A stretch of DNA of 64,000 nucleotides from Lysobacteraceae bacterium. GTDB taxonomy: Bacteria > Pseudomonadota > Gammaproteobacteria > Xanthomonadales > Rhodanobacteraceae. Below, one piece after another: positions 1 through 64,000 of this stretch (positions are counted from its first letter, which is position 1; every line of letters begins with the position of its first letter). The notes below the pieces were generated by a model that made no database searches, had not been told where the DNA came from, and saw only the letters and a program-made list of their open reading frames with translations. Made by a program: the position numbers and the translations under genes. The stretch lies in the NCBI GenBank assembly GCA_004143945.1, contig SEHB01000003.1, forward strand, positions 186,001 to 250,000. The letters are read 5' to 3'.

Positions 1-2
1 CC

Positions 3-383
3 ATGGCGTCGGCGCACGCGGGCGCATCCAGTCCGCTCGCCCAGGCTGCGCGGCTGACGCGAGCGGAACTGCTGCTCGCGCTCGACCGCACCGACGACGC
101 CGCCTCGGCGCTCGATGCATTCTCGTCGCACGATCCTTCGCCGCTGCCATCGTCGCTGCGCCTGCGCGCGGCGCTCGCCGATGCGGATCGTCATCGACGC
201 GTCGGCGACGATTCGCGCTGGCGCGCCCGGCTGGCCGACGCCGAGTCGCTGGTGGACGCGATGGGCGTGGAAGCCGAGCCGTTCCGCGCGCGCCTCGATG
301 CGCTGCGCCACGACGCCGGTTCCGCCTCGCGGCAAGCACCGCACCTCGGGCACTCGGGCTCCCGCGCGAGTTCGACCCGGTAG
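3..383 (+). CDS. 3' end of a gene entering from upstream, possibly TPR-type (partial)
   Basis: Only the last 126 codons are visible. An in-frame Met lies at base 3, but the frame is open to the window edge, so the real start is probably upstream. The residues are Ala/Leu/Arg/Asp-rich and predicted helical, like the last TPR-like helices of the Ser/Thr kinase at 49454-52192. No catalytic motif is present. The last 20 or so residues turn Ser/Arg/His-rich and overlap the convergent gene at 191-880, so the true C-terminus is uncertain. A TPR or kinase tail is inference only. Confidence 0.45.
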   Translation: MASAHAGASSPLAQAARLTRAELLLALDRTDDAASALDAFSSHDPSPLPSSLRLRAALADADRHRRVGDDSRWRARLADAESLVDAMGVEAEPFRARLDALRHDAGSASRQAPHLGHSGSRASSTR

Positions 384-880
384 CTGACGTCGTCATCGAA
401 CAGCACCCCGGCAGCGCCCGATTCCGACCGGGGCAGATGCAGGACCAGCGGGTTCGATGCGTCCGCCGAAATCGCAAGCCGCAGGTACAGGCCATCCGGC
501 GCGACCAGCGCCTGGCCGACCTGCCCGCGCGCGCCGACCCATTCGCAGGGTTCGGCCATCACGTCGGGACAGATCGCGCGTCCGGCGGTCCACGCGACGT
601 GCGCACGTTCGCTGCCGCGATCGTGCGCGATCGACAGGCGCAACGCCTCGGCGCCCGCGCGCGTGCGGATGCGCGGATCGGCACGCAGCACCCGCCATTC
701 GCCCTGCCAGTGCCCGGCCGGCAACTCGAGCGCGCGCTCCGCGGCGGATTGCATCGCATGCGCCGCTTCCTGCGCGGGGCTGGTCGATGCACACCACATC
801 ACCGCGGCGAACAGTGGTGGCCCACACCGGAAGCTGCGATTGATGCAGTGTCGTGGATGAGGCGGCGCGGAAACGGTCAC
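191..880 (-). CDS. Hypothetical exported protein, last gene of the VWA operon
   Basis: GTG start at 880, overlapping the TGA of the upstream lipoprotein gene, so translational coupling is likely. 229 residues. A hydrophobic stretch near residues 18-35 could be a signal sequence. The middle is ordinary beta-rich sequence with Trp residues (GHWQGEW near residue 57) and ends in a Cys cluster (ECPRCGAC). After that the sequence becomes Ser/Arg-rich and looks like the antisense of the convergent gene ending at 383, so the C-terminal 40 residues are suspect. No family recognised. Its place in the operon suggests it acts in the envelope with the VWA protein. Confidence 0.6.
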   Translation of the reverse strand: MTVSAPPHPRHCINRSFRCGPPLFAAVMWCASTSPAQEAAHAMQSAAERALELPAGHWQGEWRVLRADPRIRTRAGAEALRLSIAHDRGSERAHVAWTAGRAICPDVMAEPCEWVGARGQVGQALVAPDGLYLRLAISADASNPLVLHLPRSESGAAGVLFDDDVSYRVELAREPECPRCGACREAEPASWRSASRRARNGSASTPIASTSDSASASRARQRESSPTRR

Positions 881-1698
881 GGCGCGCGCACGTGCAGCTC
901 GGAGATGTCGAAGCGACCGCTCGCGCGGGGGAGCGTTTGACCGGCGAGTCCCTTCGCGAGCACACCCGGGCGCATGTCCTTCGCTTCGAATCGGCCAGCG
1001 ACCGACCAGGTGTCGGCACTGCTGCGTTCAAGGCGATCCAGTTCGAGCTGCAGGTCCCCGCCCTTGCGCGATTTTGCTTCGAAACGGTCCGCCACCCGCT
1101 TGCCCGCAGGTCGATATTCGAGTGTCGGGTCGATCACCTCGTCGCCGCCGATGGCCAGCGAGAATCCCAGCGTGACCTTGCTGCCGTCCGTCGCTTCGCC
1201 CTCGATCGACACCAGCTGGCGCCGGACGATGTCGACCGTGCGCATCTGCGCGGAATAGATCGTCTTGCCCGCAAACGCATCGGCGATGGCCTGCACATCG
1301 GAGGCACCGACCCTCGCCGCTCCTCCAACCCGCGCGTTCGCCTCCTCCAGCGCAGCCTTGCCATCGCTGCGTGCGAGACGCTCTGCGGCGCGCTGGCCGA
1401 GGTCGTCGGCGATCTTCGTCGCCAGCACGCGGTAGCTGCGCGGACCCTGGCCGAGATCCAGCGTGATCGTGCCCTGCAGGCGTTGCCCCGGCTGCAATGC
1501 GCCAGGCGTCGCTTCGCCGCGGGCTTCGCGCGTTGCAGTCTCCGCGCGGTCCAGCGCGGGCGTCGGGTCGGAGCCGGCCGTCGGCGCGGCGTCCGTGCAC
1601 CCCGCAAGCAGGGCGACGCAGAAGGATGCAGCCGGGAGCAATGCGGCGCCCCTGCAGTGGAGCCGATGCAGCGCGCCGAATCGGCGCGCGCGGCTCAC
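877..1698 (-). CDS. Hypothetical lipoprotein
   Basis: The GTG start at 1698 overlaps the TGA of the VWA gene (GTGA) and gives 273 residues. The N-terminus has basic residues, a hydrophobic run and a lipobox ALLAGC, so it should be a lipid-anchored envelope protein. A Pro/Thr/Ala/Glu linker follows, then a beta-rich body with a repeated theme (one segment near SYRVLATKIADDL, another near TDGSKVTLGFSLAIGG). No catalytic motif recognised. Middle gene of a tight three-gene operon with four-base overlaps on both sides, so it probably works with the VWA protein and the gene downstream. Confidence 0.75.
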   Translation of the reverse strand: MSRARRFGALHRLHCRGAALLPAASFCVALLAGCTDAAPTAGSDPTPALDRAETATREARGEATPGALQPGQRLQGTITLDLGQGPRSYRVLATKIADDLGQRAAERLARSDGKAALEEANARVGGAARVGASDVQAIADAFAGKTIYSAQMRTVDIVRRQLVSIEGEATDGSKVTLGFSLAIGGDEVIDPTLEYRPAGKRVADRFEAKSRKGGDLQLELDRLERSSADTWSVAGRFEAKDMRPGVLAKGLAGQTLPRASGRFDISELHVRAP

Positions 1699-3014
1699 GG
1701 CTGTACTCCGGGCAGCGCCTGGCAACCGACTTCGTAGGAACCGAAGGGGCGCTGGTAGTCGTCGGGCATGCGCGGGAACTGCGCGCCGTCCGGAACGCTG
1801 AAGTTGCCGCCGTCGTAGCCGGGCTCCGTGAACACGAGGATCCCGCACCCCTGCTCGCAGGCCAGCGACTTGATGCCGTTGCGCCAGCGTTCGGGCGTCT
1901 CGCGCACGCGCAGGCCGGATTCGCCACCCATCTGCATCGAGTTGCCGGTGTAGTTCTCCTGGTCGTATGCCGTGCAACCTTCATTGAAACGGAGACTCGC
2001 GGTCTCGGCCGGCGGATCGTCGGCGCAGGACGTGCCGCCCTCGATCTGGATCTGGCGCACGCCGGCCTTGATGCCCATGGCGCTGCCCTCGGGTCCTTCA
2101 CTCGGTTGCGCCAGCGCGGTGGCGGCGTCCCAGCGGAAGCACACGGGCTTCGTGCGGAAGTTGCTGCCGATCGGCTCGAAGAACCACGCGCTGCACAGTG
2201 CGTCGCCTTCACACAAGGCTCGGCATGCCTGCGGCTGCGTGGCCTCCGCAAGCTCGATCGATTCGAAGGATTTGCGACGCTCTTTCGGCAGATCGTCCGC
2301 CACGCCGCCCGTCGGCCAGGTCGACATGCCCGGCATCCACGGTTCGCCCGCGGCGTACTTCCCGCATTCCGGCGTCGGCTGCTCGAGCGGAGGCGCAGCC
2401 GCGACGGACGCCATCGCCTGGTTCAACTCGGCGGCATCGCGCGCATCGAGGTAGCGTCCGCCGGTCGCGCGAGCGAGACACTGCAGCTGGTCACGCGCCT
2501 TCGGGTTGCGTTCGAGGTCGAAGCCGATCACGTGCGCGGTGAAGTCGACGCCGTGCGCCTCGAGCTCCGCGCCGACCGCGCACGGATCGGCGGAGCAGGT
2601 CTCCTCTCCGTCGCTGACGAGGATCACGGTGGCCTTGCGTTCCAGATGCCGCAGCGCCACTGCAGCCTGTCGCACCGACTCGCCGATCGGCGTCATGCCC
2701 CTGGGCTGCAGCGCGGCCACGCGCGTGCGGATCGCGTCGGCGTCGAAGCGGCCGACTGCCCGCAACAACTCGATGTCCGCGCAATCGCCCTTGCGCCGGT
2801 GCCCGTAGGCCATGAGTCCAAGATCGGTCGCGTCGTTCCATTGCGCGACGAGCGTACCGACCGCCTCGCGCGCGATCTCGATCTTCGCGCGGCCATCGAC
2901 CTGTCCCCACATCGAGCCGGAGGCGTCCAGCACGAGCATCGCGCTCGCGTTCTCCCCAGCCTGGGCAGTTCCCGCCGTCATCAGGAGCGCCAGTCCCATG
3001 AACCCGTTCTTCAT
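1695..3014 (-). CDS. Secreted von Willebrand factor A protein with PAN/apple-like and crystallin-like tail
   Basis: 439 residues with a signal peptide ending near TAQA (residue 19). A VWA domain follows (about 25-205) with an intact MIDAS: DASGS at 30-34, then TPIGES and SDGEET. A Cys-rich region (about 235-330) resembles a PAN/apple module. The last ~90 residues, with CTAYDQENYTGNS and ILVFTEPGYDGGNF, look like a beta/gamma-crystallin Greek-key pair. MIDAS domains bind a metal ion and a protein ligand. The tail suggests carbohydrate, protein or calcium binding outside the cell. First gene of a three-gene operon. The combined architecture is read by eye; the VWA part is certain. Confidence 0.85.
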   Translation of the reverse strand: MKNGFMGLALLMTAGTAQAGENASAMLVLDASGSMWGQVDGRAKIEIAREAVGTLVAQWNDATDLGLMAYGHRRKGDCADIELLRAVGRFDADAIRTRVAALQPRGMTPIGESVRQAAVALRHLERKATVILVSDGEETCSADPCAVGAELEAHGVDFTAHVIGFDLERNPKARDQLQCLARATGGRYLDARDAAELNQAMASVAAAPPLEQPTPECGKYAAGEPWMPGMSTWPTGGVADDLPKERRKSFESIELAEATQPQACRALCEGDALCSAWFFEPIGSNFRTKPVCFRWDAATALAQPSEGPEGSAMGIKAGVRQIQIEGGTSCADDPPAETASLRFNEGCTAYDQENYTGNSMQMGGESGLRVRETPERWRNGIKSLACEQGCGILVFTEPGYDGGNFSVPDGAQFPRMPDDYQRPFGSYEVGCQALPGVQP

Positions 3015-3363
3015 GCATGTCCTCTTCGATGGTGGGCCGCGACGGCCGGATCGCGCGTCACTTACGGGGAACCGCGTCGAATCCGGACATCCGCCCGGCG
3101 AACCGAGCCGCGTCCCGGGATGGCGCGAGCCGCAGGGCCCGCCTGTGCCGCCCGTTTCGGGACGGCGCCGATGCCGTTGCGATGAGGGAGGCCGCCGTCC
3201 GATCGCGCGGGCGCGGCCTGGGCTGCGTCGCAGGCACCGCGTGCCGTGAACGCTGCAGCGCCGTAGAATCGGCCAACGGGCTGCACCTGCAGGCGCAGAC
3301 GCGCTCGTGTATGATCCGCGCCCTGATTTATCCCTACATCCGTATAGAAGGATATTTGCCGCG
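3015..3363. other. Intergenic region between the VWA operon and metK
   Basis: 349 bases holding the divergent 5' regions of the VWA operon and metK. A possible -10 for metK (TATGAT) is at 3310-3315. The AT-richer stretch from about 3325 carries the box described separately. No gene, hairpin of note or SAM riboswitch could be recognised in the rest. Confidence 0.5.
3338..3357 (+). promoter_or_regulatory. Candidate SAM-cycle operator upstream of metK
   Basis: ATCCGTATAGAAGGATATTT, with ATCC/GGAT arms eight bases apart. It aligns without gaps to boxes at ahcY (10751-10770) and metF (16108-16127): ATC at the start, GATAT near the end. It overlaps the apparent ribosome-binding site AGAAGGA (3345-3351), so binding here would block translation initiation or early elongation. 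SahR, an ArsR-family repressor of SAM-cycle genes in proteobacteria, is a plausible binder, but no such gene lies in the window. Confidence 0.45.
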
Positions 3364-4563
3364 ATGAGCAGCTACCTGTTCACCTCCGAATCGGTCTCCG
3401 AAGGCCATCCGGACAAGGTTGCCGACCAGATCTCCGATGCCGTGCTCGATGCGATCCTCGCGCAGGACAAGCGCGCGCGCGTGGCGTGCGAGACGATGGT
3501 GAAGACCGGCGTCGCGATCGTCGCGGGCGAAATCACCACCAGCGCGTGGATCGACCTCGAAGCGCTCACGCGCAAGGTGATCCTCGACATCGGCTACGAC
3601 AGTTCCGACGTCGGCTTCGACGGCGCGACCTGCGGCGTGCTGAACCTGATCGGCAAGCAGTCGCCCGACATCAACCAGGGCGTCGACCGCAAGAAGCCCG
3701 AGGAACAGGGCGCCGGCGACCAGGGCCTGATGTTCGGCTACGCGACCAGCGAGACCGACACGTTCATGCCTGCCGCGATCCATCTTTCGCATCGCCTCGT
3801 CGAACAGCAGGCGAAGGTGCGCAAGAAGAAGAACTCGCCGCTGCCGTGGCTGCGCCCGGACGCGAAGAGCCAGGTCACCCTGCGCTACGAGAACGGCAAG
3901 GCGGTCGCGATCGACGCGGTCGTGCTCTCGACCCAGCATGATCCTTCGGTCAAGCAGAAGGACCTCGTCGAGGCCGTGCGCGAGTACATCCTGAAACCGG
4001 TGCTGCCGAAGAAGTGGCTGCACAAGGGCACCAAGTTCCACATCAACCCGACCGGCAAGTTCGTGATCGGCGGGCCGGTCGGCGATTGCGGCCTGACCGG
4101 GCGCAAGATCATCGTCGACACCTACGGCGGCTGGGCGCGCCACGGTGGCGGCGCGTTCTCGGGCAAGGATCCGTCGAAGGTCGACCGTTCGGCCGCGTAC
4201 GCGGCGCGCTACGTGGCCAAGAACATCGTCGCGGCCGGCATCGCCGACCGTTGCGAGGTGCAGGTGTCCTACGCGATCGGCGTGGCGCAGCCGACCTCGA
4301 TCTCGGTGACGACGTTCGGCACCGGCAAGATCGACGACGGCAAGATCGAGAAGCTGATCCGCAATCATTTCGACCTGCGCCCGTACGGCATCATCCGCAT
4401 GCTCGACCTCGTGCACCCGATGTACCAGGCGACCGCCGCTTACGGCCACTTCGGGCGCACGCCGTACGACGTGGTGACGGCTGACGGCGGCACGTTCACC
4501 GCGTTCTCGTGGGAAAGGACCGACAAGGCCGCCGAACTGCGCAAGGCCGCGGGCCTGCGCTGA
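3364..4563 (+). CDS. metK: S-adenosylmethionine synthetase
   Basis: Makes SAM from methionine and ATP in the cytosol, usually as a homotetramer. 399 residues, normal for the family. Hallmarks are the N-terminal [14 protein letters not shown]/metal motif (residues 8-18), [12 protein letters not shown] in the middle, and [19 protein letters not shown]. The start at 3364 is chosen because [18 protein letters not shown] is the canonical N-terminus and AGAAGGA lies 12 bases ahead; longer readings have no family counterpart. Monocistronic, with a hairpin right after the stop. It supplies the methyl donor that ahcY (10897) and metF (16157) recycle. Confidence 0.98.
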
Positions 4564-4573
4564 TCCCGGGGCC

Positions 4574-4599
4574 GGGCGGGCTGCACGCGCAGCCCGCCC
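4574..4599 (+). terminator. Hairpin after metK
   Basis: GGGCGGGCTGC and GCAGCCCGCCC form an 11-base-pair stem around a four-base loop, 11 bases after the metK stop. No clear T-tract follows, so termination strength is uncertain. It may instead protect the 3' end. Confidence 0.5.
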
Positions 4600-4714
4600 G
4601 CACTCTGCTTCCGCCTCCGCCTCCGCCGCGAGGCTTCCGCCTCCCGGCTGATTGAAGTAGCCTCGATGCCCCGGTCGCCCTGCTGCGGCGACGCCGGTTG
4701 CATGAGGCATCCGA

Positions 4715-5749
4715 ATGCTCGTTCCCTCCCGCGCGCATCTCGCCGCGCGCCTGCGTGTTTCTCGCATCTGCGCGTTCGTCCTGCTCGCCACGTCCGCTGC
4801 GTCCGTGATGGCCGCCCCGCGCACGAAACCGCCGCTCGACCTGCTGCACGCGCAGGACAACTGGCTCGTCGCGGCCCGGCTCGCAGAGATCGTTCCCGGT
4901 CGCCTCGTGTTCGAGCGCGCGGACGTGCTCGCGGGCAAGGGCGAGCCGCCCGAGCGCATCGACGTGCGCGCCCCGGTGGTTCCGCGTGCGCCGGCGGTCG
5001 GCGACGCCTGCATCATCGGCTTCAGCATGGTCCATCGCGACAAGCGGCTACCCACGATGAAAGCCGGCAACACCGAGGGCGCGGTCCTCCTGTCGAGCAC
5101 GGGCCTCGAACCCGCACTGTTCGCCGATACGCCGCAGTTGCGCGAGATCCTGCGCACCGGTGCGAGCGTCGCCGGGCGCCAGTCGCGCGAGATGCTCGAC
5201 CTGCTGCTCGCGGCGCTGGCCGGCGAAGACCACGCGTTGCGCGACCTCGCGGCCGCGCAGATCGCGATGGACCCCCACATCGGCAAGCAGATCCGGCGCG
5301 CCGACCGCGCGGCACTGGAACACGCGATGCGCGAGGGTGGCCTGTCGGCCGATACCCGCTCCACGCTGCTGCTGGCCGCGGCGACGCGTCCGGGCGACCT
5401 CGGGGGCTGGTGGAAGCAACTGGCCACGGATGTAGTGACAAGTACGCCCACAGGCGGATATTCTCGGGAGGCCCCGGTCCCCGTCGCCATCGTGCTGACG
5501 GCGTTCGAGGTGCTGGAACAGCACGCCGTAAAGCTTCCGCCGGAATCGGTCTCGCGCTGGCTGCGCAGCCCCGAGCGGCTTCTGGTCGAGCGTGCCGGTT
5601 CGATGTTGCGGCGGGAATCCCCGACGCTGGAACGGAAAGCGACCGAACAGGCGCTCGCCGATCCCGCTTTGCCGGAGACCACGCGTCGCTACCTCGGAGA
5701 TCACCTGCGCCGACTCGAGCGCGCCACCGGCGACAAGGACGCACGGTAG
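4715..5749 (+). CDS. Exported hypothetical protein with HEAT-like helical repeats
   Basis: 344 residues starting with a basic N-region and hydrophobic core, and a likely signal-peptidase site after SVMA (about residue 33), so periplasmic or secreted. The mature part begins with a short beta-rich segment (LVFERADVL, then VGDACIIGFSMVH). From about residue 135 it is alpha-helical with HEAT-like spacing (LLLAALAGEDHALRDLAAAQIAMD). No enzymatic motif. Single gene, stop TAG. The helical repeats suggest protein binding; the function is unknown. Confidence 0.75.
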   Translation: MLVPSRAHLAARLRVSRICAFVLLATSAASVMAAPRTKPPLDLLHAQDNWLVAARLAEIVPGRLVFERADVLAGKGEPPERIDVRAPVVPRAPAVGDACIIGFSMVHRDKRLPTMKAGNTEGAVLLSSTGLEPALFADTPQLREILRTGASVAGRQSREMLDLLLAALAGEDHALRDLAAAQIAMDPHIGKQIRRADRAALEHAMREGGLSADTRSTLLLAAATRPGDLGGWWKQLATDVVTSTPTGGYSREAPVPVAIVLTAFEVLEQHAVKLPPESVSRWLRSPERLLVERAGSMLRRESPTLERKATEQALADPALPETTRRYLGDHLRRLERATGDKDAR

Positions 5750-5840
5750 GACGGGCACAAGATCGCGATCCCGCCGCGGACGACGGCAGTCCGCCGCCGG
5801 GCACACAAGACGCCGCTTCTTTCCTCAGGGGAGTTCCGCC

Positions 5841-8714
5841 ATGGTCCTGCGTTTCCGCCCGGCCGCGCTGCACGCTGCCGTCCTGCTCGCGCTCTGCGCG
5901 CCTGCCGCGCATGCGGCCGCCGTCACCCCGGACGTTATCCGCGCTTCGCGGCACGACGTCTCGGCGCCGATGCGCGACATCATCCGCACGATGCCGCCGG
6001 CCTTGCCGATGGGCAGCGGCGATGAACCGTTCCTCGTTCCGAACATCCTGCTCAAGCCCGAATCGCGCACCAGCTCGCTGGTGCCCGACTACTCGCGCGC
6101 CCAGACGCGCGGCACCGGCATCCCGGCGCCCGCGGTCGACCTCAGCTTCGACGGCATCAACCAGGCCACCTCGGGCTGCGGCTGCCTGCCGCCCGATACC
6201 AACGGCGACGTCAGCGACGAGCACTACATCCAGTGGGTCAACGGCGGCTGGGCGGTCTACGACAAGACCACCGGCGCGACCGTGCAGGCCCCGACGCCCG
6301 GCAACTCGTTCTTCGTCGGCTTCGGCGGCAAGTGCGAGACCACCAACTCGGGCGACCCGATCGCACTGTGGGATCCGCATGCACAGCGCTGGGTCATGAG
6401 CCAGTTCGTCACCACCGCGCCGTTCGCACAGTGCGTCGCGGTCTCGACCACCTCCGATCCGCTCGGCACCTACGCGCGCTACGAGTTCAACTGGCCGGTG
6501 TTCGGCGACTATCCGAAGATGGGCGTGTGGACCGACGAAGGCGGCACGCAGGACGCGTACACGCTGATCACGCACGAGTTCGGTGCGTCGTTCCAGGGCG
6601 CCGCGCTGATTGCGATGGATCGCGCAGCGATGCTCGCAGGCGAGCCGGACGCGGCGATGGTGCGCTTCGCCGGCTTCGATGCCTACGGCGTGCAGCCGAT
6701 CCACCTCGGCCCGGGCGAACTCGCGCCGAACGGCACCTGCCCGACCTACATCCACTTCGACGCGAACACCGCCGACTACCTGTTCTGGGACATGTGCCTG
6801 GACTGGGACACGCCGGCCAACACGACGATCTCGGCGCAGCCCGAGCGCGTCGCGGTCGCCCCGTTCGTGCCGTTCTTCGACGACGTTCAGCAGCAGGGTT
6901 CGGCCAACGGCCTCGATTCGTTCGGCTCGAACCTGATGTACCGCGCGACGGCCCGCACGTTCCCGGCCGATGCGCCGACGCGTACCTCGCTCGTGGTCAA
7001 CCACGTCGTGCAGGGCCCGTTGCAGCAGGCTGGCATCGGCTGGGCGCATTTCAACCTGCGCCCGACCAGCATCAGCGCCGGCAACGACCGCATCTTCGGC
7101 GATGGTTTCGATGGCGCACCGCTGCCGGAGATCCCTGCTGAACCCGCGCCGAGCGCTAAGTCGCTGGTCGACGAAGGCACCTACGCGCCGGATGCGTCGA
7201 ATCGCTGGATGGGCGGCATCGCGATCGATGCGAGCGCCAACATCGGCGTCGGCTATTCGCAATCGAGCGCGCTGATGCATCCGCAGCTGCAGATCACCGG
7301 TCGCGCGCTCTCGGACGAACCCGGCATGCTGCGCGACGAGCAGAACTGTACGGCCGGTGTCGCCAACGGTTCGCAGACGAGCACCAGCGGCCGCTGGGGC
7401 GACTACTCGTCGATGAGCCTCGATCCGGTCGACCAGTGCACGTTCTACTTCACGAGCGAGTACTACGCGACGACGTCGGCGGCGTCATGGCGCACGCGCG
7501 TGTGCTCATTCAAGTTCGAAGGTTGCGGCGATCCGGACTTCGCGATCGTCGCCGATTCGCCCAAGCGCCTCGAGATGTGCGCGGTCGGCGCATCCGACCC
7601 GCAGTGGGAACTGCGCGCGGGCGTGCTCAACGGCTTCACCGGTCCGGTCTCGCTGACCGCGATCGGCGCACCGGGCGGCTCGACGCCGAACTTCTCGGCG
7701 AACCCGGTGCAGGCGCCAGGCACCAGCACGCTGACGCTTGCCGGCGGCGCGACGCTCGCATCGGGCGAGTACGCGTTCAGCGTCGAAGGCACCAGCGGCG
7801 CGAACACGCGTTCGGTCGCGCTCGAACTCGGCATCTCGAGTGCGGCGCCGGCGGCACCCGTGCTGACCACGCCTGCCGATGACGCCACCGGCGTCAAGGT
7901 CGTCCCGACGCTGAGCTGGAACGCGGTGCCGGGCGCGCTCTCGTACGCGATCGAAGTGGCCAGCGACGCGGGCTTCACGACGATCGTCGCGAGCGGCACC
8001 AGCAACGTGCCGACCTGGGCGGTGACCGCGGTGCTCGATTCGGAAACCGAGTACTTCTGGCGCGTCACGCCGGACAACTACTGCGGCGACGGCCCGGTTT
8101 CGACGACCTCCAGCTTCACGACCGGCGTCCCGGGCGAATGCCCGACCGGCACGACGGCGACCGTGCTGTTCGAGGACGACATGCAGTCCGGCGTGAACGG
8201 CTGGACCACCGACGGCACCGGAGCGGCCGGCTGGACCCAGCAGACGCCGCCGGCGGCGACGGGCCTCCTGACGACTGCGTGGGGCATCCCGAACAACGCG
8301 ACCACCAGCGATCGCGGCCTCGTCTCGCCGACGGTGCAGCTGCCGGTCGGTGTCGCGGCGACGATCCTGAGCTTCGACACTTACCACAAGTTCGAGATCG
8401 ACGGTCCGAGCGGTTGCTGGGACAACGGCACGATCGAAGCCAAGCTCGGCGCGGGCGTCTTCAACTACCTCGACAACAGCCGCCTGTTCACCGATCCGTA
8501 CGACGGCCTCGCCTCGCCCGGCATGCTCAACGCCGGCGCGCTGTCGTGGTGCCATACGCCGGCGAGCGGTCCGATCCACTCGATCGTCGACCTCGACGGC
8601 TTCGAGGGCCAGGACCTGCAGCTCCGCTGGCGCGCAGTCTCCGACTCGAACACGACTGCACCCGCGCCGAACGGCATGTACGTCGACAACGTGAAGATCG
8701 AGGTCTGCCAGTAA
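5841..8714 (+). CDS. Large secreted protein with fibronectin-III-like domain
   Basis: 957 residues. ATG at 5841 is preceded by AGGGGAGTT and followed by a clean signal peptide ending AHAA. Residues about 80-560 look like a beta-propeller or lectin-like extracellular fold, rich in aromatic and Asp/Asn residues with scattered Cys. Residues about 670-755 (PVLTTPADDATGV to SSFTTG) are fibronectin-III-like. The last 200 residues resemble a jelly-roll or MAM-like module with Cys pairs and VYDNVKIEVC-type ending. An IFGDGFD motif at 418-424 is discussed under findings. No protease or glycosidase triad seen. Probably a secreted adhesin or accessory protein. Confidence 0.8.
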   Translation: MVLRFRPAALHAAVLLALCAPAAHAAAVTPDVIRASRHDVSAPMRDIIRTMPPALPMGSGDEPFLVPNILLKPESRTSSLVPDYSRAQTRGTGIPAPAVDLSFDGINQATSGCGCLPPDTNGDVSDEHYIQWVNGGWAVYDKTTGATVQAPTPGNSFFVGFGGKCETTNSGDPIALWDPHAQRWVMSQFVTTAPFAQCVAVSTTSDPLGTYARYEFNWPVFGDYPKMGVWTDEGGTQDAYTLITHEFGASFQGAALIAMDRAAMLAGEPDAAMVRFAGFDAYGVQPIHLGPGELAPNGTCPTYIHFDANTADYLFWDMCLDWDTPANTTISAQPERVAVAPFVPFFDDVQQQGSANGLDSFGSNLMYRATARTFPADAPTRTSLVVNHVVQGPLQQAGIGWAHFNLRPTSISAGNDRIFGDGFDGAPLPEIPAEPAPSAKSLVDEGTYAPDASNRWMGGIAIDASANIGVGYSQSSALMHPQLQITGRALSDEPGMLRDEQNCTAGVANGSQTSTSGRWGDYSSMSLDPVDQCTFYFTSEYYATTSAASWRTRVCSFKFEGCGDPDFAIVADSPKRLEMCAVGASDPQWELRAGVLNGFTGPVSLTAIGAPGGSTPNFSANPVQAPGTSTLTLAGGATLASGEYAFSVEGTSGANTRSVALELGISSAAPAAPVLTTPADDATGVKVVPTLSWNAVPGALSYAIEVASDAGFTTIVASGTSNVPTWAVTAVLDSETEYFWRVTPDNYCGDGPVSTTSSFTTGVPGECPTGTTATVLFEDDMQSGVNGWTTDGTGAAGWTQQTPPAATGLLTTAWGIPNNATTSDRGLVSPTVQLPVGVAATILSFDTYHKFEIDGPSGCWDNGTIEAKLGAGVFNYLDNSRLFTDPYDGLASPGMLNAGALSWCHTPASGPIHSIVDLDGFEGQDLQLRWRAVSDSNTTAPAPNGMYVDNVKIEVCQ

Positions 8715-8752
8715 GCACTGACGTCGCGCGCGAGCACGACATCGGAAAGAAG

Positions 8753-8782
8753 ATCGGGCCGCGCAAGCGGCCCGATTTTTTT
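8753..8782 (+). terminator. Rho-independent terminator of the large secreted protein gene
   Basis: ATCGGGCCGC, a GCAA tetraloop, GCGGCCCGAT, then a run of T. The stem is 10 base pairs and lies about 40 bases after the stop at 8714. A textbook intrinsic terminator. Confidence 0.9.
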
Positions 8783-9164
8783 CTGCGCGCGGGCAGCGAT
8801 TCCCGATCGGTGAAGCGAGTGGCGATTCGCACCTCCCGATCGACGACACGACACGACCGCCGATCAACCAGGCGTGTCCGCACGTCCATCGCCCGTGTCC
8901 GCATCAGGGGACGGTCACGGCTCGCCGTTCCCGTCCGGCGCACTCGGCCCGCATGCCCTCCGCAGCAGCGCCGCGATTCCGCATCGGGAACAGCGCGTTC
9001 AGTCCGGCCGCATCGCGACTGCCATCCCGGCATCGGGGCCAGCGACGATCGACGCCGTCGCGGAGGCGTCGACGGGCCCGCCGTGCCTGGCGGGATCCGT
9101 GCGCGCCTGTTGGAGTCGGGGACCCAACAGCGCGTCCTTCACGCCACGTTGCGTGCGGTGGAGG
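8783..9164. other. Intergenic spacer without recognisable gene
   Basis: About 380 bases between two convergent terminators. Frames that stay open here have Arg/Ser/Pro-rich compositions typical of non-coding high-GC DNA. I see no RNA, repeat or promoter in it. Confidence 0.6.
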
Positions 9165-9191
9165 AAAAAAACGGGCCGCGCATGCGGCCCG
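9165..9191 (-). terminator. Rho-independent terminator of the minus-strand propeller gene
   Basis: On the minus strand CGGGCCGC, a four-base loop and GCGGCCCG are followed by seven T (A-run at 9165-9171). It lies about 40 bases beyond the stop at 9228. Confidence 0.88.
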
Positions 9192-9227
9192 CTTCCGTCC
9201 TCTGCGACAATTGCGGCTTCCGATCGA

Positions 9228-10637
9228 TCAATCGCCGAGCGCGACGCCTGTCGCCGCGAGCTGCTCGATTCGGGCGCGTCCGCCCGCGGCATTCGCCGGC
9301 GCTGCCGGATCGAAACCATCGATGAAGATCGCGTCCGTGACGACCGACTCTTCGACCAGAACGAACACGTCGCTCGCCCCGTTGTGGTCGTTCGGATCCA
9401 CGTCGCTCGCGTCCGAATCCCAGGCCATCGACAGGCCGGACGCGTTCACCGCGAGCGTCGTGCCCGTGTAACCGTTGCTCGCTTGCCCATTCGCGGCCGG
9501 GCTGATGAATTCCGGCGCGCCTGCGCCGGGTATGGACAGGAACACCTGCGTGTAGCGGCCCGTGCCCGTCCAGTTGTTGAGGCACGCGAGCATGACCGTC
9601 GCGATGTCGGAAATCGCCGATACGCTGCAGCTGTCGTATTCGTCCGCGGGAACCAGCGCAGGGCGCGGGATCGCCGCCGTCGTGCCGGCCTGGCGGTCAC
9701 GCAGGTAGACGCCGCTGTTGCCGACGCTGTCCACGCCGTTGGCATAACCGAGGCCACCGTAGCCGCGGGTCTGGAAGCTCACGAAGCGCCCGTTCGGCGA
9801 AATCGCGGGTCGATTCGCAAACGCGGTGGACCCGTTCGGCGCCCCCGCGCTGCGGCTGACCAGTTCGGTCGTGTTCGCCTGCAGGTCGCGCACGTAGGCC
9901 TGCCCGCCGGTCGCACCCGGCACTGCGGCCGCGCTGCAGGTCATCACGAGGTAGCGCCCCGTCGCCGAGAGGGCATGCGGATACAGGGCGCAATCGGTGG
10001 CCATCACACCACTCGAGTTCATCGACGCGATCTCGACCTGGCCGGTCTGCATGTCCTTCACGTAGATGATTCCCGAGCTGCCCTGCGGGGCATGCCCCTC
10101 GTCCGCGGCGAGACCCGCCCCGGCCTGGAACGCGACGTAGCGACCATCGGCCGACATCGAGATCGTGTTGTCCTGGGTGCCGAGGGCCGGAGGCTGGCCA
10201 GCTGCGTTCGAACTTGCGAGTTCGAGCGCACCGGTTTCGCGGTCCTTGCGCAGCGCCTGCCAGTTCGGACCGAGCGCGTGGTTCAGGGCAAGGAACGCGA
10301 CGTAGCGGCCGTCGCCCGAGACGACGGGGGCTTCGCCGCGGAATACCGAGCTGCCCGCCGCCGATATGGCCTCGACGACCCCGGTGTCCAGATCGACGGC
10401 GATGACGCGGGTGCCGTTGTACGTGTCGCCGACCCAGTTCTGCGCCGTGGTCGCGAAGACCACGGTGCGACCATCGACGGAGACGTCGACGTCGCCCGAA
10501 GCGCCGTCGGCTTCGACGCCGGGCCCGGGCACGAGGCGGCCGTAGAGGAAATCGGCATGCGCGAGCCCGGGCAGGCCGAGCACGGTGGTCAGGGCGAGCG
10601 ACAGCGCAAGCGGGCGAAGGGTGAAGTGGGACGACAT
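9228..10637 (-). CDS. Secreted TolB/WD40-like beta-propeller protein
   Basis: 469 residues. The start at 10637 is chosen because it gives a typical signal peptide (MSSHFTLRPLALSLAL then LAHA); the in-frame extension upstream is Arg/Pro-rich. The mature part has repeated blades marked by SVDGRTVVF, SGDGRYVAF, SADGRYVAF, SATGRYLVM and SPNGRFVSF, the TolB/PD40 blade signature. Near the C-terminus is AIFIDGFD (436-443), shared with the gene at 5841. Propellers of this type bind proteins in the periplasm or outside. The partner is unknown and there is no catalytic motif. Confidence 0.82.
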   Translation of the reverse strand: MSSHFTLRPLALSLALTTVLGLPGLAHADFLYGRLVPGPGVEADGASGDVDVSVDGRTVVFATTAQNWVGDTYNGTRVIAVDLDTGVVEAISAAGSSVFRGEAPVVSGDGRYVAFLALNHALGPNWQALRKDRETGALELASSNAAGQPPALGTQDNTISMSADGRYVAFQAGAGLAADEGHAPQGSSGIIYVKDMQTGQVEIASMNSSGVMATDCALYPHALSATGRYLVMTCSAAAVPGATGGQAYVRDLQANTTELVSRSAGAPNGSTAFANRPAISPNGRFVSFQTRGYGGLGYANGVDSVGNSGVYLRDRQAGTTAAIPRPALVPADEYDSCSVSAISDIATVMLACLNNWTGTGRYTQVFLSIPGAGAPEFISPAANGQASNGYTGTTLAVNASGLSMAWDSDASDVDPNDHNGASDVFVLVEESVVTDAIFIDGFDPAAPANAAGGRARIEQLAATGVALGD

Positions 10638-10750
10638 GGCGAGCTCCGGATTGGGGTTCGGCAGCCTTCTACGCGGTTCGGCGCCGATTCCCCGAACGGC
10701 CAGCTCCACACCCCGCGCACCCGCCGGTGCAACCGCCATTCAATCTCTTT

Positions 10751-10770
10751 ATCCGGAACAAGCGATATAA
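10751..10770 (+). promoter_or_regulatory. Candidate operator overlapping the ahcY -10
   Basis: ATCCGGAACAAGCGATATAA aligns with the metK and metF boxes. It ends inside a perfect -10 hexamer, TATAAT, at 10766-10771, where a bound repressor would occlude RNA polymerase. The -35 is weak. SahR-type control is inferred, not shown. Confidence 0.5.
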
Positions 10771-10784
10771 TGCGCGCCAGCCTT

Positions 10785-10853
10785 CCGTCGAGGGGCGCTG
10801 CAGCGGGTCCCCCGCGACGCTCGACGGACATGCATCCCCTTGCAAGGGCGCCC
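10785..10853 (+). ncRNA. S-adenosylhomocysteine (SAH) riboswitch
   Basis: It sits about 15 bases after the ahcY -10 and 43 bases before the ahcY start, the usual place for this class. P1 is CCGTCGA (10785-10791) with TCGACGG (10821-10827). P2 is GCGGG (10803-10807) with CCCGC (10811-10815). The conserved core GAGGGGCGCTGC is intact. The pseudoknot is perfect: GGGCGC (10793-10798) pairs with GCGCCC (10848-10853). The class binds SAH and switches on SAH hydrolase, so ahcY should rise when its toxic substrate accumulates. Confidence 0.93.
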
Positions 10854-10896
10854 GGCCGGACTGCCACGCAGCCCGCCACGAACCGGAGACCCACTG

Positions 10897-12339
<1,443 letters not shown>

Positions 12340-12360
12340 TCGGCGGATCGCGACGTGGTG

Positions 12361-12388
12361 ACGACGGGCGCCGCGAGGCGCCCGTCGT
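12361..12388 (+). terminator. Strong hairpin after ahcY
   Basis: ACGACGGGCGCC, a GCGA tetraloop and GGCGCCCGTCGT form a perfect 12-base-pair stem 21 bases after the stop. There is no T-run, so it may be a weak terminator or a 3' stabiliser. Confidence 0.55.
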
Positions 12389-12487
12389 GCATTGCGCGCG
12401 GCGAACGCTCCGCACGGGTCCATGCCCGTGCTGGAGCCGCGCGATCAACCGCCGGCATGCGGGTCGGACTGGACTGCGCGGCCGCGC

Positions 12488-13372
12488 CTACGCGGAATCG
12501 CGCACGCGCTCGCGCACCCTGCGCGCATCCGCGGCGGGCGGTTGCCCGAACATGCGGCCGTATTCACGCGTGAATTGCGGAACGCTCTCGTAGCCGACCG
12601 CATGCGCTGCCGTGCTCGCGCTCGCACCCTGCGACTGCATCAGGCGACGCGCCTCGATCAGGCGCAGTCGCTTCTGGAACTGCAGCGGCGACAGCGTGGT
12701 GACGCGGCGAAAGTGCTGGTGGAACGACGAAGGACTCATGTCGGCCTCGCCCGCGAGGCGCTCGATCGGGATCGCGCGCGCGTACTCCCGGCGCAGCAGC
12801 CTGACCGCGCGCGCGACACGCTGCACGTGGCCGTCGGGCCAGCCGAGCTTGCGGATCGCATCGCCGTGCCGGCCCGCGAGCAGCCAGTAGTGCATCTCGC
12901 GCACGCGCTGCGCATGCAGCACCGGCAACGCCGCGGGACGGTCGAGAAGCTCGACGAGTCGCAGCGCCGCCGCGGCAGTCTCGGTTTCGGTCGGATCGAC
13001 GCGCACCGGCGCTTCGTCGATCGCGGCAGTCGACGGCATCTGCGCGACGAGATCGGCGATCACGCCCGCATCGAGTTCGAGCACGAGCGAGTAGTACGGC
13101 GCGGCGACGCTCGCCTGCGTGATCTGGCTGACTGTCGGAACGTCGGCGGTGACGAGCAGCGAGTCGCCGGCCGCGAACTCGAACACGCGCGCGCCGCTGG
13201 TCACGCGCTTGGCGCCCTGCAGCACCAGGCAGGCGAGCGGTCGCTGCACGTCGTGCAGCAAGGCGCTCGGCGCGGTCGCGCGCACGATCGCGAGGCCGGG
13301 CACCGCTGTCGGCGCGGGTCCGTCTGCCGCGGCGCTTGAATGGCGGCGTGCCGCATCGAGCAAGGTCGTCAT
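12488..13372 (-). CDS. AraC-family transcriptional regulator
   Basis: 294 residues. The N-terminal ~170 form a cupin-like AraC N-domain (LACLVLQGAKRV, then FEFAAGDSLLVTADVP). The C-terminal ~100 hold two helix-turn-helix motifs (ERLAGEADMSPSSFHQHFRRVT and, near the end, AHAVGYESVPQFTREYGRMFG). This matches the AraC subgroup with a type-1 N-terminal domain. It is divergent from the SDR gene at 13511 with a 138-base shared upstream region. Such pairs usually mean it controls that oxidoreductase; the effector is unknown. Confidence 0.92.
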   Translation of the reverse strand: MTTLLDAARRHSSAAADGPAPTAVPGLAIVRATAPSALLHDVQRPLACLVLQGAKRVTSGARVFEFAAGDSLLVTADVPTVSQITQASVAAPYYSLVLELDAGVIADLVAQMPSTAAIDEAPVRVDPTETETAAAALRLVELLDRPAALPVLHAQRVREMHYWLLAGRHGDAIRKLGWPDGHVQRVARAVRLLRREYARAIPIERLAGEADMSPSSFHQHFRRVTTLSPLQFQKRLRLIEARRLMQSQGASASTAAHAVGYESVPQFTREYGRMFGQPPAADARRVRERVRDSA

Positions 13373-13510
13373 GCCACAAGGGTAGCGCTTCCCGCGTCCG
13401 TCGCGTGGATCTGCTGGAGGATCAGGCAAGGGTCCGCGAGCATCCGGCAACCCGCGTCCGCGCGCGCGGAGCACGCTGTACACGTCTTCCCTTGCCTCGA
13501 AGGATCCGCC

Positions 13511-14281
13511 ATGACTTCGCATCCCGCTTCCACGATCACCCTCGTCACCGGCGCCAGCCGCGGACTCGGTCGCAGCACCGTGCTCGCGGTCGCACGCGAG
13601 GGCGGCGATGTGGTGCTGACGTACCGCAGCCAGGCCGACGAGGCGCAATCGGTCGTCGCCGACATCGTCGCGCTCGGGCGCAAGGCCGTCGCGCTGCAGC
13701 TCGATACCGGCGCCGTGTCGACGTTCCCCGCCTTCGTCGAGCGCCTGCGCGTCGCGTTGCGCGACACCTGGCAGCGCGAGCGCTTCGATCATCTCGTCAA
13801 CAACGCGGGCCACGGCGACGTCGCGCCGATTGCTGCCACCACCGAGCAGCAGTTCGACCGGCTCGTCGACGTGCACTTCAAGGGCGTGTTCTTCCTGACC
13901 CAGGCGCTGCTGCCGCTTCTCGACGACGGCGGGCGCATCGTCAACCTGTCGACCGGCCTCACGCGCTTCGCGTATCCGGGCTACGCGGCGTACGCGGCCG
14001 CGAAGGCGGCGGTCGAAACCCTGACCGTCTACATGGCGAAGGAATTCGGCGCACGCGGCATCACCGTCAACGCCGTGGCACCGGGCGCGATCGAAACCGA
14101 CTTCGGCGGTGGCGCGGTGCGCGACGACGCGGAGATCAATCGGCACCTCGCGAATCTCACGGCGCTCGGGCGCGTGGGCCTGCCCGACGACATCGGCCCG
14201 ATGATCGCGAGCCTGCTCGGCGATGCGAACCGCTGGGTCACGGCTCAGCGCATCGAAGTGTCGGGCGGCCAGGCGATCTGA
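13511..14281 (+). CDS. Short-chain dehydrogenase/reductase
   Basis: 256 residues with the classical SDR set: TGASRGLG (13-20) for NAD(P) binding, NNAG near the middle, a Ser in the N-L-S-T segment, and the catalytic Y161xxxK165 (YAAYAAAK). The C-terminus ends with SGGQAI, as in 3-oxoacyl-ACP-reductase-like and glucose-dehydrogenase-like members. Start at 13511, since the longer reading has no signal or domain. Target of the adjacent divergent AraC regulator by context. The substrate is unknown; ketone or aldehyde reduction is the family activity. Confidence 0.92.
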   Translation: MTSHPASTITLVTGASRGLGRSTVLAVAREGGDVVLTYRSQADEAQSVVADIVALGRKAVALQLDTGAVSTFPAFVERLRVALRDTWQRERFDHLVNNAGHGDVAPIAATTEQQFDRLVDVHFKGVFFLTQALLPLLDDGGRIVNLSTGLTRFAYPGYAAYAAAKAAVETLTVYMAKEFGARGITVNAVAPGAIETDFGGGAVRDDAEINRHLANLTALGRVGLPDDIGPMIASLLGDANRWVTAQRIEVSGGQAI

Positions 14282-14320
14282 TCCGGCCACCGCATCGGAC
14301 CGCGGTGCTATCGTTGCGGC

Positions 14321-14872
14321 ATGCGCACGGCCCCCACGACGATCCGGTTCACCGCGACGCTGCGGCGACCCGCGGAACCCGGGATCGCGACCTGGACGTT
14401 CATCGTGCTGCCGAAGTCGGCGAGCGCGAAGCTTCCGACGCGCAGCATGGTGACCGTCGACGGCGCGCTCGCGGGCGTGCCGTTCCAGGCGACGCTCGAG
14501 CCCGACGGCGAAGGCAGCCACTGGTTCAAGGTCGAGAAGACGCTGCGCGTCGCCGCAGAGGCAGAGGCCGGATCGACGGTCGAACTCGAGGTGGCCCCGG
14601 TGGCCGAGGAGCCCGAGCCCAAGGTTCCGGCCGACCTGCGCAAGGCGCTCGCAGCCGATGCGCGGGCACTCGCGACATGGAAGGACATCACGCCGCTCGC
14701 GCGGCGTGACTGGATCCACTGGATCGGATCGGGCAAGAAGGCAGAGACCCGAGGGAAGCGCATCGCGGTCGCGCGCGACAAGCTCGCGAGCGGCAGCCGC
14801 CGCGCGTGCTGCTTCGATCGCTCCGGGATGTACAGCCGGGGCGGCATGGGTGCCCCGAAGGCGCTCGAGTGA
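14321..14872 (+). CDS. DUF1905 / YdeI-OmpD-associated domain protein
   Basis: 183 residues. The N-terminal ~90 (IRFTATLRR, then WTFIVLP and GSHWFKVEKTLR) fit DUF1905, a small beta-barrel. The C-terminal part (VPADLRKALAAD to WIHWIGSGKKAETRGKRI) fits the bacteriocin-protection YdeI/OmpD-associated domain. The two often occur together. The molecular role is not established. Its TGA overlaps the GTG of the next gene (GTGA), so the acetyltransferase is probably translationally coupled to it. Confidence 0.85.
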   Translation: MRTAPTTIRFTATLRRPAEPGIATWTFIVLPKSASAKLPTRSMVTVDGALAGVPFQATLEPDGEGSHWFKVEKTLRVAAEAEAGSTVELEVAPVAEEPEPKVPADLRKALAADARALATWKDITPLARRDWIHWIGSGKKAETRGKRIAVARDKLASGSRRACCFDRSGMYSRGGMGAPKALE

Positions 14873-15378
14873 GCGACGCATCGCACTCGCCTGCTCCGGC
14901 GCGCGCGGCAGCGAGTTGGCGCATCCACGCGCTCGGTGCCGACGACGTCGCGATGCTGCGCTCGATGCTCGACCTGTTCGGCGACGTGTTCGGCGACGCC
15001 GCGGAGCATGCCGCCGGTCGCCCCGACGACGGCTACCTCGCGCGGCTGCTCGCGCGTGACACGTTCATCGCGATTGCAGCGACGCTCGGAGACCGCGTGA
15101 TCGGCGCCGCGGCCGCGTACGTGCTGCCGAAGTTCGAGCAGGCGCGCAGCGAGATATACCTCAACGATCTCGCGGTCGCGGTCGCTCACCGACGCGAGGG
15201 CATCGCGACGGCACTGATCGCGGAACTGCAGGCGATCGCGGCCGAGCGCGGTGCCTGGGTCATGTTCGTGCAGGCCGACCACGGCGACGCTCCCGCGATC
15301 ACGCTCTATTCCAGGCTCGGCACGCGCGAAGACGTGCTGCACTTCGACATCGCGCCCGCGCCACGGCGCGCTCGCTGA
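14869..15378 (+). CDS. GNAT acetyltransferase resembling AAC(3)-I aminoglycoside acetyltransferases
   Basis: 169 residues from the GTG at 14869. It follows the AAC(3)-I family along nearly its whole length: MLDLFGDVFGD, YLARLLARDTFIAIAA, AAYVLPKFEQARSEIYLND, HRREGIATALI (acetyl-CoA loop), FVQADHGDAPAITLYSRLG and DVLHFDIAP. That family transfers acetyl from acetyl-CoA to the 3-amino group of gentamicin-type aminoglycosides. Here the gene is chromosomal with no integron or transposon nearby, so it may be an intrinsic homologue with another natural substrate. It is coupled to the DUF1905 gene upstream. Homology is strong by eye; resistance is not shown. Confidence 0.85.
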   Translation: MSDASHSPAPARAAASWRIHALGADDVAMLRSMLDLFGDVFGDAAEHAAGRPDDGYLARLLARDTFIAIAATLGDRVIGAAAAYVLPKFEQARSEIYLNDLAVAVAHRREGIATALIAELQAIAAERGAWVMFVQADHGDAPAITLYSRLGTREDVLHFDIAPAPRRAR

Positions 15379-15397
15379 CCGGTCGCGCACATCGCCG

Positions 15398-15952
15398 TCA
15401 GCGCCAGTTCGCGTTCACTTCCCAGAACGCGACGCTGCGCCGGTACGCCACGGGATCGAGCGGCACGCCGGAGCCGCCCTGCTCAATGCCGAGCGCGTTG
15501 CGCATCATCGTGATCGGCGCCATCGGAATCTCCGCGGGTTCCAGCGTGTAGAGGCAGCCGACGATGCCCCAGTCGGCGTCGATCGGCGTGCCCTCTTCCG
15601 CGAGCTGCGCGCGGTCGTAGAGGATCACGACGAACCAGTTGGCGACGGGTACCTCGACGCCCTCGAACCAGCGCACGAGCACCGGCAATTCCTGCTTCGT
15701 GCGTGCCTCGTAGGCGGAACGGAGCAGATGCCGGTTCCGATCGGTGACCGGCGCGGTGAGGCAGCGCGTCGAAGTCCAGTTGCGGTGCACGTGCAGGCTG
15801 CAGAACGGCGCGTAGCCGTCGAGCACGCGCTCGGGCGGCTCGCCGTCGATGCGGCGTTCGAATGCCTCCGGCGTGCAGTCCTGGATCGTGTTGGGGCGTC
15901 GTTCGCGCGGGAACAGGCGCGCCCGCGCGAACGGAGTGAGGACGATCGACAT
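15398..15952 (-). CDS. DUF3228 family protein
   Basis: 184 residues from the ATG at 15952; the longer frame upstream is Arg-rich and lacks the family N-terminus. Recognisable text includes VLTPFARARLFPRE, YAPFCSLHVHRNWT, LVRWFEGVEVPVANWFVVILYD and DWGIVGCLYTLEPAEIPMAPITMMRNALG, matching the DUF3228 family of soluble proteins of unknown function. No signal peptide or membrane segment. Convergent with the acetyltransferase gene and divergent from metF, which leaves about 200 bases for the two promoters. Confidence 0.82.
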   Translation of the reverse strand: MSIVLTPFARARLFPRERRPNTIQDCTPEAFERRIDGEPPERVLDGYAPFCSLHVHRNWTSTRCLTAPVTDRNRHLLRSAYEARTKQELPVLVRWFEGVEVPVANWFVVILYDRAQLAEEGTPIDADWGIVGCLYTLEPAEIPMAPITMMRNALGIEQGGSGVPLDPVAYRRSVAFWEVNANWR

Positions 15953-16107
15953 GCGCGTTGCCCGTCGGAGCGTGGATGCCCATTGTCGCCGCGCGCGGCG
16001 GCGGCTGCACCGCCGTCGGCCGCCAGATCGCGATGCCGGCCAGCCATCCGGCGGCAAGCGAGCCGCTCCCCCGGCCGCATCGCACGCGCCGGGAAATGTA
16101 TCGCTTC

Positions 16108-16127
16108 ATCGCGACAAAGCGATATAG
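16108..16127 (+). promoter_or_regulatory. Candidate operator overlapping the metF -10
   Basis: ATCGCGACAAAGCGATATAG, the third copy of the SAM-cycle box. It overlaps a -10 TATAGT at 16123-16128. A wider perfect inverted repeat also covers it: ATCGCTT (16100-16106) with AAGCGAT (16117-16123). Position and symmetry fit a repressor site. Confidence 0.55.
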
Positions 16128-16156
16128 TATTCGAATCCAGCCGCGGACACGTCGCG

Positions 16157-16975
16157 ATGCCGATCAGCTTCGAATTCTTTCCGCCCAAGACCGATGAGCA
16201 ACGGGCGACGCTCGACGCGGCACTGCCCAGGCTCAAGGCGCGCGAACCCGAGTACGTGAGCTGCACCTTCGGCGCGGGCGGCTCGACGCTGCGCTACACG
16301 CCCGAAACGATCCGGCGCCTGCGCGAACAGCATGCGCTCGATGCCGCGCCGCACCTGTCGTGCATGGGCGGCACGCGCGAGGAGATCCGGGCGCTGCTCG
16401 AGGACTACAGGGCGTGCGGCGTGCGTCGCCTCGTCGCCCTGCGCGGCGACCTGCCGTCCGGCATGGCCAGCCACGGCGACTTCCGTTACGCGAGCGAACT
16501 CGTCGAATTCATCCGCGCCGAGCACGGCGATCGGTTCCACGTCGAGGTCGCGTGCTACCCCGAAGTGCATCCGCAGTCCGACGACGCGCACGCGGACCTG
16601 CGCCATTTCAAGGCCAAGGTCGATGCAGGCGCCGATGGTGCGATCACGCAGTACTTCTACAACGCCGACGCGTACTTCCGCTTCGTCGAAGCCGCGCGCG
16701 GCGCGGGCATCGAGATACCGATCGTGCCCGGCATCATGCCGATCGCGAACTTCACGCAGTTGAAGCGGTTCTCGGACCTGTGCGGCGCCGAGATCCCGCG
16801 CTGGATGGCAAAACGCATCCAGGCGTACGGCGACGACGTCGACGCGATCCGCGAGTTCGCGGCCGACGTGGTGGCCGACCTGTGTCGCCGCCTCGTCGCA
16901 GGCGGGGCGCCGGGTTTGCACTTCTACACGCTCAATCGCGCGCGCCCGACGCTCGCGGTGCTCGACCGCCTGTAG
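16157..16975 (+). CDS. metF: 5,10-methylenetetrahydrofolate reductase
   Basis: Reduces methylene-THF to methyl-THF with FAD, providing the methyl group for homocysteine remethylation. 272 residues, typical of the short bacterial form. It has the N-terminal SFEFFPPK, VSCTFGAGGSTL, VALRGDLP, GADGAITQYFYN and PGIMPI, with the C-terminal APGLHFYTLNRA. The start at 16157 is 30 bases after the -10, and no longer reading is sensible. Monocistronic; convergent with asnB. The operator upstream links it to metK and ahcY. Confidence 0.97.
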   Translation: MPISFEFFPPKTDEQRATLDAALPRLKAREPEYVSCTFGAGGSTLRYTPETIRRLREQHALDAAPHLSCMGGTREEIRALLEDYRACGVRRLVALRGDLPSGMASHGDFRYASELVEFIRAEHGDRFHVEVACYPEVHPQSDDAHADLRHFKAKVDAGADGAITQYFYNADAYFRFVEAARGAGIEIPIVPGIMPIANFTQLKRFSDLCGAEIPRWMAKRIQAYGDDVDAIREFAADVVADLCRRLVAGGAPGLHFYTLNRARPTLAVLDRL

Positions 16976-17045
16976 GCACGCGCGCCGTGCGCGAAAGCGC
17001 GCTGCATCGCATGCGCCGTCCGGGTGGTATGCCGGCGGGAGGCAC

Positions 17046-18725
17046 CTACGCGAACGCGCGCGCCACGGCGGCGTGATGCACGTCCGCGACCGCCCGGCCC
17101 GACGGATCGGCTGCCCTCGCGAATGCCGGGTCCCACTCGAGGGCGACACTGGACGAACACGCGATCGACTTGCCGCCCGGCACCGTCGCCGCGCAGGCCT
17201 CGCCCGGGAAGTGCTGCTCGAAGATGCGCCGGTACAGGTACGCTTCCTTGGTCGCGGGCGTGTTGTGCGGGTATCGCGCGGCGGCGGCCGCGAACTCGCG
17301 ATCGCCGACCGCCTGCCCTGCATGCGCCTTGAGCCCGTCGATCCAGCCGTAGCCGACGCCGTCGCTGAACTGCTCCTTCTGCCGCCACAGGATCTCGTCG
17401 GGCAGCGTGCCTTCGAATGCCTCGCGCAGCACCGACTTCTCGATGCGGCCGGCACCGGCCATCTTGTGAGAGGCATCCATCGACATTGCGAGGTCGAGGA
17501 ATTCGAGGTCGAGGAACGGAACGCGCGCCTCGACGCCCCAGGCCATCATCGCCTTGTTCGCGCGCAGGCAGTCGTAGGCGTGCAGCGCATCGAGCTTGCG
17601 CACGGTTTCCTCGTGGAACGCGGTCGCCGACGGTGCCTTGTGGAAATACAGGTAGCCGCCGAAGATCTCGTCGGCGCCCTCGCCCGAGAGCACCATCTTC
17701 ACGCCCATCGCCCGGATCCGACGCGCGAGCAGGAACATCGGCGTCGAGGCGCGCACGGTCGTCACGTCGTAACTCTCGATATGCCGGATCACCTCGGGCA
17801 GCACGTCGAGGCCCTCCCAGAACGTGTAGGTGAATCCGTGGTGCACGGTGCCGAGTGCACGCGCCGCGACCGCGGCGGCGGCGAGGTCCGGCGCGCCGTC
17901 GAGTCCGATCGCGAACGAGTGCAGTCGCGGCCACCAGGCCTCGCTGCGGTCGCCGTCTTCGATGCGCAGGCGTGCGCAGCGTGCCGCGCATGCAGCCACG
18001 AGCGACGAATCGAGTCCACCCGACAGCAGCACGCCATAGGGCACGTCGCCCATGAGCTGGCGATGCACCGCGGCCTCGAGCGCGCCGCGCAGCGCCGTCG
18101 GCGCGACCGAGCGACCCTGCACAGAAGCGGGATCGCGCCACGCGCGCTGGTGGAAACGCCGCAGCGAGCCGTCGGCGCTGTCGTAGACGTGGCCGGGCGG
18201 GAACACCGCGATGTCCGCGCAGAGGTCTACCAGCGCCTTCATTTCCGATGCGACGCACAGGCGCCCCATGCGGTCATGGCCCCAGTAGAGCGGGCACACG
18301 CCGAGCGGATCGCGGGCGATCACGCAGCGACGCGCCGCGCCGTCCCAGAGTGCGAACGCGAAGATCCCGTTGAGGCGCTCCGCCAAGCCGGTGCCGTGCG
18401 CGCGGTACAGCGCGTTGATGACTTCGCAGTCCGAGCCGCTGGTGTAGTCATAGTCACCGTCCACGCGAAGTTCACGGTGGTTGTAGATCTCGCCGTTGAC
18501 CGCGAGTGCGAGCGCGCCGTCGCGCGAGCGCAAGGGTTGCGCACCGCTCGCGGGATCGACGATCGCGAGCCGTTCGTGCACGAGGATCACCCCGGTGTCG
18601 ACGTACACGCCGCTCCAGTCGGGACCGCGGTGGCGTTGCCGCTGCGAATGCGCGAGCGAAAGCTGGCGCAGCGCGGCCAGGTCGTCACCGGGTTGCAGGT
18701 CGAACATGCCGAAGATCGAACACAT
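17046..18725 (-). CDS. asnB: Asparagine synthase (glutamine-hydrolysing)
   Basis: Makes asparagine from aspartate, ATP and glutamine in the cytosol. 559 residues, close to the E. coli AsnB length. The start at 18725 leaves Cys2 as the catalytic nucleophile of the class II glutaminase domain (MCSIFGMFD). RHRGPD and VNGEIYNHRELR complete that domain (about 1-190). The synthetase domain has the PP-loop LLSGGLDSSL and GEGADEIFGGYLYF. A leader with Asn codons and a terminator precede it. Its TAG stop is 71 bases from the metF TAG stop. Confidence 0.97.
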   Translation of the reverse strand: MCSIFGMFDLQPGDDLAALRQLSLAHSQRQRHRGPDWSGVYVDTGVILVHERLAIVDPASGAQPLRSRDGALALAVNGEIYNHRELRVDGDYDYTSGSDCEVINALYRAHGTGLAERLNGIFAFALWDGAARRCVIARDPLGVCPLYWGHDRMGRLCVASEMKALVDLCADIAVFPPGHVYDSADGSLRRFHQRAWRDPASVQGRSVAPTALRGALEAAVHRQLMGDVPYGVLLSGGLDSSLVAACAARCARLRIEDGDRSEAWWPRLHSFAIGLDGAPDLAAAAVAARALGTVHHGFTYTFWEGLDVLPEVIRHIESYDVTTVRASTPMFLLARRIRAMGVKMVLSGEGADEIFGGYLYFHKAPSATAFHEETVRKLDALHAYDCLRANKAMMAWGVEARVPFLDLEFLDLAMSMDASHKMAGAGRIEKSVLREAFEGTLPDEILWRQKEQFSDGVGYGWIDGLKAHAGQAVGDREFAAAAARYPHNTPATKEAYLYRRIFEQHFPGEACAATVPGGKSIACSSSVALEWDPAFARAADPSGRAVADVHHAAVARAFA

Positions 18726-18769
18726 CGGGAACCTCGTCGTGGCTGGAGATCGCAGGGGCAGAAACGAAG

Positions 18770-18792
18770 AAGGCCCGCACTGGGCGGGCCTT
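18770..18792 (-). terminator. Attenuator terminator in the asnB leader
   Basis: On the minus strand AAGGCCCGC, a five-base loop and GCGGGCCTT form a nine-base-pair stem followed by CTTCGTTT. It lies 45 bases before the asnB start and 28 bases after the leader-peptide stop. It would end asnB transcription unless the proximal arm is held by the alternative pairing with 18829-18836. Confidence 0.65.
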
Positions 18793-18819
18793 CGTCTCGT
18801 GTCGGTAGTCGAAAATCCG

Positions 18820-18915
18820 CTACAAGCCGGCCCTCCTGGTCGAGCAGGCATTATTCAGCGCGTTGCCGGTGGCCACGTGGAAGTGGCAGGTGCGGGGACG
18901 ATGGACGGACATCAT
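18820..18915 (-). CDS. Candidate asnB leader peptide (31 aa) with Asn codons
   Basis: A 31-codon frame upstream of asnB starts with two ATG (18915, 18912) and ends TAG at 18820. It contains GNALNN, so three Asn codons lie in a five-codon run (18, 21 and 22), unusual here because AAT is rare in this genome. About 20 bases after the last Asn codon the RNA contains GGAGGGCC (minus of 18829-18836), which can pair with seven matches to GGCCCGCC in the proximal arm of the terminator (18783-18790). A ribosome stalled at Asn leaves this pairing free; one that reaches the stop covers it. That is classic attenuation logic. Confidence 0.55.
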   Translation of the reverse strand: MMSVHRPRTCHFHVATGNALNNACSTRRAGL

Positions 18916-18921
18916 GGGCGG

Positions 18922-18950
18922 ACTACAGCACGCCCGTTCGTGCACCGCAA
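18922..18950 (-). promoter_or_regulatory. Possible promoter of the asnB leader transcript
   Basis: On the minus strand TTGCGG (18950-18945) and TGTAGT (18927-18922) are separated by 17 bases. The -10 ends six bases before the first leader ATG, so transcription might begin at or very near that codon, giving a leaderless leader peptide. Both hexamers are imperfect. Confidence 0.3.
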
Positions 18951-19146
18951 GCGTCGTGTCCGGTTCGGAGCCGGCATCGAGTCGCTCCATGCGCGTCGAT
19001 GTCGCGCGCGGTCCACGAGCCACATGGGTCGCACGCGTGATGCGAACCATGACGACGGCGATCCCGAATCACCGCGGCGCGTGACAACGGCCGCACGGTC
19101 GGTGATCCTCCTCGTCTCGTCGGGAACGGATCGGAGCGGGTTGCCC

Positions 19147-20214
19147 ATGCCGGATTTGGAGCGGGGACGCAGGGATACCGAGCTGCGCGCACGTCCGCGC
19201 AGCGTCGGCATCTGGTTGCTGGCGTGCTGCGTGGTGCTGCTGGTCCTCGTGATGGTCGGTGGCGCGACGCGGCTGACCGAATCGGGCCTTTCGATCGTCG
19301 ACTGGAAACCCGTCGCGGGCGTCTTGCCTCCTGTCGGCGAACCCGCATGGGAGGCGGAGTTCTCCCGCTACCAGGCCAGCCCGCAGTACGCCCAGGTCAA
19401 TCGCGGAATGAGCCTCGCCGAGTTCAAGACGATCTTCTGGTTCGAGTACGTGCACCGCCTGCTCGCGCGACTGCTCGGTTTCTGCTTCGCCCTGCCCCTG
19501 CTCTGGTTCTGGTTGCGTGGCGCGATTCCCGCGCGCATGCGCTGGCCGCTGCTCGGCATCTTGGCGCTCGGCGCGGCGCAGGGCTACATGGGCTGGTACA
19601 TGGTCCAGAGCGGACTCGTCGACGTGCCCCGCGTCAGTCCGTACCGGCTGGCCGCGCACCTCGGGCTCGCCGTGCTCGTGCACGCGCTGATGCTGCGCGC
19701 GGCTCTCGGGCTGGTATGGCCGCGTGTCGCCGATGCGGGTACGTCCGCGCGCCGCTGGCCGCGGGGCATGTTGCTCGCGCTCGTCGCGACGACGATCCTG
19801 TTCGGTGCATTCGTCGCCGGCCTGCGCGCGGGCCTCATGTACAACACGTTCCCGACGATGGCGGGGCACTGGATACCGCCTGGACTGGCCGGGATGGAAC
19901 CGGCGTGGCGCAATCTTTTCGAGAACCCGGTGACCGTGCAGTTCATCCACCGCGTGCTCGCGTTGACGACATTGGTGGCCGTGGCCTGGGTCGTGTGGCG
20001 GCTGCGAGGAGCTGCCAGCGATGCAGCACGCGCACGTTCACGCATTGCGCTGCTGCTGATGGCGCTGGTGCAGGTCGGTCTCGGCATCTGCACGCTGCTG
20101 TGGGCCGTGCCCGTCTGGCTCGGCACCCTGCATCAGGGCGGGGCAGTCCTGCTGCTGAGCGCCGTGATCGTCGCGGGTTGGAGTTGGACCACGCGGCCCG
20201 CGCACGCGCGCTGA
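19147..20214 (+). CDS. ctaA: Heme A synthase (COX15/CtaA family)
   Basis: Oxidises the methyl group of heme O to make heme A for aa3-type cytochrome oxidase. An inner-membrane protein of 355 residues with eight predicted transmembrane segments. Diagnostic text: MVGGATRLTESGLSIVDWKPV, the heme-ligand histidines in FEYVHRLLARLLG and FIHRVLALTTL, TFPTMAGHWIP, and LGTLHQGGAV near the end. This is the type found in proteobacteria and mitochondria (COX15-like). Start at 19147 after GGAGCGGG; longer readings run into the asnB regulatory region. Single gene. Confidence 0.96.
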   Translation: MPDLERGRRDTELRARPRSVGIWLLACCVVLLVLVMVGGATRLTESGLSIVDWKPVAGVLPPVGEPAWEAEFSRYQASPQYAQVNRGMSLAEFKTIFWFEYVHRLLARLLGFCFALPLLWFWLRGAIPARMRWPLLGILALGAAQGYMGWYMVQSGLVDVPRVSPYRLAAHLGLAVLVHALMLRAALGLVWPRVADAGTSARRWPRGMLLALVATTILFGAFVAGLRAGLMYNTFPTMAGHWIPPGLAGMEPAWRNLFENPVTVQFIHRVLALTTLVAVAWVVWRLRGAASDAARARSRIALLLMALVQVGLGICTLLWAVPVWLGTLHQGGAVLLLSAVIVAGWSWTTRPAHAR

Positions 20215-20353
20215 CCGCCGACGCGTGCGTACCCGCGCTCGCCGCATGCGAGCGGCCGGAAGCCTGCCGCGCGCTTGCACGCGGAATGCGCGTTCGCGGT
20301 CGCCTGATCCGTGCGTCCACCGACCCGCGTCGAGGGGTGATAGCCTCGGGCCC

Positions 20354-20905
20354 ATGCTCTCCTTCCGTGCGATCCGGGCCTGCGTGTCGGCGGCGCTGGC
20401 CGTGTCCGGCATGCCCTTCGCGCATGCCGGAGCAGGCCAGCCCGTCCATCGCTGCGCGGGCCGACATGGCGAAATCGTGTTCTCGGGAACGCCGTGCAGC
20501 ACGGGCGCCGCGCTCGGCGAGCGAGCGGCCACCCTGCCCGCGATGTCTGACGCCCGCGATTGCCCGACCTCGCGCGACGACCTCGTCGAGCGTGTCGCGG
20601 CCGCGATCGGACGCAGCGATGTGAATGCGCTGGCCGGCCTGCTGGGCTGGGGCGGCGTCGGCGCGCGGGCCGCGGACGAGCGACTGCGCATGCTGCATGA
20701 GCTCGTCACGCGGCCGCTGCTCGGGATCGATCGAGAAGGCGACGGCGACTCCGTCGTGGGCGCTTACGCCGAGGGGGGTCGCGACGCGGACGTATTGCAC
20801 GTCGAACATTTGCGTGTGCGAACCGGCGGCGGTGATGCAGGCGGAATGCGCGAGCATGCGTTCGGCATGGAGGTCGCCGCGGGATGCCACTGGCTAGTCT
20901 GGTAA
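20354..20905 (+). CDS. Exported DUF4124-like protein
   Basis: 183 residues with a signal peptide (ACVSAALAVSG, cleavage after AHA). The mature N-terminus, VHRCAGRHGEIVFSGTPC, has the pattern of DUF4124, a small two-Cys domain common in Xanthomonadales and Pseudomonas envelope proteins (normally x-Y-K-C-x-D-x-x-G-x-x-x-Y-S-D-x-P-C). The C-terminal part is helical and then Gly/Asp/Arg-rich, with no recognised domain. Periplasmic by inference. The function of the family is unknown. Confidence 0.75.
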   Translation: MLSFRAIRACVSAALAVSGMPFAHAGAGQPVHRCAGRHGEIVFSGTPCSTGAALGERAATLPAMSDARDCPTSRDDLVERVAAAIGRSDVNALAGLLGWGGVGARAADERLRMLHELVTRPLLGIDREGDGDSVVGAYAEGGRDADVLHVEHLRVRTGGGDAGGMREHAFGMEVAAGCHWLVW

Positions 20906-20962
20906 GGGGGCGGGCGCCCGGCGCGCCTTGCTATCATGCGTGCTTTCAGCGGGAGCGCGCGC

Positions 20963-21883
20963 ATGGCCCGGCAATATCCCGACCACATCTGGCACAACGG
21001 CGCAATCAAGCCGTGGGCCGAAGCCACGGTGCACGTGATGGCGCACGCGCTGCATTACGGCTCGTCGGTGTTCGAAGGGATCCGCAGCTACGAAACACCG
21101 CGCGGCGCGATGATCTTCCGCCTCGCCGACCACAACCGGCGCCTGTTCCAGTCGGCCAAGATCCACGACATCGTGATCCCGTACGCGCGCGAGGAGATCG
21201 ACGCGGCCTGCCGCGAGGTGCTCGCCGCGAACGGCTACCGCCAGGCCTACCTGCGGCCGGTTGCGTTCCGCGGGCTCGGCGGCTTCGGCCTCTCGGCGGA
21301 AACGCCGACCGACGTCGCAGTCGCGACCTGGCAGATGGGCGCCTATCTCGGCGCCGACGTGCTGGAAGCGGGCATCGATGCCTGCGTGTCGAGCTGGCAG
21401 CGGTTTGCTCCGAACACGATCCCGGCCGGCGCCAAGGCCGGCGGCAATTACCTGTCGGGGCAGCTCGTCGCACGCGAGGCGCGTCGCCTGGGGTTCGGCG
21501 AAGGCATCGCGCTCGCGTCGACCGGCCTGCTCAGCGAAGGCGCGGGCGAGAACCTGTTCCTCGTGTTCGACGGCGCGTTGCACACGACGCCGGTCAGCGC
21601 CGCCCTGCTCAATGGCATCACGCGCCATTCGCTGATCACGCTCGCACGCGCGCACGGGATCGAAGTGGTCGAGCGCGACCTTCCGCGCGAGTACCTGTAC
21701 CTGTGCGACGAACTCTTCATGTGCGGCACCGCGGCCGAGATCACGCCGATCCGATCGGTCGACGGCAAGCCGGTCGGCGCGGGCAAGCCTGGACCCGTCA
21801 CGCGTCGCATGCAGGACCTGTTCTTCGGCCTGTTCGACGGCCGCACCGAAGACCGCTGGGGCTGGCTCGAACCCGCTGCTTGA
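20963..21883 (+). CDS. ilvE: Branched-chain amino acid aminotransferase
   Basis: PLP enzyme for the last step of Leu, Ile and Val synthesis. 306 residues, like E. coli IlvE. It has HALHYGSSVFEGIRSY, the PLP Lys158 in IPAGAKAGGNYLS, SEGAGENLFLV, LPREYLYLCDELFMCGTAAEITP and DRWGWLEP at the end. Start at 20963 (MARQYPDHIWHNG) matches the family; the ATG nine codons upstream is less likely. A -10-like TATCAT lies at 20931-20936. No ilv or leu genes are adjacent. Confidence 0.97.
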   Translation: MARQYPDHIWHNGAIKPWAEATVHVMAHALHYGSSVFEGIRSYETPRGAMIFRLADHNRRLFQSAKIHDIVIPYAREEIDAACREVLAANGYRQAYLRPVAFRGLGGFGLSAETPTDVAVATWQMGAYLGADVLEAGIDACVSSWQRFAPNTIPAGAKAGGNYLSGQLVAREARRLGFGEGIALASTGLLSEGAGENLFLVFDGALHTTPVSAALLNGITRHSLITLARAHGIEVVERDLPREYLYLCDELFMCGTAAEITPIRSVDGKPVGAGKPGPVTRRMQDLFFGLFDGRTEDRWGWLEPAA

Positions 21884-21925
21884 GCATTGCGGCGAAGCGT
21901 AAAGAGGCCTGCCACCCTCCACGCG

Positions 21926-23230
21926 TCAATACGCCGTGTTGGGCGGGCGGCCAAATTCGATCGTCGCGGTCGCACCGCCCTGCGGGCGTGGCGCGAGCGA
22001 GACCTTCCAGCCGTACAGTTCGCACAATCGGCGCACGATCGCGAGGCCGAGGCCTCCCCCCTTGCCGACCGTCGTGCCGCGCACGCCGCGCTCGAACAGC
22101 TTGTCGGCGTCTTCCGGATTGATGCCGGGCCCGGTGTCCTCGACCGTCACGCGGCCATGGCCGACCGTGACGATGACTTCGCCCGACTGCGTGTACTTGA
22201 ACGCATTGCCGATCAGGTTTCCGAGGGCGACCGAGACCACCGATGACGGCGCCGCGGCCTCGAGCGGCTGCTCCACCTCCACGCGCACCGACACTGGCTT
22301 GTTCGCGACGTGCGGGCGCTGCGTGTCGACGACCTGCTCGACCACTTTCGCGACATCGGTGGTCTCGCCGTCGGTCGGCGCCTGGCGCTCGCGCCGCGAC
22401 AGCAGCAGCAGCGCGTCGATGAGTTCGGTCGACTGCCGCACGGCGCGCTCGATGCGATACAGGCGTTCGCGCGGCTTGTCGGCGAGATCGGGCGAGGCCT
22501 GCAGCAGTTCGGTCGTGCTCGCGATCACCGCGAGCGGCGTGCGCAGCTCATGGCTCACGTCGGCATTGAACTCGCGATCGCGCTGGACCATTTCGGTCAG
22601 CCGCGTCGAGTAGTCGTCGAGCGCCTCCGCGAGCTGGCCGACCTCGTCGTCGGCGAAATGCGACTTCAGCAGTTCCGGCCGCCCGCTGCGGCTCATCGCG
22701 CGCACGCGCTGCGCGAGTTCGGTCACCGGGCTCATCACGCGCGCGGACAGCCAGAAGCCGATCACGAGCGAGAGGATCGCGAACATGAAGACCGCGGAGA
22801 TCAGCACCGTCAGCAACTGGCGCTCGCTGAGCTTCTGCGTGCTCACGTCGAAGCGCAGGAAGGCCCAGTAGTCGGCGTCCTTGTACACCGCGAGCTTGTA
22901 CGGACGCAGCTTGCTCTCGCGGCCGAAGTCCTCGATGTCGTGCACGCCGGGCTCGAACTTCTGCCACGCGAGCGGTACCGTCGCGATGCGGCCCGCGCGC
23001 ACGATCTGCAACTGGATCAGCGCCATCGGGAACTGCGCTTCGGGCGAGGGGTTCTCGCGCTTGAAGTCGACGAACTTGTCGAGCTCGCGCTGCAGCGTGG
23101 TGTTGATCAGCTGGTCTTCGAGGCGCGTGCGCATGTACACGGTGGCGACCGCGAACAGCGCGGTCAGGCCGAGCCCGAACAGCGCGAACGAAATGATGAT
23201 GCGGGAGCGGAGCCTACGTCGGTAGCGCAT
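21926..23230 (-). CDS. Sensor histidine kinase, ColS-like
   Basis: 434 residues. TM1 (about 10-32), a periplasmic segment of about 110 residues, TM2 (about 143-165), HAMP (about 166-225), HisKA with H227 in DVSHELRTPLAV, and HATPase with GNLIGNAFKYT, VEDTGPGI and GKGGGLGLAIV. The autophosphorylation and ATP-binding boxes are complete. It follows and overlaps the response regulator by 17 bases. The regulator looks like ColR, so this would be the ColS partner, a kinase linked to metals and envelope stress. The periplasmic part differs enough to leave the signal open. Confidence 0.9.
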   Translation of the reverse strand: MRYRRRLRSRIIISFALFGLGLTALFAVATVYMRTRLEDQLINTTLQRELDKFVDFKRENPSPEAQFPMALIQLQIVRAGRIATVPLAWQKFEPGVHDIEDFGRESKLRPYKLAVYKDADYWAFLRFDVSTQKLSERQLLTVLISAVFMFAILSLVIGFWLSARVMSPVTELAQRVRAMSRSGRPELLKSHFADDEVGQLAEALDDYSTRLTEMVQRDREFNADVSHELRTPLAVIASTTELLQASPDLADKPRERLYRIERAVRQSTELIDALLLLSRRERQAPTDGETTDVAKVVEQVVDTQRPHVANKPVSVRVEVEQPLEAAAPSSVVSVALGNLIGNAFKYTQSGEVIVTVGHGRVTVEDTGPGINPEDADKLFERGVRGTTVGKGGGLGLAIVRRLCELYGWKVSLAPRPQGGATATIEFGRPPNTAY

Positions 23231-23900
23231 CCGGATCGACCATGCGGTAGCCGATGCCGTGGCGCGTCTGGATCAGCGGCTTGTCGAACGGCTTGTCGAT
23301 CGCCGCGCGCAGGCCGTGGATGTGCACGCGCAGGCTGTCGCTGTCGGGAAGTTCCTCGCCCCACACGCGCGTTTCCAGTTCCTGCCGCGTCACCACCGAT
23401 GGCGAGGCCTCCATCAGGGATTGCAGGAGCTTGAGCCCGATCGGGTTGAGCTGGATCTGCTTGCCCGCGCGGCTGATGGTCAGGGTGTCGAGGTTGTAGG
23501 TGAGGTCCGCGAGCTGCAGCAGGCGGCTCTTGTTGCCCTTGCCGCGGCGGCCGAGGACTTCGAGCCGGGCCGCGAGTTCCTGCAGCGCGAACGGCTTGAC
23601 CATGTAGTCGTCGGCGCCCGAATCGAAGCCGGTGAGCTTGCTGTCGAGCGTGTCGCGGGCGGTCAGCATCAGCACCGGCGTCTGGCGGCGCGCTTCCTGG
23701 CGCAGCTTGCGGCAGACTTCGAGCCCATCCATGCCGGGCAGGCCGAGGTCGAGCACGATCACGTCGAAGTCGTTGACGACGGCCAGGTGCAGGCCGGTCA
23801 CGCCGTCGCCCGCGAAGTCGACCACGTGGCCCTTGTCGGCGAGGAAGTCGCCGATGTTCGCGGCGATATCGCTGTTGTCTTCGATCACGAGGATGCGCAT
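23214..23900 (-). CDS. OmpR-family response regulator, ColR-like
   Basis: 228 residues. Receiver domain with acidic pocket E7/D8, phospho-acceptor D51 (VIVLDLGLPGMDGLEV), T in LTARD and the Lys of VKPFAL. Winged-helix DNA-binding domain from about 130 (LNPIGLKLLQSLMEASPSVVTRQ, DSLRVHIHGLRAAIDKPFDKPLIQTRHGIGYR). The stretch HIHGLRAAIDKPFDKPL is very close to ColR of Xanthomonas and Pseudomonas. First gene of the pair. It probably activates envelope genes; no target site was searched for. Confidence 0.9.
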   Translation of the reverse strand: MRILVIEDNSDIAANIGDFLADKGHVVDFAGDGVTGLHLAVVNDFDVIVLDLGLPGMDGLEVCRKLRQEARRQTPVLMLTARDTLDSKLTGFDSGADDYMVKPFALQELAARLEVLGRRGKGNKSRLLQLADLTYNLDTLTISRAGKQIQLNPIGLKLLQSLMEASPSVVTRQELETRVWGEELPDSDSLRVHIHGLRAAIDKPFDKPLIQTRHGIGYRMVDPDALPT

Positions 23901-24095
23901 GGGTCTACTCTAACGCGTGACGGCGCCGATGCGGAGCGCGACGGCGCGCGAAAAGTTCGCGCGCGGCGTGCGTCAGCAGGCCCGTCGAGGACGACAGGGC
24001 TCACCGCTTCCGTCTTCCGGCGAAGGCGGCAGTCGAGCGGATCCGGGAACGATGTCGGGACTCCGGCGATCCAGGACGGACCGCGCGGGCGCACT

Positions 24096-24150
24096 CAAAA
24101 GAAAATGGCCCAAGGAGGTGTCATTGGGGGAACACACCTCGCTTGGGCCA
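24096..24150 (-). terminator. Long intrinsic terminator ending the candidate RNA
   Basis: On the minus strand TGGCCCAAG and GAGGTGT pair with ACACCTC and CTTGGGCCA to give about 16 base pairs with one bulge. The loop contains CCCCC, and TTTTCTTTT follows directly. There are no T residues after it on the plus strand, so it serves minus-strand transcription. Confidence 0.85.
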
Positions 24151-24226
24151 AAAAGCTACTGCCCCGATTACCGTAATCTGCCAGTCACCTGACCTGACTT
24201 AGGAGTGTCGAGCAGAACTACAGTGC
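24096..24226 (-). ncRNA. Candidate small structured RNA
   Basis: A 395-base gap between two genes holds an AT-richer block with no credible ORF. On the minus strand a -10 TATAGT (24237-24232) would start an RNA near 24226. Its RNA can fold as CTGCTC (24215-24210) with GGGGCAG (24165-24159), enclosing hairpins AGTCA/TGACT (24183-24199) and GATTA/TAATC (24166-24178). It ends in a strong terminator with a CCCCC loop and TTTTCTTTT. No class recognised. It could instead be the long 3' UTR of the M56 gene. Confidence 0.5.
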
Positions 24227-24295
24227 TTGGGACTATAGGCAGCGATTGATTAAGTGGCCGTTAAAGACCCCTGATCCTTCTGTTAACGCCCGGCC

Positions 24296-26032
24296 TCACC
24301 GGCCCGGGCTGTAACGGATCAAGGTCGACGACTCCTCGGGATCGCGGCAGACCAGGGAGCCGGTCGGCTTGATGCACTCCTCGCGGGCATCGGCGCCGCG
24401 CGGCGCGAACACGAAGGTCTGCGTGTAGCGGGACGCGTCCGCGCGCAGGCTCGCCGGATCGAATCGCCACTGCTCCAGCGCGCGCTCGGCCGCGCGCGCG
24501 AACGAGCTGGCCGCATCGCCCTCGACGATCCGGATGTCGGTCACGCGCCCGTCCGGCGTGATCGCGAAGCTCGCCTCGACGCGCCCGGCGGGGCGCCGCG
24601 CGAAGCTCGGGAATTTCGGCTGGACGATGCGTGTCGCGACCGGACGCGGGGCTGCAACCGACGGCGCGGAGACGACCGGCGCGGGCGCCGGTGCGACGGC
24701 GGCGGGGACCGGCGCGAGATCCGCGGCGGCAGGCGCGGCAACCACCGCGGGTGACATCACGGTCGCATCCGCGCGCGCGGCCGACGCATCGGGCGCGACG
24801 CGTTCGCGCAGAGCCACGGCTGGCGTCAGCGCCGGCACCGCGTGCGCCGGAACGGGCGCTGCCGGCTCATCGCCGCGCTCCACCGACGTCGCGACAACCG
24901 GTTCGAACGGCAGCAGCCGCAGTCGCGGGCGCTCGAACGGCAGTGCGAAGGTCGCGAGCGGCAGCGTCGCCGCCGGGCGCGACGCCAGCCAGTCGGCCGA
25001 CAGCACGGGCACGTCGAGCGTGCGCGCGTCCTCCCTGCCGATGCGCAGCGCGAACACGAGTCCGATGCCGAGCAGCGCTGCCGCGAACAGCCAGCGCATC
25101 TGCGCCTGGCGCGGCGCGACCACGCGCGACGCGGGCATGCCGATGATGCGGCGCACGCGTTCGATCAGTTCGCCGCCGCTGGCGGCGAGCGCGAACGACG
25201 CCGGCAGCTGGCGCAGCTCCTCGAGCGAGGCCAGCGTGTGCGCGTACTCGCGTGGGTCGCCCTGCGTGAGGCGCAGCACCAGCGCGTCACAGCACAGTTC
25301 GCGCTCGTTGCGCACGTCGCGCGAGATCCAGTGGACGACCGGGTGATAGAACAGGACGGTTTCGAGCATCGCCTGCGCGAGGTTGACCAGATGGTCGTAG
25401 CGGCGCAGGTGGCCGAGTTCGTGGGCGAGGATCAGTTCGAGCTGCTGGCGCGGGAAGCCGAGCGCGACCGCGCTCGGCAGCAGCACGACCGGCTTGATCC
25501 ATCCGATCAGCATCGGCGTGTCGACGCGCGCAGATACCAGCACGCGGACCTTGCGCACGAAGCCGAAGCGGGCATTCACCGCGTGCATGATCGAATCGAG
25601 CTCGGGGCTCGCGAACGCCCAGCGCCGCGTGAGCGTCACGAGTTCGCGCCACTGGCGCAGCGCGCGCCAGCCGACCACGACGACGCCGACGAACCAGAGC
25701 GAGACCAGCCACGGCAGCAGCGCATCGATGCCGGCATCGAAGCCCGCCGATGCGCCTGCCGCGAACGTGCCGAGCGGAGAGGACAGCGCGTCGCCGGAGC
25801 CCGTGGCGAGGCCGGCGCGCGGCCGCAGCGCGAGGAAAGTCGCGACCGGCCACAGCGCGAGCAGCGCGAGGGCCGCGAGGCCCGCCGCGTAGCGCGCATG
25901 GCAATGCGTCTTCGGCAGCAGTGCGCGCACCGCCGCGTGCGCGAGCCCGATCACGACGCCCTGCCAGAGCACGTGCACGAGGGTCCAGCCCAGCGCGAGG
26001 ATCCACGGAAGCCAGTCGAGGGAGGCGCTCAC
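24296..26032 (-). CDS. BlaR1-like M56 membrane metallopeptidase fused to a TonB C-terminal domain
   Basis: 578 residues from the GTG at 26032, which overlaps the TGA of the BlaI gene. Four transmembrane segments in the N-terminal half frame the zinc site HELGH (204-208), with the distal Glu in NERELCCDALVL. A long Ala/Pro-rich periplasmic linker (about 400-470) leads to a TonB-like C-terminal domain (VQPKFPSFARRPAGRVEASF, then GRVTDIRIVEGD and ALEQWRFDP). BlaR1 proteins cleave their repressor when the outer domain senses a ligand. Here the usual beta-lactam sensor domain is replaced by a TonB-C domain, so the ligand is probably different. Confidence 0.9.
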   Translation of the reverse strand: MSASLDWLPWILALGWTLVHVLWQGVVIGLAHAAVRALLPKTHCHARYAAGLAALALLALWPVATFLALRPRAGLATGSGDALSSPLGTFAAGASAGFDAGIDALLPWLVSLWFVGVVVVGWRALRQWRELVTLTRRWAFASPELDSIMHAVNARFGFVRKVRVLVSARVDTPMLIGWIKPVVLLPSAVALGFPRQQLELILAHELGHLRRYDHLVNLAQAMLETVLFYHPVVHWISRDVRNERELCCDALVLRLTQGDPREYAHTLASLEELRQLPASFALAASGGELIERVRRIIGMPASRVVAPRQAQMRWLFAAALLGIGLVFALRIGREDARTLDVPVLSADWLASRPAATLPLATFALPFERPRLRLLPFEPVVATSVERGDEPAAPVPAHAVPALTPAVALRERVAPDASAARADATVMSPAVVAAPAAADLAPVPAAVAPAPAPVVSAPSVAAPRPVATRIVQPKFPSFARRPAGRVEASFAITPDGRVTDIRIVEGDAASSFARAAERALEQWRFDPASLRADASRYTQTFVFAPRGADAREECIKPTGSLVCRDPEESSTLIRYSPGR

Positions 26033-26424
26033 GACCGGCCTCCCTCGATGCGGTCGAGCAAGGCGCGGATCTCGTCGAGTTCCTCGCGCGTCGCCTTCGG
26101 CTTGCCGCCGAGCGCCTGCAGAACCAGCTGCGACGGCGAGCCGTCGAACACGCGCTGCACCATGTCGAGCAGGAAGCGCTTCTGCGTGCGCTCCTTGCTC
26201 ACCGCGGCACGGAACACGTGCGCGCGTTCGGAGTCGTCGCGCAGCACCAGGCCCTTCGCGTGCATGATCTGCAGGAGCTTCAGCGCGGTGGTGTAACCGG
26301 CGCCCTCTTCGCGGTACAGCACCTCGTGCACGTCGCGCACGGTGCTCGGTCCGCGATCCCACAGGACGTTGAGGATTCCGAGTTCGGCCTCGGTCGGCTT
26401 GGGCAACTGTTCGTTCTTCGTCAC
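26029..26424 (-). CDS. BlaI/MecI-family repressor
   Basis: 131 residues from the GTG at 26424, after AGGGGAT. Winged-helix DNA-binding domain with LPKPTEAELGILNVLWDRGPSTVRDVHEVL and GYTTALKLLQIMHAKGLV, followed by the dimerisation and cleavage region (FLLDMVQRVFDGSPSQLVLQAL). Family members dimerise on a palindrome and are inactivated by proteolysis. It is co-transcribed with, and overlaps by four bases, the M56 gene, its likely protease. I found no TACA/TGTA palindrome in the short upstream region, so the operator differs from the beta-lactamase type. Confidence 0.93.
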   Translation of the reverse strand: MTKNEQLPKPTEAELGILNVLWDRGPSTVRDVHEVLYREEGAGYTTALKLLQIMHAKGLVLRDDSERAHVFRAAVSKERTQKRFLLDMVQRVFDGSPSQLVLQALGGKPKATREELDEIRALLDRIEGGRS

Positions 26425-26501
26425 GACCTGATCCCCTCGTCGTACGGTGCGCGCGCGGCCGGCTGCGTCATTGTGCGCGGATTCGAGCCGGCCGGCACCG
26501 G

Positions 26502-26975
26502 TCAGCCCCTCTGGTTCTGGGGCGAGTTCTGCGTCCGCTGGAGGTACTGCAGGTCACCCCTGCGACGCGCTTCGATCTCGCCGGCCGTGACGCACTGGCG
26601 GGTCGGGATGTTGGAGCCGATCGGCTTGACGTTCTTGCAGACCAGGCGTTCGTTGTCGCGCTTGGCGAGGATCGAATTGACCTCTTCCTGGAAATTGAAC
26701 ATCTGCATCTTCACGTCGTCGCTCATCTGGTCCACCGCCGGAGTCGTGCGGAAGATCTCCGACATCTGGTCGAGGCGCTGGTTGACGCGCGTGCGCTCGC
26801 TCGCCGTCACGTAGCTGTAGCGCCCTCCGTCGCTCATCTGTTCGCGCACCCAGGCCGATACCGTCTCGAACGATTCCTGGCTGTTCGCGTTCACCGCGGG
26901 CTCCGCCTCGTCCTTGGCGAATACCGGCATCGCCGCCAGCGCGAGCAGCAACGCAACGCTCCAAAGTGCCTTCAT
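26502..26975 (-). CDS. Small exported hypothetical protein
   Basis: 157 residues from MKALWSVALLLALAAMPVFA, a clean signal peptide; MGFGMKAL, four codons earlier, is an equal alternative start. The mature protein is helical and charged (YVTASERTRVNQRLDQMSEIF, then VKMQMFNFQEEVNSILAKRDNERLVC), with two Cys (VCKNVKPIGSNIPTRQCVT). The final 20 residues are Gln/Arg/Asn-rich. It ends 77 bases before the start of the blaI pair on the same strand. Periplasmic by inference; no family function known. The KNVKPIGSNIPTRQCVT segment resembles a Cys-bonded motif seen in many small Xanthomonadales secreted proteins, and a similar IKPTGSLVCRD occurs at the end of the M56-TonB protein. Confidence 0.75.
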   Translation of the reverse strand: MKALWSVALLLALAAMPVFAKDEAEPAVNANSQESFETVSAWVREQMSDGGRYSYVTASERTRVNQRLDQMSEIFRTTPAVDQMSDDVKMQMFNFQEEVNSILAKRDNERLVCKNVKPIGSNIPTRQCVTAGEIEARRRGDLQYLQRTQNSPQNQRG

Positions 26976-27118
26976 CCCGAACCCCATCTGGTTGCACGCG
27001 GCCGGCTTGGCCGCAGCACGTTCTACCACGAGCCGTGTCGTACTTCAATCTTCGTCGACATGCCGGGGCTCCCGATGAGCAGCGGAGGCCAGGGGTTCGT
27101 GCGGCAGGCTCGCCGAGG

Positions 27119-28093
27119 TCACTTCCCCGGCTTGCCACGCGCAGTCGGCGGCGCGGCATCAGACCGCCTGGACGCGCGCTGGCGGCCGGACCTCGCGGCG
27201 CGCGGGCCAGGCTCCGCGCGGGTCGTCCGAGCGGCGATATGGTCGATGATCGCGCCAGCGACGTCGACGCCGCTCGCACCCTCGATGCCCTCGAGGCCGG
27301 GCGAGGAATTGACTTCCAGCACGAGCGGCCCGCGCGCCGAGCGCAGCAGGTCCACGCCCGCGACCTCGAGGCCCATCACCCGCGCGGCGCGCAGCGCGGA
27401 ATCGACTTCCTCGCCGCTGAGCTCGACCGCGTGCGCGCTGCCGCCGCGATGGATGTTCGCGCGGAAATCCCCTTCGGGCGCCTGCCGCCGCATCGCCGCG
27501 ACGACACGGTCGCCCACGACGAAGCAGCGCAGGTCGGCGCCGTCGGCCTCGCGCACGAACTCCTGCACGATGAAGTTCGCGTAGAGCGCGCGGAACGCCT
27601 CGATCATGCCCTGCGCCGCGCTGCGCTTCTCGGCCAGCAGCACGCCCTGCCCTTGCGCGCCCTCGTTAAGCTTGATCACGTGCGGCGGCTCGCCGAGCAT
27701 CGCGAGCAGGTCGCGCGTGTCGTCGGGGTTGTCGCCGAACACGGTGGTCGGCAGCCCGAGGCCTTCGCGCGCGAGCAGCTGCAGCGAACGCAGCTTGTCG
27801 CGCGCGCGCAGGATCGCATCGGATCCATTGAGCGAATACACGCCCATCATCTCGAACTGGCGCACCACCGCGGTGCCGTAGAACGTGATCGATGCGCCGA
27901 TGCGCGGAATCAGCGCATCGAACCCGCGCAACGCGCGCCCGCGCCAGTGCACCTCGAACGAACCGGCCGAGATGCGCATGTAGCAGCGCAACGGATCGAG
28001 CACGCGCACGCTGTGGCCGCGCGCGCGCGCGGCCTCGACCAGGCGGCGCGTCGAGTACAACGAGGCATTTCGTGAAAGGATCGCGATCTTCAT
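27119..28093 (-). CDS. rimK: Glutamate ligase RimK
   Basis: ATP-grasp enzyme that adds glutamate residues to the C-terminus of ribosomal protein S6, or makes poly-glutamate. 324 residues. The first ~290 match E. coli Rim[78 protein letters not shown] and [16 protein letters not shown] basic tail of about 30 residues follows, absent in E. coli. The ATG overlaps the TGA of the retropepsin-like gene (ATGA), forming a two-gene operon. Confidence 0.95.
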
Positions 28094-28578
28094 GCGGGAT
28101 CCGGCAGCGGCCTTGGCCGAGGAAGCGAATAGGAAAGGCCCGGGTCGACCTGGAAGCGGCCGGCGAGGGCGCTGCGCCCGAGCAGCAGCGGGAACAGCAT
28201 GCCGCCGCGATCCGTCAGGTTGATGTCGATCTCGCACTCGCGGCCGGCGAGCGCGAGGCGAGTGCGGACGAACCAGCGCTGGCTCGAATGCCCGCCCGAG
28301 TCGCGCACCGGGCGCCGGTCCACGATCGGCGCCGCGCATTCGCGCACGCGCTGCGCGCGACGCCGAAGGCGCACGCCGAAACGCGCGACCCGCTCGCCCT
28401 GCTCCACCTCCACGCGAATCCACTCGACATGCAGCGACGAACTGCGCGCGCCGGTATCGAGCTTGGCGCGGATCGAGCGGATGTCGAGTCCGGGCAGGCC
28501 GACCCACTCGCGCCAGCCGAGGCGGGTGGGCAGCACGGACGCGGACTGGGGGCGGAGCAAACCAGCGGAGTCGGACAT
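28090..28578 (-). CDS. rimB: Retropepsin-like protease of the RimB / DUF785 family
   Basis: 162 residues. It has the aspartic-protease-like signature [14 protein letters not shown] and, later, [21 protein letters not shown], as in the RimB / RloA2 family that occurs beside rimK. These proteins counteract or edit RimK-added glutamates on S6; older annotations call them ATP-dependent zinc proteases. The start at 28578 follows the family. Translationally coupled to rimK. The name rimB is used for the rimABK set of Pseudomonas, where the protease regulates RimK; orthology here is inferred from pairing and motif. Confidence 0.85.
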
Positions 28579-28687
28579 GGGCGTACCTGGACATGGCCGA
28601 CGGCAGGCATCGCCGCGTGCGCTCGATCGGCCTGGCAGTGCGGACGCCGCAGCGCGGATGCTGCGGTCGGGGCGCACGGCAGGGGAA

Positions 28688-28761
28688 TGGAGCGGGTGAT
28701 GGGAATCGAACCCACGTTAGCAGCTTGGGAAGCTGCAGTTCTACCATTGAACTACACCCGC
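28688..28761 (-). tRNA. glyU: tRNA-Gly (anticodon CCC)
   Basis: Complete cloverleaf on the minus strand. Acceptor GCGGGTG with CACCCGC, D-loop TAGTTCAATGGTAGA, anticodon stem GCAGC/GCTGC around TTCCCAA (anticodon CCC), T-arm with GGTTCGATTCC, and an encoded CCA (28690-28688). Reads GGG glycine codons. Confidence 0.96.
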
Positions 28762-29017
28762 CCGCGTCGCGCGGACCGCGCGCGAGGCACGGTCCCGGCA
28801 AGCGGTCGCAAGCGTATCCGCGCCCGCGTTGCGCGGCAAGCCGGGCGCCCGGGTCAAGCGCGCGCAAGCCACGCGTAAGGAACCGCAAACACGCTGCGGC
28901 GGAAGGCGATCGTTCAGCCTCGCTGGACTGATATTGTGCTGTCTGTCAGACCGGGCGGCCGAGCACAGGGAGCAATCCCGCCGTGGCCGGCTCTGGCGTA
29001 GGCACAGGAGAGCAACG
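28762..29017. other. Upstream region of tRNA-Gly and the FecR gene
   Basis: 256 bases carrying the divergent promoters. A possible -10 for the FecR gene (TATTGT) is at 28931-28936, with no good -35. CAGGAG lies nine bases before the ATG at 29018. Nothing else recognised. Confidence 0.4.
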
Positions 29018-31444
29018 ATGTCCATCCATTCCCTGTTTTCGCGAGCCCGGCAAGCGGTCGCGGTGCTGCTCGTGCTCGGCCTCGTCGCCGGCGCCGGCAC
29101 CGCGCTGGCCGACCCGCCCGGTCGCGTCGCGCGCGTCGGCTACCTCAGCGGACAGGTCAGCTTCCAGCCGGCCGGTGACGACCGCTGGGCCGAAGTCGCG
29201 CTGAACCGCCCGCTCGTCACCGGCGACCGCCTCTACACCGATCGCGGATCGCGGACCGAGATGGACATCGGCGCGGCGACGATTCGCCTCGACGAGCGCA
29301 GCACGTTTACGCTGCTCAACCTCGACGACGACCTCGCCCAGCTCGAGCTCACCGAAGGCGTGATGCACCTGCGCGTGTTCAGCGTCTCGAACGGCCAGAG
29401 CTATGAAGTCGACACGCCGACGCTCGCGTTCGTGGTCAACCGCCCGGGCAGCTACCGCATCGACATCGACCCGAACGGCGAGTCCTCGATGGTCACGGTG
29501 TTCGAGGGCGGCGGCGACGTCTACGGCCAGGACAACGCGAGCTACAGCGTGCAGGCCGGCAGCTCGTACCGCTTCCACGACAGCGCGCTGCGCGACTACG
29601 AGGTGCTTGACCTCCCGCGCGGCGACGACTTCGACCGCTGGGTCGACGCGCGCGACACGCGCTACACGCGCTCGGTCTCGCGCAACTACGTCTCGTCCGA
29701 CACGATCGGCTATGCCGACCTCGACGAGTACGGCAGCTGGAGCAACGTGCCGCAGTACGGCCAGGTCTGGTATCCGACGCGCGTATCGGCCGGCTGGGCG
29801 CCGTACCGCAGCGGCCACTGGTCGTGGATCGACCCGTGGGGCTGGACCTGGGTCGACAACAACCCCTGGGGCTTCGCGCCGTTCCACTACGGCCGCTGGG
29901 CCTACGTCGGCAACCGTTGGGGCTGGTGCCCGGGCCCGCGCCACGTGCGCGCGGTGTATGCGCCCGCGCTGGTCGCCTTCGTCGGTGGCAACGGCTGGGG
30001 CGTGTCGATCAACGCGGGCGGCCCGGTCGGCTGGTTCCCGCTCGGCCCGCGCGACGTGTACGTGCCGTGGTACCGCGCTTCGCGCGGCTACTTCAACAAC
30101 GTCAACGTACGCAACACCACGGTGATCAACAACATCCACATCACCAACGTGTACAACAACTACTCGTCGGGACGCCCGATCAACAACGTCGACTACGCGT
30201 ATCGCCGCAACGCGTCCGCGCTGACCGCGGTTCCGCGTGATGCGTTCGTCGCGGGTCGCCCGGTCGCCAATGCGCGCGTGCGGGTCGACGAAGCGCGCCT
30301 GCGCAGCGCCGAGGTCGTGAGCCGCGTCGCGGTCGCACCGACGCGCGACAGCTTCGTCGCCGGCCGCGTGCGCTCGGCGCCCGCCGAGGCCACGCGCGCG
30401 TTCGATCGGCGGGTCGTCGCGCGCACCGCGCCGCCCGCGCGTGCGGTACCGAGCACCCGTGCACGCGTCGAGGCGATCCAGCGCAACAACGCACAGCCGC
30501 TCGCGCGCGAGCAGTTGCGCGAGCTGTCGCAGCGTCCCGGGAGCGCGGCCAGCAACCGCAGGGCGCCGGCCGAGCGCGTGAGCGTGGTCGGCCAGGGCGC
30601 GCGCGATCCGAAGCCGTTGCCGAACCGTGCGAGCGCGACGCGCCAGCGCGGCGATGCCGACGGCCAGCGCGCGCCGCAGCAGCGCACCACGCCGGCCGAT
30701 CGCGAGCGCATCATGCCGACCGGTGGCGAACGCGCTCCGGCTGCACGCGGTCCGGCGAACGATCGCGCGAGCGGAAACCCGGCGCGCGAACGCGCTGCCG
30801 GGTCGAACCGCGAGGCGGTGCCGTCTTCTCGCTTCGCGCCACGCGGCGAACGCTCCACGCCGGCGCGCGACGCGACGCCGCGCGGCACCGCCCAGCCGCG
30901 CGGCGAATCGCGCACGACGCCGGCCGAACGCGCGCGCCCCGAGGCCCGTGACTCCGGCAACGAGCGCGCCGCGCGCGAGCCGACGCAGCGCGCGCAACCG
31001 CGCGCCGAGTCGCGCAACGCGCCGGCGCAGCGCACGCAGCCGCAGCCGCAGCCGCGCGAGTCGCGCAGCGTGCAGGCGCCGCGCGAGGCGACGCAGCGGG
31101 CCCAGCCACGCAATGCACCGCAGCAGCGCAGCGAACCGGTGCAGCGCGAATCGCGCCAGCCGCGCGCGGAATCGCGCAGCGCCCCGGTGCAACGCAGCGC
31201 GCCCGCGCCGCGCCAGGAGCCGCAGCGCCCGGCGCCGGTGCAACGCTCGGAACCGCGCAGCGCCCCGCAGCCGCGCAGCGCACCGGTGCAGCGCCAAGCA
31301 CCGCAACCGCGCAGCGAGCCGCAGCAGCGGAGTGCTCCGCAGCCGCGCAGCGCCCCGCAGCCGCGCAACGAGCCGCAGCAGCGCAGCGAGCCGCAACGTC
31401 GTGGTCGCAACAACGACAAGGACGACGACGACCGCCGCCGCTGA
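29018..31444 (+). CDS. FecR-domain / DUF6600 exported protein with very long Arg-Pro-Gln-Ser tail
   Basis: 808 residues. Signal peptide ending TALA (about 31). FecR-like domain about 40-190 (GRVARVGYLSGQVSF, DRLYTDRGSRTEMDIGAATIRLDERS). DUF6600-type Trp/Tyr/Gly-rich region about 230-400 (WGWTWVDNNPWGFAPFHYGRW). From about 480 to the end the protein is almost only Arg, Pro, Gln, Ser, Ala and Glu, with many copies of PQPRSAP, QQRSEP and AQPRAES. It ends NNDKDDDDRRR. No TM. The domain is common in Burkholderia and Xanthomonadales envelopes, with no proven function. The tail is extremely basic and likely disordered. Confidence 0.88.
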   Translation: MSIHSLFSRARQAVAVLLVLGLVAGAGTALADPPGRVARVGYLSGQVSFQPAGDDRWAEVALNRPLVTGDRLYTDRGSRTEMDIGAATIRLDERSTFTLLNLDDDLAQLELTEGVMHLRVFSVSNGQSYEVDTPTLAFVVNRPGSYRIDIDPNGESSMVTVFEGGGDVYGQDNASYSVQAGSSYRFHDSALRDYEVLDLPRGDDFDRWVDARDTRYTRSVSRNYVSSDTIGYADLDEYGSWSNVPQYGQVWYPTRVSAGWAPYRSGHWSWIDPWGWTWVDNNPWGFAPFHYGRWAYVGNRWGWCPGPRHVRAVYAPALVAFVGGNGWGVSINAGGPVGWFPLGPRDVYVPWYRASRGYFNNVNVRNTTVINNIHITNVYNNYSSGRPINNVDYAYRRNASALTAVPRDAFVAGRPVANARVRVDEARLRSAEVVSRVAVAPTRDSFVAGRVRSAPAEATRAFDRRVVARTAPPARAVPSTRARVEAIQRNNAQPLAREQLRELSQRPGSAASNRRAPAERVSVVGQGARDPKPLPNRASATRQRGDADGQRAPQQRTTPADRERIMPTGGERAPAARGPANDRASGNPARERAAGSNREAVPSSRFAPRGERSTPARDATPRGTAQPRGESRTTPAERARPEARDSGNERAAREPTQRAQPRAESRNAPAQRTQPQPQPRESRSVQAPREATQRAQPRNAPQQRSEPVQRESRQPRAESRSAPVQRSAPAPRQEPQRPAPVQRSEPRSAPQPRSAPVQRQAPQPRSEPQQRSAPQPRSAPQPRNEPQQRSEPQRRGRNNDKDDDDRRR

Positions 31445-31466
31445 GCCGCCACGGTTCGCACATCGA

Positions 31467-31496
31467 CGCCGCGCCCTTGCCGGGCGCGGCGTTTTT
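31467..31496 (+). terminator. Rho-independent terminator of the FecR gene
   Basis: CGCCGCGCCC and GGGCGCGGCG form a 10-base-pair stem with a five-base loop, followed by TTTTT. It lies 22 bases after the stop. Confidence 0.9.
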
Positions 31497-31533
31497 CGTT
31501 GGTCGCGGCGCGTCCACGCACTACACTAGGCGC

Positions 31534-31734
31534 ATGAAAATCCAGCTCAACGGCAGCGAACGCGAAGTCGAGGCTCCGCTCTCGCTCGAGCAATTGCTCG
31601 AGGCCAGCGGCTACGCCGGGCGCCGCGTCGCGGTCGAGGTCAACCACGAAATCGTGCCGCGCAGCCGCTACCCGCTGTACGAGTTGTCCGCCGGCGACCG
31701 CATCGAGATCGTGCACGCGATCGGCGGCGGCTGA
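31534..31734 (+). CDS. thiS: Sulfur carrier protein ThiS
   Basis: 66 residues, ubiquitin-like, ending in the obligatory Gly-Gly (AIGGG). Carries sulfur as a C-terminal thiocarboxylate for thiazole synthesis. Text such as [22 protein letters not shown] and [21 protein letters not shown] is typical. Followed 49 bases later by thiG, so they form an operon. Confidence 0.95.
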
Positions 31735-31783
31735 TGCGCGGCTTGCGCGCATGCACTCCCCCCACTTTCCCTGGCCCCCGTCG

Positions 31784-32587
31784 ATGAACCTGCCCGAATA
31801 CCCCGAGCCCGCCAGCGATCCGCTCGTGATCGCGGGACGCACCTATCGCTCGCGCCTGCTCACGGGCACCGGCAAGTTCAGGGACCTCGACGAAACGCGT
31901 CGCGCGACCGAAGCGGCGGGTGCCGAAATCGTGACGGTCGCGATCAGGCGCACGAACATCGGGCAGGACCCGGATGCGCCGAACCTGCTCGACGTGCTCC
32001 CGCCGGACCGCTACACGCTGCTGCCGAACACCGCGGGCTGCTATACCGCGGAGGACGCGCTGCGCACCTGCAGGCTCGCGCGCGAACTGCTCGATGGCCA
32101 TACGCTGGTCAAGCTCGAGGTGCTCGGCGATCCGAAGACCTTGTTCCCCGATGTCGTGCAGACCCTCGCCGCCGCCGAAACGCTCGTGCGTGAAGGTTTC
32201 CAGGTCATGGTCTACACCTCCGACGATCCGATCGTCGCGCGCCAGCTCGAGCAGATCGGCTGCGTCGCGGTGATGCCGCTGGCCGCGCCGATCGGCTCCG
32301 GGCTCGGCATCCAGAACCGCTGGAACCTGCTCGAGATCGTCGAGAACGCGAAGGTTCCGGTGCTCGTCGACGCAGGCGTCGGCACCGCTTCGGACGCCGC
32401 GATCGCGATGGAACTCGGTTGCGACGGCGTCCTCATGAACACCGCGATCGCCGGCGCGAAGGACCCCGTGCGGATGGCGCGCGCGATGCGACTCGCGGTC
32501 GAGGCCGGGCGCGATGCGTTCCTCGCAGGCCGCATTCCGCGCAAGCGGCATGCATCGGCCTCGAGTCCGATCGACGGCGTGATCTGA
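31784..32587 (+). CDS. thiG: Thiazole synthase ThiG
   Basis: Builds the thiazole phosphate ring of thiamine from DXP, dehydroglycine and ThiS thiocarboxylate. 267 residues, TIM barrel. Key text: [18 protein letters not shown], the Schiff-base Lys110 in [36 protein letters not shown] and [14 protein letters not shown]. The start at 31784 is the family start; an ATG 11 codons upstream is possible. Follows thiS. No thiamine riboswitch was found upstream, so this two-gene unit may be constitutive here. Confidence 0.96.
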
Positions 32588-32610
32588 GGCGACCGGCGGT
32601 GATCGCGCGC

Positions 32611-33300
32611 ATGGATGAATCCGACGCCCACGCGCGCCGCATCCGCAGCTTCGTGCTGCGGCAGGGCCGCTTCACGCCCGCGCAGCAGCGCGCGTTCGAC
32701 CTGCACTGGGCGCGCTTCGGCGTCGACTTCGAGGGCCGCGCGCGCGACCTCGACGCGCTGTTCGGGCGGACTGCCCCGCGCGTGCTCGAGATCGGCTTCG
32801 GCAACGGCGAGCAGCTGCTGCACTCGGCGCAGGCGGAGCCCGCGCGCGATTTCATCGGCATCGAGGTGCATCGCCCCGGCGTCGGCCGCCTGATGAACGC
32901 GCTCGCCGACGCCGGCAGCACGAACGTGCGCCTCTACAACCACGATGCGGTCGAGGTGCTCGAACGCGAGATCGCGCCCGCCGCGCTGTCCGAGGTGCGC
33001 ATCTACTTCCCCGATCCCTGGCACAAGAAGCGCCACAACAAGCGCCGGCTGCTGCAGCCCGCATTCCTCGCGCTGCTCGCGACGCGCACCGCGCCGGGCG
33101 GCCGCTTGCATTTGGCGACCGACTGGGCCGACTATGCCCTGCACATGCAGGACGTGCTCGCCGGCAGCCCGCAATGGCGCGTCGATCCGTTCCACCTCGA
33201 CCCGACGGCGCGCCCGGCCTGGCGCATCGAGACGCACTTCGAACGCCGCGGCCTGCGCCTCGGCCATGGGGTATGGGATTTCGTCCATGAACGAACCTGA
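32611..33300 (+). CDS. trmB: tRNA (guanine-N7)-methyltransferase
   Basis: SAM-dependent enzyme that makes m7G46 in tRNA. 229 residues. SAM-binding [34 protein letters not shown] and the hallmark [17 protein letters not shown], then [14 protein letters not shown]. 24 bases after thiG, so probably the third gene of the thiS-thiG unit, a common arrangement in gammaproteobacteria. ATG at 32611; a GTG four codons upstream is possible. Confidence 0.96.
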
Positions 33301-33343
33301 GCGCACCTGCGCGCCGGCCTGATAAAAAGCCATCACGCCCCGA

Positions 33344-35194
33344 ATGGACGCCGGCCTGACCCTCACCACCAACATGACGCTCGTGTTCGTGCTGCTCGCG
33401 TTCACGGTGCTGATGCTGGTGCTGGAGTGGATCCGCGCCGACCTCGTCGCGCTGCTCGTGATCGTGGTGATCGGCATCACGCGCCTGTTGCCCGTGGACC
33501 AGCTGTTCGACGGCTTCGCGGGCAACGCGGTGATCTCGCTGATCGCGGTCATGATCATGGGTGCCGGCCTCGACCGCACCGGCGTGCTCGGCAAGGCCGC
33601 CTCCTTCATCGTGCGCACCGCCGGCGGCATCGAGGCGCGCGTATCGCTGCTCGTCAACGCGATGGTCGGCAGCCTCTCCGCGGTGATCCAGAGCCAGGCA
33701 CTGGCCGCGCTGTTCCTGCCGGTCGCCAGCCGCGTCAGCGCACGCACCGGCATCCCGCTCAAGCGCCTGCTGCTGCCGATGGCCTGCATGATCCTGTGCG
33801 GCACCAACATCACGATGATCTCGAATTCGCCGCTGATCCTGCTCAACGACCTGATCGCGAGCGCGAACCGGAACCTGCCGCCCGGCGCGCAGACGATCGA
33901 ACCGTTCAGCCTGTTCGCGGTCGCGCCGATCGGCATCCCGCTGCTGCTCGGTGGACTGCTGTTCTTCGCGCTGTTCACGCGACGGCTGTTGCCGAGCGAC
34001 GAGGAACGCCAGAAGGTCACGCCGGGCCGCACCGAAACCTACTTCGCCGAAACCTACGGCATCGACGGCGACGTGGTCGAACTGCTGGTGACGACGGACA
34101 GCCCGCTGGTCGGCATGAGCGTGGGGGAGGTCGAGCAACTGCGCGGCGCGCCGCTGATCCTCGCGCTCAAGACCGGCAACGAGGCACGGCTTGCGCCGCC
34201 CGGCGACCAGATGATCTGGGTCGGCAGCGTGCTCGGCGTGCTCGGCAAGCGCGACGCCGTCAATGCGTTCGCGAACAACCAGCTGTGCCAGGTGCAGGCG
34301 CGACTGCGCAACTTCGGCGACCTGTTCAATCCGACCCGCGCGGGTATTTCCGAGGCCGTGATCCCGCCGAACTCGCGCTGGATCAAGAAGACGATCGGCG
34401 AACTGCGCATCCGCAAGACCCACGGCATCTCGGTGCTCGCGGTCAACCGCGGCGACCAGGTCTTCCGCGAGGACGTGCGCCAGGTCGAGCTGCGCGCAGG
34501 CGACACGCTGGTGCTGCACAGCGTCTGGCGCGATCTCGCGCAGACGGCCGAATCGCGCGACTTCGTCGTCGTGACCGACTTCCCGAAGGAGGAACAACGG
34601 CCGAGCAAGATCTGGCACGCGGTGTTCTTCTTCGCGCTCGCGCTCGGCCTCGGCCTGTTCACCGACATCCGGCTCTCGATCGCGATGCTGATCGGCGCGG
34701 TCGGCATGCTGCTGACCGGCGTGCTCAACATGGACGAGGCGTACGGCGCGATCAACTGGAAGACGATCTTCACGCTCGCCTGCCTGATCCCGCTCGGCTG
34801 GGCGATGGATTCGACCGGTGCCGCCGCGTGGATCGCGCAGGAAGTGCTGCGCTACCTCGGCGAGTGGCCGCAGTGGGGCCTGCAGGCGGTGCTCGCGGTG
34901 ATCACGCTGCTGTGCGCGCAGGTCGTCTCCAACGTCGGCGCGGCGGTCATGATGGTGCCGATGGCGATCAACGTCGCGCTCGCGTCGGGCGGGAATCCCG
35001 CGGTGTACGCGCTGGTGGTCGCGATCTCGACCTCGAACACGTTCATCCTGCCGAGCGCGAACCCGGTCATCATGATCGTCAGCGGCGCGGGCAGTTATCG
35101 CCAGCGCGATTTCCTGCGCGTAGGCCTGCCACTGACGCTGCTGATGCTCGCGATCATGCTGGTGTCGGTGAACCTCGTGTTCGGACGCGGCTGA
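33344..35194 (+). CDS. SLC13/DASS-family membrane carrier with TrkA-C (RCK-C) domains
   Basis: 616 residues. Two blocks of transmembrane helices (about 10-225 and 425-616) flank a cytosolic region of about 200 residues with two TrkA-C/RCK-C-like segments (GDVVELLVTTDSPLVGMSV and RWIKKTIGELRIRKTHGISVLAVNRG). The membrane part has GTNITMISNSPLI and STSNTFILPSANPV, the paired substrate motifs of anion/dicarboxylate:sodium symporters. This layout matches sulfate or dicarboxylate permeases of the SLC13 group. Substrate not set; sulfate, dicarboxylate or another anion. 43 bases after trmB. Confidence 0.9.
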   Translation: MDAGLTLTTNMTLVFVLLAFTVLMLVLEWIRADLVALLVIVVIGITRLLPVDQLFDGFAGNAVISLIAVMIMGAGLDRTGVLGKAASFIVRTAGGIEARVSLLVNAMVGSLSAVIQSQALAALFLPVASRVSARTGIPLKRLLLPMACMILCGTNITMISNSPLILLNDLIASANRNLPPGAQTIEPFSLFAVAPIGIPLLLGGLLFFALFTRRLLPSDEERQKVTPGRTETYFAETYGIDGDVVELLVTTDSPLVGMSVGEVEQLRGAPLILALKTGNEARLAPPGDQMIWVGSVLGVLGKRDAVNAFANNQLCQVQARLRNFGDLFNPTRAGISEAVIPPNSRWIKKTIGELRIRKTHGISVLAVNRGDQVFREDVRQVELRAGDTLVLHSVWRDLAQTAESRDFVVVTDFPKEEQRPSKIWHAVFFFALALGLGLFTDIRLSIAMLIGAVGMLLTGVLNMDEAYGAINWKTIFTLACLIPLGWAMDSTGAAAWIAQEVLRYLGEWPQWGLQAVLAVITLLCAQVVSNVGAAVMMVPMAINVALASGGNPAVYALVVAISTSNTFILPSANPVIMIVSGAGSYRQRDFLRVGLPLTLLMLAIMLVSVNLVFGRG

Positions 35195-35198
35195 GGGC

Positions 35199-35528
35199 TC
35201 AGCGCAGCCACACCGCGCCGTCCAGCACCTCGACGCGCAGCGCGACCAGGCCGCTTCGCGCGGGCCCGCCGAGGCAGGCGCCACTGTCGACCGCGAAGCT
35301 CGCGCCGTGCACCGCGCAGGTCAGGCGCCCGTCGCGCACGAGGAACTTGCCCGGCGCGTAGTCGAGAGCGCGGCCCGCATGCGGGCACTCGTTGTGGTAC
35401 GCGAACGCCGCGCCACCGCGCCGCAGCACGATGAGGTCGAATCCGCCGGTCGCGCTCGGCACGTGCACGCCGATCGCGCCGCCATCGGGAATGTCGTCGA
35501 GCCGGCACAGCGGCGCGCGGTCGTCCAT
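35199..35528 (-). CDS. Rieske [2Fe-2S] domain protein
   Basis: 109 residues forming a single Rieske fold. Cluster ligands are visible as CPHAGRALDYAPG and CAVHGASFAVDSGACLGGPA. This is the small ferredoxin-like subtype found in nitrite-reductase-small-subunit-like and oxygenase-associated proteins, so it probably transfers electrons in the cytosol. No partner oxygenase or reductase gene is beside it. Ends four bases from the SLC13 gene, convergent. Confidence 0.9.
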   Translation of the reverse strand: MDDRAPLCRLDDIPDGGAIGVHVPSATGGFDLIVLRRGGAAFAYHNECPHAGRALDYAPGKFLVRDGRLTCAVHGASFAVDSGACLGGPARSGLVALRVEVLDGAVWLR

Positions 35529-35626
35529 GCCATCCTTCGGCACTTGCCGGGTCGCGGCGCGACCCCTATGTTGGATGGTTCGAGAACCTCGCAACCCGCA
35601 CAGTTTCGCACACGGAGAACCCGCCG

Positions 35627-35914
35627 ATGTTCCATGCCCGCTTCCGCAGCATCCGGCCGCGCCATCCGCTCGCGCGCCTGCTGCTCGGCCTCGTCGGCGT
35701 CGTCGTCGCACTGATCCTCGTCGCGGTCGGCGTGTTCGCGGCCGCGGCACTCGCGATCGGTGGCGCCCTGCTGCTGCTCGCGCGCTCGTTGCGCACGCGC
35801 GCGCCGGCCACGCCGCGCGCGCGTCCCGCGACCGTCGCGGGCGTGATCGAAGGCGAGTTCTCGGTCGTCGACGGCCCGGGCACGCCGGTGCGGATGAAGT
35901 CGCCGCAGTTCTGA
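35627..35914 (+). CDS. Small membrane protein
   Basis: 95 residues. One long hydrophobic stretch (about 18-52, ALILVAVGVFAAAALAIGGA), enough for one or two membrane passes, follows a basic N-terminus. The rest is cytosolic or periplasmic (GVIEGEFSVVDGPG). No family recognised. An ATG at 35627 after GGAGAAC. Divergent from the Rieske gene. Confidence 0.65.
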   Translation: MFHARFRSIRPRHPLARLLLGLVGVVVALILVAVGVFAAAALAIGGALLLLARSLRTRAPATPRARPATVAGVIEGEFSVVDGPGTPVRMKSPQF

Positions 35915-36043
35915 ACCGGGCCTGGCGCGCTCGTCGGACGCGCGCGCATTGGCCCTGCCGCGCGCGCGGCGGGCGGCCCTCGTGATCGTCCCCTGCCACC
36001 CCATTGATGCGGCGCGGCGACCTGCCGCGCCCAGGACACCCCG

Positions 36044-36967
36044 ATGGACGACCCCGTGCGCCGCACCGACGCCGCCGCAGGCACCACCGATTCCGCCGCG
36101 CGTCGTCGCTGGCTGGTGCCGCTCGCGCTGGTCTCGCTGTACTTCATCTGGGGCTCGACCTATCTCGCGATTCGCGTCGCGCTCGAGAGCTATCCGCCGT
36201 TCCTGATGGCCGCGGTGCGCTTCATCGCGGCCGGCGCCGTGCTCTACGGGTTCCTGCGCTGGCGCGGCATGGCCGCGCCGACGCGCACGCAATGGCTCAA
36301 TGCCGCGGCCACCGGGGCGATGCTGCTCGGTCTCGGCAATGGCCTGGTCTGCTTCGCCGAACAGAGCGTGCCCTCGGGCCTCGCCGCCGTCGCGGTCGCG
36401 AGCATGCCGCTGTTCGCCGCGATGTTCGGCGGACTCTACGGCGCCTGGCCCGCGCGCATGGAATGGGCAGGCCTCGCGGTGGGCTTCGGCGGCGTGGTCC
36501 TGCTGAACCTCGGCGGCAGCATGGGCAGTGCGCCGCTCGGTGCCCTCGCGTTGATCGTCGCGGCGGCGGCGTGGGCGTTCGGGTCGGTCTGGAGCAAGCG
36601 CCGCAACATGCCGCCCGCGGCGATGAATACCGCGGCCCAGATGCTCACGGGCGGCGTGATCCTGCTCGTGTTCGCGCTCGTGGTCGGGGAGCGCTGGCCG
36701 GCCGCACCGTCGGCATCCGCGAGCCTCGCGGTCGTTTATCTCGCGGTTGCGGGTTCGCTGGTCGGATTCAGCGCTTACCTGTACCTGCTGAACACGGTCC
36801 GCCCTGCGCTCGCGACGAGCTACGCCTACGTCAATCCGCCGGTGGCGGTGATGGTCGGCGTCGCGTTCGGCGGCGAAGTCGTGCATTCGCTGGACATCGT
36901 CGCGATGGTCGTGATTCTCGTGGGCGTGGGACTGATCGCGCTCGCGCGCGAGCGCAAGGCGGGCTGA
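36044..36967 (+). CDS. yedA: EamA-family transporter, YedA-like
   Basis: 307 residues with ten predicted transmembrane helices in two EamA halves (about 22-150 and 160-303). FIWGSTYLAIRVALESYPPFLMAAVRF is the family's first-helix signature; AFGSVWSKR lies between halves, and YLYLLNTVRPALATSYAYVNPPVAV begins the last block. YedA-type members export amino acids or metabolites; the substrate is not known. Single gene. Confidence 0.9.
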   Translation: MDDPVRRTDAAAGTTDSAARRRWLVPLALVSLYFIWGSTYLAIRVALESYPPFLMAAVRFIAAGAVLYGFLRWRGMAAPTRTQWLNAAATGAMLLGLGNGLVCFAEQSVPSGLAAVAVASMPLFAAMFGGLYGAWPARMEWAGLAVGFGGVVLLNLGGSMGSAPLGALALIVAAAAWAFGSVWSKRRNMPPAAMNTAAQMLTGGVILLVFALVVGERWPAAPSASASLAVVYLAVAGSLVGFSAYLYLLNTVRPALATSYAYVNPPVAVMVGVAFGGEVVHSLDIVAMVVILVGVGLIALARERKAG

Positions 36968-36989
36968 CGCCCCTTGCGCGCGTCGATTC

Positions 36990-37865
36990 ATTTCTCGCGG
37001 GTTGCAGCGGGAAGCGATATGCATCGACTTCTGGTGCCCGATCTCGCGTGGACCGACTCGCGTCCCTGCGTGTTCGGCCCGCATCCCTGCGGGCCGGTCA
37101 CTTCTCTTTGCTTGCCCAAAGAGAAGTAACCAAGAGAAAGGGCACCCCGGACGTTGCGCCCTGCGGGCATCCTGCCCGCAGGGTTCGCAGGCCGCGGCCG
37201 GGTTCCGCCGACAGCGCATCCTGCGCTGACGGCGGAATCGCGCGCGTCCCTGCGCGCGCCCCTGCGGGCCTTGTCGTCCGCGACCTGCCGCAACGAACGG
37301 GGCCCGGAAGACAAGGAGCAGCGCGCTCCGGCGCGCCCAAGCCAAGCCAAGCCATGCTGTTGTGGGAGGGACTTCAGTCCCGAGCTCTTCGCGCGTCCCA
37401 TCGGGGCTGAAGCCCCTCCCACAAGAAACCGAAGCCGTCGCCGGCAGCGGCTCCGGCGCTTGCTCCAGCTCCAGCTGTCGTTCTGGCTGTCGTTCTGGCT
37501 GTTGCTCTGGCGCGCGCAGCGCGCTGCCTTGGCCGTTCCCCTTCAGCGCCGGTGGACGGCGGACGGAACAGCCCGCAGGGGCGGCGCGAGGGATCGCGCC
37601 GCGTTCGCTGTCAGCACAGGGATGTGCTGTCAGCGAACCCCGGCCGTCGTCCACGCACCCGCCGGGCCAAAGGCCCGGCGGGCGGCGCTGCCGGGGATGT
37701 TTCTCTTTGGTGACTTTCTCTTTCGCAAAGAGAAAGTCACTCGCCCGCAGGGATGCGGGCGAAACCCGCAGGGACGCGAGGCGGTTTACTCGGTATACCC
37801 AAAGACCATCGCAAGAATGCAAGAAATGTCCGCGCGCCGGCGCCCGCCCCGACAGACACCAACCA
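36990..37865. repeat. Mosaic of palindromic intergenic repeats (REP/BIME-like)
   Basis: About 0.9 kb without a credible gene. It holds many inverted repeats: ACTTCTCTTTG with CAAAGAGAAGT (37100-37127); CCCTGCGGGC with GCCCGCAGGG (about 37159-37183); a REP pair at 37360-37424; TTCGCTGTCAGCACA with TGTGCTGTCAGCGAA (about 37606-37639); and GTGACTTTCTCTTT with AAAGAGAAAGTCAC (37710-37740, 14 base pairs). Open frames through it are spurious and read like the FLLxKEKVTK peptides often mis-annotated in Xanthomonadales. A repeat mosaic, perhaps moved by a RAYT transposase that is not in the window. Confidence 0.8.
37360..37424. repeat. REP pair, family A (copy 1)
   Basis: TTGTGGGAGGGACTTCAGTC at one end and its inverted relative GGGGCTGAAGCCCCTCCCAC at the other, spaced by about 15 bases. 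A near-identical copy is at 48202-48267. REP-type element of the GTGGGAGG class. Confidence 0.9.
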
Positions 37866-37872
37866 AACTGAA

Positions 37873-39192
37873 TCACAACTCCCGCAATGCCGTCGTCACC
37901 GGCAACCTCGCCGCGCGCAGCGCGGGGAACAGTCCGCCGAGGAAGCCGATCGCGAGCGCCCACTTGAGGCCGCTCCAGACGAGACCCGGCGACACCCTGA
38001 AGTCGAACACGACCTGGCTGAAGTTGCTGCCGAGCGTCGACACCGTGTAGTTGTTGAAGACCAGCCACGCGATCGCCGCGCCGAGCAGCCCGCCCGCGAG
38101 CGCGAGCAGCATCGTTTCGAGCAGCACCGACACCACCACCGGCAGGCCACGGAAACCGATCGCGCGCATCGTCGCGATCTCGCGCGCGCGCGTGGCGACC
38201 GCCGCGTACATCGTGTTGAGCGCGCCGAACATCGCGCCGATGCCCATGATCACCGCGATCGTGGTGCCGAGGATGCGGATCATCTTCACGAGTTGCTCGG
38301 ACTGCTCGCTGTAGTACGCGCGCGTGGTCTTCGCCTCGACCTTGAGGCGCTGGTCGCCCGCGAGCGCGGCCTTGTAGGCGTCGAACGCGTCCGCGCCGGT
38401 CAGGCGCACGGTCACCGAGGTTCGGCTGCTGCCGCGCCGGTACGTCGATGCGACGACGTCGGCGTCGCCCCAGATCTCGGAGTTGTGCGCGTCGCCCGAA
38501 TCGAACGCGCCGACCACGCTCCACTGCTGGTTGTTGAGCGTGAGCTCCGATCCGATGTCGACGCCGACGAACTGGTCGCGCGCGCCCTTGCCGACGATGA
38601 GTTCGCGCAGGCCCGGCGTGAACGCGCGGCCTTCGATGATGCGGACCTCGGGACGCACCTCCCAGACGCGCGTGCCGACGCCGCGGATCTCGACGTTCGC
38701 GTCCAGATTGTTGCTGCGCTTGGCCAGCGAGGCGACCACCACGAGTTCGGGCGAGGCGACCGGCTGGCCATCGCCGCCCATGAGCACGCCGGGTGCCTGC
38801 ACGATCGGCGCGATGTCGTCGCGCATCAGCACCGAGTTGAGCTCGGCCATCGCGCCCGAGCGCATGACGATCGCGGTGTCGTCGTTGCCGGTCTGCTTCA
38901 TCGTGGCCTGGAAACCTTCGCCCATCGCGAGCAGCGCGACGAGCACGCCGACCACGCCGGCGATGCCGACCACGACGACCGAAGACGAGCCGAGGCGTTG
39001 CGGCAGCGTCGAGACGCCGACCCAGGTCACCGAGGCGGCCTGGCGCCCGCCACGCGTGAGCCCCATCCAGGCAGCGAGCACGAGCGCGAACGCGAGCAGC
39101 AGCCACCACGGCATCATCATCAGCACCGCGAGGCCGGCCAATGCGACGAGCGCGATGCCGAGGGCGACTGCAATCTTCTTCAGGATGCGCAT
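37873..39192 (-). CDS. ABC transporter permease (MacB/FtsX type), second of two
   Basis: 439 residues. FtsX-like permease: an N-terminal membrane region, a large periplasmic domain (about 90-310, with the FAFTPGLREL and GSRTSVTVRL blocks), then three membrane helices near the C-terminus (TIAVIMGIGAMFGALNTMYA, then LETMLLALAGGLLGAAIA and ALAIGFLGGLFPALRAARL). No ATPase domain; the ATPase is the gene at 40427. Together with the gene at 39205 it forms a heterodimeric MacB-like pump. Starts 13 bases after the first permease, so translation is coupled. Confidence 0.9.
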   Translation of the reverse strand: MRILKKIAVALGIALVALAGLAVLMMMPWWLLLAFALVLAAWMGLTRGGRQAASVTWVGVSTLPQRLGSSSVVVVGIAGVVGVLVALLAMGEGFQATMKQTGNDDTAIVMRSGAMAELNSVLMRDDIAPIVQAPGVLMGGDGQPVASPELVVVASLAKRSNNLDANVEIRGVGTRVWEVRPEVRIIEGRAFTPGLRELIVGKGARDQFVGVDIGSELTLNNQQWSVVGAFDSGDAHNSEIWGDADVVASTYRRGSSRTSVTVRLTGADAFDAYKAALAGDQRLKVEAKTTRAYYSEQSEQLVKMIRILGTTIAVIMGIGAMFGALNTMYAAVATRAREIATMRAIGFRGLPVVVSVLLETMLLALAGGLLGAAIAWLVFNNYTVSTLGSNFSQVVFDFRVSPGLVWSGLKWALAIGFLGGLFPALRAARLPVTTALREL

Positions 39193-39204
39193 GCGTGTTC
39201 CTCC

Positions 39205-40368
39205 TCAGCGACCGGCCAGCGCATCGACGATGCGCAGCCGCATGCCGCGCAGCGCGGGCAGCGCGCCGACGACGAGCCCGATTCCGATCATCAGCGCGAG
39301 CCCGCGCATCCAGATCTCGCCACCCACCGGCGTCATCGGCATGGTGCCGCCGAGCGCCGCCTGCAGCGCACTGATCACGAGGGTCGCGAGCGCGAGTCCG
39401 ATCACGCCGCCGAGCACGATCAGCAGCACCGCCTCCGACAGGACCAGCGCGAGCACGCCGCCGTTGGTGAAACCCAGCGTCTTCAGGATCGCGAGCTCGG
39501 GGATGCGCTCGCGCACCGCCTGCGCCATCGTGTTGCCGGTCAGCAGGATCAGCGTGAAGAACACGGCCGCCATGATCGCGCCGACGATCAGCCCGATGTC
39601 GGCGAACTGGCCGACAAACGCCGCGTTGAACGCCTGCTCGGTCTGGGTCTTGGTCTCGTGATCGGAATTCGCCGACAACCCATCGATCGCGCGCGCGACC
39701 TCGTCGGCCTGGTCGCGATCGGACACGCGCAGGATGTACCAGCCGATGTTGCCGTTGCCGAACTGGCGCGCTTCGTCGAAGTAGTCCCAGCGGAACAACA
39801 GTTGCGACTCCTGCCCGCGCTGCTTCGGATCGCTCACGTTGAAGATGCCGACGAGGTCGACGGTCCAGGTGTTGCTGCCGTCCTTCTGCGGGTAGATCGT
39901 CGCCTCGAGCGGGATCTTGTCGCCGATCTTCCACCCGAAGCGCTCGGCCAGCTGCGCGCCCACGACCGCGCCGGTGCGCGTCGCCGCGAACGCCTGCGCC
40001 TGCTCGGGCGGCAGCACGAACTCGTCGTAGACGGCGAAGAAGTTCGGGCTCACCGCCATGTTCGGGAAGAAATTCTTGCGGTCCTGGTAGACGCCGCCGA
40101 ACCAGTTCGCGTACGCGACCTCCTTGACGCCGGGCGTCGCCTCGATGCGAGGCAGCAGGCTCTGCGGCAGCTCCATCGTGAAGCTGACCTTGGAAATCGT
40201 GATCATGCGGTCGACGCCGGTCACGCTATTGCCCGCGTCGGCGAACGCGCTGCGCACCGAATCGAGCAGGCCGAACAGCAGGAACGCCGCGAGCACGGAC
40301 AGCAGCGTGAAGATCGTGCGCGTCTTCCTGCGGAACAACGCGGCCCAGACGAGGTGGAGGTATTTCAT
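39205..40368 (-). CDS. ABC transporter permease (MacB/FtsX type), first of two
   Basis: 387 residues. One N-terminal membrane helix ([21 protein letters not shown]), a periplasmic MacB-like domain (about 45-260, with [27 protein letters not shown] and [12 protein letters not shown]), and three C-terminal helices including [20 protein letters not shown], the permease coupling loop. A MacB-type exporter half. 58 bases after the ATPase gene on the same strand. Confidence 0.9.
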
Positions 40369-40426
40369 CGTGGTGCTTCCCGGGGAGGCCTGAGGGCTGG
40401 GCTGGGGGCTGGAGGACGTCGCGCGC

Positions 40427-41125
40427 TCAACCCGCGACCTTGCGCCCCGTTTCCTCGACCAGCGTGCCCTTGTCGAGGTGCAGCGTCTGCTTCGCGTATT
40501 CGGCCGCCTTCGGGTCGTGCGTGACCATGATGATCGTCTTGCCGTGGTCGCGGTTGAGCGTCTGCAGCAGGCCGAGCACGTCCTCGGCCGACTGGCGGTC
40601 GAGATCGCCGGTCGGCTCGTCGCAGACCAGCAGTTCCGGATCGGACACGATCGCGCGCGCGATCGCGACGCGCTGCTGCTGGCCGCCGGAGAGCTCGCCC
40701 GGCTTGTGGCCCGCGCGGTCGGCGAGCCCGACCAGCTGCAGCGCGATGCCCGCGTTGCGCTTGCGCTGCGCGGCCGACAGGCGCGTCAGCAGCAGCGGCA
40801 GCTCGACATTGCGCTGGGCCGACAGCATCGGCAGCAGGTTGTAGAACTGGAAGATGAAGCCGACGTGCTCGGAGCGCCATTTCGCCAGCGCACCCTCGCC
40901 GAGGCGGTCGATGCGCTCTCCGCCGACGCCGATGCTGCCCTCGGTCGGCGTGTCGAGGCCGCCGATCAGGTTGAGCAGGGTGGTCTTGCCCGAGCCCGAG
41001 GGGCCCATCAACGCAAGGAAGTCACCCCTCGCGATGTCGAGGTCGACGTTGTGCAGCACCTCGACCTTCTGCCGGCCGCGTTCGTAGACCTTGCTGACGT
41101 TGCGAATTTCGACCAGTGCGCTCAT
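40427..41125 (-). CDS. ABC transporter ATP-binding protein (MacB/LolD type)
   Basis: 232 residues. Walker [11 protein letters not shown]-loop [10 protein letters not shown], signature [15 protein letters not shown], Walker [13 protein letters not shown], and the H-loop His in IIMVTHDPK. It is the ATPase of a MacA/B-like tripartite pump with the adaptor at 41191 and the permeases at 39205 and 37873. Start at 41125 ([15 protein letters not shown]). 65 bases after the adaptor gene. The [11 protein letters not shown] text is typical of macrolide-exporter and LolD subfamilies. Confidence 0.96.
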
Positions 41126-41190
41126 CGCTTGCCTCGGCTGTTCGTCGGCGGCGTCCGGGCGGACGCCGGGGTGGGTTCGGTGTATCGCAA

Positions 41191-42471
41191 TTACCTCGCG
41201 CGCGGCTCGACGCGCGCGCCATCGTCGAGATCGGCGCCGGGCGCCACGACCACGCGCGTGCCCGCCGCGAGGCCTTCGACGAGGCGCAGGTCGCCGCGCG
41301 CCTGTCCCGCAGTCACCGGCTGCATGCGCGCGCGATCGCGCTCGAGCGCGAACACGACGCTGCGACCGTCGCGCTGCACGATGCTCGACGCGGGCACCAG
41401 CACGCCCTTCGGGGCTTCCGCGGGCGCCTGGTCCGCCGCGCTCTGCGCTTCGAGGAACGACACGCGCACGCCCATGTCGGGCACGATGCGCGCGTCCTTC
41501 TGGTCGAGGCCGACGCGTACCCTGACCGTCGCCTTGCCGCGGTCCGCGGTCGGGATGATCGCGATCACGCGACCCGGGATCTTCCACTCCGGATACGCAT
41601 CGAGCGCGGCCTCGGTCGGCTGGCCGGCGCGCACGCGGTTGATGTAGGACTCGTTGACGTCGACCTCGACCTCCAGCGAATCCATGTCGACGATCGTGCC
41701 CACGCCGGTACGCGTGAAACCGCCCCCGGCCGACAACGGCGAGACGATTTCGCCGGGCTGCGCGGCCTTCGCGATCACGACGCCCGCGAACGGCGCGAGC
41801 ACGGTGCAATAGCCGAGCTGCACGCGCGCAGCCGCGACCGCGGCTGCGGCGACCTCGACCTGCCGACGCTGCGTCTCGACCTGCGCGGCCTGCACCCCGA
41901 CCTTCGTGCGCGCGAGCTCGACCGCCTGGCGCGACACCAGTTGCCGGCCGACCAGTTCCTCCGCGCGCGCGACGTCGCGCCGGTCCTGCGCGAGCTGCGC
42001 GTTCGCCTGCGCGAGTTGCGCCTGCGCGGCGCGCTGCGCGGCCTCGGCCTGGTCGAGCGCCGCGCGCTGCGCGGTGTCCTCGAGCCGCGCGAGCACCTGG
42101 CCCGCCTCGACGCGCTCGCCTTCCTCGATCAGCACTTCGGTCAGCGTGCCCGTGATCTGCGCCGACACGGTCGCCTGGCGGCGCGCGGTCACGTAGCCGG
42201 TCGCCTGCAGCACCGACTGCGGTCCGGTCGCGGACGCGGTCGGCGCGACCGCGGTCGCGGTGTCGACGACGACGGCCTTGCCGCCGCGCAGGAACCACCA
42301 TCCGCCGCCCGCGAGGGCCAGCACGACCAGCAGCCCGAGCGCGATCGCGACGATGCGCGCGGCGCCACCTCGCGGTTCCGGCTCGCGACGGTCGATCCGG
42401 AGCTGCTGCAACATGTCCGACTTTTCCACTCGTCCATCCCTGCGTGCGGCCAAGACGTTGAAGTCTGCCAT
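41191..42471 (-). CDS. Efflux adaptor protein (HlyD/MacA/RND type)
   Basis: 426 residues from ATG 42471; an ATG eight codons upstream is an alternative. One N-terminal membrane helix (IVAIALGLLVVLALAGGGWW), a biotinyl-lipoyl-like half-motif (VSAQITGTLTEVLIEEGERVEAGQVLARLED), a coiled-coil hairpin (about 125-230, Ala/Gln-rich), a beta-barrel, and a membrane-proximal domain. It would link the inner-membrane pump to an outer-membrane channel, which is not encoded here. First gene of the four-gene operon. Confidence 0.92.
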   Translation of the reverse strand: MADFNVLAARRDGRVEKSDMLQQLRIDRREPEPRGGAARIVAIALGLLVVLALAGGGWWFLRGGKAVVVDTATAVAPTASATGPQSVLQATGYVTARRQATVSAQITGTLTEVLIEEGERVEAGQVLARLEDTAQRAALDQAEAAQRAAQAQLAQANAQLAQDRRDVARAEELVGRQLVSRQAVELARTKVGVQAAQVETQRRQVEVAAAAVAAARVQLGYCTVLAPFAGVVIAKAAQPGEIVSPLSAGGGFTRTGVGTIVDMDSLEVEVDVNESYINRVRAGQPTEAALDAYPEWKIPGRVIAIIPTADRGKATVRVRVGLDQKDARIVPDMGVRVSFLEAQSAADQAPAEAPKGVLVPASSIVQRDGRSVVFALERDRARMQPVTAGQARGDLRLVEGLAAGTRVVVAPGADLDDGARVEPRAR

Positions 42472-42530
42472 AGACTCGCGTCGCCGCCATTCCATCGCAA
42501 GGCGTCCGCATCATCCTGAGGACGTGACAG

Positions 42531-42977
42531 ATGTCAGCCACTCGATCGACCACGGCCGCCGGCTACTCGGGCAAGGCGCCCTGGCAGAAGCTCGGCCTCG
42601 CGCGCGGTCAGCGCATCCTGCTGCGCCACGCACCGGCCGATTACGCATCCCTGGTCGGCGCGCACGCCGACGACCTCACCCTGGTCGGTGCGCGCGCCGC
42701 GTTCGACATCGCCCACCTGTTCGTCGACCGCTCGGCCACGCTCGCGCGCGAACTCGCAGCGCTGTCCAATCGACTGCCGGCCGACGGCATGCTCTGGGTG
42801 TCGTGGCCGAAGAAGGCCTCGGGCGTCCCGACCGACATCCGCGAAGACCACGTGCGCGAACTCGCGCTGCCGCTCGGGCTCGTCGACGTCAAGGTCTGCG
42901 CGATCGACGCGACCTGGTCGGGACTCAAGCTCGTGTGGCGCCGCGAGCGTCGCGCGGGGAAGCCCGCGCGCGCCTGA
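42531..42977 (+). CDS. DUF3052 family protein
   Basis: 148 residues. GYSGKAPWQKLGLARGQRILLRHAP, then VDRSATLARELAALSNRLPADGMLWVSWPKKASGV, and DIREDHVRELALPLGLVDVKVCAIDATWSGLKLVWRRERR match the DUF3052 family, small soluble proteins of unknown function. Divergent from the efflux operon with a 59-base shared upstream region. ATG at 42531. Confidence 0.85.
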   Translation: MSATRSTTAAGYSGKAPWQKLGLARGQRILLRHAPADYASLVGAHADDLTLVGARAAFDIAHLFVDRSATLARELAALSNRLPADGMLWVSWPKKASGVPTDIREDHVRELALPLGLVDVKVCAIDATWSGLKLVWRRERRAGKPARA

Positions 42978-43017
42978 CGCGGCTATGCTTGGCCACCACC
43001 CGACCACGCGTGCTTCC

Positions 43018-43704
43018 ATGGACTACGTCATTCCCCCGCCCGCCGTCGCCAGCCTCCCCGTTGCGGGCGAGGCCGCGCGCTTCCCGTTGCGACGCATCTA
43101 CTGCATCGGCCGCAACTATGCCGAGCATGCGAAGGAGATGGGCGCCGAGGTCGAGCGCACGCGTCCGATGTTCTTCATGAAACCCGCCGACGCGATCGTG
43201 GCCGATGGCGTGGACGTGCCGTATCCGTCGGCGACGCAGGACCTGCACCACGAGGTCGAAATGGTCGTCGCGCTGCACGCGGGCGGGCGTGACATCGATC
43301 CGGCGCGTGCGCTCGACTGCGTGTACGGCTACGGCGTCGGGCTCGACCTCACGCGACGCGACCTGCAGGCGGCGGCGAAGGCGAAGGCGCATCCATGGGA
43401 CGCGGCCAAGGGCTTCGACGCCTCGGCGCCGGTCTCGGCGATCCACCCGGTCGCGACGGTCGGGCATCCGCGCGACCTCGCGCTCACGCTCGACGTCAAT
43501 GGCGAACGGCGCCAGCACGCGTCGACGTCGGACATGATCTTCGACGTCGCCGCGATCATCCACGAGCTGTCCAGGCTCTGGGAACTCGCGCCCGGCGATC
43601 TCGTGTTCACCGGCACGCCGGCCGGTGTCGCGGCACTCGCGCGAGGCGACCGCTTCCGCGCGACCCTCGGCGCGTTCGCGCTGCTCGAAGGCCGCATCGC
43701 CTGA
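43018..43704 (+). CDS. Fumarylacetoacetate hydrolase family protein
   Basis: 228 residues. IYCIGRNYAEHAKEMGAEV, MFFMKPADAIVADG, DLHHEVEMVVALHAGGRD, VYGYGVGLDLTRRDLQ and GDLVFTGTPAGVA define the FAH fold with the E/E/D metal site (HHEVE and D in LDLTRRD). Such enzymes include fumarylpyruvate or acylpyruvate hydrolases. The reaction is a metal-assisted C-C bond cleavage or hydration; the substrate is not fixed by the sequence. A -10-like TATGCT is at 42984-42989. Confidence 0.93.
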   Translation: MDYVIPPPAVASLPVAGEAARFPLRRIYCIGRNYAEHAKEMGAEVERTRPMFFMKPADAIVADGVDVPYPSATQDLHHEVEMVVALHAGGRDIDPARALDCVYGYGVGLDLTRRDLQAAAKAKAHPWDAAKGFDASAPVSAIHPVATVGHPRDLALTLDVNGERRQHASTSDMIFDVAAIIHELSRLWELAPGDLVFTGTPAGVAALARGDRFRATLGAFALLEGRIA

Positions 43705-43779
43705 TCGGCGACGGGCGCGCCGCGCTGCGGTAGAGTACCCGCGGGCCCGCCGAGGGTCCGGAAATCCCCTGGAGGAACC

Positions 43780-44178
43780 ATGAGTCTCGCGACCGAGTTC
43801 AAGGCTTTCGTGATGCGCGGCAACGTCATCGACCTCGCGGTCGGCGTCGTCATCGGCGCCGCCTTCGGCAAGATCGTCACCTCGCTCGTCGACCAGATCA
43901 TCATGCCGCCGATCGGCCTGTTGATCGGCGGCGTGGATTTCTCCTCGTACAAGTGGGTGCTGCAGGTGGCCGGGCCCGACGGCAAGGGCGAGGTCGCGAT
44001 CCAGTTCGGCGCGTTCTTCAACACGCTGATCCAGTTCGCGATCATCGCGCTCGCGATCTTCCTCGTGGTCAAGGTCGTCAACCGCATCGTGCGCAAGGCG
44101 GAAGCCGCGCCGGCGCCGCCGCCGGAGGATGTCGTGCTGCTCGCGGAGATCAGGGACCTGCTCAAGGCGAAGGTCTGA
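43780..44178 (+). CDS. mscL: Large-conductance mechanosensitive channel
   Basis: 132 residues, normal for MscL. First transmembrane gate helix with [34 protein letters not shown], second with [24 protein letters not shown], and a C-terminal helical bundle ([17 protein letters not shown]). Opens under extreme membrane tension to save the cell from osmotic downshock. Single gene with GGAGGAACC ahead of the ATG. Confidence 0.98.
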
Positions 44179-44303
44179 GCGCGCACGCGCGTGCGCTGCG
44201 CGCGACGGCAGCGGCCCCGCGCGGTGCATGACGATTGGCCCCTTCCCTGCGGGCCCGGGCGCATACATGCTTGGCGTTTCCCGATCATTGCCGGAGCAAC
44301 GCC

Positions 44304-45734
44304 ATGCGCAGACCGCTCGCCCTCGCCCTCGCAGTGCTGCTCGGCGCGCCGGCTGCCGCCGTTGCCGCGGGCAAGCCGACCACGCTGCGCGCCGACGACA
44401 TCGCGACGGCCGAGCGCCTGCGTGACCAGGCGCTGCGCGACGACACCGCGTGGAACTTCACCGAGGGCCTGACCACCGAAGTCGGCGCGCGCCTCGCGGG
44501 CGGCGAGAACGACCTGAAGGCACGCGAGTGGACGATCGCGAAGTTCAAGGCGCTCGGCTTCGACAAGGTCTGGAGCGAGCCGGTGACATTCCCGAAATGG
44601 GTGCGCCGCAGCGAGAGCGGCGCGATCGTCTCGCCCCATCCGCAGCCGCTCGCGCTGATCGCGCTCGGCAATTCGCCGGGTACGCCCACCGGCGGACTCG
44701 AGGCCGAAGTCGTCGCGTTCGACTCGTTCGACGCGCTGCAGGCCGCCGACGAGGCGAGCGTGCGCGGCAGGATCGTGTTCGTGAACGCTCCGATGCAGGC
44801 GCATCGCGACGGCCACGATTACGGCATCGGGTCGCGCGTGCGTTCGCGCGGACCCTCGCTCGCCTCGCAGAAGGGCGCAGCCGGCTTCCTGCTGCGATCG
44901 GCCGGCACCGACCACAACCGCCTGCCGCATACCGGTGTCACCGCCTTCGCCGAGGGCGTCAAGCCGATCCCGGCCGCCGCGCTCTCGGTGCCGGATGCCG
45001 AACAACTCGCGCGCGTGCTCGCGCGCGGCAAGCCCGTGACCGTACGGCTCGCGCTCGATTGCGGCATGGACGGCGAGTACGCCGGCGCGAACGTGATCGC
45101 CGAACTCACGGGCCGCCGCGAGCCCGACGAGTACTTCATCATGGGCGGCCACCTCGACTCCTGGGACGTCGGCACCGGCGCGGTCGACGACGCGGCCGGC
45201 ATCGGCATCGCGGTCGGCGCGGCGAAGCTCATCGCCGCGTTGCCGGAGCGTCCCGCGCGCAGCATCCGCGTGGTCGCGTTCGCGAACGAGGAATCGGGCC
45301 TCTTTGGCGGCAAGGCACTCGCGGCGAAGTACGCGGACAAAATCGGAAACGCCGTGCTCGGCAGCGAGTCGGATGCGGGTGCCGATCGCATCTGGAAGAT
45401 CACTGCGAGCGTGAAGCCCGAAGCGCGCGGCGCGATCGACCAGATCGCCGCGCTGCTCGCGCCGCTCGGCGTCGAGTACGACGCGGCAGCGCCGGGCCAC
45501 GGCGGCTCGGACCTCTCCGAGATGCACCGCGTCGGCATGGCCGCGTTGTCGCTGTACCAGGATGCGACGCGCTACTTCGACTGGCACCACACCGAGAACG
45601 ACACGCTCGACAAGGTCGATCCCGAACAGCTGCGCCAGAACGTCGCCGTCTACGTCGTCGCCGCCTATCTCGCCGCGCAGGCGGAGGGCGATTTCGGATC
45701 CGCACCGGGCGCATTCGCGCGCAAGGCGCCGTGA
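44304..45734 (+). CDS. Secreted M28 aminopeptidase with PA domain
   Basis: 476 residues. Signal peptide ending AVAA (about 22). PA-type insert about 130-235. M28 metallopeptidase with zinc/catalytic residues in IIMGGHLDSWDVGTGAVDDAAG, FANEESGLFGG, ESDAGADRI and YQDATRYFDWHHTENDTLDKV. Family members are zinc aminopeptidases, periplasmic or secreted. Start 44304 after GGAGCAAC. Single gene; a REP pair lies downstream before the convergent rlmB. Confidence 0.94.
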   Translation: MRRPLALALAVLLGAPAAAVAAGKPTTLRADDIATAERLRDQALRDDTAWNFTEGLTTEVGARLAGGENDLKAREWTIAKFKALGFDKVWSEPVTFPKWVRRSESGAIVSPHPQPLALIALGNSPGTPTGGLEAEVVAFDSFDALQAADEASVRGRIVFVNAPMQAHRDGHDYGIGSRVRSRGPSLASQKGAAGFLLRSAGTDHNRLPHTGVTAFAEGVKPIPAAALSVPDAEQLARVLARGKPVTVRLALDCGMDGEYAGANVIAELTGRREPDEYFIMGGHLDSWDVGTGAVDDAAGIGIAVGAAKLIAALPERPARSIRVVAFANEESGLFGGKALAAKYADKIGNAVLGSESDAGADRIWKITASVKPEARGAIDQIAALLAPLGVEYDAAAPGHGGSDLSEMHRVGMAALSLYQDATRYFDWHHTENDTLDKVDPEQLRQNVAVYVVAAYLAAQAEGDFGSAPGAFARKAP

Positions 45735-45791
45735 TTCCGACGCCAGCACCGCGGGTGCAGCCGCGAATGGCTGCGCTCTCCCGCCGGCTCT

Positions 45792-45884
45792 CGCAGGAGC
45801 CCACCCTGTGGGCGATCCGCGCAGGAAACCGGTGCGCCGCGATCATCCGGCTCTCCGCGGTCGCGCACAGGGTGCGCTCCTAGA
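45792..45884. repeat. GTAG-type REP pair, family B (copy 1)
   Basis: GCAGGAGCCCACCCTGTGGG at the left end and CGCACAGGGTGCGCTCCTAG at the right form an inverted pair separated by about 35 bases. Same family as 49364-49458. The right foot, CTCCTAG, supplies the TAG stop codon of rlmB on the minus strand. Confidence 0.85.
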
Positions 45885-46872
45885 CCGGCGCGGGTGCGTG
45901 CTGGCGCCAGTACTCGCCGAGCAGCACCGCGACACTCGCGGCGACGTTGAGGCTTTCGATCGCACCGCTGCCCGGGATCGTGATCCGCAGGTCCACCGCA
46001 TCGATCATCTCGCTGCGCATGCCTTCGCCCTCCGCGCCGAACACCAGCACGAGCCGCGCGGGCAGCGTGGCCGCATACAGCGATTCGCCCGCACGCGGCA
46101 CCGTCGCAGCCAACGCATAGCCGTTCGCGCGCAATGACGCGAGCGCCGAGGCCGGGTCCTCGGCCTGCACCAGCGGCAGCACTTCGGCCGCGCCTTCCGC
46201 AACGCGCGCGGCCGCACCGGATACATCGAGGCCCGCCGCGCGCGGCGTGAGCACGCCGTGCACGCCGAAGTGCGCGGCGCTGCGCAGCAGCGCGCCGAGG
46301 TTGTGCGGGTTGCCGACACCGTCGAGCCACAACAGCAGCGAGCGCGCAGGCGCGGCAGGCAAGCCCGCGAGGAACGCATCGAGCACGACCGGCTCCGGCC
46401 GACGAAGGTCGAAGCACACGCCTTCGTGGTGTCGCGATGCCGTGAGCTTGTCCAGATCCCCTTCCTCGACCACGCGATAGCCGATCCGATGCTGCACGCA
46501 CCAGGCGAGTACCGGCTTCAGCACCGCAATGCGCGCCTCGGCCAGATACACCTTGCGCAATGCATCCGGCCGCTTCGCGAACGCCGCGAGGCAGGCGTTG
46601 AGTCCGTACAGGCGCTGCTCCCGCGGCGCCTGCGACGAAACCTCGGCCACCGGCTGTGGCCTCGGCGCGCGCGGCGCGCCGCGCGCGCCGTCACCCGAAC
46701 GATCGATGTACGCGCGCGCACGCTCGCGCTTGCGCTGCTCCTGCGCGTCCTGCGTCTCGCGCGGATCGTGCGAACGCGCGGGTCCGCTGCCGGATGCTGC
46801 CTTGGGCGGGCCGGCCTTGCGGCCGGGCTGCGCTCGCGCCCACGGCGAACGCCGGTCGTCATCATTGTTCAT
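45880..46872 (-). CDS. SpoU-class RNA 2'-O-methyltransferase (RlmB/TrmH-like) with basic N-terminal extension
   Basis: 330 residues. Residues about 1-85 are Arg/Ala/Pro/Gln-rich and probably disordered. The SpoU substrate-binding domain follows (YGLNACLAAFAKRPDALRKVYL), then the knot-fold catalytic domain: LLLWLDGVGNPHNLGALLRSA, LVLVFGAEGEGMRSEMI, and IPGSGAIESLNVAASVAVLLGEYWR. These are the three SpoU motifs. The 85-residue basic extension is longer than in E. coli RlmB and might help RNA binding. Stop codon lies in the REP foot. GTG-free ATG start at 46872 overlaps the acetyltransferase gene end. Confidence 0.9.
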   Translation of the reverse strand: MNNDDDRRSPWARAQPGRKAGPPKAASGSGPARSHDPRETQDAQEQRKRERARAYIDRSGDGARGAPRAPRPQPVAEVSSQAPREQRLYGLNACLAAFAKRPDALRKVYLAEARIAVLKPVLAWCVQHRIGYRVVEEGDLDKLTASRHHEGVCFDLRRPEPVVLDAFLAGLPAAPARSLLLWLDGVGNPHNLGALLRSAAHFGVHGVLTPRAAGLDVSGAAARVAEGAAEVLPLVQAEDPASALASLRANGYALAATVPRAGESLYAATLPARLVLVFGAEGEGMRSEMIDAVDLRITIPGSGAIESLNVAASVAVLLGEYWRQHAPAPV

Positions 46873-47450
46873 CGGCTGCACCGTCCCATCATCCTGCAGT
46901 CGTCGAGCTGCTCGCGCGTGCGCGCATACACGACGAGATCGAGCAGTTCGCCGCGCTTCATCACCGCGGACTTCTGCGTCCCCTCGCGCGCGAAGCCCGC
47001 CTTCTCGAGCACGCGCATCGAGGCCGAGTTGTTCGCGTACACGGTCGCGTAGAGCCGGTGCAGCCGGAACGCCTGCATCGCCGGGCCTGCGAATGCGTCG
47101 ATCACGCGCGTCATGATGCCGCGCCCCCAGTAGCGCCGTCCGAGCCAGTAGCCGAGCTCGGCCGAATGCCGATGCACGTCGACGCCCGGATGCAGGCTGA
47201 CGCCTCCGACCGCGGCACCGTCGATCTCGATCGCCCATGCGCGCTCCGACTCGTCGACCGCGCGCGCGAGCCACGCGCGTCCATCATCGCCCGTGTACGG
47301 ATACGGAAACCGGTCGCGCAGCCCGCGCGAGACGTCGGCATGGCTCGCGTTCGCGACGAGGCTGTCGAGATCGTCGGGGCGCCATGCGCGAAGGCGTGCG
47401 CCCGCGCATTCGACGCGCAGCAACGGATCGGATGAAAGGACGCTGGACAT
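46869..47450 (-). CDS. GNAT N-acetyltransferase (RimJ/RimL type)
   Basis: 193 residues. [21 protein letters not shown] at the N-terminus, then [37 protein letters not shown] (acetyl-CoA loop) and [28 protein letters not shown] are typical of the RimJ/RimL-like GNAT subgroup that acetylates protein N-termini or small amines. Substrate unknown. Its TGA overlaps the ATG of the methyltransferase gene by four bases, so the two are co-translated. Confidence 0.9.
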
Positions 47451-47549
47451 GCTCCGATCCTACCGCAGCAGCGCGCGCGGGGCCGCGGATGCTTGCTTCG
47501 ATGCGCTTGCGCACCGACGATGCGAAGGCCACCCTGCCTGGAGTCGAGC

Positions 47550-48080
47550 ATGGACTGCGAGATCGAAGTGATCGAGGCCGACATCACGACGCTCGCGCTC
47601 GACGCGATCGTCAACGCGGCGAACGAAAGCCTGCTCGGCGGTGGCGGCGTCGACGGCGCGATCCATCGCGCGGCGGGTCCACGCCTGCTCGCGGCATGTC
47701 GCGCCTTGCCGGAAGTCCGGCCCGGCGTGCGCTGTCCGACCGGCGAAGCGCGCATCACGCCCGGTTTCGACTTGCCCGCGCGACACGTGATCCATACGGT
47801 CGGGCCGGTCTGGGAAGGCGGCGAATCGGGCGAGCCGGACTTGCTCGCGTCGTGCCATGTCGAATCGCTGCGGCTCGCCGACGCGCACGGCCTCGATTCC
47901 GTCGCGTTTCCCGCGATCAGCTGCGGCGTCTACGGCTACCCGGTGCAGGCCGCGGCCGCGATCGCGGTGCGCGCGGTGCGCGGCTGGTTCGGCGCGCATG
48001 CGAGCCCGCGCCGCGTCGTGTTCTGCTGCTTCGGCGGCACGGCCCTGCGCGCGTTCCGCGTCGCACTCGACCTGCGCTGA
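47550..48080 (+). CDS. Macrodomain protein (O-acetyl-ADP-ribose deacetylase type)
   Basis: 176 residues from ATG 47550. [38 protein letters not shown] is the macrodomain ADP-ribose-binding core, followed by [58 protein letters not shown]. This is the YmdB-like type that removes acetyl or ADP-ribose groups. Cytosolic. Divergent from the acetyltransferase gene, sharing about 100 bases. Confidence 0.95.
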
Positions 48081-48411
48081 CGCGCGCGAAGGCGCGCGGC
48101 CCATGACGGAATCCGTCGCCGAACGGCGTTGATCGATGCAACTGCGCCGATGGCGCGCGCGGGTGAATCTTGCTGCGACCGGGAGAGGCTGCAACTCGAA
48201 CTTGTGGGAGGGACTTCAGTCCCGAGTTCTTCGCGCAGAAGGCTCGGGGCTGAAGCCCCTCCCACAACAGCCAACCACGCGCGTTCATGCATTGACGCGT
48301 CTGGCCGCCGAAACCACTTGCCTGCACTTGCGAAGCGGTCGCCGCGCATGCCTATGATGCTGCACGGCAGCAGCCTCCCGACCTCCTCCTTCCCTGACAG
48401 GAACCGTCGCC
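48081..48411. other. Intergenic region upstream of cysK with a REP pair
   Basis: 331 bases between the macrodomain gene and cysK. The middle holds REP family A copy 2 (48202-48267). A possible cysK -10, TATGAT, is at 48354-48359. No further RNA or gene seen. Confidence 0.5.
48202..48267. repeat. REP pair, family A (copy 2)
   Basis: Same two arms as 37360-37424, TTGTGGGAGGGACTTCAGTC and GGGGCTGAAGCCCCTCCCAC, including the shared inner CTTCGCGC. The two copies are 10.8 kb apart. Confidence 0.9.
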
Positions 48412-49368
48412 ATGCGCCACGACTCCATCCTCGACACCATCGGCAACACCCCGATCGTCAAGCTGCATCGCATGCCACCCGCGCATGTCGACCTCTACGT
48501 GAAGGTCGAGGCGTTCAACCCGGGCGGGTCGGTCAAGGACCGCCTCGCGATCGCGGTGATCCTCGACGCCGAACGCCAGGGATCGATCAAGCCCGGCGAC
48601 ACCGTGGTCGAGGCGACCTCGGGCAATACCGGTGTCGCGCTCGCGATGGTCTGCGCCGCGCGCGGCTACAAGTTCGTCGCGGTGATGACCGAGACGTTCT
48701 CGATCGAACGCCGCAAGCTCATGCGCGCGTACGGCGCGAAGGTGATCCTGACGCCGGCTGCAGAGCGCGGCAGCGGCATGGTGCGCAAGGCCGAGGAACT
48801 CGCGAAGGCGCACGGCTGGTTCCTCGCGAGCCAGTTCCGCAATCCCGCCAACCCCGCGTACCACCGCAGCACCACGGCGGCGGAGATCCTGCGCGATTTC
48901 GCGGGCAGCCGGCTCGACTACTTCGTCACGGGCTGGGGCACCGGCGGCACGCTGACCGGCGTCGGCGAGGTGCTCAGGCTCGCGCGACCCGATGTGAAGA
49001 TCATCGCGACCGAGCCCGCGGGCGCCGCGCTGCTGTCGGGCCAGGAATGGAAGCCGCACAAGATCCAGGGCTGGACACCCGACTTCCTGCCCGACGTGCT
49101 CAGCCGCACCGTCGCGCACGCGATCGAACCCGTCGACGAGGTGCTCGCACGCGACACCGCGCGCCGACTCGCGACCGAGGAAGGTATCTTCGTCGGCATC
49201 TCGTCGGGCGCGACGCTCGCGGCCGCGCTGAAGATCGCCGACGGCGCACCGAAGGGATCGGTGCTGCTCGCGATGCTGCCCGATACCGGCGAACGCTATC
49301 TGTCCACCTTCCTCACCGAAGGCATGAACGAAGGCTCCGACGACGAGGACGGGCTCGCGTCGCTGTAG
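48412..49368 (+). CDS. cysK: Cysteine synthase
   Basis: PLP enzyme joining O-acetylserine and sulfide (or thiosulfate) to make cysteine. 318 residues. PLP Lys42 in NPGGSVKDR, the phosphate-loop VEATSGNTGVALAM, FVTGWGTGGTLTGVGEVL, GISSGATLAAAL and LPDTGERYLST near the end. This is the CysK/CysM type; the length and C-terminus fit CysK, though CysM-like use of thiosulfate cannot be excluded. TAG stop lies in the foot of a REP element. Confidence 0.95.
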   Translation: MRHDSILDTIGNTPIVKLHRMPPAHVDLYVKVEAFNPGGSVKDRLAIAVILDAERQGSIKPGDTVVEATSGNTGVALAMVCAARGYKFVAVMTETFSIERRKLMRAYGAKVILTPAAERGSGMVRKAEELAKAHGWFLASQFRNPANPAYHRSTTAAEILRDFAGSRLDYFVTGWGTGGTLTGVGEVLRLARPDVKIIATEPAGAALLSGQEWKPHKIQGWTPDFLPDVLSRTVAHAIEPVDEVLARDTARRLATEEGIFVGISSGATLAAALKIADGAPKGSVLLAMLPDTGERYLSTFLTEGMNEGSDDEDGLASL

Positions 49369-49458
49369 GAGCACACCCTGTGCGCGATCGCGCTGGCCCG
49401 GGCTCCCTGCGTCTGTAGCGGTTCGCTGCGCGGATCGCCCACAGGGTGGGCGCCTACA
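49364..49458. repeat. GTAG-type REP pair, family B (copy 2)
   Basis: TGTAGGAGCACACCCTGTGC at the left and CCACAGGGTGGGCGCCTACA at the right, an inverted pair separated by about 50 bases. The left GTAG supplies the cysK stop (TAG at 49366-49368). The right supplies the stop of the convergent kinase gene (TAG at 49456-49454). Confidence 0.9.
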
Positions 49459-52192
49459 ATCCTTCGAGCTGCCGCAGCCGTTCGGCTGCGTAACGACTGA
49501 TATCGGCATCGCCGCCGTCGCCCGCCCGCAGGTTCGCGAGTCGAGTTCGCGCCTGCGCGAGGCGACCCTGGTCGGCTTCGCAGGCGGCCGCGAGGACCGT
49601 GGCTTCGATGCGCGCGGCATCGGCGATCCCGTCGATCGCGAGCACCTCGAGGATCGGTGCGCAGTCCGCCGGCATCGCCCCCGAACGCAGCAACAGGCGC
49701 GCGTGCTGCAACCGCGGCGCGGCCGCGGCGGCGCCGCCGAAATGTGCGCGTTCGCCCGTGGTGAATGGCTGCGCGCGCGTGGACTGCTCCAGCGCGCGCG
49801 CGATGTCACCCTGTTCCTCGAGCGCCTTCGCGAGCGCGACCGTCGCACGCGCGGCGGTGCGGCCGTCGCGCTCGTTGCGGCGCTCGCAGATCGCGAGCGC
49901 TTCCTCGAGATGCCCGATCGCGCGCGCGGGCTCGCCCGCGAGCGTGCGGCTCGCGCCCGCGTTCACGAGTGCGTCGGCGACGCGCCGATGATCGGCGGGC
50001 AGGTGAGCACGCAGCACCGCCAGCACGTCCTCCATCACGCGCGCGGACTCCGCGTGTCGCTCGAGGTTGCGCAGCGACACGCCCCAACTGATGAGTGCCG
50101 AGACCGTGCGCGCGTCGCCCTTGCCGTAGACCTGCTCGATCGCCTGCAACGCCTCGCGGCACAACTGCTCGGCTTCGGCGTAGCGCTTCGCGTGTCCCAT
50201 CGCGAGCGAGTACGCGTGGATGATCATCGCCTTGCGCGCGAGCGGCAGGTCGGTCGCCGACTGCGCCGCACGGTAGCTCGGCTCGATCAGCGGCAACGCA
50301 TCGGCAGGTCGATCGAGGGCCTTCAGCGTCACCGCGGTCACGGGCAGCATGTGCGCCACATCGTCGGACAGCGGACCAAGGTGGTGCCTGCGCACCGCGA
50401 GTGCGCGTTCGAGGTACGGCCAGGCCTCGGCGTTGCGGTCGAGGTTGCCGAGCGCGATGCCGGTCGAGGAGTCGACGCGTGCGAGCAGCAGCGGATCGTC
50501 GATGCCATGGTCGACGATCATGCGGCGCACTTCGCCGTATTCGGCCAGCGTGTCCTCGTAGCGGCTGTTGGTCGAGAGCGCGGAGGCAAGCGCGATGCGC
50601 GTGTCGATCTCGGCGCGCACGTCGCCGCTCGCCTGCGCCGATGCCAGCGCGCGCCGCATCAGGTCCTGCACGAAACCGCCGTCGCCCAGGCGCGAATGCG
50701 CGCGCCCCATCGCGACGAGGAGGGCGGCGCGCGTGGCCGGATCGAGGTCGGTCTGCTCGTCGATGCGAGCGATACCGCGCGCGAGCAACTCGCTTGCGCT
50801 GGGTTCCTTGCCATCGTTCGCGCCGGGTTCGGCTTCGGAGAACACGCGCGTGAGGAACTCGACGACCGCGCCGGACTTGCGTGCCTCCGCTTCGGCGACG
50901 TCGCGCTGCGCGCGCGCCCGCTCTGCCTGCCACAGCGCGGCCCCGAGTCCGCCGACCAATGACGCCAGTGCGGCGAGTGCGAGGCCGGCTGCGAGCGCGT
51001 GGCGCTGCAGGAAACGCGTCACGCGGTAGCTGAAGTTGCCGCGCCGTGCCTTCACCGGTGCTTGCGCGATATACGCGCGGACGTCGTCGGCCATCGCCTC
51101 GACCGAGGCATAGCGTTGCGCAGGCTCCTTGCGCAGCGCCTTCAGCACGATCGCGTCGAGGTCGCCGCGCAGGCGCGCGCGCAGGCCCGACGGCTGCAGG
51201 TTGCGCGCCTGCGCGAACGCGACCGCCTCTTGCCCGTCTTCGCATGCCATGCGCGAGGGGCGCGGCGGTTCCTCGGTCAGGATCGCCTGTTCATAGGCCG
51301 CGGGCGTCGACGCGGTCCCGCGATAGGGCCTGCGCCCGGTCAGCAGTTCGTACAGCAGCAGGCCGAGTGCGTGCACGTCGACGCCGGTCGTGACCGGCCG
51401 TCCCTGGATCTGTTCCGGGGCCGCGTATTCGGGCGTGAACGCGCGCATCGCGGTCGCGGTCGCGCCGGCGTCCGACTCGAGCAGCTTCGCGATGCCGAAA
51501 TCGAGCAGCTTCACCTGGCCATTGCGGTCGACGAGGATGTTCGACGGCTTGAGGTCGCGGTGCACGACGAGGCTGCGATGCGCATGCGCGACCGCATCGC
51601 AGACCGACAGGAACAGGTCGAGCCGTGGCGCGATGCCGAGCCTTCGTTCGTCGCAATGTTCGCCGATCAGGGTGCCGTCGACGTACTCGAGCACGAGGTA
51701 CGGCTTGCCGTCGTCGGTGACGCCGCCGTCGACGAGGTGCGCGATGTTCGGATGGTTCAAGGTCGCGAGGATCTGGCGCTCGGCTCGGAAGCGATGCAGC
51801 AGGGCTTGCGCATCCCAGCCGCCGCGCACGAGCTTTACGGCAGCCTGCTGCGCGTACGCGCCGTCCGCGCGCTCGGCCAGCCAGACCGCGCCCATGCCGC
51901 CGCGACCGATCTCGCGCAGCAGCCGCCATGCGCCGAGGCGCCGGCCGGCGAGTTGCGCTCGTTCCTTGTCGCGCGCCTCCGCGTCGATCGCATCGACGAG
52001 GTCCGGAAGTTCGGCGGCGAGTCCCGCGGTCGCGCCCGACGCGGCGTCGGACCGCAGCAGCGCATCGACTTCGCGGCGCAGCTCCGGGTCGCCCGCGCAG
52101 GCGCGGTCGAGGAACGCGTCGCGCTCGCCCGCCGGTACATCCGAGGCGCGCTCGAACAGGTCGCGAACGCGCTGCCAGGTATCGGCTTGCAT
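49454..52192 (-). CDS. Ser/Thr protein kinase with TPR-rich C-terminus
   Basis: 912 residues. A short N-terminal helical domain with DAFLDRACAGDPELRREVDALL. A Hanks-type kinase about 85-370: G-loop IGRGGMGAVWLAE, VAIK-like AVKLVRGG, HRDLKPSN (D213 catalytic), DFGIAK, and the APE-like YAAPEQIQG. One membrane helix about 395-417 (LAAGLALAALASLVGGLGAAL). The rest (about 430-905) is TPR-like helical repeats, probably periplasmic or cytosolic depending on topology. Many environmental proteobacteria carry such TPR kinases near sigma/ECF or secretion genes; here no partner is adjacent. Stop codon lies in the REP. Confidence 0.93.
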   Translation of the reverse strand: MQADTWQRVRDLFERASDVPAGERDAFLDRACAGDPELRREVDALLRSDAASGATAGLAAELPDLVDAIDAEARDKERAQLAGRRLGAWRLLREIGRGGMGAVWLAERADGAYAQQAAVKLVRGGWDAQALLHRFRAERQILATLNHPNIAHLVDGGVTDDGKPYLVLEYVDGTLIGEHCDERRLGIAPRLDLFLSVCDAVAHAHRSLVVHRDLKPSNILVDRNGQVKLLDFGIAKLLESDAGATATAMRAFTPEYAAPEQIQGRPVTTGVDVHALGLLLYELLTGRRPYRGTASTPAAYEQAILTEEPPRPSRMACEDGQEAVAFAQARNLQPSGLRARLRGDLDAIVLKALRKEPAQRYASVEAMADDVRAYIAQAPVKARRGNFSYRVTRFLQRHALAAGLALAALASLVGGLGAALWQAERARAQRDVAEAEARKSGAVVEFLTRVFSEAEPGANDGKEPSASELLARGIARIDEQTDLDPATRAALLVAMGRAHSRLGDGGFVQDLMRRALASAQASGDVRAEIDTRIALASALSTNSRYEDTLAEYGEVRRMIVDHGIDDPLLLARVDSSTGIALGNLDRNAEAWPYLERALAVRRHHLGPLSDDVAHMLPVTAVTLKALDRPADALPLIEPSYRAAQSATDLPLARKAMIIHAYSLAMGHAKRYAEAEQLCREALQAIEQVYGKGDARTVSALISWGVSLRNLERHAESARVMEDVLAVLRAHLPADHRRVADALVNAGASRTLAGEPARAIGHLEEALAICERRNERDGRTAARATVALAKALEEQGDIARALEQSTRAQPFTTGERAHFGGAAAAAPRLQHARLLLRSGAMPADCAPILEVLAIDGIADAARIEATVLAAACEADQGRLAQARTRLANLRAGDGGDADISRYAAERLRQLEGL

Positions 52193-52301
52193 CGACGTGG
52201 GCTCCGGGAGCGGCGTGTCGCGCGAAGGGTGCCATAGTGCGACGTGCCCGGTGGCGCGTCAGCAGGGACGATCCCTCAAGCGCCGAGGCTTCCGAACGCA
52301 A

Positions 52302-52323
52302 GACGGGCGCCGAAGCGCCCGTC
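52302..52323 (-). terminator. Hairpin after fba
   Basis: GACGGGCGC, a four-base loop and GCGCCCGTC, nine base pairs, 28 bases after the fba stop on the minus strand. No T-run, so termination is uncertain. Confidence 0.4.
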
Positions 52324-52350
52324 CCGTCGATCACGCAGGTCGCGAAGGCC

Positions 52351-53361
52351 TCAGCCGGTCTTCTTCCACTGCCCCAGCGCCGCGAGCCCGTTCTGCTTCG
52401 CGCGCAGGATCACCATGTCCTGCGCGGCCTTGTAGTTGGACTGCATGTCCTTGCCCCACAGCTGCAGCGCGGCGCTCTGCATCGCGCGGCCGTAGGAGAA
52501 CGACAGCGGCCACGGGTGCGGGCCCATCTGGTTCATCGCATTGAGGTGCGCGGTCGCCTGCTCGTCGCTCTGCCCACCCGACAGGAACACGATGCCCGGC
52601 AGCGACGCCGGCACCGCGGCCTTGAGGCAGCGGATCGTCGCTTCGGCGACTTCGTCCGCGTCGGCCTGGTCCGGGCAGTCCTTGCCGGACACGACCATGC
52701 TCGCCTTCAGGATCGTGCCTTCGAGCATCACGTTCTGCTCGTACAGGGCGCCGAACAGCGAGCGCAGCGTCGCTTCGGTGACTTCGTAACACACGTCGAG
52801 GTCGTGGTCGCCGTCCATCAGCACTTCCGGCTCGACCATCGGCACGATGCCCGCTTCCTGGCACAGCGCGGCGTAGCGCGCGAGTGCGTGCGAATTGGCT
52901 TCGATACAGGTACCGCTCGGCGTGTCCTCGCCGATCGTGATCACCGCGCGCCACTTCGCGAACTTCGCGCCGAGGCGCGCGTATTCGGCGAGGCGGTCGC
53001 GCAGGCCGTCGAGGCCTTCGGTCACGAGTTCGCCCGGAAAACCGGCCAGCGGCTTGGCGCCGAGATCGACCTTGATGCCGGGCAGGATGCCTGCGTCCAT
53101 CATGATCTTCGTGAACGGCACGCCGACCTTGGTCGCCTGGCGCAGCGTTTCGTCGTACAGGATCGCGCCGGAGATGTGGTCGCCGAGCCTCGGCGCGGTC
53201 AGCAGCATCTCGCGGTACGCGCGGCGGTTCTCCTCGGTGTTCGGCACATTGACCGAATCGAAGCGCTTCTTGATCGTGGCGGTGGACTCGTCGATCGCGA
53301 TGATGCCCTTGCCCGGTGCCACCATCGCCTGGGCGGTGCTTTCAAGCTCTTCGATGCTCAT
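52351..53361 (-). CDS. fba: Class I fructose-bisphosphate aldolase
   Basis: 336 residues. Cleaves fructose-1,6-bisphosphate to dihydroxyacetone phosphate and glyceraldehyde-3-phosphate through a Schiff base, without metal. MSIEELESTAQAMVAPGKGIIAIDEST, VPFTKIMMDAGILPGIKVDLG, FAKWRAVITIGE, VPMVEPEVLMDGDHDLDVC, the Lys in GTILKASMV, and VFLSGGQSDEQATAHLNAMNQ identify the class I type. A -10 TATAAT lies 70 bases upstream at 53435-53430. Works with pyk, gph and pgk in the same stretch of the genome. Confidence 0.96.
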   Translation of the reverse strand: MSIEELESTAQAMVAPGKGIIAIDESTATIKKRFDSVNVPNTEENRRAYREMLLTAPRLGDHISGAILYDETLRQATKVGVPFTKIMMDAGILPGIKVDLGAKPLAGFPGELVTEGLDGLRDRLAEYARLGAKFAKWRAVITIGEDTPSGTCIEANSHALARYAALCQEAGIVPMVEPEVLMDGDHDLDVCYEVTEATLRSLFGALYEQNVMLEGTILKASMVVSGKDCPDQADADEVAEATIRCLKAAVPASLPGIVFLSGGQSDEQATAHLNAMNQMGPHPWPLSFSYGRAMQSAALQLWGKDMQSNYKAAQDMVILRAKQNGLAALGQWKKTG

Positions 53362-53429
53362 CAAGGACTCCGTGGAAAACGCAGCGGGGCCGCAGCGCAT
53401 GCCGGCCGGTCGTGATTCGAGGGGCCGGC

Positions 53430-53435
53430 ATTATA
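53430..53435 (-). promoter_or_regulatory. Probable -10 of fba
   Basis: Minus-strand TATAAT, a perfect -10 hexamer, about 70 bases before the fba start. No convincing -35 at 16-18 bases, so activator help is possible. Confidence 0.5.
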
Positions 53436-53512
53436 GGCCAGTTCCCGCGGCGCTGCCCCGCGACGCAGGACCGCCTCGGCCCGCAGCACGCCGGCCGGGC
53501 GCGCGATGTCCT

Positions 53513-53959
53513 TCAGCGGTCGTCCCAGGACACCTTCTCGAGATGGCACTGCTGCATGACCGCGGTGCGTTCCGCCGGCGCTTCGGGCAGGTTGAACGGG
53601 AAGATCAGCCAGCTGAACACGCGATCGCGCCCGGCATTGGAGACAGTGGGCTCGAAGCGCATGTTCTTCGCCATGCTCATCGCGATGCCCGCGAGGTCAC
53701 CCTCGGGCACGAGGCGCTGCACCTTGATCGTGCTCGTGCTGCCGTCCTTCTCGACGACGAACGACACCGCGGCGCAGCCGGGCGAACTGATGTTGCGCGC
53801 GATGTTCGGCACGTCCGCCTCGATCGACGAGTTGACCACGACCCAGTACTTGGCGAGGTTGTCGGGCTTGACCACGCGCACCGGCGCGACCGACTGGGCG
53901 GCCGCGGGCGCGGCGCAGGCGAGCGCCAGCAGGAACACGACGGGTTTCGGCAATCGCAT
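53513..53959 (-). CDS. Exported TonB-C-like protein
   Basis: 148 residues from ATG 53959, signal peptide ending AAAQ. The mature part has VRVVKPDNLAKYWVVVNSSIEADVPNIARN, then GCAAVSFVVEKDGSTSTIKVQRLVPEGDLAGIAMSMAKNMRFEPTV, which resembles the TonB C-terminal domain fold without the usual YP motif. Periplasmic. Two Cys could form a disulfide. Shares the TonB-C theme with the M56 protein at 24296. No TonB-dependent receptor or ExbBD is near. Confidence 0.7.
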   Translation of the reverse strand: MRLPKPVVFLLALACAAPAAAQSVAPVRVVKPDNLAKYWVVVNSSIEADVPNIARNISSPGCAAVSFVVEKDGSTSTIKVQRLVPEGDLAGIAMSMAKNMRFEPTVSNAGRDRVFSWLIFPFNLPEAPAERTAVMQQCHLEKVSWDDR

Positions 53960-54002
53960 GGGAGTTCCTCGCGGCACGTGGACGGATGTCGAGGAGCGGA
54001 GT

Positions 54003-54575
54003 CTACGGCCATTCCACTGAAGGATCGCCATCGTCCGCAACCGGCGGCGGCCCACCGCGCAGCGAGCCGTCGCGCAAGCGCCGCAGCAGGCCGCTCAGGC
54101 CGCGCGCACCGAACAGCAGGGCGATACCGACCAGCATCTGGATCAGCCAATAGGCGCCGGTCTGGATCAGCTCCGTCGTGTGCCGCTCGACGTCCTGCAC
54201 GCCGACGTACATCACGTTCTGCATGGCGAACCAACAGAGCGAAACGAAACCCTCCAGCGCGAACCACGCGCCGAGCACGCTCAGGGCGATCCACTGGATC
54301 TGCTCGGGCGAGATCGGGCTTTCGGAGACCTGCGCGCTGCTGCGTCCCGCCGCGAGTCGCGCGAGCACGCCCGGCCACGTCCACAACAGGAATGCGATCG
54401 CCAGGGTCAATCCCACGCTGCCCACCACGTACCAGGCCACGCCACGCGTCTCGCTGGTGCCCAGGCTGGCCAGCAGGGTCAAGGTGCCCGCGAAGGCCGT
54501 CAACGCCAGCGAAACGGCGGCCAGCCTGATCGCGATGCAGAGGATCGTGTAGAGCGACGTGCGAATGGATGCCAT
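54003..54575 (-). CDS. Four-helix integral membrane protein, unknown
   Basis: 190 residues. Four predicted membrane helices (AIRLAAVSLALTAFAGTLTLLA, VVGSVGLTLAIAFLLWTWPGV, IQWIALSVLGAWFALEGFVSLC, AYWLIQMLVGIALLFGARGL) with loops of 15-35 residues. The C-terminal tail is Gly/Pro/Asp-rich. No family recognised. Lies between pyk and the TonB-C-like gene on the same strand. REP family C sits at its 5' end. Confidence 0.75.
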   Translation of the reverse strand: MASIRTSLYTILCIAIRLAAVSLALTAFAGTLTLLASLGTSETRGVAWYVVGSVGLTLAIAFLLWTWPGVLARLAAGRSSAQVSESPISPEQIQWIALSVLGAWFALEGFVSLCWFAMQNVMYVGVQDVERHTTELIQTGAYWLIQMLVGIALLFGARGLSGLLRRLRDGSLRGGPPPVADDGDPSVEWP

Positions 54576-54598
54576 CCTCGAATGCAGGCGCCGATGCG

Positions 54599-54689
54599 TG
54601 TAGGCTGGACGCGCGCAGCGCGGCCGGCCGCTCCTGGCACGCTGGAACGAACAAGGAGCGCCGGCCGGCCTGCGGCCGTCCAGCCTACA
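54599..54689. repeat. GTAG-type REP pair, family C
   Basis: TGTAGGCTGGACGCGC at the left and GCCGTCCAGCCTACA at the right, inverted, with an inner GGCCGGCC pair. Separates pyk from the membrane-protein gene. The right foot supplies the pyk stop codon (TAG at 54687-54685, minus). Confidence 0.88.
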
Positions 54690-56172
54690 GGTCGCTGAGG
54701 CCTTCGGCGACGCCGTCGGCGCCCACCCGCAGCAGCTTCAGCGTGTTGGTGCCGCCGAGCTGTCCGGTGTGGTCGCCGTTGGTCACGATCACGCGATCGT
54801 CGACGACGAGCATGCCGAGGCCGAACAGGTGGCGAATCGCCTCGCGCGCGGCCTGCGTCGGACCGACGCCCTGCGCATCGAATTCGACCGGATGCACGTC
54901 GCGATAGAGCAGCATGCGGCGGCGCGCGGCGGCGTTGCGCGAGAGCGCGTAGATCGGGACGGCCGAGCGGTAGCGCGAGAGCCATTGCGCGGTGCCGCCG
55001 CTTTCGGTCAGCGCGACGATCGCGCGCACGCCGACCTGGTCGGCGAGGAACATCGCGGCGAGCGCGATCGCCTGGTCGGTGCGGTCCAGGCGGTGCGTGC
55101 CGGGCGAGAGATCCTCGGTGGGTTCGAACTGGCGCTCGGCGCCGAGGCAGACGCGGCGCATCGCGGCGACCGCCTTGTCCGGGTGCCGGCCCGCTGCGGT
55201 CTCCTGCGACAGCATGACGGCATCGGTGCCGTCGATGACCGCGTTGGCGACGTCGAGCACCTCGGCGCGCGTCGGGATCGGCGATTCGACCATCGACTGC
55301 ATCATCTGCGTCGCGGTGATCACGATGCGGCTCTGCTCGAGCGCTTCGCGGATGATCTTCTTCTGCAGGCCCGGCAGTTCCGCATCGCCGATCTCGACGC
55401 CGAGGTCCCCGCGCGCGACCATCACCGCGTCCGACACCTCGAGGATCTCGGCGAGGTTCTCGATCGCCTCGGCGCGCTCGATCTTCGCGACGAGCGCGGC
55501 CGAGCCGCCCGCTTCGCGCAGCAGCGCGCGCGCCTGCTCGACGTCCTGCGCGGTCTTCACGAACGACACGGCGAGGAAGTCGGCTTCGAGTTCGGCGGTC
55601 AGACGGATGTCGGCTCGATCCTTGTCCGACAGCGCGGCGACCGTGAGGCCGCCGCCGAGGCGGTTGATGCCCTTGCGGTCGGACAGCCGGCCGCCCGCCA
55701 GCACGATGCAGCCGACTTCGCGCTCGCGCACTTCCATCACCTCGAGCGCGATCAGGCCGTCATCGAGCAGCAGCACGTCGGCCGGGCGCAGGTCGCGCCA
55801 GAGGTCGTGGTAGCTGACGCCGACGCGCGTCGCGTCGCCGGGCGGAGCCTCTTCGCGGCAGTCGAGCGTGAACGCCGCGCCGGGCTCGAGTTCGACCGGG
55901 CCATCGGCGAAGCGCTCGATGCGGATCTTCGGGCCCTGCAGGTCGGCGAGCACGGCCACTTCGCGACCGAGTTCAGCCGCGGCGGCACGCACCGCGGCGG
56001 CGCGCTTGCGGTGATCGTCGGCGACGCCGTGCGAGAGGTTCAGGCGCACGACGTCGACACCTTCCGCGAGCAGGCGCTTCAACGCGCCGTCCGCGTCGGT
56101 GGCGGGTCCGAGTGTCGCGATGATCTTGGTACGCCGCAGTTGCAGCGGGGTCGAGCCGGTTGCGGAAGGCAT
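54685..56172 (-). CDS. pyk: Pyruvate kinase
   Basis: 495 residues. Makes pyruvate and ATP from phosphoenolpyruvate and ADP. RRTKIIATLGPATD, VDVVRLNLSHG, VLADLQGPKIRIE, LAVSFVKTAQDVEQAR, VMVARGDLGVEIG, ITATQMMQSMVESPIPTRAEVLDVANAVIDGTDAVMLSQETAAG and GTNTLKLLRVG. Same strand as fba, gph and pgk; the lower part of glycolysis or gluconeogenesis is grouped. Stop lies in a REP foot. Confidence 0.97.
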   Translation of the reverse strand: MPSATGSTPLQLRRTKIIATLGPATDADGALKRLLAEGVDVVRLNLSHGVADDHRKRAAAVRAAAAELGREVAVLADLQGPKIRIERFADGPVELEPGAAFTLDCREEAPPGDATRVGVSYHDLWRDLRPADVLLLDDGLIALEVMEVREREVGCIVLAGGRLSDRKGINRLGGGLTVAALSDKDRADIRLTAELEADFLAVSFVKTAQDVEQARALLREAGGSAALVAKIERAEAIENLAEILEVSDAVMVARGDLGVEIGDAELPGLQKKIIREALEQSRIVITATQMMQSMVESPIPTRAEVLDVANAVIDGTDAVMLSQETAAGRHPDKAVAAMRRVCLGAERQFEPTEDLSPGTHRLDRTDQAIALAAMFLADQVGVRAIVALTESGGTAQWLSRYRSAVPIYALSRNAAARRRMLLYRDVHPVEFDAQGVGPTQAAREAIRHLFGLGMLVVDDRVIVTNGDHTGQLGGTNTLKLLRVGADGVAEGLSDL

Positions 56173-56208
56173 GCGCTAAGCTAGCACAAGCCCCTTGCAG
56201 GAACGCAC

Positions 56209-56769
56209 ATGGCCACGCACCGTGTCCGCGCGCTCGCACTGTCCGCGACGCCCGCGCGTGCGCGCCGCTGGCTCGGGCTGCTCGCATTCGCCCTGCCGGT
56301 CGGCGTGGTCGCCGCGACACTCGTGTTCGCGTTGCGCGCCGAACCCGCGTTCGCGCGCGACGTGTCGCTGTGGGTGTTCGCGGGGGTGACGCTGTCGAGC
56401 GCGCTGATGTGGTGGTGGCTCGACACGCGCCTCTGCCGCGCCGGCGTCGCGATCGAAGGCGATCGCCTGCGCGTCGACGGCGGCATCGGCCGCGGCGACT
56501 TCGCGCTCGCCGAGCTCGCGACAGACGGCGTGCGCACGATCGACCTGTCCGCCGAGCCGGCGCTGCGCCCGGTCATGCGCACCTGGGGCATCGGGCTGCC
56601 GGGCCTCTCGTCCGGATGGTTTCGACTGCGCAACGGCGACAGGGCGCTGTGCGTCCTGACCGACCGTGGCCGCACCACCGTGCTGCGCGCACGCGACGGC
56701 ACGCGCCTGCTGCTCTCGCTCGCCGACCCGTCCCCTCTGCGCGAGGCGCTCGAGCGCGCGCGTCGCTGA
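56209..56769 (+). CDS. Small membrane protein with PH-like tail
   Basis: 186 residues, divergent from pyk. Two helices at about 20-42 and 52-72 (LLAFALPVGVVAATLVFAL, VSLWVFAGVTLSSALMWWW). The rest (IEGDRLRVDGGIGRGDFALAELATDGVRTIDL, RTWGIGLPGLSSGWFRLRNGDRALCVLTD) is a beta-rich PH-like domain. Unknown role. 36 bases from the start of pyk. Confidence 0.72.
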   Translation: MATHRVRALALSATPARARRWLGLLAFALPVGVVAATLVFALRAEPAFARDVSLWVFAGVTLSSALMWWWLDTRLCRAGVAIEGDRLRVDGGIGRGDFALAELATDGVRTIDLSAEPALRPVMRTWGIGLPGLSSGWFRLRNGDRALCVLTDRGRTTVLRARDGTRLLLSLADPSPLREALERARR

Positions 56770-56814
56770 TCGCCCGACTCCCCCCATCGTGCGCGCCGAG
56801 CCGGGCGGCCGGAT

Positions 56815-57130
56815 CTCCATCGTTCGCGCCGAGCGCAGCGGCCGCAGCCCGCGGAGTCGAAGCGCAGGTGCTACGCACGCACGACGCGATCCGGCCCTTC
56901 GACTCCGGCCTTCGGCCTGCGCTCGGGGCGAACGGAATTGAAGTGTCGTTCGCATCGGCCGCAGCCACTCTGCCGTCACCATTCGTGCAGGGCGCAGCGG
57001 CTCCACCGTCGCATTTCACGCCGAGCGCAGCGGCTCCACCGTTACCGCTCGCGCTGAGCGCAGCGTCTACACCCTCACCGTTCGCGCTGAGCGCAGCGGC
57101 CGCAGGCCGCGGAGTCGAAGCGCAAGTGCG
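56815..57130. repeat. Degenerate tandem array, 33-base period, with an inverted unit
   Basis: Core GCGCAG recurs at 56992, 57025, 57058 and 57091, exactly 33 bases apart, each within a GAGCGCAGCGGCTCCACC-like unit. Outer units at about 56818-56868 and 57080-57124 share GCAGCGGCCGCAG and CCGCGGAGTCGAAGCGCA, and an inverted copy with CTTCGACTCCGG is at 56899-56937. On the minus strand the array reads as an 11-residue AALSANGEGVD-like repeat, but the surrounding frame is not a credible protein. Looks like an intergenic repeat family. Confidence 0.75.
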
Positions 57131-57155
57131 TCGCGACTCCCGTGCAGGGAAGCCG

Positions 57156-57794
57156 TCAGCGCAGCAGCGCATGCAGGCCTGGCGGGTCGTCGGCGATCGC
57201 GTCGGCGCCCGCGGCACGCAGCTCCTCGTCGCTGCCGAAACCCCAGCGCACGCCGAGGGCACGCACGCCGTTCGCGCGCGCGCCCTCGATGTCGAAATGC
57301 CGATCGCCGACCATGACCGCGTCATCCGCGTGGCTGCCGAAGTCGCGCAGCGCGCGTGCGATCATCGCGGCCTTCTCGCTGTCGCGGCTCGCGGGTTGCG
57401 CGGCGTACACGCACTCGAAGCGCGCGCCGAACGGCAGGCTGCGCACGATCTTGTCGGCGTAGAGGTCGGGTTTGGTGGTGACGACCGCGAGGCGGTCGCC
57501 GCGCGCCGCGAGCGCCTCGATGACCTCGCCGATGCCCGGATACACGACGTGCTCGCGCCAGCCGACCGTGCTGAACCGCTCGCGGTAGTAGTCGACCGCG
57601 CGTTCGACCGCGGCGAGGTCGTCGCCGAGCACGAGCGGGAATGTCACGCGCAGCGGCGGCCCGATCCATGCGCGCAGGTCCTCGCGCGGCGGGATCGGCG
57701 CGCCGAGGCGCTCGAGCGCATGGCGGATCGAATTGACGATGCCCGCTTCGGAATCGATCAGGGTGCCGTCGAGGTCGAACAGGATCAGCGCCAC
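57156..57794 (-). CDS. gph: HAD hydrolase, phosphoglycolate phosphatase-like
   Basis: 212 residues. HAD motif I LFDLDGTLIDSEAG, cap domain (about 15-90), motif II VVTTKP, motif III Lys in RDSEKAAMIARAL, and motif IV VMVGDRHFDIEGA. Typical of phosphoglycolate phosphatase and related sugar-phosphate phosphatases; the exact substrate is open. 88 bases after pgk on the same strand, between pgk and pyk, which suggests metabolite repair for glycolysis. Confidence 0.85.
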   Translation of the reverse strand: MALILFDLDGTLIDSEAGIVNSIRHALERLGAPIPPREDLRAWIGPPLRVTFPLVLGDDLAAVERAVDYYRERFSTVGWREHVVYPGIGEVIEALAARGDRLAVVTTKPDLYADKIVRSLPFGARFECVYAAQPASRDSEKAAMIARALRDFGSHADDAVMVGDRHFDIEGARANGVRALGVRWGFGSDEELRAAGADAIADDPPGLHALLR

Positions 57795-57881
57795 GGGCCC
57801 TCCCGCGGCATCGGGTCTGACCCGATCGCCGCATCGTGCGGGGAGAGCGCGCGAGGCGCCCGCCCTGCGTGCGTTCGAGAC

Positions 57882-59054
57882 TCAGCCGCGCGCTTCGAGC
57901 GCCGCGACCGCCGGCAGCTCGCGACCTTCGAGGAATTCGAGGAACGCGCCGCCGCCGGTCGAGATGTACGAAACGCGATCGGCGACGCCGTACTTCTCGA
58001 TCGCGGCGAGCGTGTCGCCGCCGCCCGCGATCGAGAACGCGTGCGAATCGGCGATCGCGTGCGCGAGCACTTCGGTGCCTTTCCCGAAGGCGTCGAATTC
58101 GAACACGCCGACCGGCCCGTTCCAGACCACCGTGCCCGCGCCTGCAATCAGCGCCGCGTAGGCCTTCGCGGTCGCAGGGCCGATGTCGAGGATCATCTCG
58201 TCGTCTCCGACCGCGTCGACCGCCTTCACGGTCGCGGGCGCGTCGGCGCTGAAGGCGGGCGCCACCACCACGTCGACCGGCACCGGCACCGCGGCGCCGC
58301 GCGCCTGCGCGGCCGCGATGATCGCGCGCGCCGTGTCGACGAGATCGGCCTCGTACAGCGACTTGCCGACGCCGTGACCGGTCGCGGCGATGAACGTGTT
58401 CGCGATGCCGCCACCGACGATCAGCTGGTCGACCTTGCCGACCAGCGACTCCAGCAACGTGAGCTTGGTCGAGACCTTGGATCCCGCGACGATCGCGAGC
58501 AGCGGCCGCGCGGGCTGCCCGAGCGCCTTCGCGAGCGCATCGAGTTCGGCCATCAGCAGCGGGCCGCCGGCCGCGATCTTCGCGAAGCGGATCGCGCCGT
58601 GCGTGGACGCCTGCGCGCGGTGCGCGGTGCCGAATGCGTCCATCACGTAGACGTCGCACAGCGCGGCGTACTTCTTCGACAGCGTCTCGTCGTCCTTGCC
58701 CTCGCCGACGTTCATGCGGCAGTTCTCGAGCAGCACGAGCTCGCCCGGCGCGACCTCGACGCCGTCGATCCAGTCGCGCTGCAGCGGCACGTCGCGCCCG
58801 AGCAGCTCGCCGAGCCGGCGCGCGACCGGCGCGAGCGAATCGGCCTCGCTCCACTGCCCTTCCTTCGGACGGCCAAGATGCGACATCACCATCACCGCGG
58901 CGCCCTTCTCGAGCGCGAGACGCAAGGTCGGCAGCGCGGCGAGGATGCGCGTCTCGGACGTGATGCGGCCGTCCTCGACCGGCACGTTGAGGTCTTCGCG
59001 GATCAGCACGCGCTTGCCGCGCAGGTCGAGATCGCCCATGCGCACGATCGTCAT
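57882..59054 (-). CDS. pgk: Phosphoglycerate kinase
   Basis: 390 residues, monomeric glycolytic enzyme transferring phosphate from 1,3-bisphosphoglycerate to [85 protein letters not shown], and [33 protein letters not shown] lies nine bases ahead of the ATG. Head of the minus-strand glycolytic block. Confidence 0.98.
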
Positions 59055-59326
59055 CGGATGTCCTCCAAGCCGGGATGCGGTAACTCCTCATTACAGCGGC
59101 AGTGCGTCCCGCGCGCAATGGCGTCGCTCGCGCCGGCCGTTCGGAGAACGCCGGGCCGGTGCGCGCGGCGACGCGCACGCGCCACCGCCCGCGGCGTTCG
59201 CCCGCACGACTGCAGGGGTGCGCGCGGGGCGTGCCTCGCCTGCTCCTGCCACGCGCACCGAAATGGCACCGCGACGCAGCCGCCGCCCGCGCTAGCATGC
59301 ACGCCCCTTCGCATTCGAGGTCAGCG

Positions 59327-59818
59327 ATGAGCACGCATGTCGCCACGGTCCGCTGGCAGCGCGGGGACGCCACCTTCAGCGATGGTCGCTATTCGCGCAG
59401 GCACGCATGGACATTCGACGGCGGCGCGGTCGTCGCCGCCTCGCCGTCTCCCGACGTGGTGCCGGCGCCCTGGTCGGATCCCGCCGCGGTCGATCCCGAG
59501 GAAGCGTTCGTCGCCGCCGTATCGAGCTGCCACATGCTCTGGTTCCTGTCGATCGCGGCCGATCGCGGGCTGGTCGTCGATCGCTACGAAGACGAAGCGC
59601 ACGGCACGATGTCGCGGATCGCGCCCGGGCGACAGGCGATCACCTCGATCGTGCTGCGCCCGTGCATCGTGTTCGCGGGCGCGAACGCACCGAGTGCGGG
59701 CGACATCGAAGCGCTGCACGAGGCCGCGCACGATCGCTGTTTCATCGCCAATTCGGTGAAGACCGAGATCCGTGTCGAATCGCGCGAGCCATCGACCGCC
59801 GAGGCGTCGCGGGGCTGA
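59327..59818 (+). CDS. OsmC-family peroxiredoxin-like protein
   Basis: 163 residues from ATG 59327. OsmC/Ohr fold with the two conserved Cys in SSCHMLWFLSIAADRG and CFIANSVKTEI. It has the family's TFDGGAVVAAS and DPEEAFVAAVSSCH. Reduces organic hydroperoxides using the Cys pair; it belongs to the OsmC/YhfA type rather than Ohr. 272 bases upstream to pgk hold its promoter. Confidence 0.93.
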   Translation: MSTHVATVRWQRGDATFSDGRYSRRHAWTFDGGAVVAASPSPDVVPAPWSDPAAVDPEEAFVAAVSSCHMLWFLSIAADRGLVVDRYEDEAHGTMSRIAPGRQAITSIVLRPCIVFAGANAPSAGDIEALHEAAHDRCFIANSVKTEIRVESREPSTAEASRG

Positions 59819-59866
59819 ACGGCCCGGGTTCGCCCGGCCTGCGGGGACGAGGCGAGCCGGTCCGGC

Positions 59867-60229
59867 TCAGCGGCCGGACCGCGCGGCCCACAGGAACCAG
59901 CCCGCCATCACGCCGGCGATCGCGCCGAGGAATTCGAACAGCACGCGCACGCCGAGCATGCCTGGATCATGGATCGCCGCGAGCGTTCGCTGGATCACGT
60001 ACGGCGATTCGAGGCGCACGATCGAGAGGTGGAACAGCTGCCAGGCGTCGACGCCCGCGCCGAGGACGAGCGCCAGCAGCAATGCGACCCCGATCGCGCT
60101 GCCTTCACGCCAGCCCAGGCGTGGCGCGAGCAGGTGCGCGAGCACCGACAGCAGCAGTCCCAGGCCACACGCGATCGCCGCTGCCTGCCAGACGCCGGCC
60201 CAGCCGGTCGACAGCATCTGCAGGCCCAT
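59867..60229 (-). CDS. Small membrane protein, unknown
   Basis: 120 residues. Three membrane helices (AAAIACGLGLLLSVLAHLLA, SAIGVALLLALVLGAGVDA, VRVLFEFLGAIAGVMAGWFLW) and a short amphipathic stretch with HLSIVRLESPYVIQRTLAAIHD. No family recognised. Stop 48 bases after the OsmC stop, convergent. Confidence 0.65.
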   Translation of the reverse strand: MGLQMLSTGWAGVWQAAAIACGLGLLLSVLAHLLAPRLGWREGSAIGVALLLALVLGAGVDAWQLFHLSIVRLESPYVIQRTLAAIHDPGMLGVRVLFEFLGAIAGVMAGWFLWAARSGR

Positions 60230-60471
60230 CAGGCCGCGGCTCGGCGATCACGGCGGAATCCGGGGCGCATCGACGACCTTGCAGCAGGAAAGCCTCCACC
60301 TTAGCAGGCGGGGCGGCGTGCCCGTTGCCGTCGTGTGGCGGGTCTGCACGCGCGGATGCTGCACGGCCGGCGGAAAGTGCCAATGTTCGCCACTTTTCGG
60401 CGTGTCCGGGGGCGCGCGGGGAATCGGAGGGCAGCGGCGGCCGTGGCATGCATCTTGCTTTGCGATAGGCA

Positions 60472-60984
60472 ATGGAAACCACTGCCCCCCAGGACCCCAT
60501 GGCCGCCCAACTTGCCCTCGATGCCGTGCCCGCTGAATTCGTCGGCGAGGCGCTCGAATGGAACACCCGCTACAACGGGCTCGTCGCGATCGCCCGGCTT
60601 GGCGGCAAGGCCGTGGCCGGCATCTCGGGGCCCTGGGACGGCAAGTACGCGCTGACCTGGTGGGAACGCCCGCTGCCCGCGCGCAAACTCGAACTGTTCG
60701 ACACGATGGACGAAGCGCGCGAGCGCGTCGAGGAGTGGGCCGACAGCATCTGCAACGGCTTCTTCCACGCCGAGCCGGCGAGCGCGGCCCGGGCGCGTGT
60801 CGCCGACGACCTGCCGGTGTTCGCTGCGCGGCCGCCGGCCAGCCACGAGAGCCTGCTCGGCCAGGTGTTCGAACTGTTCGGCGCGCGCCGTTCGCGCACG
60901 GACGAACCGGGCGAGCGCGTACGCGGCCGCCGCAGCGATGAGTCGCTCGACCTCAGCAACCTGCATTTCGCGGCCAATCGCTGA
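60472..60984 (+). CDS. Hypothetical cytosolic protein
   Basis: 170 residues; a second ATG nine codons in is possible. ALEWNTRYNGLVAIARLGGKAVAGISGPWDGKYALTWWERPLPARKLELFDTMDEARERVEEW suggests a small alpha/beta domain, then a linker and a short basic C-terminus. No signal peptide. Unknown. It is convergent with the broken NYN gene. Confidence 0.65.
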   Translation: METTAPQDPMAAQLALDAVPAEFVGEALEWNTRYNGLVAIARLGGKAVAGISGPWDGKYALTWWERPLPARKLELFDTMDEARERVEEWADSICNGFFHAEPASAARARVADDLPVFAARPPASHESLLGQVFELFGARRSRTDEPGERVRGRRSDESLDLSNLHFAANR

Positions 60985-61115
60985 ACGGTCCGGCATCGAC
61001 GGCCGAACCATCGGCAACGCGATGGCCGAACGACTGAAGCACGGAGCGCACTGCGCACCCGGAGGATAAGCGTGGTGCATGGAAGCCCTGCTCCGTGTGC
61101 CGGCGTGCCGCTGAT

Positions 61116-61887
61116 TCAGATCCTGGAGCGCCGCGATCCCGAACGCTGCGCACCCGCCGCGCGGCGCGCGCGCACGTAGGTCGACGTGGTCGTGCCATCG
61201 CCGACCTTGCGGTTCTCGATCTCGAACAGCCCGCTCGCGGCGACCACTTCGCTGAGCTTGCGCAGGCCGTAGTTGCGCGGGTCGAATTCGGGCGCCTGCT
61301 TGGCGATGTTGTTGCCGACCGTGCCGAGGAAGGCCCAGCCCGATTCGTCCGACGACGCCTCGACCGCGTTGCGCAGCAGGGTCGCAAGCCGCGTGTCCTT
61401 GTCGATCGACACGATCGGCTTGCCCGCGGACTTCGCGTCTTCGCCGTCCTTCTGCACGAGGATCTCGGTATAGATGAACTTGTCGCAGGCGCTGACGAAA
61501 GGCATCGGCGTCTTCTTCTCGCCGAAGCCGTAGACGACCAGTCCCGCTTCGCGCACGCGCGCGGCGAGGCGCGTGAAGTCGCTGTCGCTCGAGACGATGC
61601 AGAAGCCGCCGAGGCGACCCGTAGAGCAGGTCCATCGCGTCGATGATCAGCGCCGAATCGGTCGCGTTCTTGCCGGTCGTGTAGCGGAACTGCTGGATCG
61701 GCTGGATCGCATGCGTGAGCAGCACGTCCTTCCAGCCCTTGAGCTGCGGCCCGGTCCAGTCGCCGTATATGCGCTTGACGGTCGCGGTGCCGTACTTCGC
61801 GATTTCCGCGAGCAGTCCTTCGATCACCGCGGGTTGCGCATTGTCGGCATCGATGAGGACGGCCAGCGTGGTCGAGGCGAGGGCCAT
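61116..61887 (-). pseudogene. NYN (LabA/PIN-like) + OST-HTH/LOTUS protein, frameshifted
   Basis: Residues from ATG 61887 give a normal NYN N-terminus: STTLAVLIDADNAQPAVIEGLL, RIYGDWT, NATDSALIIDAMDLLY. The frame then fails. The continuation is in the next frame from about 61620 (GFCIVSSDSDFTRLAARVREAGLVVYGFGEKKTP, then an OST-HTH/LOTUS region with FLGTVGNNIAKQAPEFDPRNYGLRKLSEVV). The family has LLYTGR at the junction; here the DNA reads TACGGGTCGC where TACACGGGTCGC is expected, so AC is missing. NYN-LOTUS proteins are RNA-cutting or RNA-binding. A 2-base deletion or a sequencing error. Confidence 0.85.
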
Positions 61888-61955
61888 CGGCGCGGACTCC
61901 GGTCGGGTGGTGCGGGCCAGCCTACACCGCTTGCACGACGCGCAACACCGGGGCG

Positions 61956-62381
61956 TCAGCGCGGGGAATCGCGCACCATCTCGATATCGACCGGCGTGCC
62001 CGGGTTGTGGCTGCGGATCGTGAAGTGATCCTCGTCCAGGCGCAGGATCTCGGTCGGATACGCGATGCCTTCCTCGATCATCACGAACGCACCGTCCTGC
62101 AGGGACCAGCGGCCGATGCCGGGCGGCGATCCCGCGACGTCGATGCGCAGGCCGCCATCGGCCGCGAACCGGTAGCGCGTGCCGACGGCCACCGCGCTCG
62201 ACGACACCACGCGCCAGTCGACGTCGACGAAGCGCGCGCGCGGTGCGGCGACGCCCGCGGGCCGCGCGCGCGCATCCACCGGGTCAGCCGCGGGCGGCGC
62301 GGAGCACGCGGCGCAGCTCGAGACCAGCAGCGCGACGAGGCACGGGCGGCCTCGAGACGATCGGCGTGGCAGTCCATTCAT
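61956..62381 (-). CDS. Small lipoprotein, unknown
   Basis: 141 residues from ATG 62381. N-terminus with Arg run, hydrophobic segment and a likely lipobox LVSSC (or SCAAC). The mature part holds WRVVSSSAVAVGTRYRFAADGGLRIDVAG, GRWSLQDGAFVMIEEGI and ILRLDEDHFTIRSHNPG, beta-rich, like META/HslJ or lipocalin-style small envelope proteins. Outer-membrane or periplasmic by inference. No family fixed. Confidence 0.7.
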   Translation of the reverse strand: MNGLPRRSSRGRPCLVALLVSSCAACSAPPAADPVDARARPAGVAAPRARFVDVDWRVVSSSAVAVGTRYRFAADGGLRIDVAGSPPGIGRWSLQDGAFVMIEEGIAYPTEILRLDEDHFTIRSHNPGTPVDIEMVRDSPR

Positions 62382-62474
62382 CGAAGGTCTCCGTGCAGCT
62401 CCGGCTGCGCGCGACATGATCGGACGCCGAACCCGCCCCGTCCAGCCGCGCAGGGCGCCGCCGTGAACGCGCGT

Positions 62475-63077
62475 TCAGGCCGCGAGCACGTCGCGCACGC
62501 GTGCATGCAGGACCGGCAGCACCTCGGCCGCGAACCATGCGTGGCGCTGGAACCACGCGGTGTTGCGCGGCGACGGATGCGGCAGCGGCAGGAACGCCGG
62601 CGCGTAGTCGCGCCATGCCGCCACCGTGCGCGTGAGGCTCGGATGCGCACGCGCGCCGAGCATCGCGCGCTGCGCATGCCAGCCGACCAGCAGCGTCAGT
62701 CGGATCTGCGGCAGGGCCGCGAGCAGGCGTGCGTGCCAGAGCGGGGCGCATTCGCGCCGCGGTGGCAGGTCGCCTCCGCGGCCGCGCCCCGGATAGCAGA
62801 AGCCGATCGGCATGATCGCGACGCGCGAGGCGTCGTGGAACACGCGCTCCTCGAGTCCGAGCCAGTCGCGCAGGCGCTCGCCGCTCGCATCGCTCCACGG
62901 GACTCCGCTCGCATGCACCTTCGAGCCCGGCGCCTGGCCGATGATCAGCAACCGCGCACTGGCCGCGGCCTGCACGACCGGACGCGCGCCGAGCGGCAAC
63001 ACGGCATCGCAGGCACGGCAGGCGCGGATCGAGGCGAGCAGCGCATGCAGCGGTTCGCGCATCGGCACCGGATCCAT
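62475..63077 (-). CDS. Uracil-DNA glycosylase superfamily protein
   Basis: 200 residues. Motif A LLIIGQAPGSKVHASGVPW, then CYPGRGRGGDLPPR, LTLLVGWHAQRAML and motif-2-like HPSPRN (residues near 168-173). The Cys-rich N-terminus (CRACDAVLPL) suggests a lost or altered Fe-S cluster as in family 4/5 relatives, though only two Cys are present. Related to the uracil-DNA glycosylase family (DUF4743-like members) that removes uracil or handles other bases. Catalytic class by motif; substrate uncertain. Confidence 0.85.
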   Translation of the reverse strand: MDPVPMREPLHALLASIRACRACDAVLPLGARPVVQAAASARLLIIGQAPGSKVHASGVPWSDASGERLRDWLGLEERVFHDASRVAIMPIGFCYPGRGRGGDLPPRRECAPLWHARLLAALPQIRLTLLVGWHAQRAMLGARAHPSLTRTVAAWRDYAPAFLPLPHPSPRNTAWFQRHAWFAAEVLPVLHARVRDVLAA

Positions 63078-63110
63078 CCCGCGATTGGTCGCGTCGCGCG
63101 CGGAATCGTT

Positions 63111-63929
63111 TCACTCGTCGTCGGGCACCGAAACCTTGCCGCGCACGTCGCGATGGGTGACGTCGCCGGAGCCGCTCGAACGCACGGCGAGGGCGCCGCC
63201 GATGTCGACGGCTTCGACGTCGCCCGAACCGATCGCGCCGACCAGCACGTTGCCGGTCACGCGCTGCAGCGATACGTCGCCCGAGCCGACGCTGCCGATG
63301 TCGACATGGCCGCCCACATCGGCAAACCTGAGGTCGCCCGAGCCCGAGCGTGCGACCTTGACGTCGCCGCGCACGTCAGCGAGTTTGATGTCGCCCGAAG
63401 CGGTGCTGCGGATTTCGACGCTGCCCGACCCGCGCCCGTGCACGTCGCCGGAGCTCGTGCGCACGCCGATCGAACCCGCGATCGCATCGGCGACGAGGTC
63501 GCCCGAGGTCGTTTCGAAGTCGAGTGCCGCGACCTTGCGCACCTTTGCATCGCCCGAACTGCCGCGGATGCCGACCACCATGCGTTCGGGAACGCGCAGC
63601 GTGAAGTCGATGTAGGCGTAGCTCGATCCGAACAGGCGGAACTCCGAGGGGCGTGCGCGCGAGGTGATCGCGAAGTCCTTGCCGGTTCGCTGCTGGTCGA
63701 CGATGAGGTCGGGGAGGCGGTCCTCGCTGGAGGCGCAGGCCTTCGCACGCACCTCGATGCGTTCGAGTCCGGCGACGCCCTCGATATCGATGTCGTCGGA
63801 CTCGAGCGCGAGCACCAGGGTCTGGATCCCAGCCGCGTCGACGTCGAAATCGCGAGGCGCGCTGAACGCGCAGGGCTCCGCGAACGCGATCGCGGGCATC
63901 AGGGCGAACAGGCAGGTCAGTCGGCGCAT
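63111..63929 (-). CDS. Exported DUF4097-like protein with SGD repeats
   Basis: 272 residues from ATG 63929, signal peptide ending AFA. A beta-helix-like body is built from repeats with the SSGD/SGSGD turn: GIRGSSGDAKVRKV, ETTSGDLVADAI, RTSSGDVHGRG, STASGDIKLADV, RSGSGDLRFADV, GSVGSGDVSLQRV, GAIGSGDVEAVDI and RSSGSGDVTHRDV, about one per 20 residues. This is the DUF4097/DUF2807 putative adhesin fold. Periplasmic or surface. 55 bases to the window end show no gene. Confidence 0.85.
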   Translation of the reverse strand: MRRLTCLFALMPAIAFAEPCAFSAPRDFDVDAAGIQTLVLALESDDIDIEGVAGLERIEVRAKACASSEDRLPDLIVDQQRTGKDFAITSRARPSEFRLFGSSYAYIDFTLRVPERMVVGIRGSSGDAKVRKVAALDFETTSGDLVADAIAGSIGVRTSSGDVHGRGSGSVEIRSTASGDIKLADVRGDVKVARSGSGDLRFADVGGHVDIGSVGSGDVSLQRVTGNVLVGAIGSGDVEAVDIGGALAVRSSGSGDVTHRDVRGKVSVPDDE

Positions 63930-64000
63930 GGCGTCACTCCGCACGGGAACATGATCGATCGGATGCGCGAGCGTAGCGCAGGGTTGAAACGCGCGCGCGG

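Follow-up and report, generated by a model that had tools for sequence, protein, structure and literature searches.

An Asn-rich leader upstream of asnB as a probable ribosome-mediated transcription attenuator in one order of gammaproteobacteria

Introduction

Ribosome-mediated attenuators in proteobacteria are known from the trp, his, thr, leu, ilv and phe leaders. In Firmicutes, T-box RNAs sense uncharged tRNA-Asn and control asparagine genes by termination. Large surveys of attenuators are reportedly owed to Vitreschak and to Lyubetsky and colleagues.

Here we analyzed a 64,000-nucleotide stretch of a Lysobacteraceae genome (the window), in which asnB is preceded by a short Asn-rich reading frame. 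We describe the anatomy, conservation, covariation, promoter spacing and gene context of this leader and of its counterparts in related genomes. We propose, with a probability of about 0.88, that this family of leaders senses charged tRNA-Asn and acts by ribosome-mediated transcription attenuation. With the T-box of Firmicutes it would share tRNA-Asn sensing and termination control of asparagine genes, but the T-box binds tRNA directly to RNA and has no translated leader. Like the classical attenuators, the asnB leader combines a short open reading frame (ORF) bearing a run of end-product codons with a terminator ahead of a biosynthetic gene, and one segment is common to antiterminator and terminator, as described for trp in PMC7298713. 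It differs from them in its Asn codons, its probable leaderless start and its lack of a well-supported 1:2 hairpin.

According to PMC7298713, the start codon of the leader peptide forms the 5' end of the trpL attenuator RNA of Sinorhizobium meliloti, and both the leaderless peptide and its RNA have functions in trans. The asnB leader would resemble trpL in its probable leaderless start, which is here suggested by promoter spacing only; trpL differs in belonging to an alphaproteobacterium, in its Trp codons and in preceding trpE. Another Asn-rich upstream ORF, sORF7 of Staphylococcus aureus, is presented as a candidate leader peptide in PMC13009471. The text on it shows no attenuator; the bacterium is distant, and the downstream gene is of unknown function.

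The original prediction, made from the letters of the window, knew of no described case for asparagine. We likewise found no asparagine attenuator in searches of an open-licence library; older surveys in subscription journals lay outside this scope, and priority is therefore not certain. PMC2965389, PMC4833913 and PMC1262725 yielded nothing relevant on asparagine or asn. Xanthomonas AsnB2 is mentioned once, in a context not relevant here, in an sRNA study (PMC3771888). As far as our search reached, the novelty lies in the Asn specificity, the association with asnB and the probable leaderless start, whereas the mechanism itself is known.

Anatomy of the leader in the window

The asnB product scored 815.5 bits against NCBIfam NF006949 (cut-off 499). 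The predicted 31-codon Asn-rich leader was recovered upstream of this gene, and the features of the locus are collected in Table 1.

Table 1. Features of the asnB locus, in window coordinates
Feature	Position	Strand	Basis
asnB, glutamine-hydrolysing asparagine synthase B, 559 aa	17046..18725	-	NCBIfam NF006949, Pfam PF00733
GAGG, Shine-Dalgarno of asnB	18732..18735	-	sequence
U-rich tail TTCTTCGTTTC, imperfect	18761..18771	-	sequence; 5 T in best 8 nt
Intrinsic terminator hairpin (5' arm 18784-18796, loop 18779-18783, 3' arm 18766-18778)	18766..18796	-	
Segment 3, GGCCCGCC, common to antiterminator and terminator	18783..18790	-	
Leader ORF, 31 codons, MMSVHRPRTCHFHVATGNALNNACSTRRAGL	18820..18915	-	sequence and orthologous leaders
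Second antiterminator strand CTTGT, extending into the stop codon, opposite ACGAG (18796-18800)	18822..18826	-	
Segment 2, GGAGGGCC, antiterminator 5' side, within the leader ORF	18829..18836	-	
Asn codons 18 (18862-18864), 21 and 22 (18850-18855), presumed regulatory	18850..18864	-	sequence; cluster conserved in orthologues
Extended -10 element TGC-TGTAGT (-10 TGTAGT 18922-18927)	18922..18930	-	17-nt spacer to -35
Promoter -35 element TTGCGG	18945..18950	-	pattern before 96/118 leader starts

The terminator had been described as a nine-base-pair hairpin with a partial U-tract, 45 bases before asnB. Hairpin and U-tract are indeed present upstream of the gene, but the stem is longer, with 12 pairs and one mismatch (10 pairs consecutive), and its end lies about 40 nt from the asnB ATG. 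The hairpin has a folding energy of −23.7 kcal/mol (z −5.34), and none of 200 shuffles was as good. The predicted pairing between a leader segment and the proximal arm of the terminator was also found, with 7 of 8 positions of segments 2 and 3 able to pair; this pairing is no better than that of shuffled segments (z +0.17). The second antiterminator strand, CGTGT or CGCGT in many relatives, is weakened in the window by one mismatch.

When the upstream regions of all loci are shuffled, three Asn in ten codons, the value of the window, are still reached in 334 of 2680 cases, and the 231-nt leader region folds like its shuffles (z −0.72). In the window sequence alone, the terminator is the only feature beyond chance, and the case for the leader and the antiterminator comes from comparison with orthologues.

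Conservation of the leader among orthologues

Upstream regions of asnB were taken from 80 loci and from 29 loci of other genomes (147 genomes of the window's family searched), and 40 further asnB places were added from the family and the order. Among the first 110 loci, L019 and L049 were dropped for having too little upstream DNA and L083 for beginning inside the gene. The 107 usable loci included 13 exact duplicates, which were removed. Overall, 134 regions were kept, 126 of them distinct over the last 230 nt.

With an Asn-rich frame defined as at least three Asn in ten codons, such a frame lies upstream of close asnB orthologues in 101 of 103 distinct regions of the window's family, 17 of 17 of a second family and 2 of 2 of a third. 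A further draw from the second family, checked for the frame only, gave 9 of 9. In L015, counted as one of the two misses, the leader was seen on reading to sit further upstream, past a repeat array; in the other, L067, none was visible within just 250 nt of upstream DNA. Divergent asnB genes had no Asn-rich frame in the first set (0/4) and no leader-like frame on reading in a second draw (0/11), in which ten genes stayed below three Asn and one reached three in an unrelated, AT-rich frame. At least five Asn in ten codons occurred in 105 of the 134 upstream regions but in none of the 134 reverse complements or 2680 shuffles.

The repeat array of L015 consists of several copies containing GGATGGCCGGTA, which lie between terminator and asnB and displace the leader far upstream. 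The copies look like dispersed intergenic repeats, and similar peptides occur in frames of L043 and L054.

The called leaders are 20–45 codons long and their N-termini differ, while the Asn run and the tail are retained; typical endings are NNNNANNNTRIDGWAGV, NNNNRANNNANRWRARA or NNNNRNNASLPRAGD. In some clades the leader has only 20–22 codons and its other residues have changed, but the Asn run is kept. Across 48 nearest-neighbour leader pairs, changes of Asn codons were synonymous in 44 of 104 cases versus 114 of 531 at other codons, although an Asn codon offers only one synonymous substitution out of nine. Judged from these sequence comparisons, selection acts on the Asn codons of the leader. 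The AAT (AAU) share of Asn codons is 351/785 in the distinct leaders (306/684 for the window's family), compared with 102/772 in the asnB genes of that family (first 550 codons, 109 loci, duplicates included). This enrichment may slow decoding or keep the Asn run unstructured.

Promoter spacing and the start of the leader

Codon and promoter counts were made on 118 distinct leaders. A promoter pattern, TTGNNN-N15..19-YNNMNT, precedes 96 of them, with a spacer of 17 nt in 90 cases. In 93 of the 118 the promoter ends 6 or 7 nt before the leader ATG; at shifted control sites the count was 11 of 762. The 22 leaders that miss the pattern include 13 of 16 from the second family. A different -10 element seems, by eye, to lie at a similar place in second-family leaders.

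A Shine-Dalgarno-like motif was found before 9 of 118 leader ATGs and before 112 of 118 asnB genes. Since the promoter lies 6–7 nt before most ATGs and Shine-Dalgarno motifs are few, the leader mRNA is probably leaderless, with the start site placed by promoter spacing. For the window, the predicted transcription start is A18915, which is the first base of the leader ATG, or a base adjacent to it.

Covariation of the terminator and antiterminator

The leader set comprised 127 of 128 candidates; L145, which has an Asn-rich frame and no usable start, was left out. A terminator scan, in which a tail needed four or more T within 8 nt, recovered a hairpin in 125 of the 127. The two failures, L065 and L140, have visible hairpins and are absent from the antiterminator, alignment A1, 1:2-hairpin, second-strand, strand-exchange and ribosome-masking sets. 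The distance from leader stop to terminator is 19–37 nt (125 leaders). Alignment A1 was made without L137, L139 and L144 (3/117) because of their long tails.

The terminator is paired in 98.7% of cells and has a covariation score of 0.224 (0.099 in shuffles), with 86 cells changed on both sides compared with 15.1 in shuffles and at most 18 when the partner was slid. The antiterminator is formed by the leader tail, with its GGGCC core, pairing with the terminator 5' arm. Its core is paired in 92.8% of cells, against 31.9–56.0% with a slid partner, and its covariation score of 0.150 exceeds those of the slid and the shuffled versions (at most 0.052 and 0.109, respectively). Changes on both sides were counted in 13 cells versus 3.5 in shuffles, but three of the slid versions gave more, 14 to 22. 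Neither changed pairs nor pair types were more numerous than in shuffles.

Segment pairs from the same leader are about 4.5 kcal/mol better than pairs that combine the window's family with the second or third family (own −25.91 and −24.95 kcal/mol, swapped −21.39 and −20.48 kcal/mol). Over all loci the difference is smaller, −25.78 versus −24.23 kcal/mol, with the own pairing beating the swapped mean in 85 of 125. The antiterminator z is below −2 in 75 of 125 loci, and 661 of 7500 shuffled segments reached the energy of the own segment. Taken together, the antiterminator pairing is clade-matched at the family level, with mixed evidence within clades. The original prediction had called for co-conservation of leader, antiterminator and terminator; leader and terminator do co-occur in three families, and the antiterminator is matched at the family level. 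The pattern named as speaking against it, orthologous loci without the frame or Asn codons varying while the hairpin stayed, was looked for and did not occur.

At least five pairs join the second antiterminator strand to the spacer in 98 of the 116 distinct loci, compared with about 38% of shuffles. The variable position of this strand is C-G 53 times and T-A 35 times. Exchanging this strand between GCG- and GTG-ending leaders weakened pairing in one direction only; L057, L137 and L143 are absent from the 1:2 arm-shuffle and second-strand exchange test.

A protective 1:2 hairpin directly after the Asn codons, expected from classical attenuators, looked convincing by eye, but the counts did not back it well. 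At one threshold it was found in 33 of the 52 tails used, out of 81 distinct ones, versus 21% of shuffles. Shuffled arms matched its own score in 3727 of 13000 trials, and the folding energy of the 1:2 region was no better than that of shuffles. As the 1:2 hairpin lacks good support, the switch looks two-state.

We also modeled the masking of the leader by a ribosome whose footprint is our own assumption. With a ribosome stalled at the last Asn codon, half or more of the terminator 5' arm was paired to the leader in 75 of 117 loci; the count was 28 with the ribosome at the stop codon and 98 without a ribosome (mean pairing 0.56, 0.35 and 0.63, respectively). The separation is partial: some loci show it clearly and others weakly, the window copy (0.59, 0.47 and 0.52) being one of the latter. 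Because the antiterminator also forms without a ribosome in these folding models, leader translation seems to permit termination. The models thus favour a two-state switch in which a ribosome at the stop codon would allow termination.

Distribution and gene context

A covariance model of the element, R1, was searched over 200 genomes of the order; many of the leaders found are in its training set. Matches at E 0.1 or better occurred in 126 of the 200 genomes. Most of the weak matches are probably due to chance, and those above E 1e-5 may be common terminators. All 50 order-wide matches below E 1e-5 lie beside asnB, as established by reading and comparing the places, and no other gene was found under the element among these strong matches. 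In one genome, G158, the best R1 match is on a different contig from asnB. Another genome of the order has a match of E 1.1e-5 away from any listed asnB place (G203:C24:7295-7398).

Outside the order, the best R1 match in 274 genomes of the class had an E of 3.4e-5, near chance expectation, and was taken as chance. Among the genomes of this class sample that lie outside the order, a single one carried an asnB passing the E 1e-180 threshold. Its locus (L173) revealed no leader-like frame on reading; the frame present is AT-rich, has three Asn and ends in NNSF. No T-box or other Rfam family was detected at the gathering score at the asnB leader of the window or at the loci of seven relatives.

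Asparaginyl-tRNA synthetase (AsnRS) is over the cut-off in all 31 genomes examined (the window's own and 30 relatives). For GatB there was no match in the window's genome, and 6 of the 31 genomes have one; for AsnA there was likewise no match in the window's genome, and 0 of 21 were over the cut-off. An amidotransferase uncoupling Asn-tRNA from free asparagine was discarded for the window's genome, which has no GatB match. With no match to GatB or AsnA, Asn-tRNA charging there should depend on free asparagine.

The idea that AsnB is the sole asparagine synthase was dropped, since the window's genome encodes a second protein with an asparagine-synthase domain (G000:C13:350403-351476, loci L002 and L003; 39–44% identical in two pieces). 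Given this gene, asparagine may also come from a source other than AsnB. The gene adjoins a glycosyltransferase-like frame, as labeled by eye.

Proposed mechanism and alternative explanations

Read from these sequences, the leader very likely turns off asnB when asparagine is in good supply. We propose that RNA polymerase begins at the first base of the leader ATG or next to it and that a ribosome initiates on the leaderless message. With ample Asn-tRNA, the ribosome would clear the Asn codons, reach the stop codon and cover segment 2; segment 3 would then pair with segment 4, and transcription would end before asnB. When Asn-tRNA is scarce, the ribosome would stall in the Asn run and leave segment 2 free to form the antiterminator with segment 3, so that asnB would be transcribed. 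The analysis supports the attenuator originally predicted and amends it with a longer terminator, a probable leaderless start, a switch that looks two-state and a weak window copy.

With such a leader, asparagine would join the amino acids under translation-coupled attenuation, through an element common to at least three families of one order whose strong matches lie at one gene only. The leader would offer a simple account of how asparagine synthesis is adjusted in these bacteria, whose asparaginyl-tRNA seems to derive from free asparagine alone, and the probable leaderless start would provide a handle on leaderless initiation in gammaproteobacteria.

The alternative that survives best concerns the window itself, where the copy could be a decaying remnant with little regulation while the family works elsewhere; we regard this as rather unlikely. 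The window copy is among the weakest of the element family. Its best ten codons hold 3 Asn, compared with at least 6 in 85 of the 134 regions, and to this are added the mismatched second antiterminator strand, the interrupted U-tract and an antiterminator that does not outperform shuffled segments. In the sample, three other genomes from the window's genus (G085, G120 and G130) have no asnB match at E 1e-150, and the gene may thus be lost or replaced within the genus. Against decay, the window keeps the promoter, the frame, the stop codon, 7 of 8 core pairs and a strong terminator, and R1 scores it at 78 bits (E 8.8e-18), with the window copy included in the training set. Few codons need not be disabling either: leaders with two to four regulatory codons work in other operons, such as trpL with two Trp. 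On balance, we consider it reasonably likely that the copy in the window has remained a functional attenuator.

A more specific version of the attenuator is improbable as a whole, namely an asparagine-specific leaderless device in which leader translation is required for termination and which is tuned by AAU codons. If AAU were chosen as a poorly read codon, for instance because queuosine is missing from the wobble base of tRNA-Asn, asnB would respond to both the modification and the charging of this tRNA.

It is very unlikely that the Asn-rich ORF acts mainly as a small protein in trans, or the terminated RNA as an sRNA, with attenuation secondary. The leaderless trp leader peptide of S. meliloti and its RNA set a precedent (PMC7298713), but conservation of the asnB leader is found mainly in the Asn run and the RNA-pairing tail of frames that vary in length (20 to 45 codons) and N-terminus. 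Moreover, the frame keeps a tight distance to the terminator, and strong element matches occur only before asnB.

Less probable still is starvation control at the level of translation, in which a stalled ribosome would alter access to the asnB ribosome-binding site. PMC13009471 describes such control for arginine by rbfL of S. aureus. At asnB, however, the distance from hairpin to gene is variable, ranging from 29 to 223 nt, and all 125 terminators carry at least 4 T in the 8-nt tail, as the scan required.

The reading of the hairpin as an ordinary terminator of upstream transcription, with the Asn frame as a by-product of an AT-richer spacer, fits the window ORF alone, which is within chance, but is already contradicted by the absence of five Asn in ten codons from all reverse complements and shuffles, by the dedicated promoter at a fixed distance from most leader ATGs and by the upstream neighbour, a divergent COX15/CtaA gene (19147-20214, +) whose transcript would miss the hairpin.

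Additional observations

AsnB itself is poor in Asn, with an average of about 7 among its first 550 codons (772 Asn codons over 109 loci, window's family). A low Asn content would suit an enzyme needed under asparagine shortage.

Elsewhere in the window, an SAH riboswitch aptamer lies at 10784-10860 on the plus strand (RF01057, 40.3 bits, Rfam gathering score), and a tRNA gene at 28691-28761 on the minus strand (RF00005, 71.1 bits).
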